From NCBI RefSeq assembly GCF_003574315.2, contig NZ_AP025739.1:2604001-2668000 (forward strand): a DNA stretch of 64,000 nucleotides. Reading direction: 5' to 3'. The notes below the pieces were generated by a model. That model did no database searches. It was not told the DNA's origin and was given only the letters and a program-made list of their open reading frames with translations. Of the stretch, positions 1 to 64,000 are shown one piece after another (position 1 is the stretch's first letter; each line of letters opens with the position of its first letter). This DNA comes from Capsulimonas corticalis. GTDB taxonomy: Bacteria; Armatimonadota; Armatimonadia; Armatimonadales; Capsulimonadaceae. Made by a program: the position numbers and the translations under genes.

Positions 1-194
1 CGCTGGCAACGTATCCGCATAACATCAGTTATTAAAATAGCGATATGCTATCCAGTCCCCAGTAAATGGCCGATTCTTTTCCGCTTTTCGCTAAACAAAT
101 CCCGCATGGAACATTTTGGGGAGCCGCTCTGTCTGTCTTGTAACGGCAAGATCAACGCGATCTTCTCTGACCGATAGCAACTTTGGAGGAAACG

Positions 195-641
195 ATGTCG
201 AACAAATATAAGATTTCCGTAGCGGTTATTGCTGGAATTGCAACCTTGGGCTTGGCGAGTCTGACGGCGGCGAAGCCGGCGGCCGCCGCGAACCCGGCGC
301 ATACGCTGACCGCGCAGGCGCGGTCGAATTGGGACGGCGGCTACGATCAGAACAACTGGCGCGATCGCAACGTCCAGTCTGCGAGTTTTAGGGATCGCCT
401 GCGCAACGCCGAGCGTGAGCGCCGCGAGCGTGAAATTCGCGAGCGCGAATGGCGCCGCAATCACGACCGTGATGACCAGCGCAATTGGGACCGCGACCAC
501 GCTCGCGACGATCGCAATCAGTGGGATCGCGGCAACCACGATGGCTGGGATAAAGACCACAACGGCCATCGCGATCGTGACGACCGCCACGACCGCGACG
601 ACCATCGCAATTGGGACCGGGATCAGGATCACAACCGCTAA
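195..641 (+). CDS. Secreted Asp/Arg/His-rich protein
   Basis: A 148-residue protein of unknown function. The ATG at 195 is preceded by a clear GGAGGA at 185-190. Residues 1-32 form a signal peptide (basic start, hydrophobic core, Ala-rich end), so the product is probably exported. From about residue 55 onward it is extremely rich in Arg, Asp, His, Asn and Trp, with many RD, HD and NWDRD-type units, giving a highly charged, probably disordered chain. Metal or polyanion binding is conceivable from the His/Asp content but is only inference. No catalytic motif is visible. It stands alone, convergent with the membrane-protein gene to its right. Confidence 0.7.
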   Translation: MSNKYKISVAVIAGIATLGLASLTAAKPAAAANPAHTLTAQARSNWDGGYDQNNWRDRNVQSASFRDRLRNAERERREREIREREWRRNHDRDDQRNWDRDHARDDRNQWDRGNHDGWDKDHNGHRDRDDRHDRDDHRNWDRDQDHNR

Positions 642-680
642 TCCGCTGCCTGAGGGGATGATGCGCCGCAGCCCGGGCGG

Positions 681-1391
681 CTACGCCAGGGCTGCGACGA
701 CGCCGGCCGCGATCAGCGCGGCGGCCCAGAGTCCATCGAGGTTGAACCAGGTTTTGCGCAGCAGCGACAGCCCCAGTTTTTCGTAGACGACGATGGCGAC
801 CACTCCCGCGACCAGCAAGTGGCTGAGGGTATGGAGACCGACCGCGCCCAGGGAGGACCAGACGCCAGGGACGGCGTGGACCGCAGCGGAGGCGGGATGG
901 GCGAGCATGGGGCAATTCGCCGGCATGTTCGCCATTGCCTGTCGTGAGAGGGCGGGCGCGGCGGCGGCCGGCTTGCCGATCTCCAGCAAGACAGGGACCA
1001 GCATGAGCCCAGCGCCATGCGCGGACGCCATGAGAAACGACCATGCCGTCAGATCCCGAAACCCGACGCGCATCCCCACCCAGCGCGGATGCCGCGTGCG
1101 GAGGAGCTTGTAAGCGCCGAAGCCGCAGAGGCCGGCCGCGAAGACCCACTTCACCGCCGCAACCGGCAGCACATAGCGCGCCGCGATGACCAGCAGCGCG
1201 ACGGCGGCGATGGACGCCGCGTGGCCGAGCGCGATCGGCGGCAGCGCGCGCAGCACCGCCGACCGCTTCTTCTCCTGCAAGCCGAGCGAGACGGCGAATA
1301 GCCAGCCCATGCCGGGATTAATTCCATGAAACGCGCCGAGAAGCGCCAGCGTGATCCAGGGCCAATCGCCGTGGAGTGCGGGAAGGTGCAT
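681..1391 (-). CDS. Polytopic membrane protein, possible metal/solute transporter
   Basis: A 236-residue integral membrane protein with about six hydrophobic segments. The N-terminal part has a 'GAFHGINPGMGW' motif, and a second His sits at 'ALGHAAS'. Paired His motifs near the first helices resemble NicO/UreH-type heavy-metal permeases, but I do not see a full HX4D signature, so transport is inference. The ATG at 1391 is chosen because it gives a membrane segment from the start; the same frame stays open upstream but that part lies over the neighbouring gene. It begins 12 bp after the SBP56-like gene on the same strand, so the two are probably co-transcribed. Confidence 0.65.
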   Translation of the reverse strand: MHLPALHGDWPWITLALLGAFHGINPGMGWLFAVSLGLQEKKRSAVLRALPPIALGHAASIAAVALLVIAARYVLPVAAVKWVFAAGLCGFGAYKLLRTRHPRWVGMRVGFRDLTAWSFLMASAHGAGLMLVPVLLEIGKPAAAAPALSRQAMANMPANCPMLAHPASAAVHAVPGVWSSLGAVGLHTLSHLLVAGVVAIVVYEKLGLSLLRKTWFNLDGLWAAALIAAGVVAALA

Positions 1392-1402
1392 GGCGGGCTC
1401 CG

Positions 1403-2791
1403 TTACGGGAAGCAGTAGGAGTCGGAAGAGGCGTCGCCTCCCTCCAGACGAACCTGGTGCGGGCGCTCGTCGGGAAAAGCCCGGAAAAACTTCGGATCGG
1501 GCGTCAGCCCGCCGCCGGGATCGACATCCAGCTTGGCGAGCCAGCCGTCCAGCCCGTCCGGATAGAACTGCTGGTCCCAGCTGGCGTAGAGCGAGTTCGT
1601 CAGATAAACCCGCTTGCCGTCGCGGCTCACCTCCACCATCTGCGGGCCGCCGTTCAGCGGCCCGGTGCTGGGATGCGCCGCGCGCCGCACGATGCCGCCC
1701 AGATGCACTGATCCGGTCTCCTTCGGCGCGAAGGGGTCCGTCACATCGTATTGTTTCAATTCCCCCGTTCCCCAGCACGAGACGTAGAGAAACTTATCCT
1801 CCAGATCCAGGTTGATGTCCGTGACCAGCGGCGGAACCGCGCCGAATGGCTTGAGGGCCGGCGGCAGCAGGTCCACATCGGCCGGTTCGGCGGGAATCTC
1901 GATCACTTTGCGGATCTTCCATTCATTTTTCTCCCGATACCACGCCCAGACGGACGCCGAGAGATCCTTGATCGAGACGACCACGCCGACGAAGCCGTAA
2001 GCCTTTGTCGGATCGTGCGCGGGGCGCAGCTCCAGCACCATCTGCTGCTCCGCCCCGAGGTCCAGCGCCTGCAAATGCTTGCGCCGACGCAGATCCCACA
2101 GATGCACGTGATGGCCGTATTTGCCCGCGAGCAGCAAGTCCGGGTTGACCCCGTTCTCCACCATGTTGGGCGTGCCCCATTCGCTGCTGATCAGCGTGTC
2201 GTAGCCCAGGTGCCACCAGAAGTCGTAGGCGAGATGCTGCGGCCCCCGATCGACTTCCCAGCGTCCGAGCACATTGAACGTCTCGCAGTCCAGAATGAAG
2301 ATGCCGCCGGGACCATCGCCATGGACATCTCCCAGCGCGCTCACGTAGATTCCGTCGGGGCCGCAATGGAACGTATGCGGCCGGCTATATCCCGTCTTGT
2401 TCGCAATCTCTTCCGCCGTGATCGTCTTGACCAGTCTGGGATTGCGCGGATCGGGCTTCGTGTCGTAGATATAAATGCGCGAGGATCTCAGGCCCGGAAT
2501 CAGCAAGTAACGCCGCTCGACGTGTGGGTGCGGCGCGTAGGGGCAAAGCGCGGAGCTGCATGCGTTCCAGCCGAAGTGATGAAACTCATCGCCGTGATGG
2601 GGCGATTCGATCCGTCCAACGATCTGCGTGTAGGTCGGAGACAAAGGATCGGTGTCCAGCACGACCAGCGCGTCATGCTTTGCCCCGCCGAGCGGCTGCA
2701 GCGTGACGATATACGCCAGCTTCTCCGGCGGCGCCTGCGCCGCCAATCGGGGGGAGGGGTAAAACGTGGGATCGGGCGTCAGCAATGCCAT
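1403..2791 (-). CDS. Selenium-binding protein 56 family / methanethiol oxidase
   Basis: A 462-residue member of the SBP56 (SELENBP1/MtoX) family, a beta-propeller protein. Characterised members oxidise methanethiol to formaldehyde, hydrogen peroxide and sulfide using copper. Visible family marks are the His-rich stretches 'HHGDEFHHFGW', 'HTFHCGPDG' and 'YGHHVHLWD', the 'SSEWGTPNM' segment and the C-terminal 'SDSYCFP'. Length matches the family. The ATG at 2791 has AAAGGT six bases upstream and a consensus promoter lies 60 bp further up. No signal peptide is visible, so it is probably cytoplasmic. Its partner downstream is a polytopic membrane protein that may supply metal or export a product (inference). 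Confidence 0.88.
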   Translation of the reverse strand: MALLTPDPTFYPSPRLAAQAPPEKLAYIVTLQPLGGAKHDALVVLDTDPLSPTYTQIVGRIESPHHGDEFHHFGWNACSSALCPYAPHPHVERRYLLIPGLRSSRIYIYDTKPDPRNPRLVKTITAEEIANKTGYSRPHTFHCGPDGIYVSALGDVHGDGPGGIFILDCETFNVLGRWEVDRGPQHLAYDFWWHLGYDTLISSEWGTPNMVENGVNPDLLLAGKYGHHVHLWDLRRRKHLQALDLGAEQQMVLELRPAHDPTKAYGFVGVVVSIKDLSASVWAWYREKNEWKIRKVIEIPAEPADVDLLPPALKPFGAVPPLVTDINLDLEDKFLYVSCWGTGELKQYDVTDPFAPKETGSVHLGGIVRRAAHPSTGPLNGGPQMVEVSRDGKRVYLTNSLYASWDQQFYPDGLDGWLAKLDVDPGGGLTPDPKFFRAFPDERPHQVRLEGGDASSDSYCFP

Positions 2792-2850
2792 GGATTTACC
2801 TTTCGGACGTTATGTTAACAATCCCTATAAACTAAATGGTCAATTGCGTG

Positions 2851-2879
2851 ATTATAAACGAGAAGGGCGCTTGTGTCAA
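2851..2879 (-). promoter_or_regulatory. Sigma-70-type promoter for the SBP56-like gene
   Basis: Read on the minus strand, TTGACA (2874-2879) and TATAAT (2851-2856) are both perfect consensus and are separated by exactly 17 nt. Transcription would start near 2844, about 50 bases before the SBP56-like start codon. Confidence 0.75.
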
Positions 2880-2954
2880 GATGAGCACGTATTTTGATGG
2901 AGGTAGGCGCGATCGCATCCCCACGGCTTTACGCCGCGGGGATGGGGGCGTCAA

Positions 2955-3941
2955 TTAGTAAGGTCCGCGAATATGCTCCGCGACGCGCGTCTGGTAGAAC
3001 TCGCGCAGTTTGGCGTGGGCTTCGTCGCCGAGCGGGGGCAGGCCGGAGGCGGCGGCGTTCGCGGCGGCTTGCTCCGGGCGGGAGGCGCCGGGAATGACGA
3101 CGCTGACGGCGTCGAAGTCCAGAATCCAGCGCAGCGCCCATTGCGCCATCGTTTCGCCGTCGGGAACATAGGATTTGAGATCGTCGGAGAGCGTGACGCC
3201 CAGATCGTAGGGCAGTCCGGCGAAGGTTTCGCCGACGTTGAACGCCTGCCCGTCCTTGTTATAATTTCGATGGTCGTTCTCTGCGAACTGTGTGCCTTGC
3301 TTGAGCTTGCCGCTCAGGAGGCCGCTTGCCAGGGGGAGCCGAACGATCAGCGCCACGCCCTGCGCCTTCGCGCGCTCGAACAGCACGTCGATGGGCTTTT
3401 GTCGGAAGATGTTGAAGATGATTTGCAGCGACGCCAGCTCGGGCTGATCCAGGCAGATCAGCGCCTCCTCCATCGACTCCACGCTCGCGCCAAAGTCCTT
3501 GATCTTGCCCTCAGATTTCAGCGCTGTTAACGATTCGAAGACCTGCCCCTTGCGCAGTTCGTCCGTCGGAATGCAGTGCAGCTGTGTCAGGTCCAGCGCG
3601 TCCACGCCCAGCCGCTTGAGCGACGCCTCGGTGTGCTTGTGAATCGCCGCATCCGTGAAGTTTTCCGGCCAGCCCGGATCTGAGCCGCGTCCGAGTTTTG
3701 TCGCCACATAGATCGGCTGCGACTGCGTCTTTAAGAAGCTGCCAATCAGCTCCTCGCTGCGTCCAGACCCGTACACGTCCGCCGTGTCGAACATCGTTGT
3801 CCCGGCGTCCAGCGCCGTCCGCAAGATCACGTGCGCCGCTTCGTCGGACACGTCGCCCCAGTCCGATCCGCCCAACTGCCAGCAGCCCAGTCCAATTTCC
3901 GAAACCTGCGCTCCCGTGCGCCCGAATGGTCGATGCTTCAT
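2955..3941 (-). CDS. Aldo/keto reductase
   Basis: A 328-residue cytoplasmic NAD(P)H-dependent oxidoreductase of the aldo/keto reductase superfamily (TIM barrel). The catalytic tetrad is complete: Asp52 and Tyr57 in 'FDTADVYG', Lys82 in 'VATKLG', and His122 in 'LTQLHC'. The C-terminal 'VIPGASRPEQAAANA' segment is the usual cofactor phosphate-binding region. The N-terminus 'RPFGRTGAQVSEIGLGCW' is typical and fixes the ATG at 3941. The substrate cannot be told from sequence. It is transcribed leftward, alone, with over 150 bp of non-coding sequence on either side. Confidence 0.9.
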   Translation of the reverse strand: MKHRPFGRTGAQVSEIGLGCWQLGGSDWGDVSDEAAHVILRTALDAGTTMFDTADVYGSGRSEELIGSFLKTQSQPIYVATKLGRGSDPGWPENFTDAAIHKHTEASLKRLGVDALDLTQLHCIPTDELRKGQVFESLTALKSEGKIKDFGASVESMEEALICLDQPELASLQIIFNIFRQKPIDVLFERAKAQGVALIVRLPLASGLLSGKLKQGTQFAENDHRNYNKDGQAFNVGETFAGLPYDLGVTLSDDLKSYVPDGETMAQWALRWILDFDAVSVVIPGASRPEQAAANAAASGLPPLGDEAHAKLREFYQTRVAEHIRGPY

Positions 3942-4126
3942 TGTCGATATCCTTCGCTTCCTGTCGTTGCCAAACTCCTATCATTATTCCCTGTGGCGCA
4001 TCTTCACAATCGCCATTCCGGCGTCTTCCGGCCCATCGCGCGCGATATGGCCGAAATAACGACGGGCAGACGGAGGACGCATGTCCGCTGTCTGCCCGTC
4101 CGTCGTCTCGCAAGTCGCGGCTGCGT

Positions 4127-4516
4127 TTATTGCCGGGCGCGCGCGGCGATCATCTGCTGGAGTTTCGCCTTCTGATCGGGCGTCAGGATCGCCAGGACTT
4201 GATGACGCGTCGCCGTACGGATCGCGTCGATCTGGTCCGCCTGCTGGTCCAGCGTGAGCGACGGATCCCGCCGGATCGCGCGGACTTGCAGGAACGCGTT
4301 TTTTAGGATGGGCTTGATCTGCGTTTTCTGAGCGTCCGTCACGCCCAGGTATGCGGCGAGCTTCTGCATCCGCGCCTGAAACTCCTGCATGCGTGAAGCC
4401 GATTGGCCGGCCCGCGCGTCCTGCGCAAGCGCCGATGCGCTGAGCGCGACGGCTGTCCCCGCCGTCAGCGCAAAGGCCGCAGCGCAGAGCGCCATTTTGA
4501 AATTCGTTCTGAACAT
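4127..4516 (-). CDS. Spy/CpxP-like periplasmic LTXXQ protein (second copy)
   Basis: A 129-residue exported protein. Residues 1-32 are a signal peptide ending near 'ASALAQ'. The mature part is all-helical with a CpxP/Spy-type repeat: 'LGVTDAQKTQIKPIL' followed by 'LTPDQKAKLQQM', which contains the LTXXQ motif. Family members are ATP-independent periplasmic chaperones or envelope-stress modulators. It follows a paralogous Spy-like gene by 25 bp on the same strand, so both probably share one transcript controlled by the adjacent two-component system. It differs from its neighbour in carrying Ala/Arg-rich ends rather than a Gln/Met-rich tail. Confidence 0.72.
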   Translation of the reverse strand: MFRTNFKMALCAAAFALTAGTAVALSASALAQDARAGQSASRMQEFQARMQKLAAYLGVTDAQKTQIKPILKNAFLQVRAIRRDPSLTLDQQADQIDAIRTATRHQVLAILTPDQKAKLQQMIAARARQ

Positions 4517-4541
4517 GGGAGTTCTCCAAACGATATCGCCG

Positions 4542-4940
4542 CTAGGCGCCGCCCTTGCCTTTTCCGGACTGCTGCATCTTCTGCATCGCCTGCTGAACCA
4601 TCTGCATCAGCTGCTCCTGCTGCTGGGGCGTCAGGATCGGCTTGATTTGCTGAAAGGAGTCCATCACGATCTCTCGGGCCTTCGCTTTTTTCTCATCCGT
4701 GGTCAGGCTGCTGTCCGATTTGACGGACTTTAGCTGCTGCTTGGTCTTGTCCGTGATCGGCTTGATTTTGGCCTTTTGATCGTCTGACAGGTTAAGCTTG
4801 TCCATCGCCGCCTGCATCCGGTCGCCGCTCTGGGCGTGACGCCGTCCGCCTAGCCGGCCGGCGTGGGCCGCAACCGTCGGAAGAGTGCAGGAAGCGAGCG
4901 TGAGCGCCGCCATCATGAAGAGCTTTGTTTTTGTGTTCAT
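4542..4940 (-). CDS. Spy/CpxP-like periplasmic LTXXQ protein (first copy)
   Basis: A 132-residue exported helical protein. The ATG at 4940 has AAGGAAA upstream and opens a signal peptide (hydrophobic to about residue 26, 'VAAHAG'). Two repeat units are visible, 'LNLSDDQKAKIKPI' and 'ILTPQQQEQLMQM', the second being the LTXXQ motif. The tail is rich in Gln, Met and Lys. It is the first gene after the sensor kinase, 110 bp away, and has its own promoter with the operator that also stands before the response-regulator gene. Envelope-stress chaperone function is inferred from the family. Confidence 0.75.
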   Translation of the reverse strand: MNTKTKLFMMAALTLASCTLPTVAAHAGRLGGRRHAQSGDRMQAAMDKLNLSDDQKAKIKPITDKTKQQLKSVKSDSSLTTDEKKAKAREIVMDSFQQIKPILTPQQQEQLMQMVQQAMQKMQQSGKGKGGA

Positions 4941-4991
4941 CGTGGTTTCCTTTTCATTGACCGCCGCCGGGAGGCGCCGTGTGACGAAGGT

Positions 4992-5025
4992 AAGATACCG
5001 CGCAACTATGAAGCAACTCTGAACG
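4992..5025 (-). promoter_or_regulatory. Promoter and response-regulator box for the Spy-like genes
   Basis: On the minus strand the element CGTTCAGAGTTGCTTCAT (5008-5025) is identical to one upstream of the response-regulator gene. In both places it ends exactly 10 nt before a -10-like hexamer (here TATCTT, 4992-4997). Here AGTTGC also recurs with an 11-nt period, as OmpR-family sites often do. It probably replaces a normal -35 box and is activated by the phosphorylated regulator. Confidence 0.65.
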
Positions 5026-5049
5026 GCGCCGGCGCGGCGAAACGCGCCG

Positions 5050-6525
5050 CTACGCATGGGAAATGGAGGCGGGGAGGGTGACGCGGACCGTGGCGCCGGC
5101 GCCGAGCGCGCTTTCGATGGCGAGACTTCCGCCGTGGGCTTCGGCGATGGCGCGGCTGATGGCGAGGCCGAGGCCGGCGCCGCCGGTTTGCGCGGCCCGG
5201 GCGGTGTCGGGGCGGTAGAATCGGTCGCCCAGATGGGGGAGATGCTCCGGCGCGATGCCCGCGCCGTTGTCCCGCACCGAGACTTCGATCGTCGAATCCG
5301 CCTGACGCGCCGTGACGGTGATGGCGCCTTCGGGAGGCGTATGGCGGACGGCGTTAGTCAGCAAATTGGTGAACAAGCGCGTGAGCGAAGCGGAGGACCC
5401 GGGCGCCGCGAGCGCCGAGTCGCAGCTGACGGAGATGGGCGCCGCGCCTGGCTTGCCGGAGATCTCCCGGGCGGCGTTCAAAACATCGCAAAGCGACACG
5501 GGCGAGGGATCGATTTGCAGCGCGCCGGCGTCGGCGCGCGCCAGCGTCATCAGGTCGTCGATCGTGGCGCCCATCGTCTCCGCGACACGCGCGATGCGCG
5601 CGATCGTTTCCCGGTACTCGTCCGCCGGACGCTCTTTCGCGAGCGCGAGCGTCGCGTTGCCGAGGATCACGGTCAGCGGCGTGCGCAGCTCGTGGGATGC
5701 GTCGGCGGTAAAGCGCTCTTGCTGCGTGAACGCGGCCTCCAGACGGGCGAGCATCTGATTGAACGTCGCGGAAAGCGCGGCGAACTCGTCGTCGCCGGTC
5801 ACGGGGAGGCGCTGGGAAAGGCGGCGCGCTTCGATTTTCTGCGCCGCCTGCCGCAGATCGCGGATCGGGCGCATGGCGCGGTCTGTGAGAAACGCGCCGC
5901 CCAGTCCCGCCACCAGCAGCGCCGCCGGGATAAAGAGCAGGAGAGTGCGTGTGAGCATGCGCACGGTGCGCTGCACGCCGGCCAGGGACCGGGCAAGCTG
6001 GATGACGGCGACGACATCGCCGTTGTGCTGAACGGGGAGGGAGTAGACCCGCACCGGCGCGCCGTCGATCCGCACCGTTGAGAAATCCGGAACGCCGCGC
6101 AGAGACCGTGCGAATGTGACGGCGTCATGGGGCGCGCATGACTGTCCCGAGATCACGCTTCGTCCCTCCCGATCGAGGATCTTGACGGCGTAAGTGGGAA
6201 CATCGGGCTCTTCCGGCCCATCGAAGAGGCCGAGCAGACCTTCGCCCGCCACCGGCAGCCGGTCCCCGGCGTCCCCTCCGAGCAGTCCCAGTCGCCGGAG
6301 ACGAACGGCGGTAAGCACGGCGGCGCGCTGCCCGTCGGTCAGGCGCTCCCAGATGGCGACGGTCCGGGTGGCCCGAGTTTCCATCTCCGTGTCGAGCGAA
6401 TGTGTCAGGGTGATGCGTGTGACCGATCGAAAGGCCACGCCCAGCATGACCAGCACCAGCGCCAGCACGCAGACGTTCCAGAGCGCGAGCCGCCGGCGCA
6501 CGGAGTTAGCGGCGAACGGCCTCAT
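5050..6525 (-). CDS. Sensor histidine kinase of an OmpR-type two-component system
   Basis: A 491-residue inner-membrane kinase. The ATG at 6525 overlaps the stop of the response-regulator gene (ATGA), which fixes the start. Order: TM1 at about 14-34; a periplasmic sensor of about 155 residues with one Cys (C130, 'GQSCAPHD'); TM2 at about 192-214; HAMP; the H-box 'DASHELRTPLT' with His278; the N-box 'LLTNAVRHT'; the G1 box 'VRDNGAGI'; and 'TGGAGLGLAI'. All catalytic boxes are intact. The architecture matches CusS/heavy-metal or envelope-stress sensors. The downstream Spy-like genes point to an envelope-stress signal (inference). Confidence 0.9.
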   Translation of the reverse strand: MRPFAANSVRRRLALWNVCVLALVLVMLGVAFRSVTRITLTHSLDTEMETRATRTVAIWERLTDGQRAAVLTAVRLRRLGLLGGDAGDRLPVAGEGLLGLFDGPEEPDVPTYAVKILDREGRSVISGQSCAPHDAVTFARSLRGVPDFSTVRIDGAPVRVYSLPVQHNGDVVAVIQLARSLAGVQRTVRMLTRTLLLFIPAALLVAGLGGAFLTDRAMRPIRDLRQAAQKIEARRLSQRLPVTGDDEFAALSATFNQMLARLEAAFTQQERFTADASHELRTPLTVILGNATLALAKERPADEYRETIARIARVAETMGATIDDLMTLARADAGALQIDPSPVSLCDVLNAAREISGKPGAAPISVSCDSALAAPGSSASLTRLFTNLLTNAVRHTPPEGAITVTARQADSTIEVSVRDNGAGIAPEHLPHLGDRFYRPDTARAAQTGGAGLGLAISRAIAEAHGGSLAIESALGAGATVRVTLPASISHA

Positions 6526-7211
6526 CGCCCCTCCGTCGCGGCCGCCGGCGGCTTCAGCACATATCCCTGCCCATAAACCGAATGCAGCAGTTTGACCTCT
6601 CGTCCCGAATCGATCTTCTTGCGCAGAAGCCCCAGATGGACATCGACGGTGTTGGATAGAATCTCTTCGTCCTGCCAAACGTCTTCCAGAATGAACTCGC
6701 GGCTAAGCACCACGCCCGGCCGGGTCGCGAGCGCCTCGAACAGCGTGTATTCCCGGCTGGTGAGAACGAGCGGGCGGCCCGCGCGCGTGACCCGCCTCGT
6801 GTGCGTGTCCAGTTCAATATCGTCGATCGTAATATGCCGTCCTTTGTGCAGCCGATCCCGCCGAATCAGCGCCTGCACGCGCGCCTCCAGCTCCGCGAAG
6901 TCGAATGGCTTCGGCAGATAATCGTCCGCCCCCATCCGAAGCCCGCGTACGCGGTCCGGCACCGAATCGCGCGCCGTCAGCATCAGGATCGGCGTCGCAA
7001 CGCCCCGCTGGCGCAGCTCTTCACAGACGCTCCAGCCATCGCGCAGGGGCAGCATCAGATCCAGGATAATCAGCGCAAACAGCTCCTCCGTCGCCGTCCG
7101 CAGCCCCGCCTCCCCATCCCGGCAAACGGTCACGCGGTAACGCTCCTCCTCCAGCCCCCGCTGCACAAACTCCGCGATCTCCGCCTGATCCTCCACCAGC
7201 AAAACCCGCAT
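6522..7211 (-). CDS. OmpR/PhoB-family response regulator
   Basis: A 229-residue transcription factor. The receiver domain has the acidic pair E7/D8, phospho-acceptor Asp51 ('IILDLMLP'), Thr79 and Lys101 ('LPKPF'). The C-terminal winged helix is complete, with 'LTSREYTLFEALATRPG' and the ending 'VYGQGYVLK'. It overlaps the kinase gene by 4 bp, so translation is coupled. The identical operator before this gene and before the Spy-like genes suggests autoregulation plus control of those genes. A decayed copy of this gene's 5' end and promoter lies about 2 kb upstream, at 9243-9352. Confidence 0.92.
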   Translation of the reverse strand: MRVLLVEDQAEIAEFVQRGLEEERYRVTVCRDGEAGLRTATEELFALIILDLMLPLRDGWSVCEELRQRGVATPILMLTARDSVPDRVRGLRMGADDYLPKPFDFAELEARVQALIRRDRLHKGRHITIDDIELDTHTRRVTRAGRPLVLTSREYTLFEALATRPGVVLSREFILEDVWQDEEILSNTVDVHLGLLRKKIDSGREVKLLHSVYGQGYVLKPPAAATEGR

Positions 7212-7576
7212 GGCTTGACAGCCCTCCGCCCGGATTCTACCCGGCGATCATGAAGCAACTCTGAACGATTGGTGTGTGTAATGATTTGTGTTGACGTCCA
7301 AACTCCGTTTTGCGTGCGCCCGATAGCTTTAACAGGAAAGAGACACTGGCAGTCGCTGGAATAAATGATAAATTCCACTGGCAGCCGACACTCCGCCATT
7401 TCGTCGGCTGAGAGTCGGCATTCTTCGTCTATTCGGTGATCCATGGGCCATATGTTTCCTTCACGCCAAACTAGCAATGCGTTGAGAGCGTCTTTGCCCT
7501 GCCATTCCAATAACGCCGCGCCGCAATTTGGACAGAGAATTTGTTCACGCGGCTCGTACCAATCGAACATTCCCAT
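7130..7576 (-). CDS. Small zinc-ribbon-like hypothetical protein with overrunning C-terminus
   Basis: The reading frame from ATG 7576 encodes 148 residues. The N-terminal 'MGMFDWYEPREQILCPNCGAALLEWQGKD' region, described here by its CPNC knuckle at about residues 15-18, resembles small proteins with a single CxxC-type ribbon. A second Cys pair could be C82/C84 ('SDCQC'). The last 50 or so residues are translated from the promoter and first 82 bp of the response-regulator gene in another frame and look unlike a folded domain, so the gene may have lost its original stop codon. Function unknown. It follows the membrane-protein gene at 7638-8351 by about 60 bp. Confidence 0.45.
   Translation of the reverse strand: MGMFDWYEPREQILCPNCGAALLEWQGKDALNALLVWREGNIWPMDHRIDEECRLSADEMAECRLPVEFIIYSSDCQCLFPVKAIGRTQNGVWTSTQIITHTNRSELLHDRRVESGRRAVKPCGFCWWRIRRRSRSLCSGGWRRSVTA
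7234..7267 (-). promoter_or_regulatory. Autoregulatory promoter and box for the two-component operon
   Basis: On the minus strand CGTTCAGAGTTGCTTCAT (7250-7267) is followed after 10 nt by TAGAAT (7234-7239). The 18-mer is identical to the one at 5008-5025 and has the same distance to its -10 box. No separate -35 consensus is present, which is expected for an activator-dependent promoter. Confidence 0.65.
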
Positions 7577-7637
7577 GGTAACCTCTTCGTCAATGCTTTG
7601 ATAGGCGCGTTTGTTTACGTTCGTTCTTGACGAAATC

Positions 7638-8351
7638 TTAGCGGCCCTCTTCCCAAGTCGCTTTGGCCTGATCCACAACGGATTGCGGTGTTCCGATCAG
7701 CACGGCTCCGATTTCCGTCATGTCGGCAACTTCGATGGACCAATGCTCGCGCTCGTAGGCGCGTATAGGTTCTTTCTTTTCACCATAACAAAATGTGCCG
7801 AGCGCCAGATCGTGACGGATTGTCCTTATGACCTCAAAGCAGGCGTTCGGCCATTTGGACGCTTGCGGTCCGCAGAGACAATTCGGAGCGAAGATGTCGT
7901 TCCCGCCGCTGCGGCAAATGACCTGATCTTCGGCGATCGCGCAAATCGCATACGCCACTCTCACCGGGTAGCCCATCACAACTTCGATCACTTCTGTCGG
8001 CTCAATGCGTTCGACCGCCACGTTCCCGTCTTCCAACGCCTCGCGCCACTGAGGAAGATAGACGTCGCGCCGCCACTCTTCATGCTTTTGCCTATTTTGC
8101 CTGTTCATTCTTCTGGAAATAATCGTGAGATATAAGTATGCCAGGAGAGCGATGGCGGCCCAGCTCGTGAGTGTGGGAATATGCGGGTGCGTATGGATCG
8201 CGCACGTCACCAAAATCACGGGAATGATCGCCCATACGAATACGAGACTACTGCGGCTTCGGACTCTACGACTAGGGCCGCCCTCCGCCAGAAGCTCTGC
8301 AATCCTTTCGCGTTCGGCGGCGTTCATCGGGCGGACTTGCTGGCTGTACAT
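7638..8351 (-). CDS. Hypothetical membrane protein
   Basis: A 237-residue protein of unknown function. Two adjacent hydrophobic segments lie at about residues 35-55 and 62-82, followed by a basic/acidic stretch and a soluble domain of about 140 residues with several Cys (including 'NCLCGP'). ATG 8351 is used; ATG 8327 would also work. It begins 9 bp after the GIN-domain gene on the same strand, so the GIN protein, this protein and the small zinc-ribbon protein may form one leftward transcript. I do not recognise the soluble domain. Confidence 0.6.
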   Translation of the reverse strand: MYSQQVRPMNAAERERIAELLAEGGPSRRVRSRSSLVFVWAIIPVILVTCAIHTHPHIPTLTSWAAIALLAYLYLTIISRRMNRQNRQKHEEWRRDVYLPQWREALEDGNVAVERIEPTEVIEVVMGYPVRVAYAICAIAEDQVICRSGGNDIFAPNCLCGPQASKWPNACFEVIRTIRHDLALGTFCYGEKKEPIRAYEREHWSIEVADMTEIGAVLIGTPQSVVDQAKATWEEGR

Positions 8352-8360
8352 GAGTGGCGT

Positions 8361-9116
8361 CTATTCCCCGGATCCCGCGCTTTGCACGGAGCCGGAGCCG
8401 GAAATATTGGATTGTGTCTGCGACGGGTGGCCGGAGTAGGTGACGCTGCCGGAACCGGAGACCTGAGCGTTCAGGGATTGCGTGGCGCTGACGGATGCAT
8501 TGCCGGAGCCGCTGATGTGGATTGTGGTGTTGGACGATTTCAGGGCGTCGGCTTGGATGTCGCAGGAGCCAGAGCAAGCGAGGTCCAGTGTATTCGTCGT
8601 GCCAGCGAGCGTGATTTCGCCAGAGCCGGAGCTGTCGATTTTGAAGGCGTCATTGTTGATGTCGGCGACATTGACATCGCTTGACCCGGAGGTCGTGATC
8701 TGGCTGATATCTGGCGCCGCGATCATGACCTTGATTGGATTGTTCGTGGAATAAGACCCGTCTGTGCGGATATATAGCGTATGATCGCGCACTTCCGTGT
8801 GCACCATGGGAAGAAGATTGCTGTCGCCAGAGACGGAGACGCTTTGTTGTTTCTGGCACGCGACGTCCACGTCCACGGAGCCGGAAACGTCAATTGCGTC
8901 GAACGAATCGCATTTGCGCTGGACGGTGCATGTTGCCTTGTCTCCGATGATGGTAATCGATCCTCCACTGCCGAAGGTGGTGACGCTATTTCCGTTGGTG
9001 GATATGACGGTATTGCCGCCCACCGCATGCGCGACCGCCGAACCGAAGCCGACTGCCCATCCGAAACAAAATATAATCAGTACAAGAAACACAAACGCGA
9101 CAGGATGGATTTTCAA
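8361..9116 (-). CDS. GIN-domain (DUF2807) surface/adhesin-like protein
   Basis: A 251-residue protein with one N-terminal membrane segment ('FVFLVLIIFCFGWAVGF') and a repetitive beta-helix-like body. The body repeats 'SGSG' turns, for example 'DVSGSVDVDV', 'TTSGSSDVNV', 'DSSGSGEITL' and 'SGSGNASVS', which is the signature of DUF2807, the putative auto-transporter adhesin head domain. TTG 9116 is preferred because AAGAAGG sits 5 bases upstream and the membrane segment follows at once. The frame also stays open to an ATG at 9230, but the extra 38 residues run into decayed response-regulator sequence. Likely surface-anchored; ligand unknown. Confidence 0.7.
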   Translation of the reverse strand: MKIHPVAFVFLVLIIFCFGWAVGFGSAVAHAVGGNTVISTNGNSVTTFGSGGSITIIGDKATCTVQRKCDSFDAIDVSGSVDVDVACQKQQSVSVSGDSNLLPMVHTEVRDHTLYIRTDGSYSTNNPIKVMIAAPDISQITTSGSSDVNVADINNDAFKIDSSGSGEITLAGTTNTLDLACSGSCDIQADALKSSNTTIHISGSGNASVSATQSLNAQVSGSGSVTYSGHPSQTQSNISGSGSVQSAGSGE

Positions 9117-9242
9117 GGGAGCCTTCTTAATGATACAGACACGAAATGGGTTACGGAGACGTTTCTGCGCAACACGATACAACACAATTATGCGGGTGAC
9201 GATGGCTCGTCGCCCTGGCTTCAGCGGCATGTGGCGGTCTGG

Positions 9243-9352
9243 TCTAGGATAATCAGCGCAAGCAGCTCCTCCTTCGTAAACTCCGCCTAATCCTCAATCT
9301 GCAACATCCGTGTGGCTTGACAGCCCTCCGCCAGGAGTCTACCCGAAGATTG
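9243..9352 (-). pseudogene. Remnant of a duplicated response-regulator 5' end and promoter
   Basis: This stretch aligns by eye with 7061-7249, the start and promoter of the intact response regulator. Shared blocks include 'aggataatcagcgcaa', 'agctcctcc', 'aaactccgc' and 'ggcttgacagccctccgcc'. About 72 bp plus a 9-bp block are missing from the copy, and the frame meets a stop after six codons (M-L-Q-I-E-D). The -10-like box persists as TAGACT, but the 18-bp operator does not. It is a non-coding relic in the 348-bp gap between the GIN gene and the isomerase-like gene. Confidence 0.65.
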
Positions 9353-9463
9353 TGACGTAATTTCGAGCCTGGGAATCTGGAGCCAAATTTTGGACCCGCC
9401 GGGGGTATAGTGATCTTCCTAACGATCGCGCTACCTAAGAACCCAACAAACGGAGAGTTTCGC

Positions 9464-10402
9464 ATGACGACTGTTGTTTCGCCCCCCGCCTCTTTGAAGA
9501 GATCCCTCGCGATCCCGAATACGAACGATGGGAGCGCAGCGGCTCCCGCTCTGCGGATTGGCATGAACTCCGGAACGACCTGGCGACTGCCCGACTTCAG
9601 CGCTGCGCCCCGGGGAACGGAGGCGGAAGTTCTGCGCGGCATTCGCGACGCCGGCTTCGCTTCTTTCCAGGGCGGCAATCCGGATATCACGCGCTCGGCG
9701 GGCCTTGTTCCCACCGGCGGCGGGCGCGTCAACGCCGTCGGCGAAGCAGGACCGCTCGCCCGCAGCCTGCGCGAGCAGGGCTGTGACTGTGCAACCCTGC
9801 ATGTGGGCTGGGGATTTGAAGATGACGATCAGATCGACCGCATCGTCGAAGACATTCTCGCCGCCTCCGTGCAAGAGCAGTTCCCGCTTTACATTGAAAC
9901 GCACCGCGCGACAATCACCCAGGATCTCTGGCGAACCGTCAAGCTCGTCGAGCGCTTTCCGGAGATTCGATTCAACGGCGATTTCTCCCACTGGTACACC
10001 GGACTGGAAATGGTGTATGGCGACTTCGAGAAAAAACTGGAGTTCATCGCGCCCGTCTTCGCCCGCGTCCGCTTCCTGCACGGGCGCATCGGCAACCCCG
10101 GCTGCATGCAAGTGGCCGTCCACGGCGCGAACGACCCCGCGCCTTACGTCGCCCATTTCCGAGAGATGTGGACGCGGAGCATGATGGGCTTCCTGCGCGG
10201 CGCCGCGCCCGGCGACTACCTCACCTTTGCCCCAGAACTGCTGATCCCCGACGTCTACTACGCCCGCACCTTTCCCAACGCTTCCGGTCAACTGGTTGAG
10301 GAATGCGACCGCTGGGAGCAAGGGCTCATCTACGCGCAAATCGCAAAGGAGTGCTGGGCGGCGGCGCAGCAGCGTCTGGAATCGGAGACGGCGCAGATAT
10401 AA
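9464..10402 (+). CDS. TIM-barrel sugar phosphate isomerase/epimerase-like protein
   Basis: A 312-residue cytoplasmic protein of the xylose-isomerase-like (AP endonuclease family 2) TIM-barrel group. Likely metal ligands are the Glu in 'YIETHRAT', the Asp in 'NGDFSHW', the His in 'FLHGRIG' and the Glu in 'FAPELLIPD'. The ATG at 9464 is chosen because 'cggagag' lies 7 bases upstream; an earlier in-frame GTG at 9410 has no ribosome site. The substrate cannot be assigned. It is a single rightward gene that ends in a hairpin shared with the convergent gene. Confidence 0.78.
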   Translation: MTTVVSPPASLKRSLAIPNTNDGSAAAPALRIGMNSGTTWRLPDFSAAPRGTEAEVLRGIRDAGFASFQGGNPDITRSAGLVPTGGGRVNAVGEAGPLARSLREQGCDCATLHVGWGFEDDDQIDRIVEDILAASVQEQFPLYIETHRATITQDLWRTVKLVERFPEIRFNGDFSHWYTGLEMVYGDFEKKLEFIAPVFARVRFLHGRIGNPGCMQVAVHGANDPAPYVAHFREMWTRSMMGFLRGAAPGDYLTFAPELLIPDVYYARTFPNASGQLVEECDRWEQGLIYAQIAKECWAAAQQRLESETAQI

Positions 10403-10545
10403 GGCGCGCATGGAATCGTGTCTTTAGCACCGTGTGTTAAGAAATCAAATGAACACGGTGCCCGCCCCTCTCCTGATTCTTGTCGAATTCTGGTTGTGGC
10501 TCCTCCCAATTCGCCTTGATTACATTACACAGAGATGCTGCGCAC

Positions 10546-10581
10546 AATTATGGCTGGCGGCTTCAGTCGCCAGCCATAATT
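10546..10581. terminator. Bidirectional hairpin terminator
   Basis: Perfect 14-bp inverted repeat (arms 10546-10559 and 10568-10581) with an 8-nt loop, lying between the convergent genes ending at 10402 and 10608. Flanking AT-rich tracts suit a bidirectional terminator. A weaker 9-bp inverted repeat starts near 10427 in the same gap. Confidence 0.55.
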
Positions 10582-10607
10582 ATTTAGGGTAGTCTGATAG
10601 TACAGAA

Positions 10608-11207
10608 TTACAATAATTCGCGTGTGTTGCGCAAATCCCGGATGTACTCTTTGCCCCGGCAGGTGAGCATGAAGCGGCGGCGGTGGGCCTGGGGCAGGGT
10701 TTTCCAGTAGGTGACCTGCCAGCTATCGACGGTGTCGTGTTTGGGGTCGCCGAGGAAGTGCGAGTCGTCGAGGCCGCTGTTTTGCAGGTGGCGGTCGATG
10801 GTGGGGGCGTCGGCGGCGCAGACGTGCCAGCGTTTGTCGAAGGTCTCGTAGTCGGGGGTGACGGTGATTAGCTGGGACCAATCGGGTTTGGCGTCGGCTT
10901 CCCAGAGCTCGCCGCCGCGAGCGGTGAGGCCGACGATTAAGTGGGGGGCGTCGCAGTCGGCGGCGCTTTCCAGCTCCAGGCGGGCAGGGCAGTAGCGGCG
11001 CGCGCCGCCGCCCCGGATGTCCATGGCGAAGATGGCGTCGCGGTGCAGGAGGTTGTCGAGCGTCTCCGCAAGGTGAAGATATGCCTCGTCGACTGGGACA
11101 TCGGGAAGGACGTCGCGCAGCGCCCACGCGGAGTGGCGGTGGCGGACGAGCTGAGCGAGGATAAGCCGCTCGGTTTCGGTGACGGGCGTTTCGGTCAGAT
11201 CCAGCAT
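10608..11207 (-). CDS. Hypothetical protein
   Basis: A 199-residue soluble protein that I do not recognise. The N-terminal 75 residues are helical, with a possible winged-helix pattern ('TETERLILAQLVRHRHSAWALRDVL' region, residues 11-35). The remainder is mixed alpha/beta, rich in Trp, Asp and His, and ends with 'HRRRFMLTCRGKEYIRDL'. ATG 11207 lies 3 bp after the GerW-like gene stop and has an AGG-rich site overlapping that stop, so translation is probably coupled. It is the last gene of a leftward cluster starting at 13574. Confidence 0.6.
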   Translation of the reverse strand: MLDLTETPVTETERLILAQLVRHRHSAWALRDVLPDVPVDEAYLHLAETLDNLLHRDAIFAMDIRGGGARRYCPARLELESAADCDAPHLIVGLTARGGELWEADAKPDWSQLITVTPDYETFDKRWHVCAADAPTIDRHLQNSGLDDSHFLGDPKHDTVDSWQVTYWKTLPQAHRRRFMLTCRGKEYIRDLRNTRELL

Positions 11208-11210
11208 CGG

Positions 11211-11603
11211 TTACCTGCCTTTGTCGTGCGATCCCCAGGCCCAGCCAATGACGGCGAGGCTGCCCACGATTGCTGCGCCGATCGTGGCGATGATGATGGC
11301 GGCGGGCGAAGGGCCGATGGAGCGGAACTTCGCCTCGCCGCCGCGAATCTCGATATAGCCGACCGGCCGGGACGTCACGCCGCCCCCGCCTCCTCCGCCC
11401 TGTTCGTCGTCGCCCTGACTGCCGCCGCCGAAGCCGAAACCATAGCGGGCTCTGGCGACGGGAACGATCGTGATCCCATCCCGCTCGATGGGATCTCCAA
11501 AGACCAGCGACGCTCCCGCGCGGCCGCCGAGGCTTTGCGCAAGCTTGTCAAACAGATGCTCCGCGATGCTGGGTGAAGACGCCTTCGGAGATTCGTCCGT
11601 CAT
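11211..11603 (-). CDS. GerW/YtfJ-family protein
   Basis: A 130-residue protein of the GerW (YtfJ) family. Matching features are 'LVFGDPIERDGITIVPVARARYGFGFGGG' (residues 34-62; the conserved GDP and IVPV elements), a Gly run, and 'GYIEIRGGEAKF'. Unlike Bacillus YtfJ it ends in a membrane helix at about residues 103-124. AGGAGA precedes ATG 11603. The family is named from spore germination in Firmicutes but also occurs in non-sporulating phyla, and nothing else here suggests sporulation. Gap to the VOC gene is 10 bp; gap to the next gene is 3 bp. Confidence 0.8.
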   Translation of the reverse strand: MTDESPKASSPSIAEHLFDKLAQSLGGRAGASLVFGDPIERDGITIVPVARARYGFGFGGGSQGDDEQGGGGGGGVTSRPVGYIEIRGGEAKFRSIGPSPAAIIIATIGAAIVGSLAVIGWAWGSHDKGR

Positions 11604-11613
11604 GACTGGTCTC

Positions 11614-11982
11614 CTAATCGTCGGTCGTTCCGGTGACGAACTGGTTGCCGTCGAGGTCGGTGAAGATGATAAACGTGCCCCAGGGCTGCACATCCGGCGC
11701 CGTGACTTCGACCCCGTTGTTTTGCAGCAGCTCGTAGTCTTTCTGGATATCGTCGGTCGTGAAAATGATGTTGGAGAAGCCGCCGACGACGTTTGCCGGG
11801 CTCTGCGGGAGGGAGAGGACGACGCGCGGGCCGCCGCCGGGCGCGGCCATCTCCAGCCAGCGGCCGCTTTCGCCGAAGGGCGCGTCCGTGGCGACGGTGA
11901 AACCGAGCTTATCCCGGTAAAACGCAAGAGCGGCGTCCTGATCGCGGACGTATACGCAGACGAGCTTGACGGAAATGGACAT
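11614..11982 (-). CDS. VOC-family (glyoxalase/bleomycin-resistance-like) protein
   Basis: A 122-residue single-domain member of the vicinal-oxygen-chelate fold. Typical features are 'VYVRDQDAALAFYRDKLGF' at the first beta-alpha unit, 'ESGRWLEMAAPGG', the second module 'FTTDDIQKDYELLQNNGVEV', and 'PWGTFIIFTDLDGNQF' near the end. Metal ligands would be the Glu in 'WLEM' and the Glu/Gln residues of the second module; the substrate is unknown. AGGAG lies 9 bases before ATG 11982. It sits 90 bp after the ATP-grasp gene and 10 bp before the GerW-like gene. Confidence 0.85.
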   Translation of the reverse strand: MSISVKLVCVYVRDQDAALAFYRDKLGFTVATDAPFGESGRWLEMAAPGGGPRVVLSLPQSPANVVGGFSNIIFTTDDIQKDYELLQNNGVEVTAPDVQPWGTFIIFTDLDGNQFVTGTTDD

Positions 11983-12072
11983 GGAAACGCTCCTGAGTCG
12001 ATTGGCCGAATTTACTCCCTGGTCTTACGGGATGGAGGCTGGTTGGTCCCCAATGCAATTATACCTGGACAG

Positions 12073-13212
12073 CTATTCGAACAGGTGCGGAACGAATCGG
12101 GAAAGATTATCCGTGATCGGCCCGTCGGATTCGCGGACGCCCATACCGCGCGCCGCGCCGTCGATCACCCAGCTTCCGAGCACCGGACGGTTGCCGTCGA
12201 AGTTCGGAATGGCGGCGAGCGCCTGGAAAACATAGCCCTCCTCGCCGTAATTCCCCTCCGAGCGCGTCAGCCCCGTATCGTCCTTAATCGTCACATTCGC
12301 GCCCTCGCGGGAGAACAGCGGCTTTTTCACATAGTAGCGCATCTCGCGGGAGCGGCCCAGATGCGCCTCCAGGAGATTGGGATGGTTCGGATAAAGCTCC
12401 CAGAGGATCGGCAGGATGCCCTTGCTCGAAAGCAGGAGCTTCCATATCGGCTCGATCCATTGGACCTGGGAGTACGTCGCCAGCGCGTACTGTCCGAATG
12501 TCTCGGCGATCAGCCACTCCCACGGGTAGAGCTTGAAGATCGTCCGGATCGGCTGGTTCCGCATATCGACAAAGCGCCGCGCGTTTTTATCCCAGCCGAT
12601 CTCGTGGATATGGATCCCCTGCGTGATCAGCCCCGCCTCCTGCGCCGTATCGCGCAGCAGCGTGACGGTCATCAAGTCTTCCGTGCTTTTGACATGCGTG
12701 AAATGCACGGGCGACCCCAGCAGATATCCGCCGGTCTTCAATTCCGTCCACTTTTCGACCAGCCCCTCCCAGATGGAGTTGAACTGATCGGCGCTGGGGA
12801 AGCGCTCTTCCAGCCAGCGCCACTGGACGACGGCGGCCTCCACCAGCGACGTGGGCGTGTCGGCGTTGTACTCCAGCATCTTCGGCGGGGACACGCCGTC
12901 GTAGGCCAGATCGAAGCGCCCGTACAGCGACGGCGGCTCGGCCTCCCACGACGCCTTGATCGCGTCGATCGCGGCGGCGGGAACGCCCAGCTCCGCGAAT
13001 CGATCGTGGTCGATCACGTGCTGCGCGGCCTCCAGGCACATCGCGTGCAGCGCATTCGTCGCGGCTTCGATCTCGTCGATCTGACGTGAGGTGAAGCGAT
13101 AGTAGGCCGATTCGTTCCAGTACGGCTTGCCGTCGGTGGTGTGATACACCAATCCCAGCGCCTCGACTTTGGAGCGCCAATCGGCGCGGGGCGAGAGGAC
13201 AATTCGCTGCAT
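12073..13212 (-). CDS. Glutathionylspermidine synthase-like ATP-grasp protein (YgiC/YjfC family)
   Basis: A 379-residue member of the glutathionylspermidine-synthase C-domain family, an ATP-grasp amide ligase. Recognisable marks are 'MLEYNADTPTSLVEAAVVQW', 'HEIGWD', 'FKLYPWEWL', 'ILPILWELYPNHPNLLEAH' and 'YVKKPLFSREGANV'. There is no amidase domain, as in E. coli YgiC and YjfC, whose substrate is unknown. It follows a small lipoprotein gene by 2 bp. E. coli also pairs these enzymes with DUF1190 lipoproteins, so the arrangement is conserved even though the lipoprotein here is shorter. Confidence 0.88.
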   Translation of the reverse strand: MQRIVLSPRADWRSKVEALGLVYHTTDGKPYWNESAYYRFTSRQIDEIEAATNALHAMCLEAAQHVIDHDRFAELGVPAAAIDAIKASWEAEPPSLYGRFDLAYDGVSPPKMLEYNADTPTSLVEAAVVQWRWLEERFPSADQFNSIWEGLVEKWTELKTGGYLLGSPVHFTHVKSTEDLMTVTLLRDTAQEAGLITQGIHIHEIGWDKNARRFVDMRNQPIRTIFKLYPWEWLIAETFGQYALATYSQVQWIEPIWKLLLSSKGILPILWELYPNHPNLLEAHLGRSREMRYYVKKPLFSREGANVTIKDDTGLTRSEGNYGEEGYVFQALAAIPNFDGNRPVLGSWVIDGAARGMGVRESDGPITDNLSRFVPHLFE

Positions 13213-13214
13213 GG

Positions 13215-13574
13215 TTATTCTCCGCCTCCAAAGCCGTGACCGCCGCCGCCGAAAAAGCCGAAGCCGCCGCGCACCACCGATCCCGAAGGCGACACGATCC
13301 GCCCGCTGGACGGCGCCGACGCCGAGTAGCCGCGCATGTATCCTCCCGACCGGCTGCCGCCGTAAACCCAGTGCGGGTACCGATAGTATCCCGTCCCGCC
13401 GCCGACATACGTGCTCTGGCAAGCGGAATCCGGCAGCACGCGCCCGTCTTGATCGACGCAGTTGCGCTGCGTATCCTGGCCGCAGCCCGTCAGCACGACC
13501 GCCGCCGCGATCGCCGAAAGCAGCGCGCCGATGCGGACCCGATCCGGCCGCTCTGTCCGATCAAACTCTGTCAT
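13215..13574 (-). CDS. Small lipoprotein paired with the ATP-grasp gene (YgiB-like)
   Basis: A 119-residue protein. A basic start and hydrophobic stretch (residues 15-30) end at a lipobox-like 'VVLTGCG', so Cys31 is probably lipidated. A short Cys-containing motif follows ('NCVDQDGRVLPDSACQ'), then a Tyr/Gly/Ser-rich region and a terminal run of Phe and Gly ('GFGFFGGGGHGFGGGE'). The lipobox, the Cys pair, the Gly-rich tail and tight linkage to a YgiC-like gene resemble YgiB/YjfM (DUF1190). The function of that pair is unknown. It is the first gene of the leftward cluster. Confidence 0.65.
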   Translation of the reverse strand: MTEFDRTERPDRVRIGALLSAIAAAVVLTGCGQDTQRNCVDQDGRVLPDSACQSTYVGGGTGYYRYPHWVYGGSRSGGYMRGYSASAPSSGRIVSPSGSVVRGGFGFFGGGGHGFGGGE

Positions 13575-13768
13575 TGTCTATCACGCTCTCCTTATGGTGA
13601 GTGTGACAGAGGAGCGCCGAAAAAGTTGCAGGGCGAGACATCTTCATGAATCCGACAAAAATATCGCGATCTGGGTAAACATAAAGTCTACCAATGCGTC
13701 TATCCATCTAAGAGTGCGGGATTCCATCGGGGTGGTCTCGCGGCCGAGACGGCGCAGGAGGCAAAGTC

Positions 13769-15067
13769 ATGGGAAAGCATCTGCCGATAATCGCTTCGAT
13801 TGTCGTTTTCGCGACCGTCGCCGGGACGGTCCCTTCTGAGGGGGCGGCGGCGTCTCTGGGCTATGGCCCGCGCGGCCCAATGAGCATTTATCAGTATCCG
13901 CTGATCCGGCTGCCGCGCAATCCGCGAGGGTATCGCAACGGCGTACGCCGGCCCGCGCAGCCGAGTCCGGGCGCGATCAAGCAGTATCGTGGGCAGGAGC
14001 TGTTTCAGGCGATCCACGCGAAAGACATCACGGCGGTCGAGACCTTGCTGAAGCAGGGCGCGGACGCCAACGGCAAGGACAACACGGGTGAGACCGCGCT
14101 GATCCAGGCCGTCCTGACCGGGAGCGTCGAGATCGTCAACGCGCTGCTCGCGCACGGCGCCGGCGTCAACGGCGTGGATAACGATGGTCATACGCCGCTG
14201 ATGGCGGCGGCGAAGTACCAGAGCCCCGCGATGCTGGCCCCGCTGCTCGCCAAGGGCGCGGCGGTCAATACCCAGGAGTCCGGCGGCTATACCGCCCTGA
14301 TTCTCGCCGCCGGCGCCGGCAAGGAGGAGAATATCTCGCCCCTGCTGGACAAGCAGGCGGATGTGAACCTCAAGACGAAAGAAGGCTTTACGGCCCTAAT
14401 AGTCGCCGCCGGGACCGGCAACGCCCCGATCGCCAAGCTGCTCCTGGACAAAGGCGCCGATCCCAAAGCCGTGGATATCCTGAACAACACGGCGCTGATG
14501 GCGAGCGCCCAGGCGGGCGACGCCGCCACTGCGCGCCTGCTGCTCGCCAAGGGCGTCGCCGTCAACGCCGCCGATAAGGACGGCTACACGGCGCTGATGC
14601 TCGCGGCCCGCGCCGGCAAGCCCAACCTGGTCTCGCTGCTGATCGACGGCGGGGCGGACGTCAAGCCCAAAAACAAGGACGGCTACACTGCGTTCCTGAT
14701 GGCCGTGCGCGGCGGCAGCGTTCCCGCCGCCACGGCGCTGCTGGACAAAGGCGCCGATTCTAAGGAAAAGGATTCCGGCGGCAACACCGCCCTGATCCAC
14801 GCCTCCAAGTACGACCGCCCGGAAATGGTGACATTTCTGATCGACAAGGGCCTGGATGTGAACGCCGCTAACAGCGCCGGCGAGACCCCCTTGATCACCG
14901 CCGCCAAATCCGGCTGCCCCGGCGTCATCCCCGTTCTGCTGTCCAACGGCGCCGACGCGAGCGTGAAGGACGCCTCCGGCTCCAGCGCCGCGATGTGGGC
15001 GGACAAGATGGGCTACCCGGATATCGTCAAGCTGCTGCCCGCGCATGGGCGGGCGGCGCGGGGGTAA
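13769..15067 (+). CDS. Secreted ankyrin-repeat protein
   Basis: A 432-residue protein with a signal peptide (residues 1-26, 'VPSEGAAA') and a short basic, Pro-rich linker. About eleven ankyrin repeats run from residue 75 to the end. Repeat units such as 'DNTGETALIQAVLTGSVEIVNALLAHGA' are regular, with 'G-TALI-A-AG' and 'LLDKGAD' elements. Ankyrin arrays mediate protein-protein contacts; export suggests a periplasmic or extracellular partner, which cannot be identified here. It is a lone rightward gene. The 195-bp upstream gap shows no clear promoter, and no hairpin follows the stop. Confidence 0.85.
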   Translation: MGKHLPIIASIVVFATVAGTVPSEGAAASLGYGPRGPMSIYQYPLIRLPRNPRGYRNGVRRPAQPSPGAIKQYRGQELFQAIHAKDITAVETLLKQGADANGKDNTGETALIQAVLTGSVEIVNALLAHGAGVNGVDNDGHTPLMAAAKYQSPAMLAPLLAKGAAVNTQESGGYTALILAAGAGKEENISPLLDKQADVNLKTKEGFTALIVAAGTGNAPIAKLLLDKGADPKAVDILNNTALMASAQAGDAATARLLLAKGVAVNAADKDGYTALMLAARAGKPNLVSLLIDGGADVKPKNKDGYTAFLMAVRGGSVPAATALLDKGADSKEKDSGGNTALIHASKYDRPEMVTFLIDKGLDVNAANSAGETPLITAAKSGCPGVIPVLLSNGADASVKDASGSSAAMWADKMGYPDIVKLLPAHGRAARG

Positions 15068-15187
15068 ATCGGCAAATCCGCCCAAAACCCCGTAAATTCC
15101 CCATAATTTTCCCCTTTCCCTGGAAAAGCGCCTCGCCGCTCCCGAAACTATGGAGTAGCGGCGTTATGCGCCGCACATTCTTTGAGA

Positions 15188-17455
15188 ATGTTCCGTGAGA
15201 GGCCAGGAAAATCTTTATTGACTGCTTCACCGAAATGGCAGATGGCGGCCGCGCTGGGGCTCGCCGCGGGATGCAGCCTCATTCCATCGCTGATCGGGCA
15301 TCCGTCCCCGCTGCTGAGCGCGGGACTCTCGCTCGTCCCGATCGCTTATCTCGGCGCTCAGTTTGGACGAAGCCTCGCTCGCAACCGGGTTCTGGAGCGG
15401 GACGTGGCGCTGGCGCACGGCGCGCGGACGCAGCAGGAGACGGCGTATCAGGCGACGGTGCAAAATCTGGCGCTCGCCGTGTCCGCGCGCGATCAGGAAG
15501 CCTACGAGCATGTGCTGCGCGTGCAGCGCTTCGCGGTGGCGATCGCCGCGCGGCTGGGGCTGTCCGCCGAGGAGCAGGAGGCTATCGCGGTCTCCGCGCT
15601 GCTGCACGATGTCGGCAAGCTGGGCGTCCCGGAATACGTGCTGCTGAAGACCGGGCGGCTGACGCCGGCCGAGTATGAGATCGTCAAAAAGCACTCCGTC
15701 ATCGGCGCTAACCTCCTGGAGCCGATCCCGTTCCCCTGGCCGGTCGCGCCGGCGGTCAAGCACCATCACGAGCGCATCGACGGCACGGGATATCCCGATG
15801 GCCTCGCCGGGGACGAAATCCCGCTGTCGGCGCGTATTCTGGCCGTGGCCGATGTCTACGACGCGCTGACGTCGCGCCGCTCCTACCGCGACGCATGGTC
15901 GGAAGAGCGCGCTCGCCAGTATCTTTGCAGCAACTCTGGGCGGCAGTTTGACCACGAGGTCGTGAACGCGTTTCTTCAGGTGGTGCGCGAGCTGGAGCCG
16001 GCCCTGGAAGCGGCCGGAAACGCCCCGGCGGCGCATGGCGAGGCCCGGACCGACTTTGGGCAGGCGGCGCGCCAGATCCACCGGATGTCCGTGGAGACCT
16101 GGGCGCTGCATGAAGTCGCCCAGGTGCTCGCCAGCAACATGGGGATCGACGCCACCCTGGCGCATATCGTGCAGAAGGTCGAATCGGTCTTTCCCGGCTG
16201 CGCCGCTTTGTTTTTGCAGAAGGACGCGCTGGACGGACCGCTTCTGGTGCGTGTCGCCTGCGGCGTCAACCACGCGTATTTTGAGGGGATGCAGGCCAGC
16301 GGCGAGGGCGGCGTGACCGACCGGGTCGCCCGGACGAAAAAGGGATACCTGGGCGTCTATCGCTCGGGTGATCTGATCCATCCCGAAGCCGGCGCGTGTC
16401 CGGACATGCGGGAATGGGTCTCCCTGAAGAGCGCGCTGGTCGTGCCGGTGGTGGTGGAGGGCGAGCTTCTTGGCGCTCTCAATCTTTACCATCCCGAGGC
16501 GGACGCCTTCTCCAGCGGCGACCGGAAATTGCTCACCATGATCGCCGACCGGATCGGGCCGGCGGTCTATAACGGCCTGCTCTTCGAACGCGCGCGCAGC
16601 CACGCGCTCACCGACACCCTGACCGGGCTGTACAACATGCGCTACTTCACGAACTATGTGGCGGATCTCTGCGAGCATTGCCAGAGCCTCGCGGGCGAGA
16701 TCGTCGACGGCGGCGCGGCGGACGACCTGGAGATCGCGGGCGGCGCTGCGATCGAGGCGGCGCCGGAGCGCGCCTATGTCGTGGAGCCCTACAATCCGTT
16801 CGGCGCCGCTCCCGCTCCCTGCGCCGCGCCCGTCCTGTCCGTTCCGAAAACCGCCGAACGCCCGCCGTCGCGGCCGGCCGGCGGGCCGCTGACGCGGCGC
16901 CTGATCCGCCATGGACAGACGATGGGCTCTTCCGAGGATTCCGAAGGCCAGGAGACGCCGTTCGGCCTCCCCGGCGCCTCTCCGTCCTTCCCGGAGGCCG
17001 CTACGAAGCCATTTTCAAAAACACGGCGGCGTGAGTTCGCCCTGCTGTATCTCGATCTGAACAACTTCAAACCGATCAACGACAACTACGGCCATCCCAA
17101 AGGGGACCGGGTTCTGCGCGACCTGGCGGGCGTCTTCCGCGAAGCCGTGCGCGAGCCGGACGTGATCGCCCGCTACGGCGGCGATGAATTCGTCGTCGCG
17201 CTCCACGGCGCCGACCGGGGCAAGGCCGAGGAGGTCGCGGTCCGTCTGCGCGGCCTGGTGGAGAGCTACGATCCCGGGCTGACGCCCGCGCTTCGGGACG
17301 ACTTGCATTTGAGCGTGAGCATCGGCGTCAGCTGCTTTCCCGCCGATGGATCCGATTTCGCGGCGCTGCTGTCCTCGGCGGACAAACGAATGTTTCGCGC
17401 GAAAGACGAGCACAAGCAGGCCCACGGCCTCTCCGCCGGACGCCGCGCCGCATAA
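15188..17455 (+). CDS. HD-GYP / GAF / GGDEF cyclic-di-GMP signalling protein
   Basis: A 755-residue protein that combines opposing c-di-GMP activities. Order (numbering from two codons before the start used): hydrophobic N-terminus at 20-60, probably one or two membrane segments; HD-GYP phosphodiesterase with 'LLHDVGKLG' (H142, D143), 'HHHERIDGTGYPDG' and 'DVYDALTS'; GAF at about 305-465; GGDEF with 'DLNNFKPINDNYGH' and an intact RYGGDEF. An RxxD inhibitory site (REPD) lies five residues before GGDEF. The GGDEF domain is split after its first helix by about 115 Pro/Ala/Gly-rich residues. The ATG at 15188 has a weak ribosome site; TTG starts further in are possible. Confidence 0.88.
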   Translation: MFRERPGKSLLTASPKWQMAAALGLAAGCSLIPSLIGHPSPLLSAGLSLVPIAYLGAQFGRSLARNRVLERDVALAHGARTQQETAYQATVQNLALAVSARDQEAYEHVLRVQRFAVAIAARLGLSAEEQEAIAVSALLHDVGKLGVPEYVLLKTGRLTPAEYEIVKKHSVIGANLLEPIPFPWPVAPAVKHHHERIDGTGYPDGLAGDEIPLSARILAVADVYDALTSRRSYRDAWSEERARQYLCSNSGRQFDHEVVNAFLQVVRELEPALEAAGNAPAAHGEARTDFGQAARQIHRMSVETWALHEVAQVLASNMGIDATLAHIVQKVESVFPGCAALFLQKDALDGPLLVRVACGVNHAYFEGMQASGEGGVTDRVARTKKGYLGVYRSGDLIHPEAGACPDMREWVSLKSALVVPVVVEGELLGALNLYHPEADAFSSGDRKLLTMIADRIGPAVYNGLLFERARSHALTDTLTGLYNMRYFTNYVADLCEHCQSLAGEIVDGGAADDLEIAGGAAIEAAPERAYVVEPYNPFGAAPAPCAAPVLSVPKTAERPPSRPAGGPLTRRLIRHGQTMGSSEDSEGQETPFGLPGASPSFPEAATKPFSKTRRREFALLYLDLNNFKPINDNYGHPKGDRVLRDLAGVFREAVREPDVIARYGGDEFVVALHGADRGKAEEVAVRLRGLVESYDPGLTPALRDDLHLSVSIGVSCFPADGSDFAALLSSADKRMFRAKDEHKQAHGLSAGRRAA

Positions 17456-17475
17456 AAACTTCTCTTCGCTTGTAA

Positions 17476-17514
17476 TGCGCCTCGGCCCTGATCTTCAGGG
17501 CCGAGGCGCATTTT
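17476..17514 (+). terminator. Rho-independent terminator
   Basis: Perfect 16-bp inverted repeat (17476-17491 and 17495-17510) with a 3-nt loop followed by TTTTGTG, 20 bp after the HD-GYP/GGDEF stop codon. Confidence 0.8.
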
Positions 17515-17631
17515 GTGTTTCTGAGCCTTTCGCAAATTTGAGGCCCCAAATCTCAGGAGAGGAATATCCGTCAAGAAAAACGAACAGAATTTTGTATCCC
17601 TGGATTTGTCTCTTACGAAAGCCTAAACCTT

Positions 17632-19026
17632 GTGACTAACCAAGAAATTGCAGCATCGCGAAAACGCCTCGTTGAGTTGCGGCAAGCGCAAGGCCAGCCG
17701 CTTTCGCCGGAGCGCGCCGTTCTGATCGAGGCCTTTCATGAGGTGGAGGCCACCCTGGAGGAGCTAAGCGTTGTCGAGGAGGAGCTGCGTCGGCAGAATG
17801 AAGAACTGGCCGACGCGCGCGGCGTGATCGAAGCCGAGCGCCAGCGATATCGTCATTTGTTCGATTTCGCCCCGAACGGTTATCTGGTGACCGACGCCTC
17901 GGGGCTGATCCTGGAGGCAAATCATGCGGTCTCCATCATGCTCAATATCGCGCCGCGAAACTTGCAGCGCAAGCCTCTGGCGACCTATCTCAATCTGGGA
18001 GACAAGGGTGTCCTTTATCAGCGCTTGAATGCGCTGGAGAGCGGGGAGCAGCGCGTCGATTTCGACGTTCAGGTGACGCCGCGCGGCGGGGCGGCGTTCG
18101 ATGTGAGCATCGCGGCGTCGCCAGGGCCGCAGGACGCCTTTGGCGCTCCCACCTTTCTCTGGGTGCTTCAGGATATCACCGAACGCAAGCGCATTGCGGC
18201 GAAGCTCGCGGCGGGCGCCGCCGAGACGGAGCAGCGCGCCGCGCGGCAAACGACGCAGCTCAGCGCCGCTTACGAACATCCTCGGCGTTTCGCCGAAACG
18301 CTCCAGCTCGTCCGGGCGTCCCATCTTCCGATAGACGATCCGGCCTTGCAGCTTTACTCTGGAGCGGAGGCCGCGCCGGAGGAGGCGCAAGCCGGCGGCG
18401 TGTTCTCGGACGCCTTTCCGCTGGACGGCCGTGTGGCGCTGCTCGCCGGCGAAGTTGTTGTGGACGACGGGGTCGGAAATGGCCTGGCCGCCGCCGTTTA
18501 CGCGTCGCACGTTCGGTTCCTTCTGCGTGCGTTTCTCAATCAGGGAATGGATGGGGGCCTCGCGCTCAGTCAGCTCAGCGACTCCATTGAGACCGCCCGG
18601 AGCCGGGGCGACTGGAGCGCGAATACCGCCGTCTCGCTGTCGTTGGTCGTCGCCGAAAAGTCCAGTCATCGGATTCAAGTGTTCAGCGCCGGAACCGAGA
18701 CGTTTCTGCTGCGCCCTTCGGGGGCGGCGGACGCCATTCCCTGCCAGGGCGCGATTCTCGGCGTCTCGCCCGGGGCTCGGTATGAGCCCGTGACGGATAC
18801 GCTGGCGCACGGGGACATGGCGGTGCTGGCGACGAGCGGATTCACCCAGGCGCGCCGGACCGGGAATCCGCTCGAAATGGAAGGTCTCGCGCGCCTGGCT
18901 CAGCAGGCCGTTTCGGATGGGGACGGCCTGGATATAATAGGAAGCGCGATCCAGCGCGGTCTCCGCGAATACGCCGGCGGCCAACTCCACCACGACGCTT
19001 GTATACTGATCGCACGACGGGTATAA
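17632..19026 (+). CDS. PAS-domain PP2C/SpoIIE-type phosphatase
   Basis: A 464-residue cytoplasmic protein. An N-terminal coiled coil (residues 30-70, 'ATLEELSVVEEELRRQNEEL') leads into a PAS domain (about 72-180, ending 'LQDITERKR'). A PP2C-like domain follows from about 245, with 'VVVDDGVGNGLAAAVYASHVRFLLRAF', 'FSAGTETFLL', 'LATSGFTQARR' and 'LHHDACILIARR'. The usual 'GDVSGKG' and 'TDG' elements are altered ('VDDGVGNG', 'TSG'), so catalysis may be weakened. Such enzymes dephosphorylate anti-sigma-factor antagonists, and an RsbW-like kinase is encoded 6 kb downstream. GTG 17632 is the start. Confidence 0.75.
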   Translation: MTNQEIAASRKRLVELRQAQGQPLSPERAVLIEAFHEVEATLEELSVVEEELRRQNEELADARGVIEAERQRYRHLFDFAPNGYLVTDASGLILEANHAVSIMLNIAPRNLQRKPLATYLNLGDKGVLYQRLNALESGEQRVDFDVQVTPRGGAAFDVSIAASPGPQDAFGAPTFLWVLQDITERKRIAAKLAAGAAETEQRAARQTTQLSAAYEHPRRFAETLQLVRASHLPIDDPALQLYSGAEAAPEEAQAGGVFSDAFPLDGRVALLAGEVVVDDGVGNGLAAAVYASHVRFLLRAFLNQGMDGGLALSQLSDSIETARSRGDWSANTAVSLSLVVAEKSSHRIQVFSAGTETFLLRPSGAADAIPCQGAILGVSPGARYEPVTDTLAHGDMAVLATSGFTQARRTGNPLEMEGLARLAQQAVSDGDGLDIIGSAIQRGLREYAGGQLHHDACILIARRV

Positions 19027-19046
19027 CTCCCGAAAAGAGGGCCCTC

Positions 19047-19382
19047 ATGACGGTGTCCAGTTTTCCTGTGGAAGATACAACGGTCACGCTCCTTCAAGGC
19101 GAAATCTGCATGCAGTACACGCGATGCGGAAAAACGACCTGCCGCTGCCGCGAAGGAAGTTTGCACGGCCCTTACTACTACCGTGTGTGGCGAGAAGGCG
19201 ATGTGGTCCGCAAGGATTACGTGCGTCGTGATCGACTCGCGGAGATGCAGGCCGGCTGCGATGCTTACAAAGCGCTCATGGACCATTTGAAACAGTCCCG
19301 CCAGAAGCGCGTCCAGATCGAAAAAAGCATCCGAGGCGAATGGCGCCGGGGCAAGGTTTCGATCGCCGCAAAGGCGGACTGA
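19047..19382 (+). CDS. DUF6788-type small Cys-rich protein
   Basis: A 111-residue basic protein. The core motif 'CGKTTCRCREGSLHGPYYY' (residues 28-46, with Cys28, Cys33, Cys35 and His42) is the hallmark of the short DUF6788-type proteins that often occur near mobile elements. The remainder is an Arg/Lys-rich helix. ATG 19047 has AAAAGAGG upstream; the frame is open a little further into the preceding gene, but without a ribosome site. A zinc- or nucleic-acid-binding role is possible but not shown. It sits between the PP2C and CheB-like genes, with no transposase nearby. Confidence 0.7.
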   Translation: MTVSSFPVEDTTVTLLQGEICMQYTRCGKTTCRCREGSLHGPYYYRVWREGDVVRKDYVRRDRLAEMQAGCDAYKALMDHLKQSRQKRVQIEKSIRGEWRRGKVSIAAKAD

Positions 19383-19454
19383 TGCGCCGCCGCGATCTCC
19401 AGGGGGCGCGGCGGACTCGCGGCGCCGGGCGTTCCGCGTAAGGAGAGACGCCTT

Positions 19455-20519
19455 TTGGCGGAAACTATCAATCGAATTATCGTGATCGGAACGTCAGCCG
19501 GCGGTGTCGAGGCTCTCACACGTCTTGTCTCCGATCTGCCCGAGGATATGTCCGCCGCCGTTTTTATCGTGCTCCACATCCCCGCCAATAGCTCGGGGGT
19601 CTTGCCAAAGCTGCTGGGCAGGACCGCGCGGATGCCGGTGTCCCACCCCCTGGATGGCGACCCGATCCAGGCCGGGCATATCTATGTGGCGCCGCCGGAC
19701 CATCATCTTTTGCTTCGGTCCGGAACGATCCATGTCAGCAGCGGTCCAAAGGAAAACAGCCATCGGCCGGCGATCGATCCGCTGTTCCGGACGGCGGCCC
19801 GCAACTACGGAGCGCGCGTCATCGGCGTCATCCTGACCGGCAATCTCGATGACGGTTCGGCGGGGCTGCTGATGATCAAGCGCCATGGCGGCCTGGCGGT
19901 TGTCCAGTCGCCCACCGACGCGCAATTCCCCAGCATGCCGGCAAGCGCCATCGACAGCGTCGATGTGGACTATGTGCAGCCGCTTTCCCAGATCGGTCCG
20001 CTGCTGCAATCCCTCGCGAACGCTCCGGCGCCGGTTCCGTCGGATGTCTCGCCGGACACGGAGCTCGACCGGACGCGCGAGGACGACCGGATAGCGTTTG
20101 ACAGCGAGGCCGATTCCGACGCGCACGCCGCCGCCCGGGACTACGAGGTCGGACGCCCGTCGGTTTACGCCTGTCCCGATTGCCATGGCGTCTTATGGGA
20201 GATTCAAGAGGGTGACGTGCTCCGGTACCGGTGCCGCGTCGGGCACGCGTACACCGTGGAAAATCTCCTCAGCGCCCAGGAGCATTCCCTGGAGGACGCG
20301 CTTTGGGCGGCCCTGCGTTCGCTGGAGGAGACGTCTTCGCTCGCATGGCGCATGGAGCTGCGCGCGGCGGAGCGCGGGCACGCGCATGGGCGAAAGTATT
20401 TCCGCGAGCGGGCGATCGCGGCGGACGCGCGCGCTCTGGTGATCCGCCAGGCGATCGAGCGGAAACTGATCGCGGAACCGGGCGCGCCCAACGACGATAT
20501 TCCTTATGCCGAGAAGTAA
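19455..20519 (+). CDS. Stand-alone CheB-type methylesterase with zinc-ribbon tail
   Basis: A 354-residue protein whose first 190 residues are a CheB methylesterase domain without the usual receiver. The triad is Ser14 ('GTSAGG'), His41 ('VLHIPAN') and Asp133 ('LTGNLDDG'). A variable linker is followed by a C-terminal module with 'ACPDCHGVLWE' and 'YRCRVGHAYT', four likely zinc ligands (CxxC and CxxxH), and a long helix rich in Arg and Glu. TTG 19455 is the start, after 'aaggagag'. It is adjacent to a CheR-type gene, but no chemoreceptor, CheA or CheW lies in the window, so the substrate is unknown. Confidence 0.87.
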   Translation: MAETINRIIVIGTSAGGVEALTRLVSDLPEDMSAAVFIVLHIPANSSGVLPKLLGRTARMPVSHPLDGDPIQAGHIYVAPPDHHLLLRSGTIHVSSGPKENSHRPAIDPLFRTAARNYGARVIGVILTGNLDDGSAGLLMIKRHGGLAVVQSPTDAQFPSMPASAIDSVDVDYVQPLSQIGPLLQSLANAPAPVPSDVSPDTELDRTREDDRIAFDSEADSDAHAAARDYEVGRPSVYACPDCHGVLWEIQEGDVLRYRCRVGHAYTVENLLSAQEHSLEDALWAALRSLEETSSLAWRMELRAAERGHAHGRKYFRERAIAADARALVIRQAIERKLIAEPGAPNDDIPYAEK

Positions 20520-20579
20520 ACGGAGCAGTCCTTTGACCTTTGATCAAAACGCGGTCGTCGTGGCGAGGCGCAGTCTGAT

Positions 20580-22418
20580 ATGACCGAATTGGAGATTCAT
20601 CAGCCTGATTTCGAGACTCTGCTGCAATATCTCAAGCGCAACCGTGGATTTGATTTCACCGGATACAAGCGAAACAGCGTGATGCGCCGCGTGGAAAAGC
20701 GGATGTCGGACATTGGGGTGGAGGGGTATTCCCACTATGTCGATTATCTTGAGGTGCATCCCGAAGAGTTCTCCCAACTCTTCAATACGATTCTGATCAA
20801 CGTGACGGCGTTTTTTCGCGACCCCGCCGCCTGGGACTTCATCCGGGATGAGGTAATTCAGCGGATCATCGTGACAAAGGGGCTAGACGATCCGATCCGT
20901 ATCTGGAGCGCCGGCTGCGCTTCCGGCGAAGAGGCCTACACGCTGGCGATGCTGCTGGCCGAAGCGCTCGGCTTCGAGCGGTTCCGTGACCGCGTCAAGA
21001 TCTACGCGACGGACATCGACGAGGAGGCGCTGACCGAGGCGCGCCAGGCCAGCTACACCGCGCGCGAGGTGATCGGCGTTCCTGCGGAGTATCTGGAGCG
21101 ATATTTTGAGCGCTCCGCGTCGCGATACGTCTTTCACAAGGACTTGCGCCGCGCCGTCATCTTCGGCCGGCACGATCTGATCCAGGATGCGCCGATCTCC
21201 CGGATCGATCTGCTGGTCTGCCGCAACGCGATGATGTATTTCAACGCCGAAATCCAGTCCAAGATCCTGGCGCGGCTCCACTTTGCGCTCAGCGACACCG
21301 GATATCTCTTTCTGGGCAAGGCGGAGATGCTGTTCACGCACTCTAATCTCTTTACGCCGGTGGATCTGAAGCTGCGCGTCTTCAACAAAGTGATGAAGGG
21401 AACTTTGCGCGACCGTTTGCTGCTGATGACGCAGACGGGCAGCGAAGAGGATGTGGATCACCTGACCGATCACGTTCAGATGCGGGAAATCGTCTTCGAA
21501 ACCGGGCCGATCGCGCAGATCGTGATCGGGCTGACCGGCATGCTGGCGCTCGCCAACGACCGCGCCCGAAATCTATTTCGCCTCAGCCATCGCGATATGA
21601 ACCGGCCTTTGCAGGACCTGGAGATCTCCTATCGTCCCGTCGAGCTGCGCTCATGCATCGAGCAGGCGTACAACGAGCGCCGCGTGGTGGTGGTGAAAGA
21701 TGTCCCCTGGCCGCCGGCGCCCGGCGAGACCGGTTTTTTGGACGTCCAGGTCGTGCCGCTGCAAGACAACGCCGGCTCGATCCTGGGCGCCGCCGTCACC
21801 TTCACCGATGTCACCCGATTCAAGCAGCTTCAGGGTGAGCTTTTGGAAGCCAACCGTGAGCTGGAGACGGCCTACGAGGAGCTTCAATCCACCAACGAAG
21901 AATTGGAGACGACAAACGAGGAGCTTCAGTCCACGGTGGAGGAGCTGGAGACGACGAATGAGGAGCTTCAGTCCACGAACGAGGAACTGGAGACGATGAA
22001 CGAGGAACTCCAATCGACGAACGAAGAGCTTCAGACCATGAATGAGGAGATGCGCCATAGCAGCGGCGACTTCAAGCGCGCCAATACGTTCCTGGGCGCG
22101 ATCCTCTCCAGCATGCGCGGCGGCGTGGTGGTCCTGGACAATAACCTGGAAGTCCAGATCTGGAACTCCAAAGCGGAGGAGCTATGGGGCCTGCGCTCTG
22201 AGGAAGTCCAGAACAAGCACTTCTTCAGTCTCGACATCGGGCTTCCCGTCGACCGGCTCAAACCATCCATCCGCGCCTGCCTCTCCGGCAGCCTCTCCTC
22301 CTTTGAAGACACCATCGAAGCCACCAACCGGCGCGGCAAGGCGATCATCTGCAAAGTCACCTGCACCACGCTGATCAACGGCGAGGACCTCTTCGGCGTC
22401 ATCATGGTGATGGAATGA
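20580..22418 (+). CDS. CheR-type methyltransferase with heptad coiled coil and PAS domain
   Basis: A 612-residue protein. Residues 8-275 are a CheR methyltransferase: N-terminal helical domain, 'NVTAFFRDP', the SAM-binding 'WSAGCASGEEAYTLA', 'ATDIDEEAL' and 'CRNAMMYF'. Residues 300-420 form a PAS-like domain. Residues 433-488 are eight almost perfect heptads alternating EELQSTN and EELETTN, a long parallel coiled coil. Residues 505-612 are a second PAS domain ('GGVVVLDNNLEVQIWN'). The layout matches the CheR half of CheB-CheR-PAS hybrid proteins, here split from CheB. Its 3' end overlaps the opposite-strand gene by 17 bp. Confidence 0.88.
   Translation: MTELEIHQPDFETLLQYLKRNRGFDFTGYKRNSVMRRVEKRMSDIGVEGYSHYVDYLEVHPEEFSQLFNTILINVTAFFRDPAAWDFIRDEVIQRIIVTKGLDDPIRIWSAGCASGEEAYTLAMLLAEALGFERFRDRVKIYATDIDEEALTEARQASYTAREVIGVPAEYLERYFERSASRYVFHKDLRRAVIFGRHDLIQDAPISRIDLLVCRNAMMYFNAEIQSKILARLHFALSDTGYLFLGKAEMLFTHSNLFTPVDLKLRVFNKVMKGTLRDRLLLMTQTGSEEDVDHLTDHVQMREIVFETGPIAQIVIGLTGMLALANDRARNLFRLSHRDMNRPLQDLEISYRPVELRSCIEQAYNERRVVVVKDVPWPPAPGETGFLDVQVVPLQDNAGSILGAAVTFTDVTRFKQLQGELLEANRELETAYEELQSTNEELETTNEELQSTVEELETTNEELQSTNEELETMNEELQSTNEELQTMNEEMRHSSGDFKRANTFLGAILSSMRGGVVVLDNNLEVQIWNSKAEELWGLRSEEVQNKHFFSLDIGLPVDRLKPSIRACLSGSLSSFEDTIEATNRRGKAIICKVTCTTLINGEDLFGVIMVME
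21876..22043 (+). repeat. In-gene 21-bp tandem repeat encoding the heptad coiled coil
   Basis: Eight tandem 21-bp units inside the CheR-PAS gene, each encoding a seven-residue EEL-x-(S/T)-(T/M)-N unit. Units alternate in pairs (QS/ET), so the effective period is 42 bp. DNA identity between units is high enough to allow slippage or recombination, so copy number may vary. Confidence 0.85.
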
Positions 22419-25050
22419 CGCCGCGTTCAGACCCCTTCGGTTTGTCGGTCGCGTGGAGATCCAGGTCGTCGTTCCACCAGGTATTGGCGACGATGAAAGC
22501 GATGTCGTACTGCGAATCGCCGTTCGCCCTCACCAAACGCGCGCCGAGCGCGGCCGCAAAGTCGCGGTCGTACTCGGCGAAGAGCGACCGAATCGTGGCG
22601 GGCGCGCTGTGGGGATAGACGGGGAAGCCGACCAGCTTGCCGTCTTCGTCATATCCCACGACTTGCCGCCCGACAACTGTCTCTTTCGTGTCGCGTGCGT
22701 AAAGCACCTGCTTGTTAATATCGAGCACGGTCGCGGCGGCTGAGTAAGCGCAGATTCCCCCAAGTCCCAGACAGCTTCCCACATAGGTCCCCAGCTTCAA
22801 TGCTTCGATTGGGTCCCGCTCCAGCGTGATGGTGACTTCGCCCCACGGCGCGATCGTTTGCTGACAGGGAATGCCGGAAAACCACAGATCCAGGTCTAGC
22901 TCGGGATGTTTCTTGAGCCATTGGATGGTCAGCGGGTGCTTCATCAGATAATCCGAGCGGCCCGCCCAATGTGCGGTCAGCAATTTTCTGAGAGGCTTGC
23001 GGTTCTCGTCCGCAACCATCTGCATTTGCAGCGTGTGCCGGATATCGTCGTCGAGCTCTAACTCATCGATGGGCAGGCCGCGCGACAAACGATCGTAAAT
23101 TCGGTCCTCCATCATTTCCAGGCAGGCGCGCAGCCATTGACGGCGCATCTGCGCGTGATAGTGCGCCAGGCGAGGGGCGTTCAATACGCGCTCGCCGTCG
23201 TAATGCGACCGCAGCTCTTTCGGGATGGCTTTGGCGAGCGCTGGACGATCCATGGCGGCAATCCATCCGTAGGCTTCGGCGTCACTGAGTTCTCCGATGT
23301 CATGGCTCATCCATGGTTCACGCGCGAACGCTTTCGCCATTTCCAGGCGCTCCTCGCTGGACAGGCAGCCGAGCGTTTTGCCCGTTCGGAACAGACGGGC
23401 GGGAGCCGCGAGGAAGCAAGCCAAGGTGAACGCCGGCATGATCTTTGCGAGCGCCCAGTTTCCTCCAGACACATGGTTCGCCGCATTGCTGGTTCGGCAG
23501 CTTTTCTCCATCTGATGGAAGGAAGAATCCGGCGCTCCAATCAGCGATTCGCGCTGGCTTATGTCGAAATAAGCAATGAAATCCATCCAGAGGTATGAGG
23601 TTTCCAGCGACGGATGAAACGTCGGACGGCAAATGCGCTCCAGCAGCGCGCATGCGTCCGGAATGGAGCGCGCTCCCCAATCCTTGCATTCCGTGCGCCA
23701 AACAAACTCTCGAAGGCTTTCCAGAAACTTCGACTGGTATTCGGACGGAATGCGCTTCAAAATCTCTTCGGTTTTGTCCGCGTGCGCGTGCGCCGATCGC
23801 CATTTTGTCTTCGCCTCGGAAGGAGACTCAAGGCGGGCGGGGCATGAGTAAAAATAGAGCAGCGACAGGGCGATGTCGCTGCGCCATTGAGACCAATCAC
23901 GGCTTTCGATCAGCGCGGTCAAGCCGTCCAGTTTGCCGCACGCCGTCCAGAAATTCATACTCTTCCACCGGGCGTCAGAATCTCCCTCGCACTCTATTCT
24001 TTCAAGAATGGGTTCCAGCGTTTCGGTCGGGAACTCACCGCTTTGGTCGATCTCATGAAAGCTTCTGCTCATTTGGCAGCGGTCATTCAATCGAAATCCT
24101 TCCCGCAGATACCGACTGTCCACGCCGTGCGCGAGACCCCGCAGCAGGCAGTAGGTTCGGTAAGCCGACTCGGGACTGTTCGCGATTTCCGTCGCGATCT
24201 CTCCCAGTTCTGGAGTGAGATCGGGATCGATTTGATAGGCTTTTGTAAGCAGCAGCATACCCATGAAGCCTGCTTGCTGACGTGGCGAAAAATTCATGGT
24301 AATTTCGAGCCAATGAGGCGTATAATCGGATAAAGCATACAACTGCGTGACGCAGGCGAGCAGCGACTCATCGCGCTCCAGTCCAAAGCGATGGAACAAG
24401 GCGTGCGCCTCGGCGACGGTCGCGGCTGTTTTTTTCCGCAGCGCCGGATACAGATTCGCAATGAAGACCGGCGACAGATCCGGTATCAAAGTATCATGAA
24501 ACGCGGAGCCGTCGCGGCCCGTATAGAAATTATCAGGCGCCGAAAGAGAGGCGATCAGATCCTGGGCGGCAAATTGGTCGCAAAGGAACGGTCGCAAGTC
24601 TGTTACTTGAGGAGATTTGTCCTTCGGCGGCTTCTCCGTCGTTCCGCGATACGCGCGCGGATGGGCGGCGGTCGGCTTGATCGGTTCTCGAGCGGACAAT
24701 TCGGCGAACGCGTAGGGACGAGGAGCCGGTTCAAACGTCGCGGGTACGGAATTGGACAAAACAGTTCGGAGGGAAGACAAGATCTCGGAGTTTGGAGCCC
24801 GGACCGCGGACAGGGCCTCCCACGCCGCGCGCAGCAATTTGGATTTCGGGTCGCCGGACAAGGGATCCATCGGCGTTCTCTCCAGCGTCACGAAGGGATC
24901 AAGATCGGCGAGCGCCGTATCACGAACACAATCGTGTGGCGCAAACGAGCCAATTGTACGGCAACTTAGTTTTTCTAGGTTTGTGATTGTTCTCACATAA
25001 CCGATGTTGGTCAATTGTGAGTCCATGGTTTTGTGCGTGAATTCTTTCAT
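22402..25050 (-). CDS. Large hypothetical protein with conserved-looking C-terminal domain
   Basis: An 882-residue protein that I do not recognise. There is no signal peptide or membrane segment. Residues about 200-720 are helix-rich with many Trp and Cys, like a helical-repeat scaffold. The last 200 residues form a compact alpha/beta region with 'WGEVTITLERDPIEALKLG', 'YVGSCLGLGGICAYSAAATVLD' (residues split here for length) and 'VVGRQVVGYDEDGKLVGFPVYP'. ATG 25050 is used because the open frame further upstream overlaps the divergent RsbW-like gene; ATG 25026 is possible. Base use seems less GC-rich than in neighbouring genes. It interrupts the otherwise rightward signalling block. Confidence 0.6.
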   Translation of the reverse strand: MKEFTHKTMDSQLTNIGYVRTITNLEKLSCRTIGSFAPHDCVRDTALADLDPFVTLERTPMDPLSGDPKSKLLRAAWEALSAVRAPNSEILSSLRTVLSNSVPATFEPAPRPYAFAELSAREPIKPTAAHPRAYRGTTEKPPKDKSPQVTDLRPFLCDQFAAQDLIASLSAPDNFYTGRDGSAFHDTLIPDLSPVFIANLYPALRKKTAATVAEAHALFHRFGLERDESLLACVTQLYALSDYTPHWLEITMNFSPRQQAGFMGMLLLTKAYQIDPDLTPELGEIATEIANSPESAYRTYCLLRGLAHGVDSRYLREGFRLNDRCQMSRSFHEIDQSGEFPTETLEPILERIECEGDSDARWKSMNFWTACGKLDGLTALIESRDWSQWRSDIALSLLYFYSCPARLESPSEAKTKWRSAHAHADKTEEILKRIPSEYQSKFLESLREFVWRTECKDWGARSIPDACALLERICRPTFHPSLETSYLWMDFIAYFDISQRESLIGAPDSSFHQMEKSCRTSNAANHVSGGNWALAKIMPAFTLACFLAAPARLFRTGKTLGCLSSEERLEMAKAFAREPWMSHDIGELSDAEAYGWIAAMDRPALAKAIPKELRSHYDGERVLNAPRLAHYHAQMRRQWLRACLEMMEDRIYDRLSRGLPIDELELDDDIRHTLQMQMVADENRKPLRKLLTAHWAGRSDYLMKHPLTIQWLKKHPELDLDLWFSGIPCQQTIAPWGEVTITLERDPIEALKLGTYVGSCLGLGGICAYSAAATVLDINKQVLYARDTKETVVGRQVVGYDEDGKLVGFPVYPHSAPATIRSLFAEYDRDFAAALGARLVRANGDSQYDIAFIVANTWWNDDLDLHATDKPKGSERGVIPSP

Positions 25051-25165
25051 GTTTATTTTGGCGTCCGACTGCTTTCGGATTCCAGAAATCCAGTATGCTT
25101 GCCGATAATGGAGGTGAGCCCGCGAGAGCGAGGCCCGCAATTTTTGGGAAGAAGCACGATTTGCA

Positions 25166-26128
25166 ATGAGCGTCAATTTAAATCTGGAGTTCTCCGGCAA
25201 ACAGGATCATTTGGCGCAGCTGACCGACCGCATTGAAGCGGAGGCCGGTCGAATGACGACGAAAGTTCGGCTCTTCGCGGCCGAGAAACCTCTGGGCTGG
25301 GCCTGGAGCGCCGGCGTTTTTTGCGTCTCCGCCGCCCTGGTGCGCGTATTGCACCATGCACTGCCGGGGAGCGATCCGCAGGTGCTCCTGATGCTGGCTC
25401 CGGTGCTGGAGACGGGCGTGCGCCACGGCCGTTTCGCGGCCATGGGCGCCTGGCTTGCGTCAGCCGCCGTTTCTCTGGCCGCGCTTATGCCGCATGCGTC
25501 CGGCGCCCTGCAAATCCCCGATTCCAATAACGCTCTGTCGTTCGCCCTGCTGATCGCCGCCGGCCCGGTGCTGGCGTCGGTGGCGGGCCACTGGCGAGAG
25601 TCCCGCCGCGAGCTGGAGATCAGCGAACAGCGCCGTTTGTCCTTCAGCCAGGAAGTGCTGCTGGCCGTGACCTCCGGGCGTCTTCGCCTGAGCGACTCCG
25701 ATGAGCTGCGCGCCACCGTCGCCGGCCCGGCCGCCGTTCAGTATCCGCTGCGGACTTTGGAAGACGTCGCGCTCGTGCGAAGCCGCGTTCGCGTCGCCCT
25801 GGAAGCGCGCAATGCGACCTGCGAACGCATCGATGACTTGATGATGTGCGTCACGGAAGCCGCCACCAACGCCCTCAAGCACGCCGGCGGCGGCGCGCTT
25901 TCCATTTGGATCTCCGAAAACAAAATCTCCGCCTTGATCGCCGACCGCGGCGAAGGCATTTCGCCCACCAACCTCGCCCGCGCCACCCTCGAAGCCGGCT
26001 TCTCCACCCAGGGCACCCTCGGGATGGGCTTCACCCTGATGCTCGCCATGTGCGACACCTTGATGCTCGCCACCTCCCCCAAAGGCACCGAAATCCTCAT
26101 CGAGATCGCGCGGCCGGCGGCGGGGTAG
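25166..26128 (+). CDS. Membrane-anchored RsbW-like serine kinase / HATPase
   Basis: A 320-residue protein. About four hydrophobic segments lie between residues 42 and 150 (a DUF4118-like membrane region). The C-terminal 130 residues are a GHKL ATPase of the RsbW/SpoIIAB anti-sigma-factor type: N-box 'VTEAATNALKHAGG', G1 'ADRGEGI' and G2 'GTLGMGFTLML'. There is no histidine-phosphotransfer H-box, which favours a serine kinase over a sensor histidine kinase. It could be the switch kinase opposed by the PAS-PP2C phosphatase at 17632, but no STAS antagonist gene is present here. It is transcribed divergently from the large unknown gene. Confidence 0.75.
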   Translation: MSVNLNLEFSGKQDHLAQLTDRIEAEAGRMTTKVRLFAAEKPLGWAWSAGVFCVSAALVRVLHHALPGSDPQVLLMLAPVLETGVRHGRFAAMGAWLASAAVSLAALMPHASGALQIPDSNNALSFALLIAAGPVLASVAGHWRESRRELEISEQRRLSFSQEVLLAVTSGRLRLSDSDELRATVAGPAAVQYPLRTLEDVALVRSRVRVALEARNATCERIDDLMMCVTEAATNALKHAGGGALSIWISENKISALIADRGEGISPTNLARATLEAGFSTQGTLGMGFTLMLAMCDTLMLATSPKGTEILIEIARPAAG

Positions 26129-26157
26129 GTGTCCATGCCAGCTTACAGTCCAGTGAG

Positions 26158-26658
26158 CTACGAGGATTCCACATCGCCATCTCGGCTGAGCCAATACTCT
26201 TCGCACCACTTGAGGACAAAAGTTCCTTCTTCTTTCCACCTGAGAATCTCTTCATCGGCGTCTTTACGTTCTTCCTCATCGTAATCGTCCGGATTATCCA
26301 AAACTTCCTGGAAGTGGTCTGGTAAGTCTTGAATGCCGATCCACTGATCTTCCAGAAAGAATTTCTTTACTGAGATTGTCGCCGGAGCAAAGCCAATCTC
26401 CCTCTGCCACTGGATTAATTCTGGCGGCAATATGTCGTATATGAGCGCGGCTGATCCAAGAGAAAGGACTTGCGGATCATGGATTGGCGCTTTGACTATG
26501 AGATTAAGGTAATTCCCTACCGCATCAAATTCCACCATTATCAGTTCGGGCATTTGGATGCCCATCAAAACTTGATGACCACTCGACAATCTGCCTGTGT
26601 AAAAGTAGTGTGTATTGTTCTGAATGGTATAGGAACGCTCGCCCGGATTTGTTGGCAT
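26158..26658 (-). CDS. Hypothetical acidic protein
   Basis: A 166-residue soluble protein that I do not recognise. It is beta-rich in its first half ('SYTIQNNTHYFYTGRL', 'IQMPELIMVEFDAVGNYL') and strongly acidic in its last third, ending 'WCEEYWLSRDGDVESS'. ATG 26658 is used; in-frame TTG/GTG codons upstream lie inside the terminator hairpin at 26693-26733. Aromatic, acidic small proteins of this style include immunity proteins, but no toxin partner is visible. It is convergent with the RsbW-like gene. Confidence 0.55.
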   Translation of the reverse strand: MPTNPGERSYTIQNNTHYFYTGRLSSGHQVLMGIQMPELIMVEFDAVGNYLNLIVKAPIHDPQVLSLGSAALIYDILPPELIQWQREIGFAPATISVKKFFLEDQWIGIQDLPDHFQEVLDNPDDYDEEERKDADEEILRWKEEGTFVLKWCEEYWLSRDGDVESS

Positions 26659-26692
26659 GGTAATGAGTTTATCGCCTCGAACCACAAAAAAC

Positions 26693-26733
26693 AAAAAGAG
26701 CCGGGAGACGCAATGCGCTCCCGGCTCTTTTTT
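26693..26733 (-). terminator. Rho-independent terminator after the transhydrogenase gene
   Basis: Perfect 15-bp inverted repeat (26693-26707 and 26718-26732) with a GC-rich core and a T/A tract on both sides, so it can work in either direction. It lies 11 bp beyond the stop of the leftward transhydrogenase gene, and just before the hypothetical gene at 26158-26658. Confidence 0.85.
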
Positions 26734-26743
26734 CTTGGCGCGC

Positions 26744-28183
26744 TTACGCGCCGACGATCTTCAACTTCGGCGTCTCCAGCGACGTTGGTGAAGACTGCAG
26801 TAACCGGAGCTTGTTGCTTCCGTTCAGCGCGGCCACCTTGTAGCACTCGGCCAGAGTCGGGTAGTTGAATACGTTGTTGATGAAGTAGTCCACGGTGCCC
26901 TTGAGCGCCATGACGGCCTGGCCGATGTGGATCAGCTCGGTCGCGCCGGTGCCGATGGCGTGGACGCCAAGGATTTGCCGGGTCTGCTCGTGGATCAGCA
27001 GCTTGAGCATGCCGCCTTCGTCGCCGAGCAGCTGGCCGCGGGCGATCTCGCGGTACTGCGCGACGCCGGCTTCGTAGGGGATGCCTTCGTCGGTCAGGGC
27101 CGCTTCGGTCTTACCGACCATCGAGATCTCCGGAATGGAGTAAATACCCACCGGGAACAGCTCGGGGATGGAGCACGTCGGCTCGCCGTAAGCGTGGCAG
27201 CTGGCGAGACGGCCTTGCTCCATGCTGGTGCTGGCCAGGGCCGGGAAGCCGATCACGTCGCCGACGGCGTAGATGTGCGGGATCTCCGTCTGATAGTGCT
27301 CGTTGACTTTGAGGCGTCCGCGCGAGTCGGGGGTGAGGCCGACTTTGTCCAGGTCCATCTTGGCGGTTGCGCCCTGCCGGCCGATACAGTACAGGAGCGA
27401 GTCGGCGCGGATATGCTTGCCGCTCTGCATCGTCGCCTGAACGAGACCGTCGGGAAGGACGCGAATGTCGTCCACACGCTCGTTGAGGCGAAGGGTGACG
27501 CCCATGGCGCGCATGCGGTACTGAAGGGCTTCGATGATCTCGGAATCAGCGAACTCCAGCAGCATCGGGCGCGCTTCCACCAGGACGACGCGAATGCCGA
27601 GCGCGGCCATCATACACGCGTACTCGGTGCCGATGACGCCGCCGCCGACGATGATGATGCTCTTGGGAAGCGCGGGCAGGCGCAGGAAGCTGTCGCTGTC
27701 CAGAACGCGCTCGTTATCGAAGGTGATCGTGCTGGGGCGCGCCGGCGTGGTGCCGCTGGCGATGACAATATGGTCCGCCTCGATCGTCTCGCAGGCGCTG
27801 GGCCGGACGACATCGATTGTGTGCTGATCCTTGAAATGCGCCTCGCCCCAGATCATCTCGACGCCGTTGCGCTGCATGTGCTCGCGAATGACATCGATCT
27901 CGGTCCGAATCACTTGATGACATCGGAAGATCAAGTCGTCCAGTGTAATGTCGCTCTTATTGACTGGATTGTGATTGTTGAGAGTGCTTTGATGGATTCC
28001 GGTGAGCTGCAAAACAGACTCGCGCAGCGCCTTGCTGGGAATCGTGCCCGTATGGATGCAGGCGCCGCCGATGATGTTGTTTTTCTCGATGAGGATAACG
28101 CTCTTGCCGAGCTTCGCAGCCTGGATCGCCGCCTTCTGGCCGGCCGGGCCGCTGCCGATCACCACCATGTTGACATGCTTCAT
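26744..28183 (-). CDS. sthA: Soluble pyridine nucleotide transhydrogenase
   Basis: A 479-residue FAD flavoprotein of the pyridine nucleotide-disulfide oxidoreductase family that transfers hydride between NADPH and NAD+ in the cytoplasm. The FAD motif 'VIGSGPAGQKAAIQAAKLG' is near the N-terminus. The active-site region 'GGACIHTGTIPSKALRE' has Thr where dithiol enzymes have the second Cys, which is characteristic of SthA. The NAD(P)-binding 'IIVGGGVIGTEYACM' and 'YAVGDVIGFPALAS' follow. ATG 28183 has AAGGAA upstream. A strong terminator follows the gene. Length agrees with the family. Confidence 0.92.
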   Translation of the reverse strand: MKHVNMVVIGSGPAGQKAAIQAAKLGKSVILIEKNNIIGGACIHTGTIPSKALRESVLQLTGIHQSTLNNHNPVNKSDITLDDLIFRCHQVIRTEIDVIREHMQRNGVEMIWGEAHFKDQHTIDVVRPSACETIEADHIVIASGTTPARPSTITFDNERVLDSDSFLRLPALPKSIIIVGGGVIGTEYACMMAALGIRVVLVEARPMLLEFADSEIIEALQYRMRAMGVTLRLNERVDDIRVLPDGLVQATMQSGKHIRADSLLYCIGRQGATAKMDLDKVGLTPDSRGRLKVNEHYQTEIPHIYAVGDVIGFPALASTSMEQGRLASCHAYGEPTCSIPELFPVGIYSIPEISMVGKTEAALTDEGIPYEAGVAQYREIARGQLLGDEGGMLKLLIHEQTRQILGVHAIGTGATELIHIGQAVMALKGTVDYFINNVFNYPTLAECYKVAALNGSNKLRLLQSSPTSLETPKLKIVGA

Positions 28184-28380
28184 AGACAAAATTCCTTGTG
28201 CTGACGCCTGAGGCGCGCGGATGGGCGCCCCGTATCTTTGGCTGTTTTTATTTTCGGCGCGTCACGGCCAAAAAGAGAGGTCGGAATCCATAAGTGCGCC
28301 GGGGCAGTCAAACATCCGGCGGCCACAGTGGGCCTCAGCCGTCATCGGCTACAATCAGTTTACCTTTCCGCTGGGGGAAA

Positions 28381-29358
28381 TCAATATCCTTCTTCTTTGT
28401 CCACGACATTTATCAGCGCCTCTCCCGCGAGATACCGCCGCAGGTTTTCCAGAAAGATCCTGTCCGCGCGCTCGTCGTATTCGGGATGCGCGCCGCTGTA
28501 GTGGGGCGTGATGAAGACGTTGGGAGTGGTCCAGAGCGGATGTCCCTCGGGCAGGGGTTCGGGATCGGTGACATCCAGCAGCGCCGCGCCCAGTTTTCCG
28601 CTGTTCAGGGCGGCGAGCATCGCGTCGGTCTCGATGGTCGCTCCCCGGCCGGTATTGATGAGAATGGCGCCGTGTTTCATTGTCTCGAACTCTTCGGGGC
28701 CGAGAAAGCCGCGTGTTTTTTCCGTCTGGGGCAGGGTGTTCATGATGACGTCGCACGCGGCGAGAAATTCGTGCTTCTGATCTATCGTGTACATGTGATC
28801 GACATACTCGTGGGGCTCGCCGCTGCGCCGCAGGCCGGCGACGCGCATGCCGAACGCCTTCCCGACTTTGGCGCTCTGCCCGCCGATCGCGCCGACGCCC
28901 AGCACGCCCAGCGTTTTGCCCGCCAGCAGAGTGACTCGATCGCCAAGCCCGTCGCCGCTCCATACCCCGGTCTTCTGGCGATCCCACGCCGCGCCCAGCC
29001 GCCGTGTGATCGTCAGGAGCATGCCGAACATATGCTCCGTGATCGGTTCGGCGTGGATGCCTTTGGCGTTGGTGAGGATGAGGTCCCGCGCCCGGATTTC
29101 GGGAGTGATCAAGCCGTTGACGCCGGCCGACGCGAGCTGCAGCCAGCGTAGATTTTTCGCCTGCGCGATCTGGTCCCGGCTCAGCCATCCATAGGCGGCG
29201 TCGATGGCGGGCAGCAGATTCGGGGCTTCCTCGATCTGCCGCGCCGAGACGATTTTGAGAGCAGGGGATAGACTCTGCGCCCGCGAAATCAGATTTGTAT
29301 CCTTGCTTCCGATCAAAAGTGTACTTATTTCGCTCATTGCTGTCGAGTTGCTCCTCAT
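28381..29358 (-). CDS. D-2-hydroxyacid dehydrogenase
   Basis: A 325-residue NAD(P)-dependent oxidoreductase of the D-isomer-specific 2-hydroxyacid dehydrogenase family. The Rossmann motif is 'LGVLGVGAIGGQSAKVGKAFG'. Catalytic residues are the Arg in 'LINTGRGATIE', the acidic residue in 'DVTDPEPLPEGHPLW' and the His in 'ITPHYSGAHPEY'. The substrate (glyoxylate, hydroxypyruvate or another 2-oxo acid) cannot be decided. ATG 29358 has AGGA close by; ATG 29337 is an alternative. It is leftward and about 200 bp ahead of the transhydrogenase gene, so redox coupling is possible but speculative. Confidence 0.87.
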   Translation of the reverse strand: MRSNSTAMSEISTLLIGSKDTNLISRAQSLSPALKIVSARQIEEAPNLLPAIDAAYGWLSRDQIAQAKNLRWLQLASAGVNGLITPEIRARDLILTNAKGIHAEPITEHMFGMLLTITRRLGAAWDRQKTGVWSGDGLGDRVTLLAGKTLGVLGVGAIGGQSAKVGKAFGMRVAGLRRSGEPHEYVDHMYTIDQKHEFLAACDVIMNTLPQTEKTRGFLGPEEFETMKHGAILINTGRGATIETDAMLAALNSGKLGAALLDVTDPEPLPEGHPLWTTPNVFITPHYSGAHPEYDERADRIFLENLRRYLAGEALINVVDKEEGY

Positions 29359-29432
29359 GACGTCCTGCCGTGACCGGCCGCAATCATTATCCCTAATCTT
29401 TGCTTGTTGAAACCATTTCCCGGTAAATTCCC

Positions 29433-29461
29433 TTGACAGATCCCCCTGTGTTTCATATAAT
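29433..29461 (+). promoter_or_regulatory. Sigma-70-type promoter for the sedolisin gene
   Basis: Perfect TTGACA (29433-29438) and TATAAT (29456-29461) separated by 17 nt. Transcription would begin near 29469, leaving a leader of about 80 nt that ends in AAGGAG before ATG 29551. Confidence 0.8.
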
Positions 29462-29550
29462 ATAAAAAAGAGTAGGGTTCGTCACCGCCCGGCGACCCGC
29501 CGCTCCGCTTCCCGCCCATTTTCCTGCTTGACTAAGGAGTCGTTTTCAAC

Positions 29551-32256
29551 ATGTACTCTCGCTATCAGAGGCGCTCTCGCGTCCGACGGTCCGGGGCCGC
29601 CTATGGCGCGGCCCTGACCGCCATTCTTGCTGTCGCGGGCGCGCATGCGGCCGGGGCGCAGACCGCCGTTTCCCTAGAGGCGATCAAGGCAAAGTTCGCC
29701 GCGCAGCCTCGCGTGCAGATTCAGCATAACAGCATCGCCCCCGGCGTGGCTTCTCTGCTGCGGCAGTCTCGTTTTCTCGGTCGTCAGGATGGGCAGACAC
29801 CGGTCAGCATCGCCATTTCCCTGCCGCTGCGCAACCGCGCCGCGCTGGACGAATATGTGCGCCGCATCGCGGATCCGAAGGACGCGCTTTACGGTCACGG
29901 GCTGACGACGAAGCAATTCGCCGACTTGTACGCTCCCGCTCAGGAAGACTTCGACACCGTTCTTCAGTATGCGAAGGCGTCGGGCCTGTCCGTGGTGGAA
30001 GCCTCCCCGACACGGTCGCTCGTCGTTCTGAGCGGTGAAAGCCGCAACGTGGAATCGGCCTTCGGCGTCAAGCTGAGCCGGTATCTGCTGCCCAGCGGGT
30101 ATGTCGTGCATGCGAATGACGTCGCGCCGACCGTTCCTCAAAGCATCTCCAGCCGCATTATCGGCGTCACCGGTCTGAACAGTATTCCCGCGACCAGCTA
30201 TCACAAGCATATCGTTCCGAAATACGTCTCGGACATCCAGTCGTTCTTAAGCGGCAATGTCGCCGGCACGGGACCCGCCGGCGGGTTGGCTCCGAGCGAT
30301 ATCGTGACGGCTTATAATCTGACGAGCCTGACATACAAAGGCGAGGGCCAAACCGTCGCGCTTTATGAGCTCGACGGCTACGATCCCAAGGACATTACCA
30401 CCTACACGACGCGTTTTGGATTGGGAGCATCCAATCTGACAAATGTGCTGGTCAACGGCTTCAGCGGCGTTCCTGGCGCGGACGGCGGCACTGGATACGT
30501 CGAAGTCGTTCTGGACATCGACATGGTTCTGGCGCTTGCTCCGAAGCTTCAGAACCTGTATGTTTATGAAGCGAAGAATAACGGCACCGACTCGCTCGCT
30601 CTCTATAAGCGCATTGCCGACGACAATGTGGCGAAAGTTGTGAGCACAAGCTGGGGACTGCCGGAAACAATTATTGACGATGCGACGCGTCTTTCGGAAG
30701 ATCAGATCTTCACCCAGATGTCGGCGCAGCGCCAGTCGATCTTTGACGCTTCCGGCGACAGCGGCGCTTATGATGACGCCCCGATTGCCGCTCAGCTTGG
30801 AGTCGCCGCTACGGTCTGTGTGGACGATCCCGCATCTCAGCCGCACGTGACGGGCGTTGGCGGCACGACGCTGACCACGGTTTCGCCTGGCGGCGCTTAC
30901 ACTTCCGAAACTGTTTGGAAGGGCACGCTTGCGGGAGCTGCGGACAACGACGGAGGCAGCGGCGGCGGCAAGAGCGTCAAGTGGCCCAAGCCGGATTTCC
31001 AAAAGTCTCCCACTGCCGTCGGGGAGGACGCCGTCAATCGCGATGTCCCGGATGTCGCTCTGGACGCGGACGGCGCGACAGGTTATGATATCTATGTCGG
31101 CGCCTTCGCCAGCAGCACCAGCACCGGCTGGTTTACCGTGGGCGGCACCAGCGCCGCGGCGCCGCTCTGGGGAGCTTTCTTCTCGCTCGTGAACCAGCAG
31201 CGCTCCGGCAACGGCTTGAGCTTTATTGGCGAGGCTAACCCGCCGATCTATGCCGTAGCGCGAGACGCTACGAATTACGCGGCGGCCTTCCACGATGTCA
31301 CGACCGGCGACAACCTCGTTTATAAAGCGAAGGTTGGGTACGATGACGCAACTGGCTGGGGATCGTTCAACGGGGCTCCGCTCCTGAACCTGCTGGCCCC
31401 AGTCAATACGGCGACTCTGGGCACGCTTTCGGGAACGGTGACAAACTCGAATCTGACCCCGATCGCGGGCGCAACGGTGCACATCGTGCGCTCGGACACC
31501 GGCGACCTGCAGGCGGATCTGAAGACCGATGCGAACGGCAAGTACACCAAGACCTTGTCCAGCGCCGTCGGTTACACGGTCACGGTCAGCGCTTCCGGAT
31601 ATGCGGGCGTGACCGATACCGGTATCGTCATCCTGCCGGGCGCGACGACGATCCACGATTTCATTCTGACGACTGGGCACGTTTATCCGAGCGGCCTGCA
31701 AATGATCTCGTCGCCGTATGATTACACGAACGCCGCCGATTACCCGACGCTGATGGGCCTGGCCACACCGCTGACCCGCGAGCAGCGTCTGTATTCGTAC
31801 CAGCCTTCGGAACTGCAATACGTCGCCTATCCGACTTACCCCGCCGACACGCTCCATCCGGGGCAAGGCTACTGGGTCAAGCTGGACAGCACAAACTACA
31901 CGCACTTCCAGGGAACTCCGGTCGTGACGACGCAAGTCTTCCGAACGGTGCTTCAGCAGGGCTGGAACCAGATCGGCAACCCGTTCCTGGAAGATACCGC
32001 GCTTGGTTCGATCGAAGTCGACGACACGAAGGGCAACGTCCTGAGCAGCACGCTCGCGGCGAGCGCCATCGTCAAACTGCCCTGGGTTTACCATCAGGAC
32101 ACGAACGGCTACACGCAGCTGACGGCCTCGGATTCTCTGGCGACCTGGCAAGGCTACTGGATCTACTCCGCCAGCCCGACGGTTCTGGTGATCACACCTC
32201 CCGGAGGACTGCCGCCGAGCCCGCCGCCGACGCAGCCGAAGACCTCGGTTCACTAG
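29551..32256 (+). CDS. Secreted S53 (sedolisin/kumamolisin) serine-carboxyl peptidase
   Basis: A 901-residue exported protease. Signal peptide to about residue 36 ('HAAGAQ'); pro-kumamolisin activation domain at about 50-215; catalytic domain at about 240-610. The triad is Glu318 and Asp322 ('EVVLDIDM') with Ser534 ('GGTSAAAP'), plus the oxyanion Asp403 ('ASGDSG'). The calcium-site end 'FHDVTTGDN' and 'GYDDATGWGS' is present. A carboxypeptidase-regulatory-like beta domain (about 628-705) and a Tyr/Trp-rich C-terminal module (about 710-885) follow, with a Pro-rich tail. S53 enzymes usually work at acidic pH. A single-gene transcript is likely. Confidence 0.93.
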   Translation: MYSRYQRRSRVRRSGAAYGAALTAILAVAGAHAAGAQTAVSLEAIKAKFAAQPRVQIQHNSIAPGVASLLRQSRFLGRQDGQTPVSIAISLPLRNRAALDEYVRRIADPKDALYGHGLTTKQFADLYAPAQEDFDTVLQYAKASGLSVVEASPTRSLVVLSGESRNVESAFGVKLSRYLLPSGYVVHANDVAPTVPQSISSRIIGVTGLNSIPATSYHKHIVPKYVSDIQSFLSGNVAGTGPAGGLAPSDIVTAYNLTSLTYKGEGQTVALYELDGYDPKDITTYTTRFGLGASNLTNVLVNGFSGVPGADGGTGYVEVVLDIDMVLALAPKLQNLYVYEAKNNGTDSLALYKRIADDNVAKVVSTSWGLPETIIDDATRLSEDQIFTQMSAQRQSIFDASGDSGAYDDAPIAAQLGVAATVCVDDPASQPHVTGVGGTTLTTVSPGGAYTSETVWKGTLAGAADNDGGSGGGKSVKWPKPDFQKSPTAVGEDAVNRDVPDVALDADGATGYDIYVGAFASSTSTGWFTVGGTSAAAPLWGAFFSLVNQQRSGNGLSFIGEANPPIYAVARDATNYAAAFHDVTTGDNLVYKAKVGYDDATGWGSFNGAPLLNLLAPVNTATLGTLSGTVTNSNLTPIAGATVHIVRSDTGDLQADLKTDANGKYTKTLSSAVGYTVTVSASGYAGVTDTGIVILPGATTIHDFILTTGHVYPSGLQMISSPYDYTNAADYPTLMGLATPLTREQRLYSYQPSELQYVAYPTYPADTLHPGQGYWVKLDSTNYTHFQGTPVVTTQVFRTVLQQGWNQIGNPFLEDTALGSIEVDDTKGNVLSSTLAASAIVKLPWVYHQDTNGYTQLTASDSLATWQGYWIYSASPTVLVITPPGGLPPSPPPTQPKTSVH

Positions 32257-32307
32257 CGGATGGATCGTCCCGGCGAACCTCGCCGGGACGGCGGAAAAGC
32301 GCGTAAG

Positions 32308-32354
32308 ACAACGAAGAAGAGCCGTGGGGAGCACCCACGGCTCTTCTTCGTTGT
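32308..32354 (+). terminator. Long hairpin terminator after the sedolisin gene
   Basis: Perfect 21-bp inverted repeat (32308-32328 and 32334-32354) with a 5-nt loop, 50 bp after the sedolisin stop codon. The T-rich outer arm replaces a separate U tract. Confidence 0.75.
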
Positions 32355-32378
32355 GAATGGCCGCCACGAGGGGCAAGG

Positions 32379-32408
32379 TTGCAATCGGGGGCGCCGTTAT
32401 GATATACT
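32379..32408 (+). promoter_or_regulatory. Probable promoter of the cdaA-cdaR-glmM operon
   Basis: TTGCAA (32379-32384) and TATACT (32403-32408) with an 18-nt spacer, 33 bp before the cdaA start and directly after the sedolisin terminator. Confidence 0.55.
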
Positions 32409-32441
32409 GTGGGGCGAAGGCGCGCGGTTTGGGGTTGAGCA

Positions 32442-33401
32442 ATGCACGGCTGGCAGCACAAATGGACGACGGCGGATCTGCTGGGATTCGTCCATGCGGG
32501 CGTCGATATCTTGGTGGTCGCTTATTTGATCTACCACCTGATCATGCTCGCCAAAGGTACGCGCGCATGGCAGATCATCTCCGGTCTTCTGATCTTCGTT
32601 CTGATCCTCTGGTTCTCTGATTGGGCGCATCTGACGGCGCTGAACTGGCTGCTCAAGCAGATGTTCCTGCTCGGACCCGTCGCGATCGTCATCCTCTTTT
32701 ACCCGGAGCTGCGTCACGCCTTGGAGGAAGTCGGGCGTGTCGGCTTTTGGGGCAAAAACTTCGTCGGCCTGGAAAAAGAAGACGTTTTTGTGATGGTGGC
32801 GGAGCTTGTCCGCGCCGCCAGCTTCCTCTCCGACAAGAAAATCGGCGCCCTGGTCGTGCTGGAGCGGGAGACGGGCTTGACCGAGATCATCGGCACCGGC
32901 ACCATGCTCAACGCCGCGATCAGCGCCGAACTGCTGGAAACGATCTTCTATCCGGGATGCCCTCTTCATGACGGCGCCGCGATCGTGCGCCGGGATCGCA
33001 TCGTCGCGGCCGGCTGCACGCTCCCGCTGTCGGACAACCGCGATATCGGCGCGATGGTCCACACCCGGCACAAGGCCGCGCTGGGAATGTCGGAGCAGAG
33101 CGACGCGCTGGTGCTGGTCGTCTCCGAGGAGAGCGGCATCATCTCCGTGGCGTTTGAAGGCAAAATGGTTCGGGGCCTGCGCGATGAAGCGCTGCGCGAC
33201 CGATTGATGCAGGGCGTGATGGGCCGCGAGCGTCCCGTCTCGCGCCGCCGCCGCGCCAAGGCGCAGGCTGCGGTGAAGGCGACTGTCAGCCCGTTTACGA
33301 ATCTTGCGCCGTTTTTGACCGCCTCGCGCGGCGCGCAGAAACAATCGGCGCCGGCGCCTCCCGCCGGAAGCGATGGGCCGGGAACGTCCCCGCCCGCGTA
33401 G
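32442..33401 (+). CDS. cdaA: CdaA-type diadenylate cyclase
   Basis: A 319-residue membrane enzyme that makes c-di-AMP from two ATP. Three membrane helices lie between about residues 12 and 88. The DAC (DisA_N) domain follows at 100-235, with the DGA motif at D177-A179 ('PLHDGAAIV') and the second motif at 208-211. The second motif reads HTRHKAA instead of the usual GTRHRAA, so one Arg is replaced by Lys. A basic linker and a Pro/Ala-rich tail are unlike short Firmicute CdaA. It is the first gene of the classical cdaA-cdaR-glmM operon, which strongly supports the name. Confidence 0.92.
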   Translation: MHGWQHKWTTADLLGFVHAGVDILVVAYLIYHLIMLAKGTRAWQIISGLLIFVLILWFSDWAHLTALNWLLKQMFLLGPVAIVILFYPELRHALEEVGRVGFWGKNFVGLEKEDVFVMVAELVRAASFLSDKKIGALVVLERETGLTEIIGTGTMLNAAISAELLETIFYPGCPLHDGAAIVRRDRIVAAGCTLPLSDNRDIGAMVHTRHKAALGMSEQSDALVLVVSEESGIISVAFEGKMVRGLRDEALRDRLMQGVMGRERPVSRRRRAKAQAAVKATVSPFTNLAPFLTASRGAQKQSAPAPPAGSDGPGTSPPA

Positions 33402-33446
33402 GCGCTGGTCGTCGCGCGTTGTCTTTCTCAGAGTCTAGGAACGATC

Positions 33447-34421
33447 ATGCTCGCCCGTTTGCGCGATAATCTGTCTTATAAAGTGCTGGCGCTTTTGTGC
33501 GCCTGCGCGCTACGCTGGTATGTGGACGCGCAGCAGAATCCCGTGAAGACGCGCACTGTCACCCCAACGGTCGTCACTCGGAATTTGCCGGATGGAATGC
33601 TGGTCACCGACCAATCCGCGACGACGGTGACCGTGACGCTGGAGGGATCGCTGGAGGATCTGAGCCGCGTGCCGGACAGCAGCGTGATCGCCGTCGCGGA
33701 CCTCAGCAACGTGCACACCGGCAAGCAATCCTCCGTGCCGGTCGAAGCGAAGCTCACGCCCGGCGTGTCCAGCGCGGTGACGATCAGCGACACCGAGCCC
33801 CATATGATCATGCTGACGCTGCAGCCCAAGCGCAAGCGGCGAATGGGGATCCGGGTGGATCCGAGCGGCGCTCCGCCGGAAGGGTATGTCTTCCGCAAGC
33901 CCGATGTGGCCCCGATCGAGGCGACGGTGATTGGCGGCGAGGACGCCGTCAACCGTGTTTCCCGTCTGGTCGTTCGCCCCGAAGTCACCGGCGCCAGCGG
34001 CATGGTAGAGGACGACTACCAGGTCCGCGCGCTCGACGATCAGGGGCGCGTCGTGGACAACGTGACACTGGCGCCGCCGACGGCGCATGTCCGTTTGGGA
34101 ATTGTCGAGGCGACCGCGAACAAGGATCTGCTCGTGAGCCCGGATGTTTCCGGCGCGCCGGCGCCCGGATTTAAAATCGCCGATGTCCAGGTCAACCCTA
34201 CGCGGGTGACGTTTACGGGCCGTGTCGACACGCTGGCGCGCGTGGGCGTGATCGCCACCGCGCCGATCAATATCAATGGGGCTTCGCAGGATGTCGTCCA
34301 GACCGTGCCGCTTGCGTCCCTGCGCACGCTCTCGCCCGTCTCCGCCGCTCAGGTCACGGTGACGGTCCATATCGTTCCCGCATTTTCGCCTCCCGCGGCC
34401 GCGCCTCTCACACAGCCGTAG
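33447..34421 (+). CDS. cdaR: YbbR-domain regulator of CdaA
   Basis: A 324-residue protein with one N-terminal membrane segment ('YKVLALLCACALRWYV') and about three YbbR-type beta repeats outside the membrane, each with a 'VTVTLEG', 'IEATVIGG' or 'VTFTGRV' strand. In Firmicutes CdaR binds CdaA and adjusts c-di-AMP synthesis. It follows cdaA by 45 bp and precedes glmM by 57 bp. ATG 33447 is the start. The tail is Pro/Ala-rich. Assignment rests on fold-level repeats plus operon position. Confidence 0.88.
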   Translation: MLARLRDNLSYKVLALLCACALRWYVDAQQNPVKTRTVTPTVVTRNLPDGMLVTDQSATTVTVTLEGSLEDLSRVPDSSVIAVADLSNVHTGKQSSVPVEAKLTPGVSSAVTISDTEPHMIMLTLQPKRKRRMGIRVDPSGAPPEGYVFRKPDVAPIEATVIGGEDAVNRVSRLVVRPEVTGASGMVEDDYQVRALDDQGRVVDNVTLAPPTAHVRLGIVEATANKDLLVSPDVSGAPAPGFKIADVQVNPTRVTFTGRVDTLARVGVIATAPININGASQDVVQTVPLASLRTLSPVSAAQVTVTVHIVPAFSPPAAAPLTQP

Positions 34422-34478
34422 GTCAGCCGCCGGACACTCGTTTTAATCGTTTTATTTTCAGGAGTAATCGTTCCCGCT

Positions 34479-35828
34479 ATGTCAGAAAAGTTGTTTGGTA
34501 CGGATGGTGTGCGCGGCGTCGCCAACACGGAGCTCACTCCGTCTCTCGCCTTTGCGCTGGGGGCGGCCGCCGCCCGCGTTCTCGGCCGCAGTCATACCCC
34601 GAAATTCGTGATCGGCCGCGATACCCGCATCTCCGGCACATTGCTGGAAGCCGGAATCACCGCTGGGCTCTGCTCCATGGGCGCCACCGTGGTCAGTCCG
34701 GGCGTGGTCCCTACGCCGGCGGTCGCCAATATCGCGCGCACGGCGGGGTTCGACGCCGGCGTTGTAATCTCGGCCTCGCACAACCCCTATCAAGACAACG
34801 GCATCAAATTCTTCGGCGCCGACGGCTACAAGCTGGATGACGCGATCGAGGCGGAGATCGAAGCGCTTGTGCCGCAGGCGCTGACGCTGCCGCGCCCGAG
34901 CGGCGCCCTGGTCGGCGTCGCATGCCGCGATCCACACTTGCGCGATATCTACGCCGAGCACATGGAAGAAACCATGAACGGCCTGCGGCTGGACGGCATC
35001 AAGATCGTGATTGACGCCGCGAACGGCGCGAACCACGAGATCGGCCCGCGCGTCGCCACGGACCTGGGCGCCAGCGTGATCGCGCTGCACTGCGCTCCGA
35101 ACGGGATCAATATCAACGCCGGCTGCGGCTCGCTGCATCCCGGTGAGATGCGCGCGAACGTGATCGAGCATGGCGCGCAGATCGGCATTGCGTTCGACGG
35201 GGACGCCGACCGCGTGATCCTCGCCGACGAGCAGGGCCGCCTGGTGGACGGCGACCGCGTGATGATGATCGTCGGCCGCCACCTCGCGAAGCGCGGCCAG
35301 TTGGCCCGCAACACGGTGGTCGGCACGATCATGAGCAACATGGGCCTGGAAGTGGCGCTGCGCGAAGGCGGCGTCACCCTGCTGCGCACCGCCGTCGGCG
35401 ACCGATACGTCTGCGAGGAGATGCGGCGCGAAGGCTACATCCTCGGCGGCGAGAAATCCGGCCACCTGATCTTCGGCCACCTGACCACCACCGGCGACGG
35501 CTTGCTTACCGCCCTGCAAGTCCTCAAAGTCATGTGCGAAACCGGCCAGCCGCTCTCCGCGCTCGCCGACCAGATGTCCGAGTACCCCCAGACCCTCCTC
35601 GGTGTCCGCGTCACCGACCGCACCGCCTGGCAGAGCGACGACGAGATCCAGCGCGCGATCGCGCAAACCGAGGAAAAGCTCACCGGTCGCGGCCGCCTCA
35701 ACGTCCGCGCCTCCGGCACCGAGAAGCTCATTCGAATCATGGCCGAAGGCCCCGATCAATCCGAGATCGAAGAACTCGCGGGCGAACTCGCAAGCCTGGT
35801 TAAGAAGAAATATGGCGTCGCGGAGTAA
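34479..35828 (+). CDS. glmM: Phosphoglucosamine mutase
   Basis: A 449-residue cytoplasmic enzyme that converts glucosamine-6-phosphate to glucosamine-1-phosphate for UDP-GlcNAc, peptidoglycan and other glycan synthesis. The N-terminus 'KLFGTDGVRGVAN' is diagnostic. Ser100 in 'VISASHNP' is the phosphoserine. The metal-binding loop is 'AFDGDADRV', the sugar loop is 'GGEKSGHLIF', and the phosphate loop is 'RASGTEKLIRIM'. Length is normal. It ends the cda operon, whose products link c-di-AMP and cell-wall precursor flux, and is followed by a strong terminator. 'caggag' lies upstream of ATG 34479. Confidence 0.97.
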   Translation: MSEKLFGTDGVRGVANTELTPSLAFALGAAAARVLGRSHTPKFVIGRDTRISGTLLEAGITAGLCSMGATVVSPGVVPTPAVANIARTAGFDAGVVISASHNPYQDNGIKFFGADGYKLDDAIEAEIEALVPQALTLPRPSGALVGVACRDPHLRDIYAEHMEETMNGLRLDGIKIVIDAANGANHEIGPRVATDLGASVIALHCAPNGININAGCGSLHPGEMRANVIEHGAQIGIAFDGDADRVILADEQGRLVDGDRVMMIVGRHLAKRGQLARNTVVGTIMSNMGLEVALREGGVTLLRTAVGDRYVCEEMRREGYILGGEKSGHLIFGHLTTTGDGLLTALQVLKVMCETGQPLSALADQMSEYPQTLLGVRVTDRTAWQSDDEIQRAIAQTEEKLTGRGRLNVRASGTEKLIRIMAEGPDQSEIEELAGELASLVKKKYGVAE

Positions 35829-35853
35829 GCTTTCCCAGCGCGCCAGAAGACAG

Positions 35854-35889
35854 ACGACCGCTCGGCATTCCGCCGAGCGGTCGTTTTTT
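35854..35889 (+). terminator. Rho-independent terminator of the cdaA-cdaR-glmM operon
   Basis: Perfect 13-bp GC-rich inverted repeat (35854-35866 and 35872-35884) with a 5-nt loop and a run of six T, 25 bp after the glmM stop codon. Confidence 0.92.
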
Positions 35890-35901
35890 CGTGAAATGAT
35901 T

Positions 35902-35950
35902 ATTTCTCAATCGTAGTTTCTGAAAATTTCAGAAACTACGATTGAGAAAT
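35902..35950. repeat. 49-bp AT-rich perfect palindrome
   Basis: Two 24-bp arms (35902-35925 and 35927-35950) are exact reverse complements around a single central base. It lies 12 bp after the glmM terminator and is far more AT-rich than its surroundings. A TATAAT-like box follows at 35955-35960. It fills part of the 310-bp gap before the parvulin gene. It could be a second terminator, a dyad operator or a remnant of a mobile element; no coding potential is seen. Confidence 0.85.
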
Positions 35951-35993
35951 TTTGTATAATCAGAAAAGTGGTGAAAATTAATTTCAAAAACCG

Positions 35994-36022
35994 TTGACAA
36001 GCGACACACGGTCTGTTATACT
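35994..36022 (+). promoter_or_regulatory. Sigma-70-type promoter for the parvulin gene
   Basis: TTGACA (35994-35999) and TATACT (36017-36022) separated by 17 nt. Transcription would start near 36029, giving an unusually AT-rich leader of about 110 nt before ATG 36138, in which I see no clear RNA fold. Confidence 0.8.
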
Positions 36023-36137
36023 TTTTGCGATGGGGATGCACTTACCAAACCCAATGATCGCCTTTTGATTAGTTGTATTTACTATTAATGCGATTTATAA
36101 CAATGTTGTTTTTCGATCGCTTCGGATACGGAAAGAG

Positions 36138-37898
36138 ATGATGAGCAAATCGTCCGTGTGTTCTTTTGCGCTTTTTGCCATATTTTTATTGACGCCTTCG
36201 GTTTATGCCGTCGGGCCAGCCAGTATGACCCGCGATTCGGCGGCTTTCGACTTCGGCCCCGCAGGCGTCGCGGCGGTGGTCAATGGGGAAACGATCACCG
36301 TCGCCGAGCTTCGGGAGCGGACAGCTCCCACCGCCGCCGCGAGTACGCTGCAAGGGATGATTGAGGAGACGCTGATCGATCAGGCGGCGCGCGCCAGGAA
36401 TATCGTCGTGACGGACGATGAAGTGAACTCGAAGACGCGCGAATTGGAAAAGTCGCTTGGCGGCGTATCGCTGGCGGATACGCTGAAGCAGCACGACATG
36501 AGCGTGGAGTTATTTCGCGACGGCGTTCGCCGGCAGATCGCGCTGGAAAAATTCATCACCGCGCCCATCAAGCCCGCATTGCATATGCGGCATGTGTGGC
36601 ATGTGACTTTCGGTATGCTCGTCATGGATCCCAAGACCGGGAAGCTGAAAGCTCGAACGGCGGAGCAGGCGAGGAAATTGGTTCAGGCCGCTCGTGAGAA
36701 GCTCAAATCCGGCGCAAAATTTGAGGATGTCGCGAGACGCTGCGCCGATTACGCGGCGACCAAACAGAATGGCGGCGATCTTGGAATTCTTACCGAGGGA
36801 GGACGATACTACGCGAATCTCTTTCCTCCCGCCAAAACGCTCCATCGCGGCGAATATACCCGTCAGGATATCAAATCGCTCGCGGGTTACGAGCTGATCT
36901 ATGTCTCCAGCACCGCCGAGGACCATCCGGCAAGCGAGGACGCCGCATATGCGCAGGCGGCGCGGGATGATCGGGAGGAGCAGCAAGGCGCTGCGTCCGC
37001 CGCCATCCTGAAGACGTTAAGGCTAAATGCAAGAATTGCGATTTATTATCAGCCGGCGGGTTTATCGCCGGTCGCGGCTCCCGAAGCGGCCGCCGTGGTG
37101 AACGGCCAGGCCATCACGGTGGACGCCGTCAAAGAACGCGCGCTGAAGACGGCGGGGCCGACGATGCTGAGCCATATGATCGAGTCCAAGCTGATCGATC
37201 AGGAAGTCCGAACAAAGCAAATCTCCGTGACGCAGGCGGAAATCGATCGAAAAGAGAGCGAGATCATGGCGCGCTCGGGGTACCCCGCCGTGAACGACTT
37301 TCTTGTGCACGAGAACCTGACTCCGCAGCAATTCGACAGCGACATCGGCGATCAGATTAAGGCTGAGAGGCTGGTCGATATTCCCGTGAAGCCGGCGACG
37401 CATTTGCGCCACGTTTTTCATCTCGCCATCGCCACGAAAGAGGCGGGGCCGCTCGCGGGAAACGCGATTCCCGCCCTGCCCGGCGCGCCTCCGCTTCCCA
37501 CAAAAGAAGAGGCGCTCACGAAGCTCAAAATGATCCGGGAGCGCCTGCAAGGGGGAGCGAAGTTCGAGGACATGGCGAAAGAGTATTCCAGCGACATTTT
37601 CAGCCGGCGCAATGGGGGCGATCTGGGGATCCTGCACGATGACTCGAAAGTCAATCGCGAGATCGTGCAAGTCGCTCTCGGAATGAAGAAAGGCGATTAC
37701 TGCGCTCCTTTCAAATCGTTCTTCGGTTATGAGCTGGTGTATGTCGCCAGCACCGATGAGGACCATCCCGCCACTGAAGAAGAGCTTTACCGGGAAGCGC
37801 GCGACGCCTATCGGGATTCTCAAATCGATGCGCCCATCGCGCAAGTGCTGCGGTCGTTGGAGCAGAAGGCCCAAGTCTCGATTTACTTCCATCCATGA
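36138..37898 (+). CDS. Exported protein with duplicated SurA-N/parvulin modules
   Basis: A 586-residue protein with a signal peptide (residues 1-24, 'PSVYAV'). Two similar halves each contain a SurA-type N-terminal helical region ('VAAVVNGETITVAELRERT' and 'AAAVVNGQAITVDAVKERA') and a PpiC/parvulin prolyl isomerase domain ('LKSGAKFEDVARRCADY...NGGDLGIL' and 'LQGGAKFEDMAKEYSSD...NGGDLGIL'). Both halves end 'SIYF/AIYY'. This indicates an internal duplication of a foldase gene. It probably assists folding of exported proteins. GGAAAGAG precedes the double ATG at 36138/36141; the gene stands alone. Confidence 0.88.
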   Translation: MMSKSSVCSFALFAIFLLTPSVYAVGPASMTRDSAAFDFGPAGVAAVVNGETITVAELRERTAPTAAASTLQGMIEETLIDQAARARNIVVTDDEVNSKTRELEKSLGGVSLADTLKQHDMSVELFRDGVRRQIALEKFITAPIKPALHMRHVWHVTFGMLVMDPKTGKLKARTAEQARKLVQAAREKLKSGAKFEDVARRCADYAATKQNGGDLGILTEGGRYYANLFPPAKTLHRGEYTRQDIKSLAGYELIYVSSTAEDHPASEDAAYAQAARDDREEQQGAASAAILKTLRLNARIAIYYQPAGLSPVAAPEAAAVVNGQAITVDAVKERALKTAGPTMLSHMIESKLIDQEVRTKQISVTQAEIDRKESEIMARSGYPAVNDFLVHENLTPQQFDSDIGDQIKAERLVDIPVKPATHLRHVFHLAIATKEAGPLAGNAIPALPGAPPLPTKEEALTKLKMIRERLQGGAKFEDMAKEYSSDIFSRRNGGDLGILHDDSKVNREIVQVALGMKKGDYCAPFKSFFGYELVYVASTDEDHPATEEELYREARDAYRDSQIDAPIAQVLRSLEQKAQVSIYFHP

Positions 37899-38013
37899 TG
37901 ACTTCAGCGCGAGTCGAGAAAGGAGGCGCTTGAAGAGACTATTTCTCTCATTGCAATACAGATAGATCGCTCAACGTTCGGAAATCACTCTGTCACAAAG
38001 AAGGACACACAAA

Positions 38014-38583
38014 ATGCACTTGAAATTCGTCGCTATCGCCGCAGCCGGCATCGCGCTTGCCGTACCCGCCGGCGCCTGTCCGACTTCCAATGGGAACACT
38101 TTGAGCTGCGGCTCCTATACGATCTCCGGATACCACAACGCTAAGAACAGCGCGCTGAACGCCGGCGCCAGCTCCACGGAGCTTGCGATCGGAATGCTGG
38201 AAACGGACTCCATGAGTTCTAACTACACTTATGGCGACGGCAAGAGCGGCGATTCCGCGAACTTCGGATTCATGAAGAACAACTGGTATATGTACCGGGT
38301 CTCCTGCTCGCAATTCGCCGGTCAGGGATCGGCGCAGTGGAACAACGGCGCGAGCGCGAACAACAACTATGGGAACGCTGTCAATTACTGCAACCAGTGC
38401 ATCAACCACTTTGGCTGGACGTCCTTCTGGGAAGTCCAGCGCGGCGGGCAGGGCCGCATCGGTAACTGGAATGCGGACACCGACGAATATTACCAGGCGG
38501 TCAACTGGATCCAGCAGCAGATCTCCAATAACAACTCCTGGCATGACGATGTGCGCTACTGGGTGAGCGTCCCGGCTATCTAG
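38014..38583 (+). CDS. Small secreted Cys/Asn/Trp-rich protein, lysozyme-like pattern
   Basis: A 189-residue protein with a signal peptide (residues 1-21, 'VPAGAC') and a mature part rich in Asn, Ser, Tyr and Trp with six or so Cys, suggesting disulfides. The segment 'ELAIGMLETDSMSSNYTYGDG' lies at about residues 55-74 (given in parts: 'ELAIGMLETD', 'SMSSNYTYGDG'), followed by 'NFGFMKNNWYMYR'. The Glu in 'MLETD' followed by 'NFG' recalls the catalytic helix of lysozyme-like folds. Similar-looking secreted proteins occur in fungi as far as I recall. Enzyme activity is unproven. GGAC/AAGGA lies upstream and a hairpin terminator follows. Confidence 0.65.
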   Translation: MHLKFVAIAAAGIALAVPAGACPTSNGNTLSCGSYTISGYHNAKNSALNAGASSTELAIGMLETDSMSSNYTYGDGKSGDSANFGFMKNNWYMYRVSCSQFAGQGSAQWNNGASANNNYGNAVNYCNQCINHFGWTSFWEVQRGGQGRIGNWNADTDEYYQAVNWIQQQISNNNSWHDDVRYWVSVPAI

Positions 38584-38596
38584 TCTGGCGCCTCAT

Positions 38597-38644
38597 GGCG
38601 TTTCGTCCGTCGAACCACGCCGTTCGACGAACGAAACGCCTTTT
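38597..38644 (+). terminator. Hairpin terminator
   Basis: 18-bp inverted repeat with one mismatch (38597-38614 and 38623-38640), an 8-nt loop and TTTT, 13 bp after the stop codon of the small secreted protein. Confidence 0.8.
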
Positions 38645-38691
38645 GGGTCCAACGCTCTTTGCTTCGTGATGTTTTGGGTATTCGATCCGCC

Positions 38692-39576
38692 ATGAAACGC
38701 TCTCTCTTATCCATCGCCTTTCTCTCGCTGTTCTTGTTTGGCTCCCGCGCTTCCGCCGATCTTACGGGCGTTCCCGCAGGCGCTGTCGCGGCGACATTGA
38801 GCCTGCCCGGCGAAGATGTGGACGACGCCAGCGGCGCGCCGTCGATCCCCGGCCCGCTCACGGTCCGAGGCGAGCAGACAAAGCCCAACGTTCCAAATGT
38901 GGCCTTTTACGATTTCGGCGTTTTTGGCATGCCGTCCACGGAGCCGATCCAGCACGATTTCATCGTCCATAACGGCGGCAAGACGACGCTGATTATCGAT
39001 CGGGCGGAACCTGGCTGTGAATGCACGACGGCGTCCCTGGGCGGCGGGGCGGCCGGACCGCGCTTTTTGGCCCCGAACCAGGATCTGATAATCCATGTGA
39101 CGATCGATTCGAAGCAGCTGTATGTCGGTAAGATCAACAAAATCATCTGGATTTACTTCAGCGGGCAGTCCTCACCCGCATATACCCTGCATGTCGTGGG
39201 GCGCACGATCCCGACCGCCGTCTTCACGCCTCGGATGCTGGAGTTCGGCGCCGCGCATGCGGGGCAGCTCCTCGCGCGAACGCTTACCGTGAGCGCGGAC
39301 ACCACGGCGTACGGCGACCACCCGCCGGATCCTTACAGTATCCATGGCGCCGTGACGATCGTTCGCGACGCCGCCCAAGCGACCGTCGCCGGCGCGCAGC
39401 GGATTCGCACGTACCGGGTGCTGCTCTCCAAGAACGCAAAGCAGGGTTTTTTGAGCGAGGTGATCGCCATGCCGATGGCCGGCGGCGCGCATCAGCCCGG
39501 CCCAAGCATCCTGGTCTCCGGCGTGGTGCTCGCGGATGCCCCGCACGGGCCGCCGCCAAAAGCAAAACGCCGATAA
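38692..39576 (+). CDS. Exported DUF1573-family protein
   Basis: A 294-residue protein with a signal peptide (residues 1-22, 'GSRASA'). The DUF1573 immunoglobulin-like domain spans about 60-170, with 'YDFGVFGMPSTEPIQHDFIVHNGG' (residues in parts) and the hallmark 'AEPGCECTTASL', in which the two Cys of the usual CxCT motif are kept. A second beta domain follows ('TPRMLEFGAAHAGQ'), then a basic tail 'PPKAKRR'. Function of the family is unknown; it is common in Bacteroidetes, Planctomycetes and relatives. ATG 38692 is preferred over an earlier GTG because the signal peptide starts there. Confidence 0.82.
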   Translation: MKRSLLSIAFLSLFLFGSRASADLTGVPAGAVAATLSLPGEDVDDASGAPSIPGPLTVRGEQTKPNVPNVAFYDFGVFGMPSTEPIQHDFIVHNGGKTTLIIDRAEPGCECTTASLGGGAAGPRFLAPNQDLIIHVTIDSKQLYVGKINKIIWIYFSGQSSPAYTLHVVGRTIPTAVFTPRMLEFGAAHAGQLLARTLTVSADTTAYGDHPPDPYSIHGAVTIVRDAAQATVAGAQRIRTYRVLLSKNAKQGFLSEVIAMPMAGGAHQPGPSILVSGVVLADAPHGPPPKAKRR

Positions 39577-39673
39577 ATGGAGCCGCCGGCCGAGCGCTTT
39601 GAAGCATTTTCCACATGCCCCCGTCTTATCTCATATAAGAAGATGGCGGGTGATTGTCTGTGGAGCGTGTGTC

Positions 39674-39994
39674 ATGTGGGTCGTTTACGCAATCCTCTGC
39701 GCCGGGGCGCTGGTTCTGGTCGTGGCGGCGAAAAAAGAAGTCAAGCGTTCGGTGCGCAAGCTGAGCGAATGTCCGTGTCCCTCGTGTGGAGTCGCCTATG
39801 GCTACTGGACCGCCGCGCAGGCGCGCGAGCGGCACATCGCGCAGTGCGAAGAGATCCAGCGTGGGCGTCCGGGATACAGGATCAACTTTGTGCGCGAGTG
39901 GGAAGTGGAGTGCCTGGCCTGCGGCGCGCTTGGGTACTATGGCTTTGAAAACAATCGCCTGCGCGGCAGCCAGGAGTTGATCCGCGGAGAATAG
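39674..39994 (+). CDS. Membrane-anchored zinc-ribbon protein, copy A
   Basis: A 106-residue protein with an N-terminal membrane helix ('WVVYAILCAGALVLVVAA') and a cytoplasmic-size domain with two Cys pairs: 'CPCPSCGVAYG' and 'CLACGALGYYGFE'. A conserved block, 'RINFVREWEVECLACG', lies between. It is a clear paralog of the 107-residue protein at 42930-43253, and the two flank the GH3 gene. GGAGCGT before ATG 39674 is shared with the paralog. Function unknown; zinc binding is inferred from the Cys pairs. Confidence 0.68.
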   Translation: MWVVYAILCAGALVLVVAAKKEVKRSVRKLSECPCPSCGVAYGYWTAAQARERHIAQCEEIQRGRPGYRINFVREWEVECLACGALGYYGFENNRLRGSQELIRGE

Positions 39995-40037
39995 ATCTCC
40001 CTCACGTTCCGTTTTGCGTGAAGGGGCAATTTGTGTG

Positions 40038-40068
40038 AAGGGCCAGGCGTCAGTGACGCCTGGCCCTT
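40038..40068 (+). terminator. Hairpin terminator after zinc-ribbon copy A
   Basis: Perfect 15-bp inverted repeat (40038-40052 and 40054-40068) centred on one base, 44 bp after the stop codon. It lacks a long T run, so termination efficiency is uncertain. Confidence 0.6.
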
Positions 40069-40074
40069 AGGCTT

Positions 40075-40124
40075 ACGCCCCGAGAATGCAACCGATTGCA
40101 TTCTCGGGGCGTTTGTCGTATAAT
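40075..40124 (+). promoter_or_regulatory. Hairpin overlapping the GH3 promoter
   Basis: A perfect 17-bp inverted repeat (40075-40091 and 40096-40112) overlaps a promoter: TTGCAT (40096-40101), 17-nt spacer, TATAAT (40119-40124). The -35 box lies within the right arm. The dyad may be a terminator for upstream transcription, a repressor operator, or both. Transcription would start near 40131, just ahead of the GH3 gene. Confidence 0.6.
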
Positions 40125-40163
40125 GGTCGGAGTTGAAATATTTCAATGTCGAATGAGGGCCTT

Positions 40164-42827
40164 ATGAGAAAAACTTCGGCTGTGTGGCTTTTGTCCGTGG
40201 CTGTCTCGCTGTGCGCGACCGCATCGCCGGCGCAGAACCCCGCCGCGCCTCTTTACAAACAGCGCAATGCGCCGCTCGAGCGGCGCATTCAAGACCTGCT
40301 GGGTCGCATGACGGTCGAGGAGAAAGCGCGCCAGCTCGATATGTATCCTGGGACGGATATTGTCGATAAGATCTCCGAGACCCATGCGCTGCCGGGCGCG
40401 CACGCCGATCCCCAGAAAATGACGAAGGCGCTGGGCGCGGTCGGGGTGGGGAGTATCCACGATCTGTATCCGGACGCCGCACTTTACAATGAAATCCAGC
40501 GCTGGGTGATTGGGCGCAGCCGTCTGGGGATCCCGGCGCTGTTTATTGAAGAGGGACTGCACGGCTTCGCCAATTCTTATCAGGATGGAACGCTGTATCC
40601 ACAGAGCATCAATCTGGCGGCGACCTGGAATCCGGATCTGGCGCGCCGGACCGCGGGCGGCATCGCGGCCGAGGCTCGTTCTTCGGGAGTGGACATGCTG
40701 CTGGGGCCGGTGCTGGATGTCGCGCGCGAGCCACGCTGGGGCCGTGTGGAGGAGGATTTCGGCGAGGACCCGTATCTGACCGGCGAGATGGGCGCGGCGT
40801 ATGTGCGCGGCATGCAGGGGGATTCCCTCGATACCGACCACACCGTCATCTCGGAGCCCAAGCACTTTGTCGGACACGGCTCGCCTGAAGGCGGGCTGAA
40901 CACAGCCCCGGTGCACGCCGGAGAGCGTGAAATCCGCACGACGATGCTGCGGTCGTTCGAGCCCGCGATCCGCCGGTCGCACGCGATGGCCGTCATGGCC
41001 GCGTATCATGAGATCGACGGCGTTCCCTGTCCCGCGAACTCCTGGCTCTTGACGACGGTCTTGCGGAAAGAGTGGGGATTTCAGGGATTCGTGCTGGCGG
41101 ACCTGGGCGCGATCCGTTATCTTTACGATGTCCATCATGTCGCCGCGACTCCTGGCGACGCCGTGCGTCTGGCGTTGACTTCGGGGCTGGACATGCAGTT
41201 CTACGATTTCGACCATGCGACGTTCCAGAACGCGATCATCAGCGGCGTCCACACCGGGACGCTGTCGCCCAAAGTTCTGGATCAGGCCGTTTCACGCGTG
41301 CTGCGCGTTAAGTTTGCGCTGGGATTGTTCGACCGTCCCTACGTGGACACCGCGCTGTCCGCCAGGGCAATGCGAAGCCCGGCGAACCTCGCCGCGACCC
41401 TGCAATCGTCCCGGCAATCCCTGTGCCTGCTGAAGAACGAGCATGCTTTGCTGCCCCTGGCGAAGACGCTGAAAAAGATCGCGGTGATCGGCCCCAACGC
41501 CGACACGGGGCAGACGGGCGACTACACGCCGCCGCTGAAGAACGTTCCGGTCGTCACGGTGCTGAGCGGCGTCAAAAGCCTGGTTTCGTCGAATACCGAA
41601 GTGGTCTACGACGACGGCGCCAGCATCGACGCGGCCGTTGCGAAGGCGCGCGGAGCGGACGCGGTGATTCTGTGCCTGGGCGAGCGGCAGGGAATTTCGG
41701 GAGAGGGGTTCGACCGGAGCAGTTTGGATCTTCCAGGACGTCAGGAAGAACTGCTGGAAGCGGTCGCGGCCGTGGGCGCGCCCACGGTGCTGGTGCTGCA
41801 AAACGGGCGCCCGCTGGCGCTTCCCTGGGCGGCGGCGCACGTTCCGGCGATTCTGGAGGCGTGGTATCCCGGCGAACGCGGTGGGCAAGCCGTCGCGGAA
41901 ACGCTGTTCGGCGACAATAATCCGGCGGGACGTCTGCCCATTTCCTTCCCAAGGAGTATTGGCGCGCTGCCGGATTTCTACAACTATGACCGTTCGAAGA
42001 CACATCCCTACATTGATGGCGATACAGGCTCGCTCTTTCCGTTTGGACATGGCCTGAGCTACACATCGTTCCAATATCAGGGCCTGACGGCTGTCGCCTC
42101 GGTGCCCGGCAAAGCCGTGGATGTCACGGTCTCGGTCAACGTCACGAACACCGGCGGCCGGGCCGGCGACGAGGTCGTGCAGCTCTACCTAAAACCGAAC
42201 ACCAGCAGCGTCGAAACTCCGGAGCGCGCCCTGAAAGGCTTCCGCCGCATCACATTGAAGCCCGGAGAGACGCGCAAAGTGACGTTCCATCTCACGGACT
42301 ACGAACTCGAAGTGTGGAATATGCAGGGGAAATGGGCCGTGGAGCCAGGCGACTACACAGTCACCGTCGGCGGCTCGTCGCGCGGCGGCGAGACAACCCA
42401 GTTCTCACTCCGCACGCCCATCAGTCCGGGGCAAGGGGGGATCTTGACGCTGGCGCCGCGCCAATCCACGATGTTCGGTCCGAATATCCGTTTGACGGAG
42501 GAAGTCGGACGAGAATTTGTTGGGTATTGGGATAATCCGACCGCCGGAGTCTCCTGGGTTATACGCATCCCCTCCGCCGGCCATTATCGAGTCGGCTTGG
42601 ACTACAGCACGCAAGCTTGGCCTACGGCGTTCGACATCGTCGCCGCCGGCAAAACACTCCGCAGCGGCCCGGTAAAAACCTCCGGCTGGATGGACTACAA
42701 GCACATCGATCTGGGACCCATTTCGTTCCCGGCGGCAGGCGTCTATTCCCTAGCGATCCGCGCACACGATCCCAACAATTGGAAGGGAATGAACGTCGGC
42801 GTCGTGACGCTCACGTCCATGAGATAG
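40164..42827 (+). CDS. Exported GH3 beta-glucosidase/xylosidase
   Basis: An 887-residue glycoside hydrolase. Signal peptide at 1-25 ('CATASPAQ'). The GH3 N-terminal barrel has 'RWGRVEEDFGEDPYL', 'KHFVGHG' and the nucleophile Asp in 'FVLADLGAI'. The C-terminal GH3 domain has 'LCLLKNEHALLPL', 'IGPNADTGQTGDY' and 'GEGFDRSSLDLPG'. A fibronectin-III-like domain ('TNTGGRAGDEVVQLYL') and a CBM6-like beta domain ('VGYWDNPTAGVSWVIRIPSAG') complete it. It probably releases glucose or xylose from plant oligosaccharides. ATG 40164 is chosen because GAGGG lies 5 bases upstream; ATG 40146 is in frame. Confidence 0.93.
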   Translation: MRKTSAVWLLSVAVSLCATASPAQNPAAPLYKQRNAPLERRIQDLLGRMTVEEKARQLDMYPGTDIVDKISETHALPGAHADPQKMTKALGAVGVGSIHDLYPDAALYNEIQRWVIGRSRLGIPALFIEEGLHGFANSYQDGTLYPQSINLAATWNPDLARRTAGGIAAEARSSGVDMLLGPVLDVAREPRWGRVEEDFGEDPYLTGEMGAAYVRGMQGDSLDTDHTVISEPKHFVGHGSPEGGLNTAPVHAGEREIRTTMLRSFEPAIRRSHAMAVMAAYHEIDGVPCPANSWLLTTVLRKEWGFQGFVLADLGAIRYLYDVHHVAATPGDAVRLALTSGLDMQFYDFDHATFQNAIISGVHTGTLSPKVLDQAVSRVLRVKFALGLFDRPYVDTALSARAMRSPANLAATLQSSRQSLCLLKNEHALLPLAKTLKKIAVIGPNADTGQTGDYTPPLKNVPVVTVLSGVKSLVSSNTEVVYDDGASIDAAVAKARGADAVILCLGERQGISGEGFDRSSLDLPGRQEELLEAVAAVGAPTVLVLQNGRPLALPWAAAHVPAILEAWYPGERGGQAVAETLFGDNNPAGRLPISFPRSIGALPDFYNYDRSKTHPYIDGDTGSLFPFGHGLSYTSFQYQGLTAVASVPGKAVDVTVSVNVTNTGGRAGDEVVQLYLKPNTSSVETPERALKGFRRITLKPGETRKVTFHLTDYELEVWNMQGKWAVEPGDYTVTVGGSSRGGETTQFSLRTPISPGQGGILTLAPRQSTMFGPNIRLTEEVGREFVGYWDNPTAGVSWVIRIPSAGHYRVGLDYSTQAWPTAFDIVAAGKTLRSGPVKTSGWMDYKHIDLGPISFPAAGVYSLAIRAHDPNNWKGMNVGVVTLTSMR

Positions 42828-42929
42828 GTCCCGGTCGCATATCAAACTTTTCCTTTTGAAGCAACATCGAACCTTTTCCATCTTTACAAACGTACAAGGT
42901 GGGACTTTCTTTTCGATGGAGCGTACCTA

Positions 42930-43253
42930 ATGTTGATTTTCTATGGAGTTCTTATCGCCGTATTGGCACTGCTGTCCGGAGCGGCGAAAGTAGATATCAT
43001 TCGGTCAATATTGAAACTCAGCCTCCTCCATTGCCCGGTATGTGAAAATGCCTATGGCCGCGCTGCGGCTTTAAGCGCAAGGAAGAAGTACATTGCCCAG
43101 TGCGATGCGGCTCAGCGTTCGAATCCGGAATGCATGATCAATTTTACTCGCGAATGGGAAGTGCGATGTCCTGTCTGCGCGAGTACCGGCTACTATGGCT
43201 TCGAAACCAACGTATTGACCGTTCAGCCGCTCTTAGGCCCACTGGGAGAGTAG
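42930..43253 (+). CDS. Membrane-anchored zinc-ribbon protein, copy B
   Basis: A 107-residue paralog of the protein at 39674-39994. One N-terminal membrane helix ('IFYGVLIAVLALLSGAA') is followed by 'LHCPVCENAYG', 'INFTREWEVRCPVC' and 'GYYGFETN'. Both CxxC pairs are kept. Third positions are less GC-biased than in copy A, suggesting different age or origin. It ends 16 bp before the TIR-like gene, so the two may be co-transcribed. GGAGCGT is the ribosome site, as in copy A. Function unknown. Confidence 0.68.
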   Translation: MLIFYGVLIAVLALLSGAAKVDIIRSILKLSLLHCPVCENAYGRAAALSARKKYIAQCDAAQRSNPECMINFTREWEVRCPVCASTGYYGFETNVLTVQPLLGPLGE

Positions 43254-43269
43254 ATTTTATGGAGCGACG

Positions 43270-43755
43270 ATGACTACCTCGTATTCAATTACAGCAAAGC
43301 AGAATATGCGGGAAAGAACGATATTCGTCTCGAGCGAGAGAGTTAATGAGGAACACGTCGCGCTTCTCATCCATCGATTACGGAGTGAAGACTTTCACGT
43401 TATGCATTCTCCCCGTAATCCGTTGGATGGCAAGGATCCACGCTGGGCCGATTGGTATAACTGGGATGACTTGGATGCTTCCAGATTGGAAATTGAAATT
43501 GGCCAAGCGGATATGTTCATTGTTGGCGTTACGGCCGGATGGGATAGCTCGACCTGGATGATGATGGAGTTGAGCGCTGCCGTGAAGCGACGAGAGTGTG
43601 GAGAGCTTCACGAGTTGCTATATTACACTCCCATAATGGACACTCCCACCATTCCCATGGCGAGACGATACTTAACGGATCGGCTTCCTGATGATGTTGA
43701 CGCGGCGCTAGAAGCGGTTCAAAGTCGTTTCGCAAAGATTGATTTTATGCTTTAG
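43270..43755 (+). CDS. Small TIR-like Rossmannoid protein
   Basis: A 161-residue soluble protein. The order of elements suggests a TIR-like fold: 'RTIFVSSERVNEEHVALLIHRL' (residues 16-37, given in part) as beta1-alpha1, then 'DASRLEIEIGQADMFIVGV' and 'AGWDSSTWMMMELSAAVKR'. In TIR NADases a Glu in a similar 'S-W---E' helix is catalytic; here the Glu is in 'MMMELSA'. The similarity is by eye only and a nucleoside deoxyribosyltransferase-like fold is an alternative. Base use is AT-richer than neighbours. It follows zinc-ribbon copy B by 16 bp. Confidence 0.55.
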   Translation: MTTSYSITAKQNMRERTIFVSSERVNEEHVALLIHRLRSEDFHVMHSPRNPLDGKDPRWADWYNWDDLDASRLEIEIGQADMFIVGVTAGWDSSTWMMMELSAAVKRRECGELHELLYYTPIMDTPTIPMARRYLTDRLPDDVDAALEAVQSRFAKIDFML

Positions 43756-43767
43756 GCGCAAACGCGG

Positions 43768-44511
43768 TTAGGGCAATGTGTCCTTGACCGCCGCGATCAG
43801 CAGAAATGTGGGCCGTCGGCGGTCGTCTTTCAGGCCAGGATTTTGGGCGATGTCTTCCGCCGTAACCGGGGCTTCGGAGAGCCTCGAAATCTGGAAGCCT
43901 TCGTCGATGAGCGTATTGAGATACGTGGCGAATGTTCGGTGGTATTTGACGACGTCGGGGGCGAGCCACTGGGTATGGCGTATGGTTTCCTGCTGGTAAT
44001 CGTCTACCGGCCAGTGGAGGCGTTCGCCACTCGGACCGAGCGACCAGTTCTGGGTGGCGACTGCCGTGAAGGTCGGGTGCTCGACGGACAGCACGAACGC
44101 GCCGCCTACGGTGAGGCATTGGCGGACGGCGCGGCATACGAGGTCGAACCGTTCGACATAGTGAATCGCGAGGGAGCTGATCGCGACATCAAACGATTCG
44201 GCGGGGAAGTCGATATCTTCAATCGCGGCCTGGATGTATTGGATGGCGGGATCTTCGGTCATCTCGCGGGCGCGGGCGAGCATCTTTTCGGAGATGTCCA
44301 CGCCGACGACGGACGCCGCCCCCTGCTGGCGAGCATACCGGCAATGCCAGCCGAAGCCGCAGCCAAGGTCCAGCACGCGTTGGCCTTGAAGATCGGGGAG
44401 CATGGCGCGAAACGCGCCCCACTCATGCGCGGCGTCCAGGCCGCCGACGGAGCGCGGCATCTGGCGATACTTGTCGAAGAAATCGGGATCGTCGTATTTG
44501 TTCTGTTTCAT
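43768..44511 (-). CDS. Class I SAM-dependent methyltransferase
   Basis: A 247-residue cytoplasmic methyltransferase. SAM motif I is 'VLDLGCGFGWHCRYA', motif II 'VVGVDISEKMLARARE', then 'DFPAESFDVAISSLAIHYV' and 'CLTVGGAFVLSVEHPTF'. It resembles UbiE/Methyltransf_11-type small-molecule methyltransferases that include 'EHPT' after motif III. The substrate is unknown. GAGG precedes ATG 44511. Its 3' end is 13 bp from the convergent TIR-like gene, with no room for a separate terminator. Confidence 0.88.
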   Translation of the reverse strand: MKQNKYDDPDFFDKYRQMPRSVGGLDAAHEWGAFRAMLPDLQGQRVLDLGCGFGWHCRYARQQGAASVVGVDISEKMLARAREMTEDPAIQYIQAAIEDIDFPAESFDVAISSLAIHYVERFDLVCRAVRQCLTVGGAFVLSVEHPTFTAVATQNWSLGPSGERLHWPVDDYQQETIRHTQWLAPDVVKYHRTFATYLNTLIDEGFQISRLSEAPVTAEDIAQNPGLKDDRRRPTFLLIAAVKDTLP

Positions 44512-44590
44512 GGGACTGCCTCAAGAAATTGGCGGCTGCTGTAAGAGCCGCCAATCCTCTCTCGACATTACTACCCAAAATGCGAGAACG

Positions 44591-45688
44591 CTATTGCGCC
44601 AGCCATGTTTTGACGGGCGCTCCATGCCACCACGTCGGCGTGAAGTTCCAATCGGCAAGCAAATTCAGGCTGTTGGGATCGGATGAGGAGCCGCCGCCAT
44701 AGAAGCACCACGCCGTCGCATTATAATTATGACTGTTCAGCCAACTGATCATGGAGTTGTCCCAGCCGACGCCATCGCTTTGACGGCCTCCGAACTCGCC
44801 GACATAGACGCAGAGCCCGGCGTTCGCCGCCACGGTCGCGTTGCCGTCCCAATTGGTCGATGAGAATGGGTAAATGTGGATGTCGTACATGATGTTCTGA
44901 TTGGGATTGGACTGATTGGCGTACGGGCCAGGATCCCACAGGCGATCGCCGCTCGGCCCCCAATTGACGACTCCGGTGAGCGTGCCGGCATACCCGATGC
45001 CTCCGGCAACGATGACATTCCCCGCGCCGGTATTTCGGATCGTGTAAATCAAGCTTTCGACGCCGGGAGTATGATAGTTGAGATTGGTGCGCTGCCCGCT
45101 CGTGTTCATATCGTTCGTCACGCTGCCGCCGTCGCGCCATAGCGACCAGCTGATATCGTGGGGTTCATTGTAAACGCCGAAGAGCACCGCCGGATTGTTC
45201 TTGTAATGGCTGGCGATATCGTTCCAGGCCGTGCTGGTGTTATCGTCCGGCATATTGTGCTGACCGTTGTTCTTGCCCCACTGGCCTGCATCGCTCCAAT
45301 GTAGATCGACGACCACATAGCGTCCCCATCCAGACACGGTGTTGACGACGCTGTCGATGGCGGCCCGATATGCGCCGGCGTTCGACCCGTATCCCATCCA
45401 GTAATCCTGATTGATCGGGAGACGCACCAGTTTCGCGCCCCAATTCAGCGCCGGCGTCACCGATGTGGAGACATGATCGCCCGTGGGCGAGTACTCATAT
45501 CCCATAATGTCGACGCCTTTCAGGCGCACGCTCTGCCCGCTGCTGTTGACCAGATGATTGCCGGAGACCGTCAAATTGGAAGGCGCGGCCATACTCGCCC
45601 CAGCCGCTCCCAATAAGATCGCGAGGGATGCGCAGCCGTGAGTCCGCAGCTTGCGCAGAACGCCGATGTTCGAGTGATTTCGTTTCAT
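44591..45688 (-). CDS. Secreted GH5 endoglucanase (cellulase)
   Basis: A 365-residue secreted glycoside hydrolase family 5 enzyme. A long signal peptide ends near residue 35 ('GASMAAPS'). The catalytic acid/base is Glu175 in 'VYNEPHD' and the nucleophile is Glu298 in 'VGEFGG'. Supporting residues include 'LVRLPI', 'VVVDLHWSDAG' and 'DIHIYPF'. There is no carbohydrate-binding module or dockerin. It probably hydrolyses beta-1,4-glucan or a related polymer outside the cell, complementing the GH3 enzyme nearby. A consensus promoter with an AT-rich dyad lies upstream. Confidence 0.92.
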   Translation of the reverse strand: MKRNHSNIGVLRKLRTHGCASLAILLGAAGASMAAPSNLTVSGNHLVNSSGQSVRLKGVDIMGYEYSPTGDHVSTSVTPALNWGAKLVRLPINQDYWMGYGSNAGAYRAAIDSVVNTVSGWGRYVVVDLHWSDAGQWGKNNGQHNMPDDNTSTAWNDIASHYKNNPAVLFGVYNEPHDISWSLWRDGGSVTNDMNTSGQRTNLNYHTPGVESLIYTIRNTGAGNVIVAGGIGYAGTLTGVVNWGPSGDRLWDPGPYANQSNPNQNIMYDIHIYPFSSTNWDGNATVAANAGLCVYVGEFGGRQSDGVGWDNSMISWLNSHNYNATAWCFYGGGSSSDPNSLNLLADWNFTPTWWHGAPVKTWLAQ

Positions 45689-45763
45689 GAATATCCTTGT
45701 TTTGTATTGCGATTGTATCTAAAGAACCAATTTCTGATTTGCGTGATTCCCCCTCTGACGACT

Positions 45764-45821
45764 ATCATATCAGATGAAAGAAGATATGTCAATAGATTGA
45801 TATACATTTGATATATATCAA
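45764..45821 (-). promoter_or_regulatory. Promoter and AT-rich dyad operator for the GH5 gene
   Basis: On the minus strand TTGACA (45787-45792) and TATGAT (45764-45769) are 17 nt apart. Just upstream, 45808-45821 is a perfect 14-bp palindrome (TTGATATATATCAA), and a half-site repeats beside it. This arrangement suits a regulator bound directly upstream of the -35 box. Confidence 0.7.
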
Positions 45822-45855
45822 TAATATGCGGATAAAAGGTGCTGTTGCAACGCGA

Positions 45856-46089
45856 CTATTTCGAGTCCGGGATCGTCTCCGCCAGTAAGACGTCGCTGCT
45901 GCGGACAATCAATTCCGAAAGCTCACCGTTTCGAAGGCCCGTGAGATGGATGATTTGAGCTTTGCCGGTCTCAACGCTGAGGGCGAGCGACTGCGTGATG
46001 CTGCGCATGTGGGCGGTGCTCACCACCATGCCTTCAATCTTAACGATCTCTTCGCTGGGCGGAAAGCGCAGCCATAATGTCAGCTTCAT
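45856..46089 (-). CDS. Small hypothetical protein
   Basis: A 77-residue soluble protein of unknown function, beta-rich ('KLTLWLRFPPSEEIVKIEGMV' region, residues 2-22) with a hydrophobic middle and an acidic end. There is no Cys, signal peptide or membrane segment. The ribosome site is weak, so its reality is only moderately supported. It lies upstream of the GH5 promoter on the same strand. Confidence 0.45.
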   Translation of the reverse strand: MKLTLWLRFPPSEEIVKIEGMVVSTAHMRSITQSLALSVETGKAQIIHLTGLRNGELSELIVRSSDVLLAETIPDSK

Positions 46090-46203
46090 GGTGGGAAATG
46101 GTGTTTGCGGGGAAGGGATGAGTTGACGAACCGCATCCGGCGATGAGACGTTTTTGAGAGGCGGCTCATCGCCTTTGTACCGGACTTAGATGATGCTGGT
46201 TGC

Positions 46204-46587
46204 TCAGTGCGTCTTTGTCTTCGGTCGCCAGTTTCCCGCACCTGCGGGGCGATTGCCGTTGTTACTCCAGGTTGCCGGCGCCGGGCCGTTTGTCCAGGTG
46301 ATATCGTTGGTCGCGGGGCCGGTCTTGCCGTGCTTCACGCTGCTGTTTGCGTGGGCGGCGCTGTGGTTGTTGACGCTGGCGCCGGAGGAGAGGGGCTTGA
46401 GCGTGGAGGTGTGCGTCGATTTTGTCGGTTTTTGACCGTAAGGACTCGTGGCGCTCGGGAATTTGTACAGAGTGGACGATGTCTGATTGGAGCTGCCGGG
46501 AGCGTGGTAGACGTCGGATGCATGACCGCTGGCGAACGCGGCGCCGGCGGCGAGGATAATTGCGGTGGAGAGAACAATCGTTTTCAT
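46204..46587 (-). CDS. Small secreted Ser/Thr/Asn/Pro-rich protein
   Basis: A 127-residue exported protein with a signal peptide (residues 1-20, 'AAGAAFASG'). The mature part is low-complexity, rich in Ser, Thr, Asn, His and Pro with no Cys, and ends in a basic 'NWRPKTKTH'. It is probably disordered. AAGGGG lies 8 bases before ATG 46587. The function is unknown. It sits downstream of the tRNA-Lys gene on the same strand. Confidence 0.6.
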   Translation of the reverse strand: MKTIVLSTAIILAAGAAFASGHASDVYHAPGSSNQTSSTLYKFPSATSPYGQKPTKSTHTSTLKPLSSGASVNNHSAAHANSSVKHGKTGPATNDITWTNGPAPATWSNNGNRPAGAGNWRPKTKTH

Positions 46588-46723
46588 GACGAGCCCCTTG
46601 TATTTCGTGCTGGACGCGGTTTTGCGCCAAACGGCTATTGGCGGAATAAAAGACGGTGGGTGCTTGGGATGCGGGATGGGGTCTCTTTCAGATGGGAAAT
46701 GGTTGTTAGCCCTCTGAAAGAAG

Positions 46724-46795
46724 TGGGTCGGCTGGGTCTCGAACCCAGGACCCCATCATTAAAAGTGATGTGCTCTACCGCTGAGCTACCGACCC
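46724..46795 (-). tRNA. tRNA-Lys (anticodon TTT)
   Basis: A 72-nt cloverleaf on the minus strand. The acceptor stem pairs GGGTCGG (46789-46795) with CCGACCC; the D-arm is GCTCAGCGGTAGAGC; the anticodon arm CATCA-CTTTTAA-TGATG gives anticodon TTT; the T-arm contains GGTTCGAGACC. The discriminator base is A (46724). CCA is not encoded. Confidence 0.97.
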
Positions 46796-46828
46796 AAATG
46801 CATACGCCGTGGGGTGGCGTGCGGGGGA

Positions 46829-46857
46829 ATTATACCCGCTGTCGGTGGGCAAATCAA
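46829..46857 (-). promoter_or_regulatory. Promoter of tRNA-Lys
   Basis: On the minus strand TTGATT (46852-46857), a 17-nt GC-rich spacer and TATAAT (46829-46834) lie 34 bp upstream of the tRNA. The esterase gene ends 72 bp further up. Confidence 0.75.
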
Positions 46858-46929
46858 CCCTTTGGCAGCTTCCTTTGTGGCGAAAATCCGAAAAAGGGGC
46901 TTCGGCGTATTGCCGAAGCCCCTCATGGG

Positions 46930-48996
46930 CTATTTGTTTTTGACGGTGACGCCGGGCCAGTCGTCGGTGCGGAAGGGGACGGCTGGGAGGCCGGCTTTGT
47001 TGTAGAGATTGGTGACCGGGTTGTTCGCCCAGGCGTAGCGGACCGCAACGGGGCTGGCGACGCTGGGGGAGGAAAGGACGATCGTATCGCCATCGATTAC
47101 GGCGTCGGCCCAGTACCACTTATGATCGTCGCCGGCGACCGCGAAGCCTTTGACGGCGGCGGTGGGGCTGGGATCGACCGTGGGAGTGAATGCGCCGGTG
47201 CGGGTGAGGTAGTCGCTGAGCGGGGTGACGGTGCTGACGGTCAGGCCGCCGCCGAGATGGTCGAAGCTCACGCGGACTTTGGATCCTTCGACTTTGTACG
47301 ACTTGTACTCGGGGCCGCTGTATTCGACCTTCTGCCCGTACGTCTTGGCGAGCGCGGTCAGGGCAAGGCGGCGGCCGACATCCTGTTTGTCCTTGGGATG
47401 GATGTCGGGGCCGTCGCCGATGTCGATCGCAAGCGCTTCGCCGGAGTTCTTCACGTTCTTCGACGTCATTGTCTGCGCCTCGCGCAGCTCAGCCCAATTG
47501 CTGTCGCCGGGCTGATCGAGCACGGGGGTCCAGTTGGCGAGTTGCACGATGTAGAAGGGGAAGTCGCCTTCGCCCCACTGCTTGCGCCAGTCGCCGATCA
47601 TTGTCGGCAGCAGCGCACGGTATTGATAGGCGCGGTCGGCGTTCGATTCGCCCTGATACCAGATGGCGCCCTTGACGCCGTAGGGGACGAGCGGCTGGAC
47701 CATGCCGTTGTACAGGACCGTGACGACGTTTGGATTGCCGTCGCCGATGTTCTGCGGAACGGGCTTCGTCTGCGCGAGCGGCGCCGCGATTTTGTATTGC
47801 CATGGCCCGGCGAGCGAGACCGGATCGCCGCCGGGGATTTCCAGACGCAGTGCGTTGGTCCCGTCGTAAATGCCGCCGCCGCCGCCGGTATCCAGCACGC
47901 GGACGGTGATGACGTTCTTGCCGGCGCGCAGGGCCGATTTCGGGATCGTGTAAACCCGGCTCTGATCCCACCCTTCGGTTGCGCCCACTGGAACGCCGTT
48001 GACCCATGTCATATCGTTATCGTCCACTTTGCCAAGGCGCAGCGTCAGATCGTTGTTCTCGGCGCCGGCCGGCAGATCGATCTCCTTACGGAACCAGACA
48101 AGGCCGTCGAAGGCGGCCAGTTCCGGGACGCCCGCGCTTTCCCACGCCGTCGGCAGCGTCATCGTCTTCCAGTCCGAAGCGTCCAGAGAGGGATCTCCCC
48201 AATTTGCCTTCGTCCCCGGATCGTTGGCGGTATACCAATCTTTCCACTGCTGCGCGTAGCTGACGGTGTTGTTGACAGCGCTGCGCTTGACGCGCACGGC
48301 GTCCAGGCCGGGGTGGAAGTCGGCCAGTTTGTCCAGAGATTTCTCGCTGGTCCACGATTCCGCGATCGTTCCGCCCCACGATGTCTGGATCAGGCCGATC
48401 GGAATGTTGAGTTTCTGATTGAGCTCGCGGCCGAAGAAGTAGCCGACGGCGCTGAAGCCGCTCCACGTTCCCTGCCCGGCGATGGTCTCGGGCGTGACGG
48501 CGTCCCAATGTCCCGTCGTCAAATCCTGCGGAGTGAGCGCCGTCTTCTTCGCGGTGGTGAAGATTCGGATATTGGGATAGTTCGCGGCGGCGATCTCCGT
48601 CGCGGAGGCGGCGAGGTTGCCGACGCCGAACTCCATATTCGACTGTCCCGAGCAGATCCACACATCGCCGACGAGAATATCGTGCAGCGTCGTCGTGGTC
48701 GGACCGGCCACGGTCAAGTCATAGGGGCCGCCCGCCGTTAGCGCCGGCAGCCTGGCGATCCATTTGCCGTCCGCGCCCGCCGTGGCGCTGGCGCTCTTGC
48801 CGTTGATCGTGACCGTCACCTTCGTTCCCGGCGCCGCCCAGCCCCACACGGGATCCTGGCGGTCGCGCTGCAGGACCAGGTGATCGGTGAACACCGGCGA
48901 TAGCAGCGGCTTGGCGTCCGGCGTCTGCGCCATGGCGCCGGTCAGAGGAAGAGCTGCGAGAACGAGCAGGCCGACGCCTCTCGGGGAGACTTTCAT
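46930..48996 (-). CDS. Exported sialate O-acetylesterase (SASA family)
   Basis: A 688-residue exported SGNH-type carbohydrate esterase. Signal peptide at 1-24 ('LTGAMAQ'). The catalytic Ser is in 'WICSGQSNMEFGV'; further blocks are 'GLIQTSWGGTIAESWTS', 'GAIWYQGESNADRAYQY' and the Asp/His region 'DIGDGPDIHPKDKQDVG'. A beta-sandwich domain (about 255-410, 'LVWFRKEIDLP') is inserted between catalytic blocks, as usual for this family. It removes acetyl groups from sugars, in plant-polysaccharide settings probably from hemicellulose or pectin. ATG 48996 is used with GAGG upstream. Confidence 0.9.
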   Translation of the reverse strand: MKVSPRGVGLLVLAALPLTGAMAQTPDAKPLLSPVFTDHLVLQRDRQDPVWGWAAPGTKVTVTINGKSASATAGADGKWIARLPALTAGGPYDLTVAGPTTTTLHDILVGDVWICSGQSNMEFGVGNLAASATEIAAANYPNIRIFTTAKKTALTPQDLTTGHWDAVTPETIAGQGTWSGFSAVGYFFGRELNQKLNIPIGLIQTSWGGTIAESWTSEKSLDKLADFHPGLDAVRVKRSAVNNTVSYAQQWKDWYTANDPGTKANWGDPSLDASDWKTMTLPTAWESAGVPELAAFDGLVWFRKEIDLPAGAENNDLTLRLGKVDDNDMTWVNGVPVGATEGWDQSRVYTIPKSALRAGKNVITVRVLDTGGGGGIYDGTNALRLEIPGGDPVSLAGPWQYKIAAPLAQTKPVPQNIGDGNPNVVTVLYNGMVQPLVPYGVKGAIWYQGESNADRAYQYRALLPTMIGDWRKQWGEGDFPFYIVQLANWTPVLDQPGDSNWAELREAQTMTSKNVKNSGEALAIDIGDGPDIHPKDKQDVGRRLALTALAKTYGQKVEYSGPEYKSYKVEGSKVRVSFDHLGGGLTVSTVTPLSDYLTRTGAFTPTVDPSPTAAVKGFAVAGDDHKWYWADAVIDGDTIVLSSPSVASPVAVRYAWANNPVTNLYNKAGLPAVPFRTDDWPGVTVKNK

Positions 48997-49189
48997 GGAT
49001 ATACCTCGTCGTTGTGTCATCGTGGAAATTGTTGCTGGATAAGCACGCAATACGACACGCGCCGCGTGGTTTCCTGCTGGGACGACGGAACTCTGGTCCT
49101 GGTAGATTCACCAGGGGCAAATCAGGTATAAATCGGCCGGACGGGCGCAGTCCGAAATCGCATTTTCCCAACCGAAGGAGCAGCCATCC

Positions 49190-49762
49190 ATGACGGAGAT
49201 TTATGTCAGCACCGATGTCGAGACAGATGGTCCGATCCCCGGCCCGAACTCGATGCTCAGTTTCGGATCGGCGGCTTACCTCGCCGATAAGACTCTGCTG
49301 AGTACGTTCGAAGCCAACCTGGAAACACTGCCCGCCGCTCAGGGCGATCCCAAGACGATGGCCTGGTGGGAAACGCAGCCCGAGGCGTGGGCGGCGTGCC
49401 GTGAAAATGTGGAAGCCCCGGAATCGGCGATGGCGCGCTATCTCGCGTGGCTCAAAGCGCTGCCGGGCCGCCCGGTTTTTGTCGCGTACCCCGCCGCCTT
49501 CGACTTTCTCTTTGTTTATTGGTACTTGATTCGCTTCGCCGGCGAAAGCCCGTTCTCGCATTCCGCGCTGGACATCAAGACCTACGCCATGGCGATGCTG
49601 GGGACGGATTATCGCGACTCGACCAAACGCCGCATGCCCAAGCGCTGGTTCGATCCCATCCCGCACACGCACCGCGCGCTGGACGATGCGATCGAGCAAG
49701 GCGCTTTGTTCTGCAATATGCTGAAGGAGCATCGCGGAGGCGGGAATGACGGCGACAAATAA
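49190..49762 (+). CDS. DEDDh-type 3'-5' exonuclease-like protein
   Basis: A 190-residue ribonuclease-H-like nuclease. The DEDD ligands are visible: Asp9 and Glu11 in 'STDVETDGP', the Asp in '[14 protein letters not shown]', and the pair in '[11 protein letters not shown]' with the DEDDh His. It resembles stand-alone 3'-5' exoribonucleases rather than polymerase proofreading subunits. GAAGGAG lies before ATG 49190. Its last 17 bp overlap the start of the SDR gene, indicating coupled translation although the functions seem unrelated. Confidence 0.85.
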
Positions 49763-50474
49763 CAAACGCCGCGCGGCGCTCGTCACCGGCGCCGGGCGCG
49801 GAATCGGCCGCGCCATTGCGATCATGCTCGCCGAGGAAGGGTACGATGTCGCGCTCACGGCGCGCGGCGCGGACGAACTCTCGCAAACGGCGCACGAGTG
49901 CGAAGCCCACGGCGTGCGCGCCCTGGCGCTGCCGGCGGACATCACGGATCCCGCGCAGCTTGGGCGCGTAGTTGAGACCTGCGTCCGCGAGTTCCGCGGT
50001 TTGAACGTTTTAGTCAGCAACGCCGGCTCGTTTCACTGGGGCGCGGCGGACACAGCGGATCCCGACGATTGGGATCATTTGGTGGACCTCAATCTCAAAG
50101 CGTCCATGCGCGTCACTCGCCTCGCCCTCCCGCACCTCCTGGCGGCCGAAGACGGCGCCGCTGTGCTCTTCATCGCCTCCATGGCGGGCCGCGTCGCCTT
50201 CGGCATGAACGCGGCGTACGTCGCCTCCAAGCACGGTGTCGTCGGCTTCGCCGGCTCCGTCTTTAAAGACGTCCGCGAGCGCGGCGTCAAAGTCTGCGCG
50301 ATCTGTCCCGGGCTCGTCGAGACATCGATCACCCACGATATCGGCGCGGACCACGCCAAGATGATCCAGCCCGAAGACATCGCCGAAGCCGCGCGTTACG
50401 TCCTGCGTTCTCCGTCCCGCGTCTGCCCCACGGAGATCCTGCTCCAGCCACAGCGCGCGCCGTGGGCGAAATAG
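49746..50474 (+). CDS. Short-chain dehydrogenase/reductase
   Basis: A 242-residue classical SDR oxidoreductase. The cofactor motif is '[10 protein letters not shown]', the structural motif '[10 protein letters not shown]' replaces NNAG, and the catalytic Ser, Tyr and Lys are in 'IASMAGRV' and 'YVASKHG'. 'CPGLVETSI' follows. An Arg after the Gly-rich loop ('LTARGADEL') suggests NADPH use. The substrate is unknown. The start codon lies within the exonuclease gene, which supplies a GGAGGCGGG ribosome site. Confidence 0.9.
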
Positions 50475-50559
50475 AATTCGCAATCGGCAGGAGTCGCCCC
50501 GGAAATCTCGAATATAGGCGCGAAAAGCAAGCAAACATTTGAAAGCGAAGGTAACCTTT

Positions 50560-51123
50560 TTGCGCCCCAAAACTCTCATTCCCGCAATCCTGCTCCTCGC
50601 CTTCGCGGCGCCGCAGCACGCCTTCGCCAAAGCGCATCCTCATGCCGCTGCGAGTAAGCAATCGACGGATCCAAACTACAAGTATATCAAGGCCGCTTAC
50701 GACTATCAGAACTTTGGCTATGTCTCTCGGGATTGCAACCGGATCTTTAGCTACACCACGCCGGATTTCGTCCAATATGGCGTGAATGGAGCCGTGCGCG
50801 ACAAGGCAGCGTGCATTAAAGCGATGTATAACCTGCTGAGCTTCCTTTATCAATATGAGACGCAGCTGATTGCGGAGATAAAAAGTGATGATGGTGTCGA
50901 TGTGTCGGATATAGTGACGCGAACGGTCACCATCGAAAAATTTGCAGTCAAGGATGGTGTCGCCGTTGTGATCGAAACCGGCCGGCTGCACGTCAATGCG
51001 CAAGGCGTTCGAGGAGATCAAGCGCGATCCACGGAATTCCATAAGATCGAAGGAGTTTACCGGGATGTGTGGGTGCGTGGTCCGCAAGGGTGGCTGCAGA
51101 AAAGCACAACGCAGCTGTATTAA
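50560..51123 (+). CDS. Exported NTF2/SnoaL-like hypothetical protein
   Basis: A 187-residue protein. A signal peptide ends near 'HAFAKA'. The mature domain begins with helices ('NYKYIKAAYDYQNFGYVSRD') and continues with strands such as 'VTRTVTIEKFAVKDGVAVVIETGRL' (in part) and ends 'DVWVRGPQGWLQKSTTQLY', typical of cone-shaped SnoaL/DUF4440 folds. The final 'W----GWL' pattern supports that. TTG 50560 is chosen because AAGG lies 8 bases upstream; TTG 50539 has none. Ligand or activity is unknown. Confidence 0.55.
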   Translation: MRPKTLIPAILLLAFAAPQHAFAKAHPHAAASKQSTDPNYKYIKAAYDYQNFGYVSRDCNRIFSYTTPDFVQYGVNGAVRDKAACIKAMYNLLSFLYQYETQLIAEIKSDDGVDVSDIVTRTVTIEKFAVKDGVAVVIETGRLHVNAQGVRGDQARSTEFHKIEGVYRDVWVRGPQGWLQKSTTQLY

Positions 51124-51172
51124 GCCTGCCCAAGTCGGAAAAAGTGAAAACGGCGGTGGTTACAAAAATCCG

Positions 51173-51580
51173 TCACGTTTCACGGTTGGCGAGGGCGAGC
51201 GCGATGGCGGCGAGGGCGATTTGGGAGGCGGGGCTTTCGAGTTTGGCGCCGTGGCCGGCGAACCAGGATTTGCCTTCGCAGTGGGTGGGGAAGATCATGG
51301 CGTCGCGCGGGATGACGCCCAGGACGGCGAGGGCGTTTTCGGCGTCGGGGAGCACCGCGCCGACGGCGCCGAGGAACTGGGGCGACTGGACGCCGTAGCG
51401 CTTGGCGAGATAGCCGAACATCAGCGCGGCGAGCGGGGCTTCGATCTTGATGTCGTAGTCCCGGTGTGGGAAGAGATCGCAGATTAGGTGTGAGGCGACG
51501 CCGCTGAGAAGCGCGGGGAGAGGACGCCGGACGGAGCCGCCGATGGCGGCTCCGACGGCGGCGTGTATGCAGACCATCAT
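51173..51580 (-). CDS. YdjM-like membrane-bound hydrolase family protein (short)
   Basis: A 135-residue protein resembling the N-terminal part of the LexA-binding/YdjM metal-dependent hydrolase family: 'MVCIHAAVGAAIGG', 'LLSGVASHLICDLFPHRDYD' with the paired His/Asp residues, and 'VGAVLPDAENAL'. Several hydrophobic helices indicate a membrane protein. Longer members hydrolyse phosphate esters or are uncharacterised. The ribosome site is weak. It precedes the convergent hypothetical gene. Confidence 0.7.
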   Translation of the reverse strand: MMVCIHAAVGAAIGGSVRRPLPALLSGVASHLICDLFPHRDYDIKIEAPLAALMFGYLAKRYGVQSPQFLGAVGAVLPDAENALAVLGVIPRDAMIFPTHCEGKSWFAGHGAKLESPASQIALAAIALALANRET

Positions 51581-51622
51581 GGATCGATTGCTATCTTTGG
51601 GAAAAGGTCCGGGTATGCCGGC

Positions 51623-52732
51623 CTAGCGGTCCATGCCGCACATCTGCTGGTAGAGCGTTCCGACGCGCGCGACGTATCGCTGCGTTTCGCGGTAGGGCGG
51701 AACGCCGTGGTATTTGCGCACCGCGCCCGGACCGGCGTTGTAGGCGGCCATGGTCAGGCGGAGCTGCTTGAGCGGAATGATGCCCGCGTTGGGCGGCGCG
51801 CCGCCGTACTGATCGAGGTGACCGCGCAGGATGCGCACGGCGGCCTGGATGTTCTGGATCGGGTCGTAAGCGTTGGTGACGCCCATGCCGCGCGCGGTGG
51901 ACGGCATCAGCTGGCCGAGGCCCTGAGCGCCGGTGCGCGACGTGGAGTAGATATTGAAGCCCGATTCGGCGATGACCATCGCCATGATCAGGCGCGGGTC
52001 GATCTGGTTCAAGTCGCTGTAAAACAGAATGCTGGTGGCGATCTTGTCCAGGTCCGTATCGGAGAGGCGCGGGTTATGGCTGCGGATCGCGGCGCGGTAC
52101 GGTCCGTAAATCGCGAGCGCGCGGTCGGTCAGCGCGGCGATCGGATGTCCTTCGATGCGCGGGACGATCGGCGTGGCGTAGTAGCGCGCGGCGGGCGCGC
52201 CGACGCCGGCGACGGGATCGGTCGCCGTGTTGCGCTCGTAGGAAACGGAACGCGAGGTGCTGCTCACGCGCCGCGTCCAGCCGGCGATGGCCGCGCGCTC
52301 GGACTGGGAGATATCTTCCTCGGGCGCGGCCGAGATCAAGCGCAGGCCGTTGGACGTGATCTGAGGACCGGGAGCCTCCACGGATAGCAGGACGCGCAGG
52401 ACGCGTCCGGAGTCGATCCAGTCGGCCTTTTGCAGCGCCGGAGGAAGCGTCACCGAAATCGTGTCGTCGCCGATATTGAGCAGGACGGTCCGCTGGCCGT
52501 CGGAGACGACCTGGCCGGAGACCGTGCCGGTCGCCTCCAGAGCCTTGCCGGCGTAATCCGTCGGATGCTGCTGAATGTCCGCGAGCATGCGCGCCGGCAG
52601 CGGAGTCTGCCGCAATGCGCCGCGCGCCTGCAAGTACGTGGCGGACGGCGCCTGCGGCGCGGCGATGGCTGGAACCGTCGCGCCAGCCGCCAGGAAAACG
52701 CAGGCGGCGATCAATGTAGGTCGAATGAACAT
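51623..52732 (-). CDS. Exported lytic transglycosylase (SLT domain)
   Basis: A 369-residue exported peptidoglycan-cleaving enzyme. ATG 52732 with GAGGAAA upstream opens a signal peptide ending near 'AIAAPQ'. A beta-rich region (about 45-150, OB-fold-like) precedes the C-terminal SLT domain, which contains the catalytic Glu in 'MVIAESGFNIYS', then 'TGAQGLGQLMPSTARGMGV', 'NIQAAVRILRGHLDQYGG' and 'LTMAAYNAGPGAVRKY'. The final 'CGMDR' follows a Tyr-rich helix. It acts on glycan strands during wall growth. Confidence 0.92.
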   Translation of the reverse strand: MFIRPTLIAACVFLAAGATVPAIAAPQAPSATYLQARGALRQTPLPARMLADIQQHPTDYAGKALEATGTVSGQVVSDGQRTVLLNIGDDTISVTLPPALQKADWIDSGRVLRVLLSVEAPGPQITSNGLRLISAAPEEDISQSERAAIAGWTRRVSSTSRSVSYERNTATDPVAGVGAPAARYYATPIVPRIEGHPIAALTDRALAIYGPYRAAIRSHNPRLSDTDLDKIATSILFYSDLNQIDPRLIMAMVIAESGFNIYSTSRTGAQGLGQLMPSTARGMGVTNAYDPIQNIQAAVRILRGHLDQYGGAPPNAGIIPLKQLRLTMAAYNAGPGAVRKYHGVPPYRETQRYVARVGTLYQQMCGMDR

Positions 52733-52846
52733 GGAGTTTCCTCGCCAAAAAACGGATTCCACTTAACGGTGTATCTTATCATAGTCGGTGTTTGATGTCA
52801 AGGAAATGAGGGAATAAGAATCGATTGTGTTTGTTTTCAGCGTTTG

Positions 52847-52875
52847 TTGACAATGGCTGTTAATTAGGTTATACT
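52847..52875 (+). promoter_or_regulatory. Sigma-70-type promoter for the HTH gene
   Basis: TTGACA (52847-52852), 17-nt spacer, TATACT (52870-52875). The transcript would start near 52882, about 47 nt before ATG 52929, with AGGAGAG in between. The region lies between this gene and the divergent transglycosylase gene. Confidence 0.78.
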
Positions 52876-52928
52876 GGAAACGAACCAGGACGCTTCTTCA
52901 TCACCTTCAGGAGAGAGAATATATCCGG

Positions 52929-53162
52929 ATGGATTCCGAATCCCGTGAGTTGTTGACCGTGGAGCAGGCGGCCCAATACCTGCAATTGAGTCAGTCCAGT
53001 ATTCGCTCTTACATCCGTCAGGGGAAGCTCAATGCCTTCCGAATCGCCGGAAAGCGCAAAGTATTGATCCCTCGCACCGAGCTGCTCAAGCTGCTTGAGC
53101 CCGCCCGCGCGGCGGACCTTGAAGTCGATGCGGATGTCGCGGACGATGAGGATGACGAATAG
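52929..53162 (+). CDS. Excisionase-family (HTH_17) DNA-binding protein
   Basis: A 77-residue MerR/Xis-like helix-turn-helix protein: 'LLTVEQAAQYLQLSQSSIRSYIRQGKLNAFRIAGKRKVLIP' spans residues 9-49 (key parts: TVEQAAQYL, SSIRSYIR, AFRIAGKRK). A long acidic tail ('DADVADDEDDE') follows. Such proteins bind single sites, and some regulate rather than excise. No integrase or att site is visible nearby, so a regulator of adjacent glycosyltransferases is plausible but unproven. Confidence 0.85.
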   Translation: MDSESRELLTVEQAAQYLQLSQSSIRSYIRQGKLNAFRIAGKRKVLIPRTELLKLLEPARAADLEVDADVADDEDDE

Positions 53163-53213
53163 CGCTTCGCCGTCCCCGGCGCGGCTTCCCATTCGCATGG
53201 TAACTTTCTCGTT

Positions 53214-54224
53214 ATGACGACGCTGTCATCATCTCCCTTCAGTTCTTCTTCTCAAAGTTCCGATCCGTCCGTGTGCGACGTCACGATCTCCATTGTTTCC
53301 TACAACACTTCCGGTCCGCTGCGCGATTGCTTGCAGACCTTGCAGGACCGCCGCGACGAGGGCGAAGTGACCATGGAAGTCGTGGTCGCCGACAACAGCT
53401 CCACCGACGACAGCGTCGCGATGGTCCGCCGCGAATTCCCCTGGGTGCGCGTGGTCGAGACCGGCGGCAACATCGGTTACGGGCGCGCGAACAACGCCGG
53501 CCAGGAAAACGCGCGCGGCCGTTACGCCTTTATCTTAAACTCCGACACCGAAGTCCTGCCAGGCGCGCTCCAGACAATGCGCGACTTCATGGACGCCAAC
53601 CCCAAAGTCGGCGGCGTCGGCGCGCAGCTCATCCTTGTCGATGGCAGCACTCAAGCCTCCTGCGCCCGCGACCCCAGCCTCAAGGCCGTCTGGTGGGAGC
53701 AAACCTATTTGGACAAGCTCTTCCCCAAAAACACCGTCACCGGCAATTACTTAATGACGGATTGGGACTACGGCACACGCCGCGAAGTCGAACAGGTCTG
53801 CGGCGCGTGTCTCTTTGTCCGCCGCGAAGCCTACACCCAGATCGGCGGCTTCGATCCCGCCTTCTTCATGTACTTCGAGGACACGGACTTCTGCATCCGC
53901 CTGCGCCGCGCCGGCTGGCCGATCTGGTTTATCCCCGAAGCGCGCATCCGCCATCTGCTGGGCGCCAGCAGCGGCAACTGGCGCAGCCGCGCCCGCATGA
54001 TCGTCTCCTACAACCGCAGTCGTTACTACTACTTCACCCGTTATGAAGGACGCCTGCGCGGACTCGCCATCAAAGCTATGTGTATCCTCGGCGCCACCAT
54101 GCGCTCCGTCGCCTGGCACGCCATCGCCCTGGTGAAACCCTCCGCGCGCGACCAAGCGCGATTGTTTCGCAAAGTCTGGATCGACACCGTGCGCATGAAA
54201 CCCGTGGGGGACGCGGGGGAATGA
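53214..54224 (+). CDS. Family 2 glycosyltransferase
   Basis: A 336-residue GT-A glycosyltransferase of the rhamnosyltransferase-like GT2 group. N-terminal 'ISIVSYNTSGPLRDCLQTL', then 'VVVADNSSTDDSV', 'NIGYGRANNAGQENARG', the DxD-like 'ILNSDTEVLPGA', and 'CLFVRREAYTQIGGFDPAFFMYFEDTDFC' (in part), which holds the ED catalytic region. No membrane helices. It transfers sugar onto polysaccharide, glycolipid or O-antigen-type chains. It is followed directly by a hairpin repeat and then by a GT4 gene. Confidence 0.88.
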   Translation: MTTLSSSPFSSSSQSSDPSVCDVTISIVSYNTSGPLRDCLQTLQDRRDEGEVTMEVVVADNSSTDDSVAMVRREFPWVRVVETGGNIGYGRANNAGQENARGRYAFILNSDTEVLPGALQTMRDFMDANPKVGGVGAQLILVDGSTQASCARDPSLKAVWWEQTYLDKLFPKNTVTGNYLMTDWDYGTRREVEQVCGACLFVRREAYTQIGGFDPAFFMYFEDTDFCIRLRRAGWPIWFIPEARIRHLLGASSGNWRSRARMIVSYNRSRYYYFTRYEGRLRGLAIKAMCILGATMRSVAWHAIALVKPSARDQARLFRKVWIDTVRMKPVGDAGE

Positions 54225-54232
54225 GAATGCGC

Positions 54233-54370
54233 GGCCCTCACCCGGCGCTCCGCGCCACCCTCTCCCAAAGGTCTGGGAGAGGGTTAAGAATTGGATCTTT
54301 GATTCAAATAAAGAATCCCTCTGGCTCCCCCTCTCCCAGAATTGGGAGAGGGGGCCGGGGGGTGAGGGCC
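54233..54370. repeat. Intergenic hairpin repeat element (138 bp)
   Basis: The outer ends are inverted (GGCCCTCACCC at 54233-54243 and GGGTGAGGGCC at 54360-54370). Inside are two CCCTCTCCCA...TGGGAGAGGG hairpins separated by an AT-rich spacer. It fills nearly the whole gap between the two glycosyltransferase genes. I recall similar GAGGGTGAGG/CCCTCTCCC elements dispersed in many bacterial genomes; a non-autonomous transposon or RNA-hairpin element is likely. Confidence 0.75.
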
Positions 54371-54375
54371 ATCGC

Positions 54376-55527
54376 ATGAGAATCGCCCTCGACGCACGCA
54401 CGCTTTCCGGGCGCTATACCGGGGACCGCACTTATTGGCGTGGTCTGATCGGCGCGCTCGCCGAAATCGACCGCGAGAATGAGTACTTCGTTTACTCGCG
54501 CCTGCCCGTGGACGGCGATCCGCCGCCGACCGGGCCGAACTTTACCTGGCGGATCCTCCCCAAACCCGAGCATGACGCGGCGTGGATGTCGCTGGCGTTC
54601 CCGAAGGCCCTGAAGGCCGACCGGATCGATGTGGCGCATACGCAGTACAATACGCCGCTGCTCGGCGCGCCGTGTCCGGTGGTCACGACGGTCCACGATA
54701 TCACGTTCGCGCTATTCCCGGAACACTTTCTGCCGAAAGACCGCTGGATCCTGAACCGTTTCGTGCCGGGCTCCATGCGGCGGGCGGCGAAGGTGATTGC
54801 CGTCTCCGAGAGCACGCGGCGCGATATCCTGCGCACGTATAAGCTGCATATCGAGCCGAATAAAGTCGTGACGACCCTGCTCGCGGCGGATTCACGCTTT
54901 GCGCCGCCGGCCGGCGGGCAGGAATTCGCGCGGGCGGCGTTGAACGACAAGTACGGTTTGCAGGGCAAGCCCTATATCCTGAGCGTCGGCGTATTGCAGC
55001 CGCGCAAGAATCTGCCGATGCTGCTCGACGCCTTTGCGCTCGCCAAGCTGGGGCCGCAGGCGATCCCGCATCTGCTGGTCGTGGTCGGGAAGCGGGGCTG
55101 GAAGAACGAGGATCTGGACACGGCGCTGGCGGCTCTGCCGCCCGAAGTCGCCGCCCAGGTTGTCTTCACGGGATATGTTCCGGATGAGGACCTGCCGACA
55201 CTGTATGGCGGCGCGGATGTGTTTTGCTATCCCTCGCTGTACGAAGGCTTCGGACTGCCGCCGCTGGAGGCGATGGCGTGCGGGTGTCCGGTGCTGTGCT
55301 CGCGGATCTCGTCGCTGCCCGAAGTCGTCGGCGACGCCGGGCTGCTGCTGGCCGCCAAGGACTCCGACGCCTGGGCGACAGCGCTGGAGAAGCTGCTGTC
55401 CGATCCCCTGGTCCGCGCCCGCTGGGCCGAACGCGCGCTGGAGCGCGCCCATGAATTTTCCTGGCGCCGGACCGCCGAGCAGACGCTGGCGGTTTACCGT
55501 GAGGCCGCTCCGCAATCCGCGAAATAA
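54376..55527 (+). CDS. Family 4 glycosyltransferase
   Basis: A 383-residue GT-B glycosyltransferase. N-terminal '[23 protein letters not shown]' (in part) is the donor-side fold of GT4 enzymes; '[14 protein letters not shown]' and '[11 protein letters not shown]' follow. The C-terminal half has '[20 protein letters not shown]', '[41 protein letters not shown]' (key: [14 protein letters not shown], with the EX7E motif). It likely uses an NDP-sugar for polysaccharide or glycolipid assembly with the neighbouring GT2. ATG 54376 follows the repeat by 5 bp. Confidence 0.9.
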
Positions 55528-55579
55528 GAGTTAAGAATGAAGAGATACGGCTGAAGTGATCGGCCGCAGAGAAGAACAA

Positions 55580-55771
55580 ATGGTTTTAGACCCGAAATTA
55601 TTGGAAATACTTGCCTGCCCTGCCTGCGACGACCGTCCGCCGCTGCGCCTGGAAGGCGAGACCCTAGTGTGCGACGAATGCCATCGTGTGTACCCGATCC
55701 ACGACGGCATCCCGATTTTGCTTCCCGACGAAGCGCTCCAGCCTGAACAGACCGACGTGAACCACCAGTGA
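55580..55771 (+). CDS. Trm112-family protein
   Basis: A 63-residue zinc-ribbon protein: 'LDPKLLEILACPACDDRPPL' (in part) and 'LVCDECHRVYPIHDGIPILLPDEA' (in part) contain the two CxxC zinc pairs and the 'YPI-DGIPILLP' signature of Trm112/YcaR-like proteins. These activate methyltransferases or accompany lipid A enzymes. ATG 55580 is used; a GTG at 55556 would add eight residues. It ends 7 bp before aroQ. Confidence 0.9.
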   Translation: MVLDPKLLEILACPACDDRPPLRLEGETLVCDECHRVYPIHDGIPILLPDEALQPEQTDVNHQ

Positions 55772-55778
55772 GGATACC

Positions 55779-56246
55779 GTGCAACTGACCCGCTCCGGCC
55801 CGATCAAGATCGCCGTCATCCATGGCCCGAATTTGAATATGCTCGGCATCCGCGATCCCGATATCTACGGCAAAGACAATTTCGACAGCGTCAACCAGAA
55901 GATCGAGGCGCATGCGAAGAGCCTCGGCCTGGAAATCACCATCCAGCAGTCGAATTCCGAAGGCGCCATCATCGATTTCGTTCAGGAAGCGATGTCCTGG
56001 GCCGACGCCATCGTCATCAATCCCGGCGCCTACACGCACTACTCCTACGCGATCCGGGACGCCATCGGCGATTCGCGCCTGCCGACCATCGAAGTCCACC
56101 TGACCAATGTCCACGCCCGCGAGGAGTTTCGGCGCAACTCCGTCATCTCGCCGGTCTCCACCGGACAGATCGTCGGGTTCGGCACCAACTCCTATCTGCT
56201 CGCGCTGACCGCCGCCAAGCGTCTCGTGGAAGAAAGCCATCGCTAG
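55779..56246 (+). CDS. aroQ: Type II 3-dehydroquinate dehydratase
   Basis: A 155-residue enzyme of the shikimate pathway (3-dehydroquinate to 3-dehydroshikimate). 'VIHGPNLNMLGIRDPDIYG' holds the active-site Asn and Tyr; 'QSNSEGAIIDFVQEA' holds the conserved Asn and Glu; 'INPGAYTHYSYAIRDA' has the catalytic His; 'EVHLTNVHAREEFRRNS' has His and Arg for substrate binding. GTG 55779 follows the Trm112-like gene by 7 bp. Length is normal; members form dodecamers. Confidence 0.95.
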   Translation: MQLTRSGPIKIAVIHGPNLNMLGIRDPDIYGKDNFDSVNQKIEAHAKSLGLEITIQQSNSEGAIIDFVQEAMSWADAIVINPGAYTHYSYAIRDAIGDSRLPTIEVHLTNVHAREEFRRNSVISPVSTGQIVGFGTNSYLLALTAAKRLVEESHR

Positions 56247-56273
56247 GAGCCAGCCCTCCAAAGGAAAGTCATC

Positions 56274-57395
56274 GTGAGTGTTATGACGCAAGACGCCCTC
56301 GCCGACCGTCTGGACTCCCTGCGCATGGCCATCGCCGCGCGGGAGCTGGATGCGCTTCTGCTGATCGACATGACCAACATCGGCTACCTGACCGGATTCA
56401 CCGGGTCGGCGGCCTACGTTCTGGTTTCCCAGGACGAAGCGATCGTGATCACCGACGGCCGCTATGCGATCCGCGTGCGTGAAGAAGCCCCGAAGTTCAC
56501 GCCGGTCATCGCGGCCGGCAGCGGCGGCTATCCCGGCGCCTTGCAGGAAGCGCTGACGTCACGCCCCTTGCTCCGAAAGGTCGGTTTTGAAGCCGACCAT
56601 ATGACGGTGGCTCAGTGGGAGCGTTTTGGCAAAGACCTGCCGGAAGGCGTGGCGCTGATCGCCGCCTCGGGGCTGGTGGAAGAGCTGCGCCTGACCAAGG
56701 ACGCCGGCGAAATCGCGAAGACTCGCCGGGCGATTGAGGTCGCGCAGACGGCCTTTCTCTCCGTCAAACATCTCCTGCGTCCCGGCGTGAGCGAACGCGA
56801 GTACGCCGCCGAGCTGGACTTCGCGATGCGCAAGGGCGGCGCCCAGCAGACCGCCTTTGAAACGATCGTCGCTAGCGGCCCGCAGAGCGCCCACCCGCAT
56901 CACAGCCCCAACGCCCGCGTCTTTGAGATCGGCGACTTCATCACCATCGACTGGGGCGCGGAAGTCGACAGTTACTGCTCCGACATCACCCGCACCGTCT
57001 TCATCGGCTCCGACGCCGACGCCACCCCCAAGCACCACGAAGTCTACGAGACCGTTCTGGAGGCTCAGCGCCTCGCCATCGCCGCTATCGCGCCGGGCAA
57101 GAACGGCCAGGAGATCGACGCCGTCGCCCGCGAGCACATCGCCTCGCGCGGCTACGGCGAAGCCTTCGCCCACAGCCTCGGCCACAGTCTCGGCCGCAAA
57201 GTCCACGACGGCCCCGGCTTCTCCACACGCGGCGCGGACTTTATCCTGCGCCCCGGCATGATCATGACCGTCGAACCCGGGATCTACCTGGAAGGGTGGG
57301 GCGGCCTGCGCATCGAAGAAGACGTGCTGGTGACCGAAGACGGCTGCGAGACGCTGACGAGCCTGCCGAATGGGTTTGAGGCCTTGGGGGGATAG
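56274..57395 (+). CDS. M24 Xaa-Pro aminopeptidase
   Basis: A 373-residue metallopeptidase removing N-terminal residues ahead of proline. Creatinase N-terminal domain at 1-135. The pita-bread domain has metal ligands Asp226 ('TIDWGAE'), Asp237 ('SDITRTVF'), His304 ('HSLGHSLG'), Glu334 ('TVEPGIYL') and Glu348 ('RIEEDVLV'). GGAAAG precedes GTG 56274; ATG 56283 is also possible. It follows aroQ by 27 bp, as in many bacteria where a PepP-type gene neighbours aroQ and efp. Confidence 0.9.
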   Translation: MSVMTQDALADRLDSLRMAIAARELDALLLIDMTNIGYLTGFTGSAAYVLVSQDEAIVITDGRYAIRVREEAPKFTPVIAAGSGGYPGALQEALTSRPLLRKVGFEADHMTVAQWERFGKDLPEGVALIAASGLVEELRLTKDAGEIAKTRRAIEVAQTAFLSVKHLLRPGVSEREYAAELDFAMRKGGAQQTAFETIVASGPQSAHPHHSPNARVFEIGDFITIDWGAEVDSYCSDITRTVFIGSDADATPKHHEVYETVLEAQRLAIAAIAPGKNGQEIDAVAREHIASRGYGEAFAHSLGHSLGRKVHDGPGFSTRGADFILRPGMIMTVEPGIYLEGWGGLRIEEDVLVTEDGCETLTSLPNGFEALGG

Positions 57396-57443
57396 GCCCA
57401 GTACAGCCGAAGCCTCACTGCGAATCCGAGACCAGTCATTGGA

Positions 57444-57551
57444 GCCTGGCGAATGAATTCGCGGCTAAAAGTACGGTTACCCGCCTGCGCGGGTTCAGAA
57501 GTCCGCGGAGGCGGACGGCCGTTTTTATAGCCGCGAATTCATTCGCCAGGC
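57444..57551. repeat. Long-arm inverted-repeat element (108 bp)
   Basis: Perfect 24-bp terminal arms (57444-57467 and 57528-57551) enclose 60 bp that contains two smaller palindromes, CCCGCCTGCGCGGG and GTCCGCGGAGGCGGAC. The sequence GCGAATGAATTCGCGG in the arm and the nested GTCCGC palindromes are familiar to me from dispersed repeats in other bacterial phyla. A MITE-like or REP-like element is likely. It lies in the 273-bp gap before the antiporter gene. Confidence 0.85.
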
Positions 57552-57667
57552 TTCTTTTGCCTGTGCTGTATGGCAGGGAACCGTTTTCCCTCCCCGCTGT
57601 TTTATAGGAACATCGACGTTCCGTTTTCCGTTCTCACTTTCCGCTCGCGTTCCGGAGGGCGCCCTCT

Positions 57668-59407
57668 ATGGCCGTATTAAGCGCCGACTCATTTGCATCC
57701 ATCCTCGCGCTCGTTGGCGTCGTGATTGTCGTCGCGGCGCTGATGTCGGGGTTTATCGAGCGCAGCAACGTCCCGCAGGTCGCGGTTTTTCTGGGATTGG
57801 GCGCCGTGCTTGGCCCGGCGGGCCTGCACCTTCTGAATGTCCACCTGGACTCGCCCATTTTGCGCGTGGTGGCGACGCTCAGTCTGGCGCTCGTGCTCTT
57901 TACGGACGCCGTGTCTCTCAATGTCCCCGAAGTCCAGCGGCAAACGGGGCTGGCGCTGCGCGTGCTGGGGCCGGGGACGCTGCTTTCGGCGACCTTGATC
58001 GGCCTGGCGGCGTGGGGATTGCTGAACCTTTCGCCGGCGGCCTCCGTGCTGCTGGGCGCGGCGCTGGCCTCGACCGATCCCGTGCTGCTGCGCGGCCTGC
58101 TGCGCCGGCCGGACATCCCCAGCGCGGCGCGTCAGGCGCTGCGGCTGGAAAGCGGCCTCAATGATGTCGTCCTGCTGCCCATCGTCCTGGTCGCGATGCC
58201 GTTTCTAAGCGCCGGGCCGCTGCCCAATGTGACCCAGTGGATCCACATGGGCCTGAATTTATTTTTGCTCGGACCGGTGGCGGGCATTGCCGTGGGACTG
58301 GTCGGCGTCGCGGTGCTCGATCTGGTCCGCCGCCGCGTGGGCATTCGGCGCGATTATGAGAGCCTTTACTCGCTGGGCGTCGCCTTCGCGGCCTTTGCCG
58401 CCGCCGAAACGGTGCATGGCAGCGGATTTCTCGCCGTGTTCGCGGCGGGGCTGACCATTGCCGCCTTAGACGTGGAGCTCTGCGACTGCTTTCTGGAGTA
58501 TGGCGAGACGACCGCCGAGCTGGCCTTGCTCTTTACCTTTGTCCTGCTGGGAAGCTCGCTGATCTGGTCCGGGTTCGCCATGCTGTCCTGGGCGGCGCTG
58601 GCCTTCGCGCTGCTGACATTGCTTTCGCGTCCGGTGGCGTTTGCGGTTGCTTTGGCGGGCACGAAGCTTGGCAAAAAGGCCCACACGCTGATCTCATGGT
58701 TCGGCCCGCGCGGTCTCAGCACATTGCTGCTCGTGCTGCTGCCGGTCTTCGCGGGCGTTCCCGGCGGCGATCATCTCTTCTCGATCTGCTGCCTCGTAGT
58801 CGTGATGTCCGTCATTCTGCACGGCGGCTCGCTGATGCTGGTGCGTCCCAAATCGCAGGCGGCGCATGACGCCCCCTCGGCGGCGGAGGTCGCGGCCGCC
58901 GCGCCGCCTGCCCAGGATTTCGTGCTGGCCACGGCGGTCGCCGTTCCGCCGAAGAAGGCGAACGCCGCCCGCGACGGCGGCCACCATGGCGACCGGACAA
59001 TCGCGTCCGGCGAAAGTCTTGACCGGATCCTGCCCGCCGCTCAGACCCCCAGGGCGCCGGCGCCGGCGGGGGATCGAATTACCGTCGCCGAGATGCAGCG
59101 CTTGCAGGAGGCCGGCGAAAACGTCGTCGTTCTGGACGTCCGCAGCGAGCGCACGTACAACGACAGCGATCTGCTGGCGGGCGGCGCTCTGCGCATGGAC
59201 TACCACCACGCCGCCGAGCTGTCCGCCAAGGCGGGGATTCCCAAGGACGCCTGGGTGATCCTCTTCTGCGCCTGCCCGGATGACAAAACCAGCGTCTACA
59301 CGGCCGGCGAGATGCGCCGCGCCGGCTGGACCCACGCCTACGCCCTGCGCGACGGCTGGGACGCCTGGCAGGCCGCCGGCCTGCCCGTGGCCGCGAAGGC
59401 CGCGTAG
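57668..59407 (+). CDS. CPA1-type cation/proton antiporter fused to a rhodanese domain
   Basis: A 579-residue fusion. Residues 1-400 form a Na+(K+)/H+ exchanger with about 12 helices; 'ASTDPVLLRGLLR' and 'ESGLNDVVLLPIV' are the ion-binding motifs of CPA1 antiporters. A linker of about 75 Ala/Pro-rich residues leads to a rhodanese domain (about 475-579): 'VVVLDVRSERTYNDSDLLAGG', the active-site loop 'LFCACPDDKTS' with the catalytic Cys, and 'AYALRDGWDAWQAAGLPV'. The rhodanese may sense or tune the transporter (inference). Confidence 0.9.
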   Translation: MAVLSADSFASILALVGVVIVVAALMSGFIERSNVPQVAVFLGLGAVLGPAGLHLLNVHLDSPILRVVATLSLALVLFTDAVSLNVPEVQRQTGLALRVLGPGTLLSATLIGLAAWGLLNLSPAASVLLGAALASTDPVLLRGLLRRPDIPSAARQALRLESGLNDVVLLPIVLVAMPFLSAGPLPNVTQWIHMGLNLFLLGPVAGIAVGLVGVAVLDLVRRRVGIRRDYESLYSLGVAFAAFAAAETVHGSGFLAVFAAGLTIAALDVELCDCFLEYGETTAELALLFTFVLLGSSLIWSGFAMLSWAALAFALLTLLSRPVAFAVALAGTKLGKKAHTLISWFGPRGLSTLLLVLLPVFAGVPGGDHLFSICCLVVVMSVILHGGSLMLVRPKSQAAHDAPSAAEVAAAAPPAQDFVLATAVAVPPKKANAARDGGHHGDRTIASGESLDRILPAAQTPRAPAPAGDRITVAEMQRLQEAGENVVVLDVRSERTYNDSDLLAGGALRMDYHHAAELSAKAGIPKDAWVILFCACPDDKTSVYTAGEMRRAGWTHAYALRDGWDAWQAAGLPVAAKAA

Positions 59408-59412
59408 AACTT

Positions 59413-59442
59413 GCCCCACCTCTTGCCGATGTGGGGCTTTTT
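59413..59442 (+). terminator. Rho-independent terminator
   Basis: GCCCCAC (59413-59419) pairs with GTGGGGC (59431-59437), followed by five T, 6 bp after the antiporter stop. Confidence 0.85.
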
Positions 59443-59446
59443 GCTC

Positions 59447-59475
59447 TTGATATATATCGGATAACAAGATATAAT
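59447..59475 (+). promoter_or_regulatory. Promoter of the PadR-HAAS genes
   Basis: TTGATA (59447-59452), 17-nt spacer, TATAAT (59470-59475), directly after the antiporter terminator. The -35 box lies in TTGATATATATC, similar to the dyad upstream of the GH5 gene; autoregulation by PadR is possible. Confidence 0.75.
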
Positions 59476-59510
59476 GCATTGTAAGGTCGACGATTTGGAA
59501 AGGCGGCGTG

Positions 59511-59858
59511 ATGGGAAACGAACGCGAGTTATTAAAAGGGAACACACCAACGCTGATTCTGGCCGTGCTGGAGGAAATGCCGATGCATGGTTACGCCATC
59601 GCGCAGGCGATCGAGAAGCGCAGCGGCGACATCTTAAAGTTCAAATACGGCACGCTGTATCCCGCGCTGTACAGTCTGGAAAGCGCGGGCTTGATTGCCG
59701 GTCAGTGGGAGCATCTGGAGAGCGAGCGCCCGCGTAAGACGTACTCGATCACCGAGGCCGGGCAGGCGGAACTCTCGAAGCGGACAGCGGCGTGGAGTTT
59801 ATTCTCCATGGCCGTCAACAATATCATCGAAGGAGTGAAACGTGAACAGCCAGCTTAA
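59511..59858 (+). CDS. PadR-family transcriptional regulator
   Basis: A 115-residue winged-helix repressor. 'LLKGNTPTLILAVLEEMPMHGYAIAQAIE' (in part), 'FKYGTLYPALYSLESAGLI' and 'RPRKTYSITEAGQAEL' are the PadR core. The short C-terminal helix fits subfamily 2. The last 17 bp overlap the HAAS-domain gene, so the two are translationally coupled, as is common for PadR and HAAS/DUF1700-like membrane proteins. The ATG at 59511 is preferred; 59508 is also an ATG. It may repress its own promoter. Confidence 0.92.
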   Translation: MGNERELLKGNTPTLILAVLEEMPMHGYAIAQAIEKRSGDILKFKYGTLYPALYSLESAGLIAGQWEHLESERPRKTYSITEAGQAELSKRTAAWSLFSMAVNNIIEGVKREQPA

Positions 59859-60573
59859 TACCCCGAATCCGGAAGATCGGATCGCCGATTATTTGGATTG
59901 CGTCGCGAAGCCCATGAAGGCGATCCCGGAGGAGGCAAAGCAGCCGTTCCTTCAGGAGATCAAAACCCATGCCCAGACCCTGGCCGATCAATACCGGGAT
60001 GAGGGCCGTGATGATGACGCCGCGGTGCGCGACGCCCTGCGGATGATAGGCGATCCGGCGGCCATGGGGAAGTCGTGGGCAAAATCGTGGCTTCGCGCCA
60101 ATGAACCTGGGAGCTTCTGGGGCGCGTTTGTCATTGGGACCGGCATGCTGACTGCCATCCACATCATAAACTACCTGATTTTCCTTGGGATGGCTCCGAT
60201 CAGAGCGGGCCTTGTGACTGGAAGCCCCGTTTCGTTCTGGACGGCGTTGATCTTCGGCTTCTGGTATCTTTGGGGGCAGGCAGCCGTGGTTATGGCCGGC
60301 GCGATCTGTGGCTGGCGTCAGCCGCGCCGCGCGACCGCCGCCCTTCTTTGGACCTGCGCGCTTGGCGCTCTCTGGGAGTTGGTTGGCCTGTGCATGAATG
60401 CGAACGCTCTGAAGACGGCAATGATGGCGCAGCATGCCGGGCATTCGACCGCTGCGCTATTGTTATTCTTAGCCCGAATTTCCATTCTTTCTCTCATAAC
60501 GACTGGCGGACTCTGTGTTTTGGGAAGCAGCATCAGCCGTTCGCGGCGCATTCGACGGCTGCTGCGGGCCTGA
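59842..60573 (+). CDS. HAAS-domain membrane protein
   Basis: A 243-residue membrane protein. Residues 10-90 are a HAAS-type (DUF1700/permease-prefix) helical domain with 'RIADYLDCVAKPM', 'AVRDALRMIGDPAAMGKS'. Five or so membrane helices follow (about 95-235). HAAS proteins typically pair with a PadR regulator, as here, and are thought to signal from the membrane. GTG 59842 lies inside padR. It ends before a perfect hairpin that it shares with the convergent anti-sigma gene. Confidence 0.85.
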   Translation: MNSQLNTPNPEDRIADYLDCVAKPMKAIPEEAKQPFLQEIKTHAQTLADQYRDEGRDDDAAVRDALRMIGDPAAMGKSWAKSWLRANEPGSFWGAFVIGTGMLTAIHIINYLIFLGMAPIRAGLVTGSPVSFWTALIFGFWYLWGQAAVVMAGAICGWRQPRRATAALLWTCALGALWELVGLCMNANALKTAMMAQHAGHSTAALLLFLARISILSLITTGGLCVLGSSISRSRRIRRLLRA

Positions 60574-60611
60574 CGTCCCGGTATGGGCAGAGAACGCGAT
60601 TTCGCACATTT

Positions 60612-60647
60612 GCCGTCGCGAACGAGGAACACCTCGTTCGCGACGGC
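60612..60647. terminator. Convergent hairpin
   Basis: Perfect 16-bp GC-rich inverted repeat (60612-60627 and 60632-60647) with a 4-nt loop between the convergent HAAS and anti-sigma genes. T runs are short, so it may act as a bidirectional terminator or protect 3' ends. Confidence 0.65.
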
Positions 60648-60688
60648 GGCTTCCCATCGTTTTGGGGAATGCGATCTGATGGCGGGCT

Positions 60689-62011
60689 CTATACCGTGCT
60701 TTCCTCGCGCTTGTTCTTTTTGGCCCACCACCGATACCCGAGGATCGCGGGGATCCATAGCGGGGCGTAGGCGACGAACCAGATGACGAGGGCGAGCACT
60801 CGTCCGAAGGCGGCGGCGAGGGTGTCGGTGGCGGCGCCGGTGGACGCCCAGAGGTTGGTCCAGAAGTTGCTGGTGACTTTGGGCGGGTCTTTCGCTTTTT
60901 CGTTCAGCGTGACTTCGATTGAGCTGAGGCGCGCCATCTTCTTGAGCAGCTCCAGCCGAGCGCGCGATTGGTTGAGCTGGATACGCAGGTCGCGGGCCTG
61001 CTCCTGATCCCGCCATGTCACGCGCTTGCCGCGGCTCTTGAGCTCGGCGTCGGTGCGCCGGACTTCGTCCTCCATCACCTGCTCCGCTTGATCGGCGTCG
61101 CTGGTCTTCTCGGTGATGTCCTCGCCGGTGATGCTTTTGCTGGTCACCTTGCCGAACTTGCCAATCTGCGTCATGACGTTATCAAACTGATCGACCGGGA
61201 CTTTCACCGTCACATCCGCCGAGCGGATCCCATTCTCATCGGTCGTCAGCGAATTTTCCGCCTCATAGCCGCCGACGCCTTTGACCAGTGTCGCCAGATC
61301 CGCGCTCGACGCTTCCGAGTTCGCCACTTCCACGCCGATCGACGCTTCGTTATGCACCAGTCGAGTAGAATCGACTCCCGCTTCCTTGTCGCTCAGTTTC
61401 ACCGAGTACGTCACGGGCGGCGATTGCTTGGCGTCAATGCGTCCGCTGTCGTCCATAAAACGCGATTCGGGATTCTTGATTTGGAGCGTAACGCCGTTCT
61501 TACCGTTGGAATCGAAAGTCTGCGTCGGGGCGAAGGTCCTATTGGCGGAGTTGTAATATGCACCAGGAGGCGTCATTGACTGCGCTGGGACAGTGGCGAC
61601 GGACCGTTCGTCGTAATCCTGCGCATATTGTGTCAGACCGAGGCCGATATGTTTTGCGGCCATTGGGGAGCCTAAGTGATTCGCCGTGAAGATCGGCGCG
61701 AGACACCAGAGGACGGCGATGGCGGCGACGGAGCCGGCGAAGACCGGCATGGGCCGGAGTTTGCGGCGGGTGCGGACGGGTGAGGTCGATGCGGGGCCGA
61801 GATCGGCGAGGATCTTGGCGCGCAGGTTTGGGTCGAGCGCCTCGTCGGTTTCGGGGCGCAGTTCTTCGGTGATTTGGGACATTTGGGCAACCTCCATGCG
61901 GCAGGACGCGCAGTGGGCGAGGTGACGGGCGACGGCCAGGCGGCGGAGCAGGGAAAGCTCGCCGTCGATGTATGCCTTCAAATCGTCTTCGTATGCGTGT
62001 CGCTGCGTCAT
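60689..62011 (-). CDS. Zinc-finger anti-sigma factor with DUF4349 domain
   Basis: A 440-residue membrane protein. Residues 1-45 form a zf-HC2 anti-sigma zinc finger ('DGELSLLRRLAVARHLAHCASC', HxxxCxxC). A helix at about 92-110 spans the membrane. A short 'KHIGLGLTQYAQDYDE' segment follows at about 121-136, then a DUF4349 domain (about 200-390; coiled coil 'DQAEQVMEDEVRRTDAEL') and a C-terminal membrane pair. The start overlaps the sigma-factor stop by 4 bp. It probably holds the ECF sigma factor until an envelope signal. Confidence 0.9.
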   Translation of the reverse strand: MTQRHAYEDDLKAYIDGELSLLRRLAVARHLAHCASCRMEVAQMSQITEELRPETDEALDPNLRAKILADLGPASTSPVRTRRKLRPMPVFAGSVAAIAVLWCLAPIFTANHLGSPMAAKHIGLGLTQYAQDYDERSVATVPAQSMTPPGAYYNSANRTFAPTQTFDSNGKNGVTLQIKNPESRFMDDSGRIDAKQSPPVTYSVKLSDKEAGVDSTRLVHNEASIGVEVANSEASSADLATLVKGVGGYEAENSLTTDENGIRSADVTVKVPVDQFDNVMTQIGKFGKVTSKSITGEDITEKTSDADQAEQVMEDEVRRTDAELKSRGKRVTWRDQEQARDLRIQLNQSRARLELLKKMARLSSIEVTLNEKAKDPPKVTSNFWTNLWASTGAATDTLAAAFGRVLALVIWFVAYAPLWIPAILGYRWWAKKNKREESTV

Positions 62012-62598
62012 GATAAACTCTCCGATGCCGTCTCAGGAATGGCGCTGGACGCCGTGTCCTGGACGTAGCCGCCCAGACAATCGCGCAGGCGGCGGAACGC
62101 GTTGGAAAGCCGGCTTTTCACCGTGCCGAGGGGGACGCCGAGGATCTCGGCGCATTCGCTGTAGGTCAAACCATGCATCTCATGCAGTTCCACGATGTCG
62201 CGGTGCTGCGGCGTGAGCGTCCCCAGCGCGCTCTGTACCTGGTCGGCCAGCTCGCGGCGGGCCACCCACCGCTCCGGGTCGCCCGGATGATCCGGGCCGT
62301 TCGGAAGGGTTTCGTCGTAGGCGAGGGTGTCCGGCGCGCGGCGCTCTTTGTGCTTCAGGCACTGGTTGAGCGCCACCCGATAGATCCAGGTGGAGAGCGA
62401 CGCCCGCCCGCCATAGCCGCCGATGCTTTTGAAGAGGCTGACGAAGATCTCTTGAGTCAGGTCCTCCGCGTCGGCTTCGCCGGCGGCGTAGGTGCGCGCC
62501 AACCGATGCAAGCGCGCGCCGTAGCGGTCCAAAATCTCCGCGCACGCCGCACGTTCGCCCCGCGCCGCCCGCTCCGCCAAATGTTGATCGTTTCGCAA
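62008..62598 (-). CDS. ECF RNA polymerase sigma factor
   Basis: A 196-residue sigma-70-family factor. Region 2 runs through 'LDRYGARLHRLARTYAAGEADAEDLTQEIFVSLFKSI' (in part: AEDLTQEIF); 'STWIYRVALNQCL' completes it. Region 4 has 'LTPQHRDIVELHEMHGLTYSECAEILGVPLGTVKSRLSNA' (key: YSECAEILG, GTVKSRL). ATGA overlap with the anti-sigma gene couples translation. Its target promoters are unknown; no obvious ECF-type promoter is seen beyond its own start. Confidence 0.94.
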   Translation of the reverse strand: MRNDQHLAERAARGERAACAEILDRYGARLHRLARTYAAGEADAEDLTQEIFVSLFKSIGGYGGRASLSTWIYRVALNQCLKHKERRAPDTLAYDETLPNGPDHPGDPERWVARRELADQVQSALGTLTPQHRDIVELHEMHGLTYSECAEILGVPLGTVKSRLSNAFRRLRDCLGGYVQDTASSAIPETASESLS

Positions 62599-62702
62599 AT
62601 GTCCGCCTCAGTATTCGCTTTCCGAGGGGTTAGTTCCGTATTGCGGGCGAAAGGTTCACGTACGGGAAGAAGTATTTTTTGTGGGAGGCGGAGCGCCGAC
62701 AA

Positions 62703-63224
62703 TCAATTGCCCGTCAGCGCGCGGATTTGGCGGAAGTGGTGTTCGGTGTGCGCTTCCAGCAGACGGAGGGTTTGGATGGTGTCGAGGCGGCCGGTCCAGG
62801 GGTGCTGATACATGGTGAGGCCGCGCGAGTATGGGGTGAGGTGCTTGAGATGCATGTGGAGCAAGGTCCGCGTGGCGTCCCAGCGCGCGGTCATCTCTTC
62901 CAGCGCCAGGCGTCCCGCTTCGGAGGGATCGAGGAGGTTTTCCGAAATGGGGACATCCGGGAATGCGTGCGGCGCCCGGCAGACCAGCGCGACGGTCAGT
63001 GCGGATTTGGGACTGCGCCGCTTGCGGCTTTGCGAGGGATGGGTCGCCTGACGGACGATTTCCTCGTCCGTCAATAACAAATGGTGGACATGCTGCTGTA
63101 CGGACCATGCGCCGTTACCGGGGCTTTTCATGAGCGTGTGGGGCGGCAGCGAGGAAATCGTGTAAAGCAGGTCCATGCGCAGACGTTCGAGCGTGTCGAA
63201 ATACGTCTCGTACTCCTTGGTCAT
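62703..63224 (-). CDS. DinB-family protein
   Basis: A 173-residue four-helix DinB-like protein (putative metal-dependent thiol transferase family). The metal-binding His pattern is visible: 'WSVQQHVHHLLLTDEE' supplies the first His, and 'LLEAHTEHHFRQIRAL' supplies the C-terminal His pair. Length fits the family. GGAG lies 8 bases before ATG 63224. It is on the same strand as the sigma-factor gene about 100 bp downstream. Substrate unknown. Confidence 0.85.
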   Translation of the reverse strand: MTKEYETYFDTLERLRMDLLYTISSLPPHTLMKSPGNGAWSVQQHVHHLLLTDEEIVRQATHPSQSRKRRSPKSALTVALVCRAPHAFPDVPISENLLDPSEAGRLALEEMTARWDATRTLLHMHLKHLTPYSRGLTMYQHPWTGRLDTIQTLRLLEAHTEHHFRQIRALTGN

Positions 63225-63361
63225 TCGAGATCTCCAGTGTCAATTCCGTCTCCCAGGCATGGGAGGACGGATGAAGACGTTGTGGTTATTTCTTTACGAC
63301 TTGAGATTGAAGACGATCGACGACGATCCGGCGCGCATACGGCGCAGCGCGTTAGGAAGCG

Positions 63362-63490
63362 CTAGTGGTGGTCGTCGCGGTTCTTCGAAAGCTGCTCTTT
63401 CTCGAAGCGAACGCCGATGACCCACAGAGCGATGACGAAACAAATAGAGATGAGGCTGACGATCAGCGCGGTTTGTCCCTGGTAAGGCAT
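63362..63490 (-). CDS. Small single-pass membrane protein (42 aa)
   Basis: A 42-residue protein with one membrane helix (residues about 6-28: 'QTALIVSLISICFVIALWVIG', split at VSLI) and a charged, His-ending tail ('KEQLSKNRDDHH'). AAAGGAAA lies about 9 bases upstream of ATG 63490. It lies 5 bp after the folC stop, so it probably belongs to the same transcript. Function unknown. Confidence 0.6.
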   Translation of the reverse strand: MPYQGQTALIVSLISICFVIALWVIGVRFEKEQLSKNRDDHH

Positions 63491-63495
63491 GACGA

Positions 63496-64000
63496 TTATT
63501 TCCTTTCGGCGAGCAAATCCCGCCAGAGCTGCGGGGGCAGGTCCCCCACGGTGTAAAATGAGCCGGTGACACAGATGAGATCGCCCGGCGCGGCCTCGGC
63601 CAGCGCGGCGCGCGCGGCGTCCGGCACATCGGGAACGATCCGCACATCGGGCATACCGAGCGCCGCCGCCGCCTCGGCGACTTCCGTCGCTTCGCGGGGA
63701 TGGAACGCCGGCTGCGTGGCGAGGAAGATCGCCGGATGAAGCGCGGCGAGCGGCTTCAAAAACGTATCCGGCGCGTGGTTCTTCGAGAGGCCCGCGATCA
63801 GGATCAAGCGTCGTTTCCCTGCGCCGTAATCCGCGCGCAGCGCGTCCGCGAGCGCCTGCGCCGAAAGCTCATTGTGCGCCACGTCCACGACGATCGCCGG
63901 ACGGTCCGCGATCTGCTGCAAGCGTCCAGGCGCGAAGGCGTTTTCCAATCCCCATTTTACCCGATCATCGGGCAGAACCGGGCGCCGTTCATCGACAATT
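63496..64000 (-). CDS. folC: Folylpolyglutamate/dihydrofolate synthase, C-terminal part
   Basis: The 3' end of a gene running off the right edge. The 167 visible residues match the C-terminal domain of FolC: 'IVVDVAHNELSAQALADAL' (canonical D-AHN motif), 'RRLILIAGLSKNHAPDTFLKPL', 'DAARAALAEAAPGDLICVTGSFYTVGDL' (key: DLICVTGSFYTVG). FolC adds glutamate to folates and makes dihydrofolate. The ATP-binding N-terminal domain is outside the window. Open reading frame continues to the last base. Confidence 0.9.
   Translation of the reverse strand, partial: IVDERRPVLPDDRVKWGLENAFAPGRLQQIADRPAIVVDVAHNELSAQALADALRADYGAGKRRLILIAGLSKNHAPDTFLKPLAALHPAIFLATQPAFHPREATEVAEAAAALGMPDVRIVPDVPDAARAALAEAAPGDLICVTGSFYTVGDLPPQLWRDLLAERK

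Follow-up and report, generated by a model that had tools for sequence, protein, structure and literature searches.

The locus studied here encodes a two-component system and, immediately behind it, two small secreted proteins of the LTXXQ kind in Capsulimonas corticalis, a member of the Armatimonadota. One and the same 18-mer stands before the response regulator (RR) gene and before the first of the secreted-protein genes. This raises the question of whether the 18-mer is part of an operator and, if so, which regulator would bind it, with what effect and at which other genes. The locus was analysed within a stretch of 64,000 nucleotides, hereafter the window (contig NZ_AP025739.1, positions 2,604,001 to 2,668,000).

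Anatomy of the two promoters

The genes follow each other on the minus strand in the order RR, kinase, LTXXQ1 and LTXXQ2 (Table 1), and the kinase gene overlaps the stop codon of the RR gene. According to a first-pass annotation, the 18-mer ATGAAGCAACTCTGAACG is present in identical copies at 5008-5025 and 7250-7267 of the plus strand (CGTTCAGAGTTGCTTCAT on the minus strand), each ending 10 nt before a -10-like hexamer and neither preceded by a -35 box. This description was confirmed in full, no sigma-70 site being found in 4100-7350. The copy at 7250 is located upstream of the RR gene, the copy at 5008 between the kinase stop codon and LTXXQ1.

The meaningful unit should be redrawn as a 22-bp pair of 11-bp direct repeats rather than the 18-mer. 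The two repeat halves are identical at 10 of 11 positions in operator 2 (TTCAGAGTTGC TTCATAGTTGC) and at 7 of 11 in operator 1 (TTCAGAGTTGC TTCATGATCGC). On the coding strand the core of the operator reads TTCA-N7-TTCA, followed by 11 nt and then by the -10 hexamer. A direct repeat with a period of ~11 bp beside the -10 characterizes OmpR/PhoB-type operators and is found both in the window and in homologues.

Table 1. Features of the two-component locus, in positions of the window
Feature	Position	Strand	Basis
Operator 1, 11-bp direct repeat TTCAGAGTTGC-TTCATGATCGC, before the RR gene	7244..7265	(-)	Sequence; genome-wide pattern; conserved before RR orthologues
-10 hexamer TAGAAT, 11 nt past the second TTCA	7234..7239	(-)	Sequence; 11-nt spacing fixed in homologues
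RR, OmpR/PhoB family, 229 aa, receiver and winged helix	6522..7211	(-)	
Sensor histidine kinase, HAMP, HisKA and HATPase_c, 491 aa	5050..6525	(-)	Pfam
Operator 2, 11-bp direct repeat TTCAGAGTTGC-TTCATAGTTGC, before LTXXQ1	5002..5023	(-)	Sequence; genome-wide pattern; near-identical promoter at C1:160836
-10 hexamer TATCTT, 11 nt past the second TTCA	4992..4997	(-)	Sequence; genome-wide pattern
LTXXQ1, secreted Spy/CpxP-like protein, 132 aa	4542..4940	(-)	
LTXXQ2, secreted Spy/CpxP-like protein, 129 aa	4127..4516	(-)	

The coincidence had been called very unlikely to arise by chance. This stands for the number of window matches at up to three mismatches (2 against 0.02 in shuffled sequences) and not for the exact 18-mer repeat alone, which is not so rare: the window holds nine other repeats of at least 18 bp, and Markov-shuffled windows average 0.65 repeated 18-mers. 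The repeat owes its significance to its location before two gene starts, to the exact -10 spacing and to its recurrence across the genome and between species.

Recurrence in the genome and in the phylum

Genome statistics were obtained from pattern searches with built-in controls. The pattern TTCA-N7-TTCA-N{10,12}-TANNNT was scanned over the 7,645,051-bp genome with the reversed pattern as control, and site-to-start distances were judged by reading ORFs. Nineteen matches were found, 18 with a gap of 11 nt, one with 12 and none with 10; the reversed control gave 3, and the composition-based expectation for the gap-11 pattern is ~0.5. Many random copies outside promoters, named beforehand as grounds for rejecting the proposal, did not appear: 17 of the 18 sites lie at most ~130 nt from a start codon, in the right direction. 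When the genome was scanned for the 18-mer with two mismatches, one further good site was retrieved (C1:160852, before a redoxin gene) together with one match within an ORF. Matches at two to three mismatches at C1:4927873, 5337303, 6751333 and 7359126 were rejected as sites: they lie in or across ORFs without the -10 geometry and are taken as chance, since the reversed-pattern control also gives 3.

Gap-11 sites are present upstream of the window RR and of both its close paralogues (C1:2006711 and C1:2193005; ~61% identical), and all three systems possess a second site behind the kinase gene. The gene behind the kinase differs from one system to another: the LTXXQ pair in the window, a DUF5666-like secreted protein and an RND membrane-fusion protein in the other two, the last being an RND part of CusB/HlyD type (sister system at C1:2.19M). 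The window-type box TTCAGAGTTGCTTCAT occurs once more in the genome, at C1:160836, ahead of the redoxin gene and of a second gene, whose product carries a copper type II monooxygenase domain (Cu2_monoox_C, 34.5 bits). This promoter (L077, minus strand) shares 39 of 43 bases with the promoter at 5008, from the repeat to past the -10. The two are also alike after the -10, as in a transplanted or duplicated promoter. The remaining sites precede ORFs for prepilin-like proteins, a di-haem peroxidase-like protein, an M48 protease, GspE, a dioxygenase and small secreted proteins. DUF5666-like or similar small secreted proteins recur behind the site across several genomes (L050, L268, L270, L272, and C1:2005049 and 2933975 in the genome studied here), one DUF5666-like protein giving a weak CusF match.

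Among 41 relatives, an RR orthologue was identified in 26. Within the 955 kb that surround these orthologues, the distance from TTCA-N7-TTCA to TANNNT is 11 nt in 26 places and 9 nt in one, while gaps of 10, 12 and 13 nt occur in no place. Within 170 bp upstream of 41 RR genes, TTCA-N7-TTCA precedes 19, the best score of 2,560 tetramer/gap combinations (mean 0.16), and the nearest runners-up overlap TTCA-N7-TTCA itself; in 14 of 17 cases the distance from this repeat to the -10 is 11 nt. Across 121 genomes of the phylum the pattern has 217 occurrences and its reversed control 77, the figures for the window's own order being 79 and 13; some genomes are at chance level, so single matches there mean little. 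About half of the RR homologues are devoid of the exact box, including the closest one (G033, 68-69% identical), and the box does not cluster on the RR tree, which has many weak branches, beyond what shuffling gives.

The box was rejected as a general trait of such RRs outside the phylum: the same geometry was found at one of 80 RR loci from other phyla, that of Lysinibacillus antri (L184), 64 bp before the RR gene (TTCAGAGTTTTTTCATCTTAGTTTCTTATAAT). Two genomes of relatives, G007 and G010, contain many sites of near-fixed sequence (TTCATGACTTCTTCA). YHYH-type secreted proteins are encoded behind the site in G007, G010, G012 and G013 (L244, L248, L252 and L254; Pfam check for L244 only).

The LTXXQ genes provide a second line of comparison. 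Among ~113 LTXXQ matches in the genomes of the phylum, seven (in G007, G010, G014, G020, G052, G062 and G093) are preceded by a site on the same strand, 236 to 501 bp away from the Pfam match; with 0.02 expected, seven LTXXQ genes directly behind a site correspond to P ~3e-16. Six of these proteins (G020, G007, G093, G052, G062 and G014) score 28.9 to 37.1 bits over their whole length, above the Pfam cut-off of 24.3, and several contain, as judged by eye, two LTXXQ units in a Gly/Pro-rich secreted protein. In G020, G007, G010 and G093 the LTXXQ gene adjoins, divergently, an RR gene of the same family. Small LTXXQ orthologues of the window type were considered as conserved targets and rejected; elsewhere in the order they lie at another locus, behind an SDR gene and without a box. 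The link of the window genes is thus local, and the window pair seems, from this comparison, to have been recruited locally into a scheme of older date. The earlier proposal that the RR activates its own operon and the LTXXQ genes is nevertheless well supported by comparison, with the box recurring far above chance upstream of RR orthologues throughout the phylum and of LTXXQ genes from other families.

Could the shared sequence be a mere leftover of local promoter or gene duplication, devoid of regulatory meaning? The locus does duplicate, as the near-identity of the promoters at 5008 and C1:160836 illustrates, and as does a degenerate version of the RR promoter and of the beginning of the RR gene at ~9238-9360 (minus strand). 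This RR gene relic retains 20 bp identical to 7211-7230 and a 39-bp piece resembling the RR codons for ELFALIILDL; it has lost the start codon, acquired an in-frame stop and lost the TTCA repeat. The copies at 5008 and 7250 agree over the operator and the -10 position but differ around them (3/10 upstream, 3/11 downstream), which argues against a merely local duplication. The same geometry is moreover found across families with unrelated spacers. Duplication is refuted as the sole explanation by this cross-species recurrence, and the idea retains hardly any credibility.

The regulator, its relatives and its signal

The window RR matches Pfam Response_reg (PF00072, 95.1 bits) and Trans_reg_C (PF00486, 72.2 bits), both above cut-off, and so has the receiver and DNA-binding domains that define the OmpR/PhoB family. 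The locus had been likened to CpxR/CpxP, a likeness not borne out for the regulator itself: the heavy-metal CopR/CopS models fit the RR and the kinase far better. The top NCBIfam models are the heavy-metal RR TIGR01387 (223.7 bits, under its cut-off of 279.2) and the heavy-metal sensor kinase TIGR01386 (250.5 bits, under its cut-off of 292.55); both proteins thus miss the curated cut-offs of this subfamily, though its models are the best of all. The CpxR and CpxA models score 128 bits against a cut-off of 341 and 133 against 486, and the PhoB equivalog 179 against 296. These scores place both proteins nearest to the heavy-metal CopRS/CusRS subfamily and not to CpxR. In its 11-bp repeats the box follows the PhoB/CopR type, to which CpxR boxes do not belong.

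The secreted proteins are more divergent. LTXXQ2 reaches 24.0 bits with Pfam LTXXQ (PF07813; cut-off 24.3), LTXXQ1 has no Pfam match, and the two are 31% identical; LTXXQ1 weakly matches the NCBIfam CpxP family, and LTXXQ2 the CpxP family and Spy models. AlphaFold (AF2) predicts four helices for each with modest confidence (pLDDT 67-70). With these modest-confidence models, the top Foldseek matches are STV (Spy-like), Spy and CpxP for LTXXQ1, and Spy and CnrX for LTXXQ2; VIA-align Z values of 6-8, which are close to background for helical bundles, were given no weight. Another small secreted protein, encoded at 195-641 (plus strand) of the window, consists of repeats rich in Arg, Asp, His and Asn (RDRDDRHDRDDHRNWDRD).

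The layout of the window promoters has close parallels in known regulators. A Pho box comprises two direct repeats of 11 nt, to which the regulator binds head to tail, and Streptomyces coelicolor PhoP recognizes GTTCACC units (PMC4415409). The Escherichia coli phoA promoter, located before phoA in E. coli genomes, reads GTCA-N7-GTCA-N11-TATAGT: as in the window, two 11-bp direct repeats of core xTCA-N7-xTCA take the place of the -35, exactly 11 nt from the -10. The core is however GTCA there and TTCA here, and the targets read behind the 18 genome sites include no pst/pho or other phosphate gene. The copper RR CopR of Corynebacterium glutamicum was mapped by EMSA to TGAAGATTTgaTGAAGATTT (PMC3140484), whose complement is TTCA-N7-TTCA. 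CopRS is an autoregulated extracytoplasmic-stress system acting on an 11-bp direct repeat (PMC3140484), as is predicted for the window system; it differs in having a single site in a divergent copper-resistance region, compared with ~18 sites and no copO/copB neighbours here. The phoA-like layout, together with the match to the CopR repeat, makes it most likely that the box is a class II activator site at which the neighbouring OmpR-type RR acts. The 18-mer would thus very probably be the conserved core of an operator for the RR encoded at 6522-7211, driving the RR-kinase operon, the LTXXQ pair and the redoxin/copper-monooxygenase pair.

The direction of control is not visible in the sequence itself, and the box might conceivably be a repressor site or an activator site of an unrelated factor. 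Such a role is improbable: an 11-bp direct repeat, spaced as for PhoB, in the place of a -35 fits RR activation, as does the presence of the box at 19 of 41 promoters of this RR family.

A more serious alternative concerns the identity of the bound protein. The boxes could be occupied mainly by one of the paralogous regulators (the C1:2.007M or 2.193M system); or all three could bind them, forming a common network to which the window RR is one input among others. All three RR genes have a TTCA-N7-TTCA-N11 site upstream, and the recognition helices are nearly identical (SNTVDVHLGLLRKK, SNTVDVHIGLLRKK, SNTVDVYVGLLRRK); with the TTCA core also shared, the assignment of each RR to its sites is uncertain. 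Against such sharing, TTCAG and the spacer AGTTGC are common to all three window-type boxes (two in the window, one at C1:160836) and distinguish them from the boxes of the other two systems, which suggests some system specificity. Binding chiefly by a paralogue or by all three is accordingly considered rather unlikely, and the window RR is retained as the principal candidate.

As to the signal, the system may be of the copper-type CopRS/CusRS kind, its LTXXQ proteins being periplasmic metal binders like CnrX or ZraP instead of folding chaperones. This is a refinement of the class II activator explanation and is compatible with it. In its favour are the best NCBIfam models, the CnrX structural match, the repeat core shared with C. 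glutamicum CopR (PMC3140484), and targets that include the copper type II monooxygenase, the CusB/HlyD-type fusion protein and the DUF5666 protein with its weak CusF match. Conversely, the RR and kinase fall under the curated cut-offs, the sensor segment of the kinase has no obvious His/Met cluster by eye, no metal efflux genes adjoin the window locus, and other sites precede pilins, the M48 protease and GspE, not metal genes. On balance a dedicated metal system is a tentative proposal, with a chance somewhat short of even.

Other stress systems resemble the predicted circuit in organization. In E. coli, BaeR, CpxR and ZraR control their own genes together with spy, cpxP or zraP, BaeR acting on its own operon, mdtA and spy (PMC7657598); the window RR is predicted from the sites to control its own genes and a Spy/CpxP/ZraP-type gene alike. 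BaeR also controls an RND pump (PMC7657598, PMC12503329), and the sister system at C1:2.19M has its RND fusion protein. BaeR and CpxR are nonetheless not the closest to the window RR (145 and 128 bits, against 224 for the heavy-metal RR). The secretion-stress system CssRS of Bacillus subtilis has a box TTTTCACA (quoted in PMC6749698) that likewise contains a TTCA core, its known targets being HtrA proteases and not LTXXQ proteins. The Streptomyces CutR box (TAWATAAA) differs from that of the window and was set aside, and no box sequence for comparison was found in the literature on cyanobacterial CopM/CopRS and NrsR.

The predicted circuit and its significance

In the proposed mechanism, two RR molecules would bind head to tail on the two 11-bp repeats. 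The repeats would stand in for the -35 and bring RNA polymerase to the -10 hexamer, which follows after 11 nt. The RR would thereby activate its own RR-kinase operon, in a positive feedback, as well as the adjacent secreted LTXXQ pair and the distant redoxin/copper-monooxygenase pair at C1:160836. The most probable input to the kinase is an extracytoplasmic stress, either metal excess or oxidative or misfolding stress, and the LTXXQ proteins may serve as periplasmic chaperones or as a metal buffer. On a wider scale, the odds are about equal for and against a phylum-wide extracytoplasmic-stress regulon, in which several paralogous two-component systems per genome would share the rigid geometry TTCA-N7-TTCA-N11-TANNNT, with the spacer distinguishing one system from another; each copy would drive its own operon and a different set of periplasmic effectors (double-LTXXQ, DUF5666, YHYH, RND parts).

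Each piece of the system is of a known kind. In the open-licence papers searched on two-component systems in the phylum, nothing was found on this operator. The rigidity of the operator (11 + 11 + 11) allows its sites to be found by a simple pattern, and the result is a defined regulon that can be put to the test in a bacterial phylum that has received little study. With three sister systems in a single genome, the question of how paralogous regulators separate their targets can be addressed in a natural setting. Overall, the pairing of an autoregulated OmpR-type regulator with a Spy/CpxP-type protein, known from BaeR, CpxR and ZraR, appears to recur far outside the Proteobacteria.
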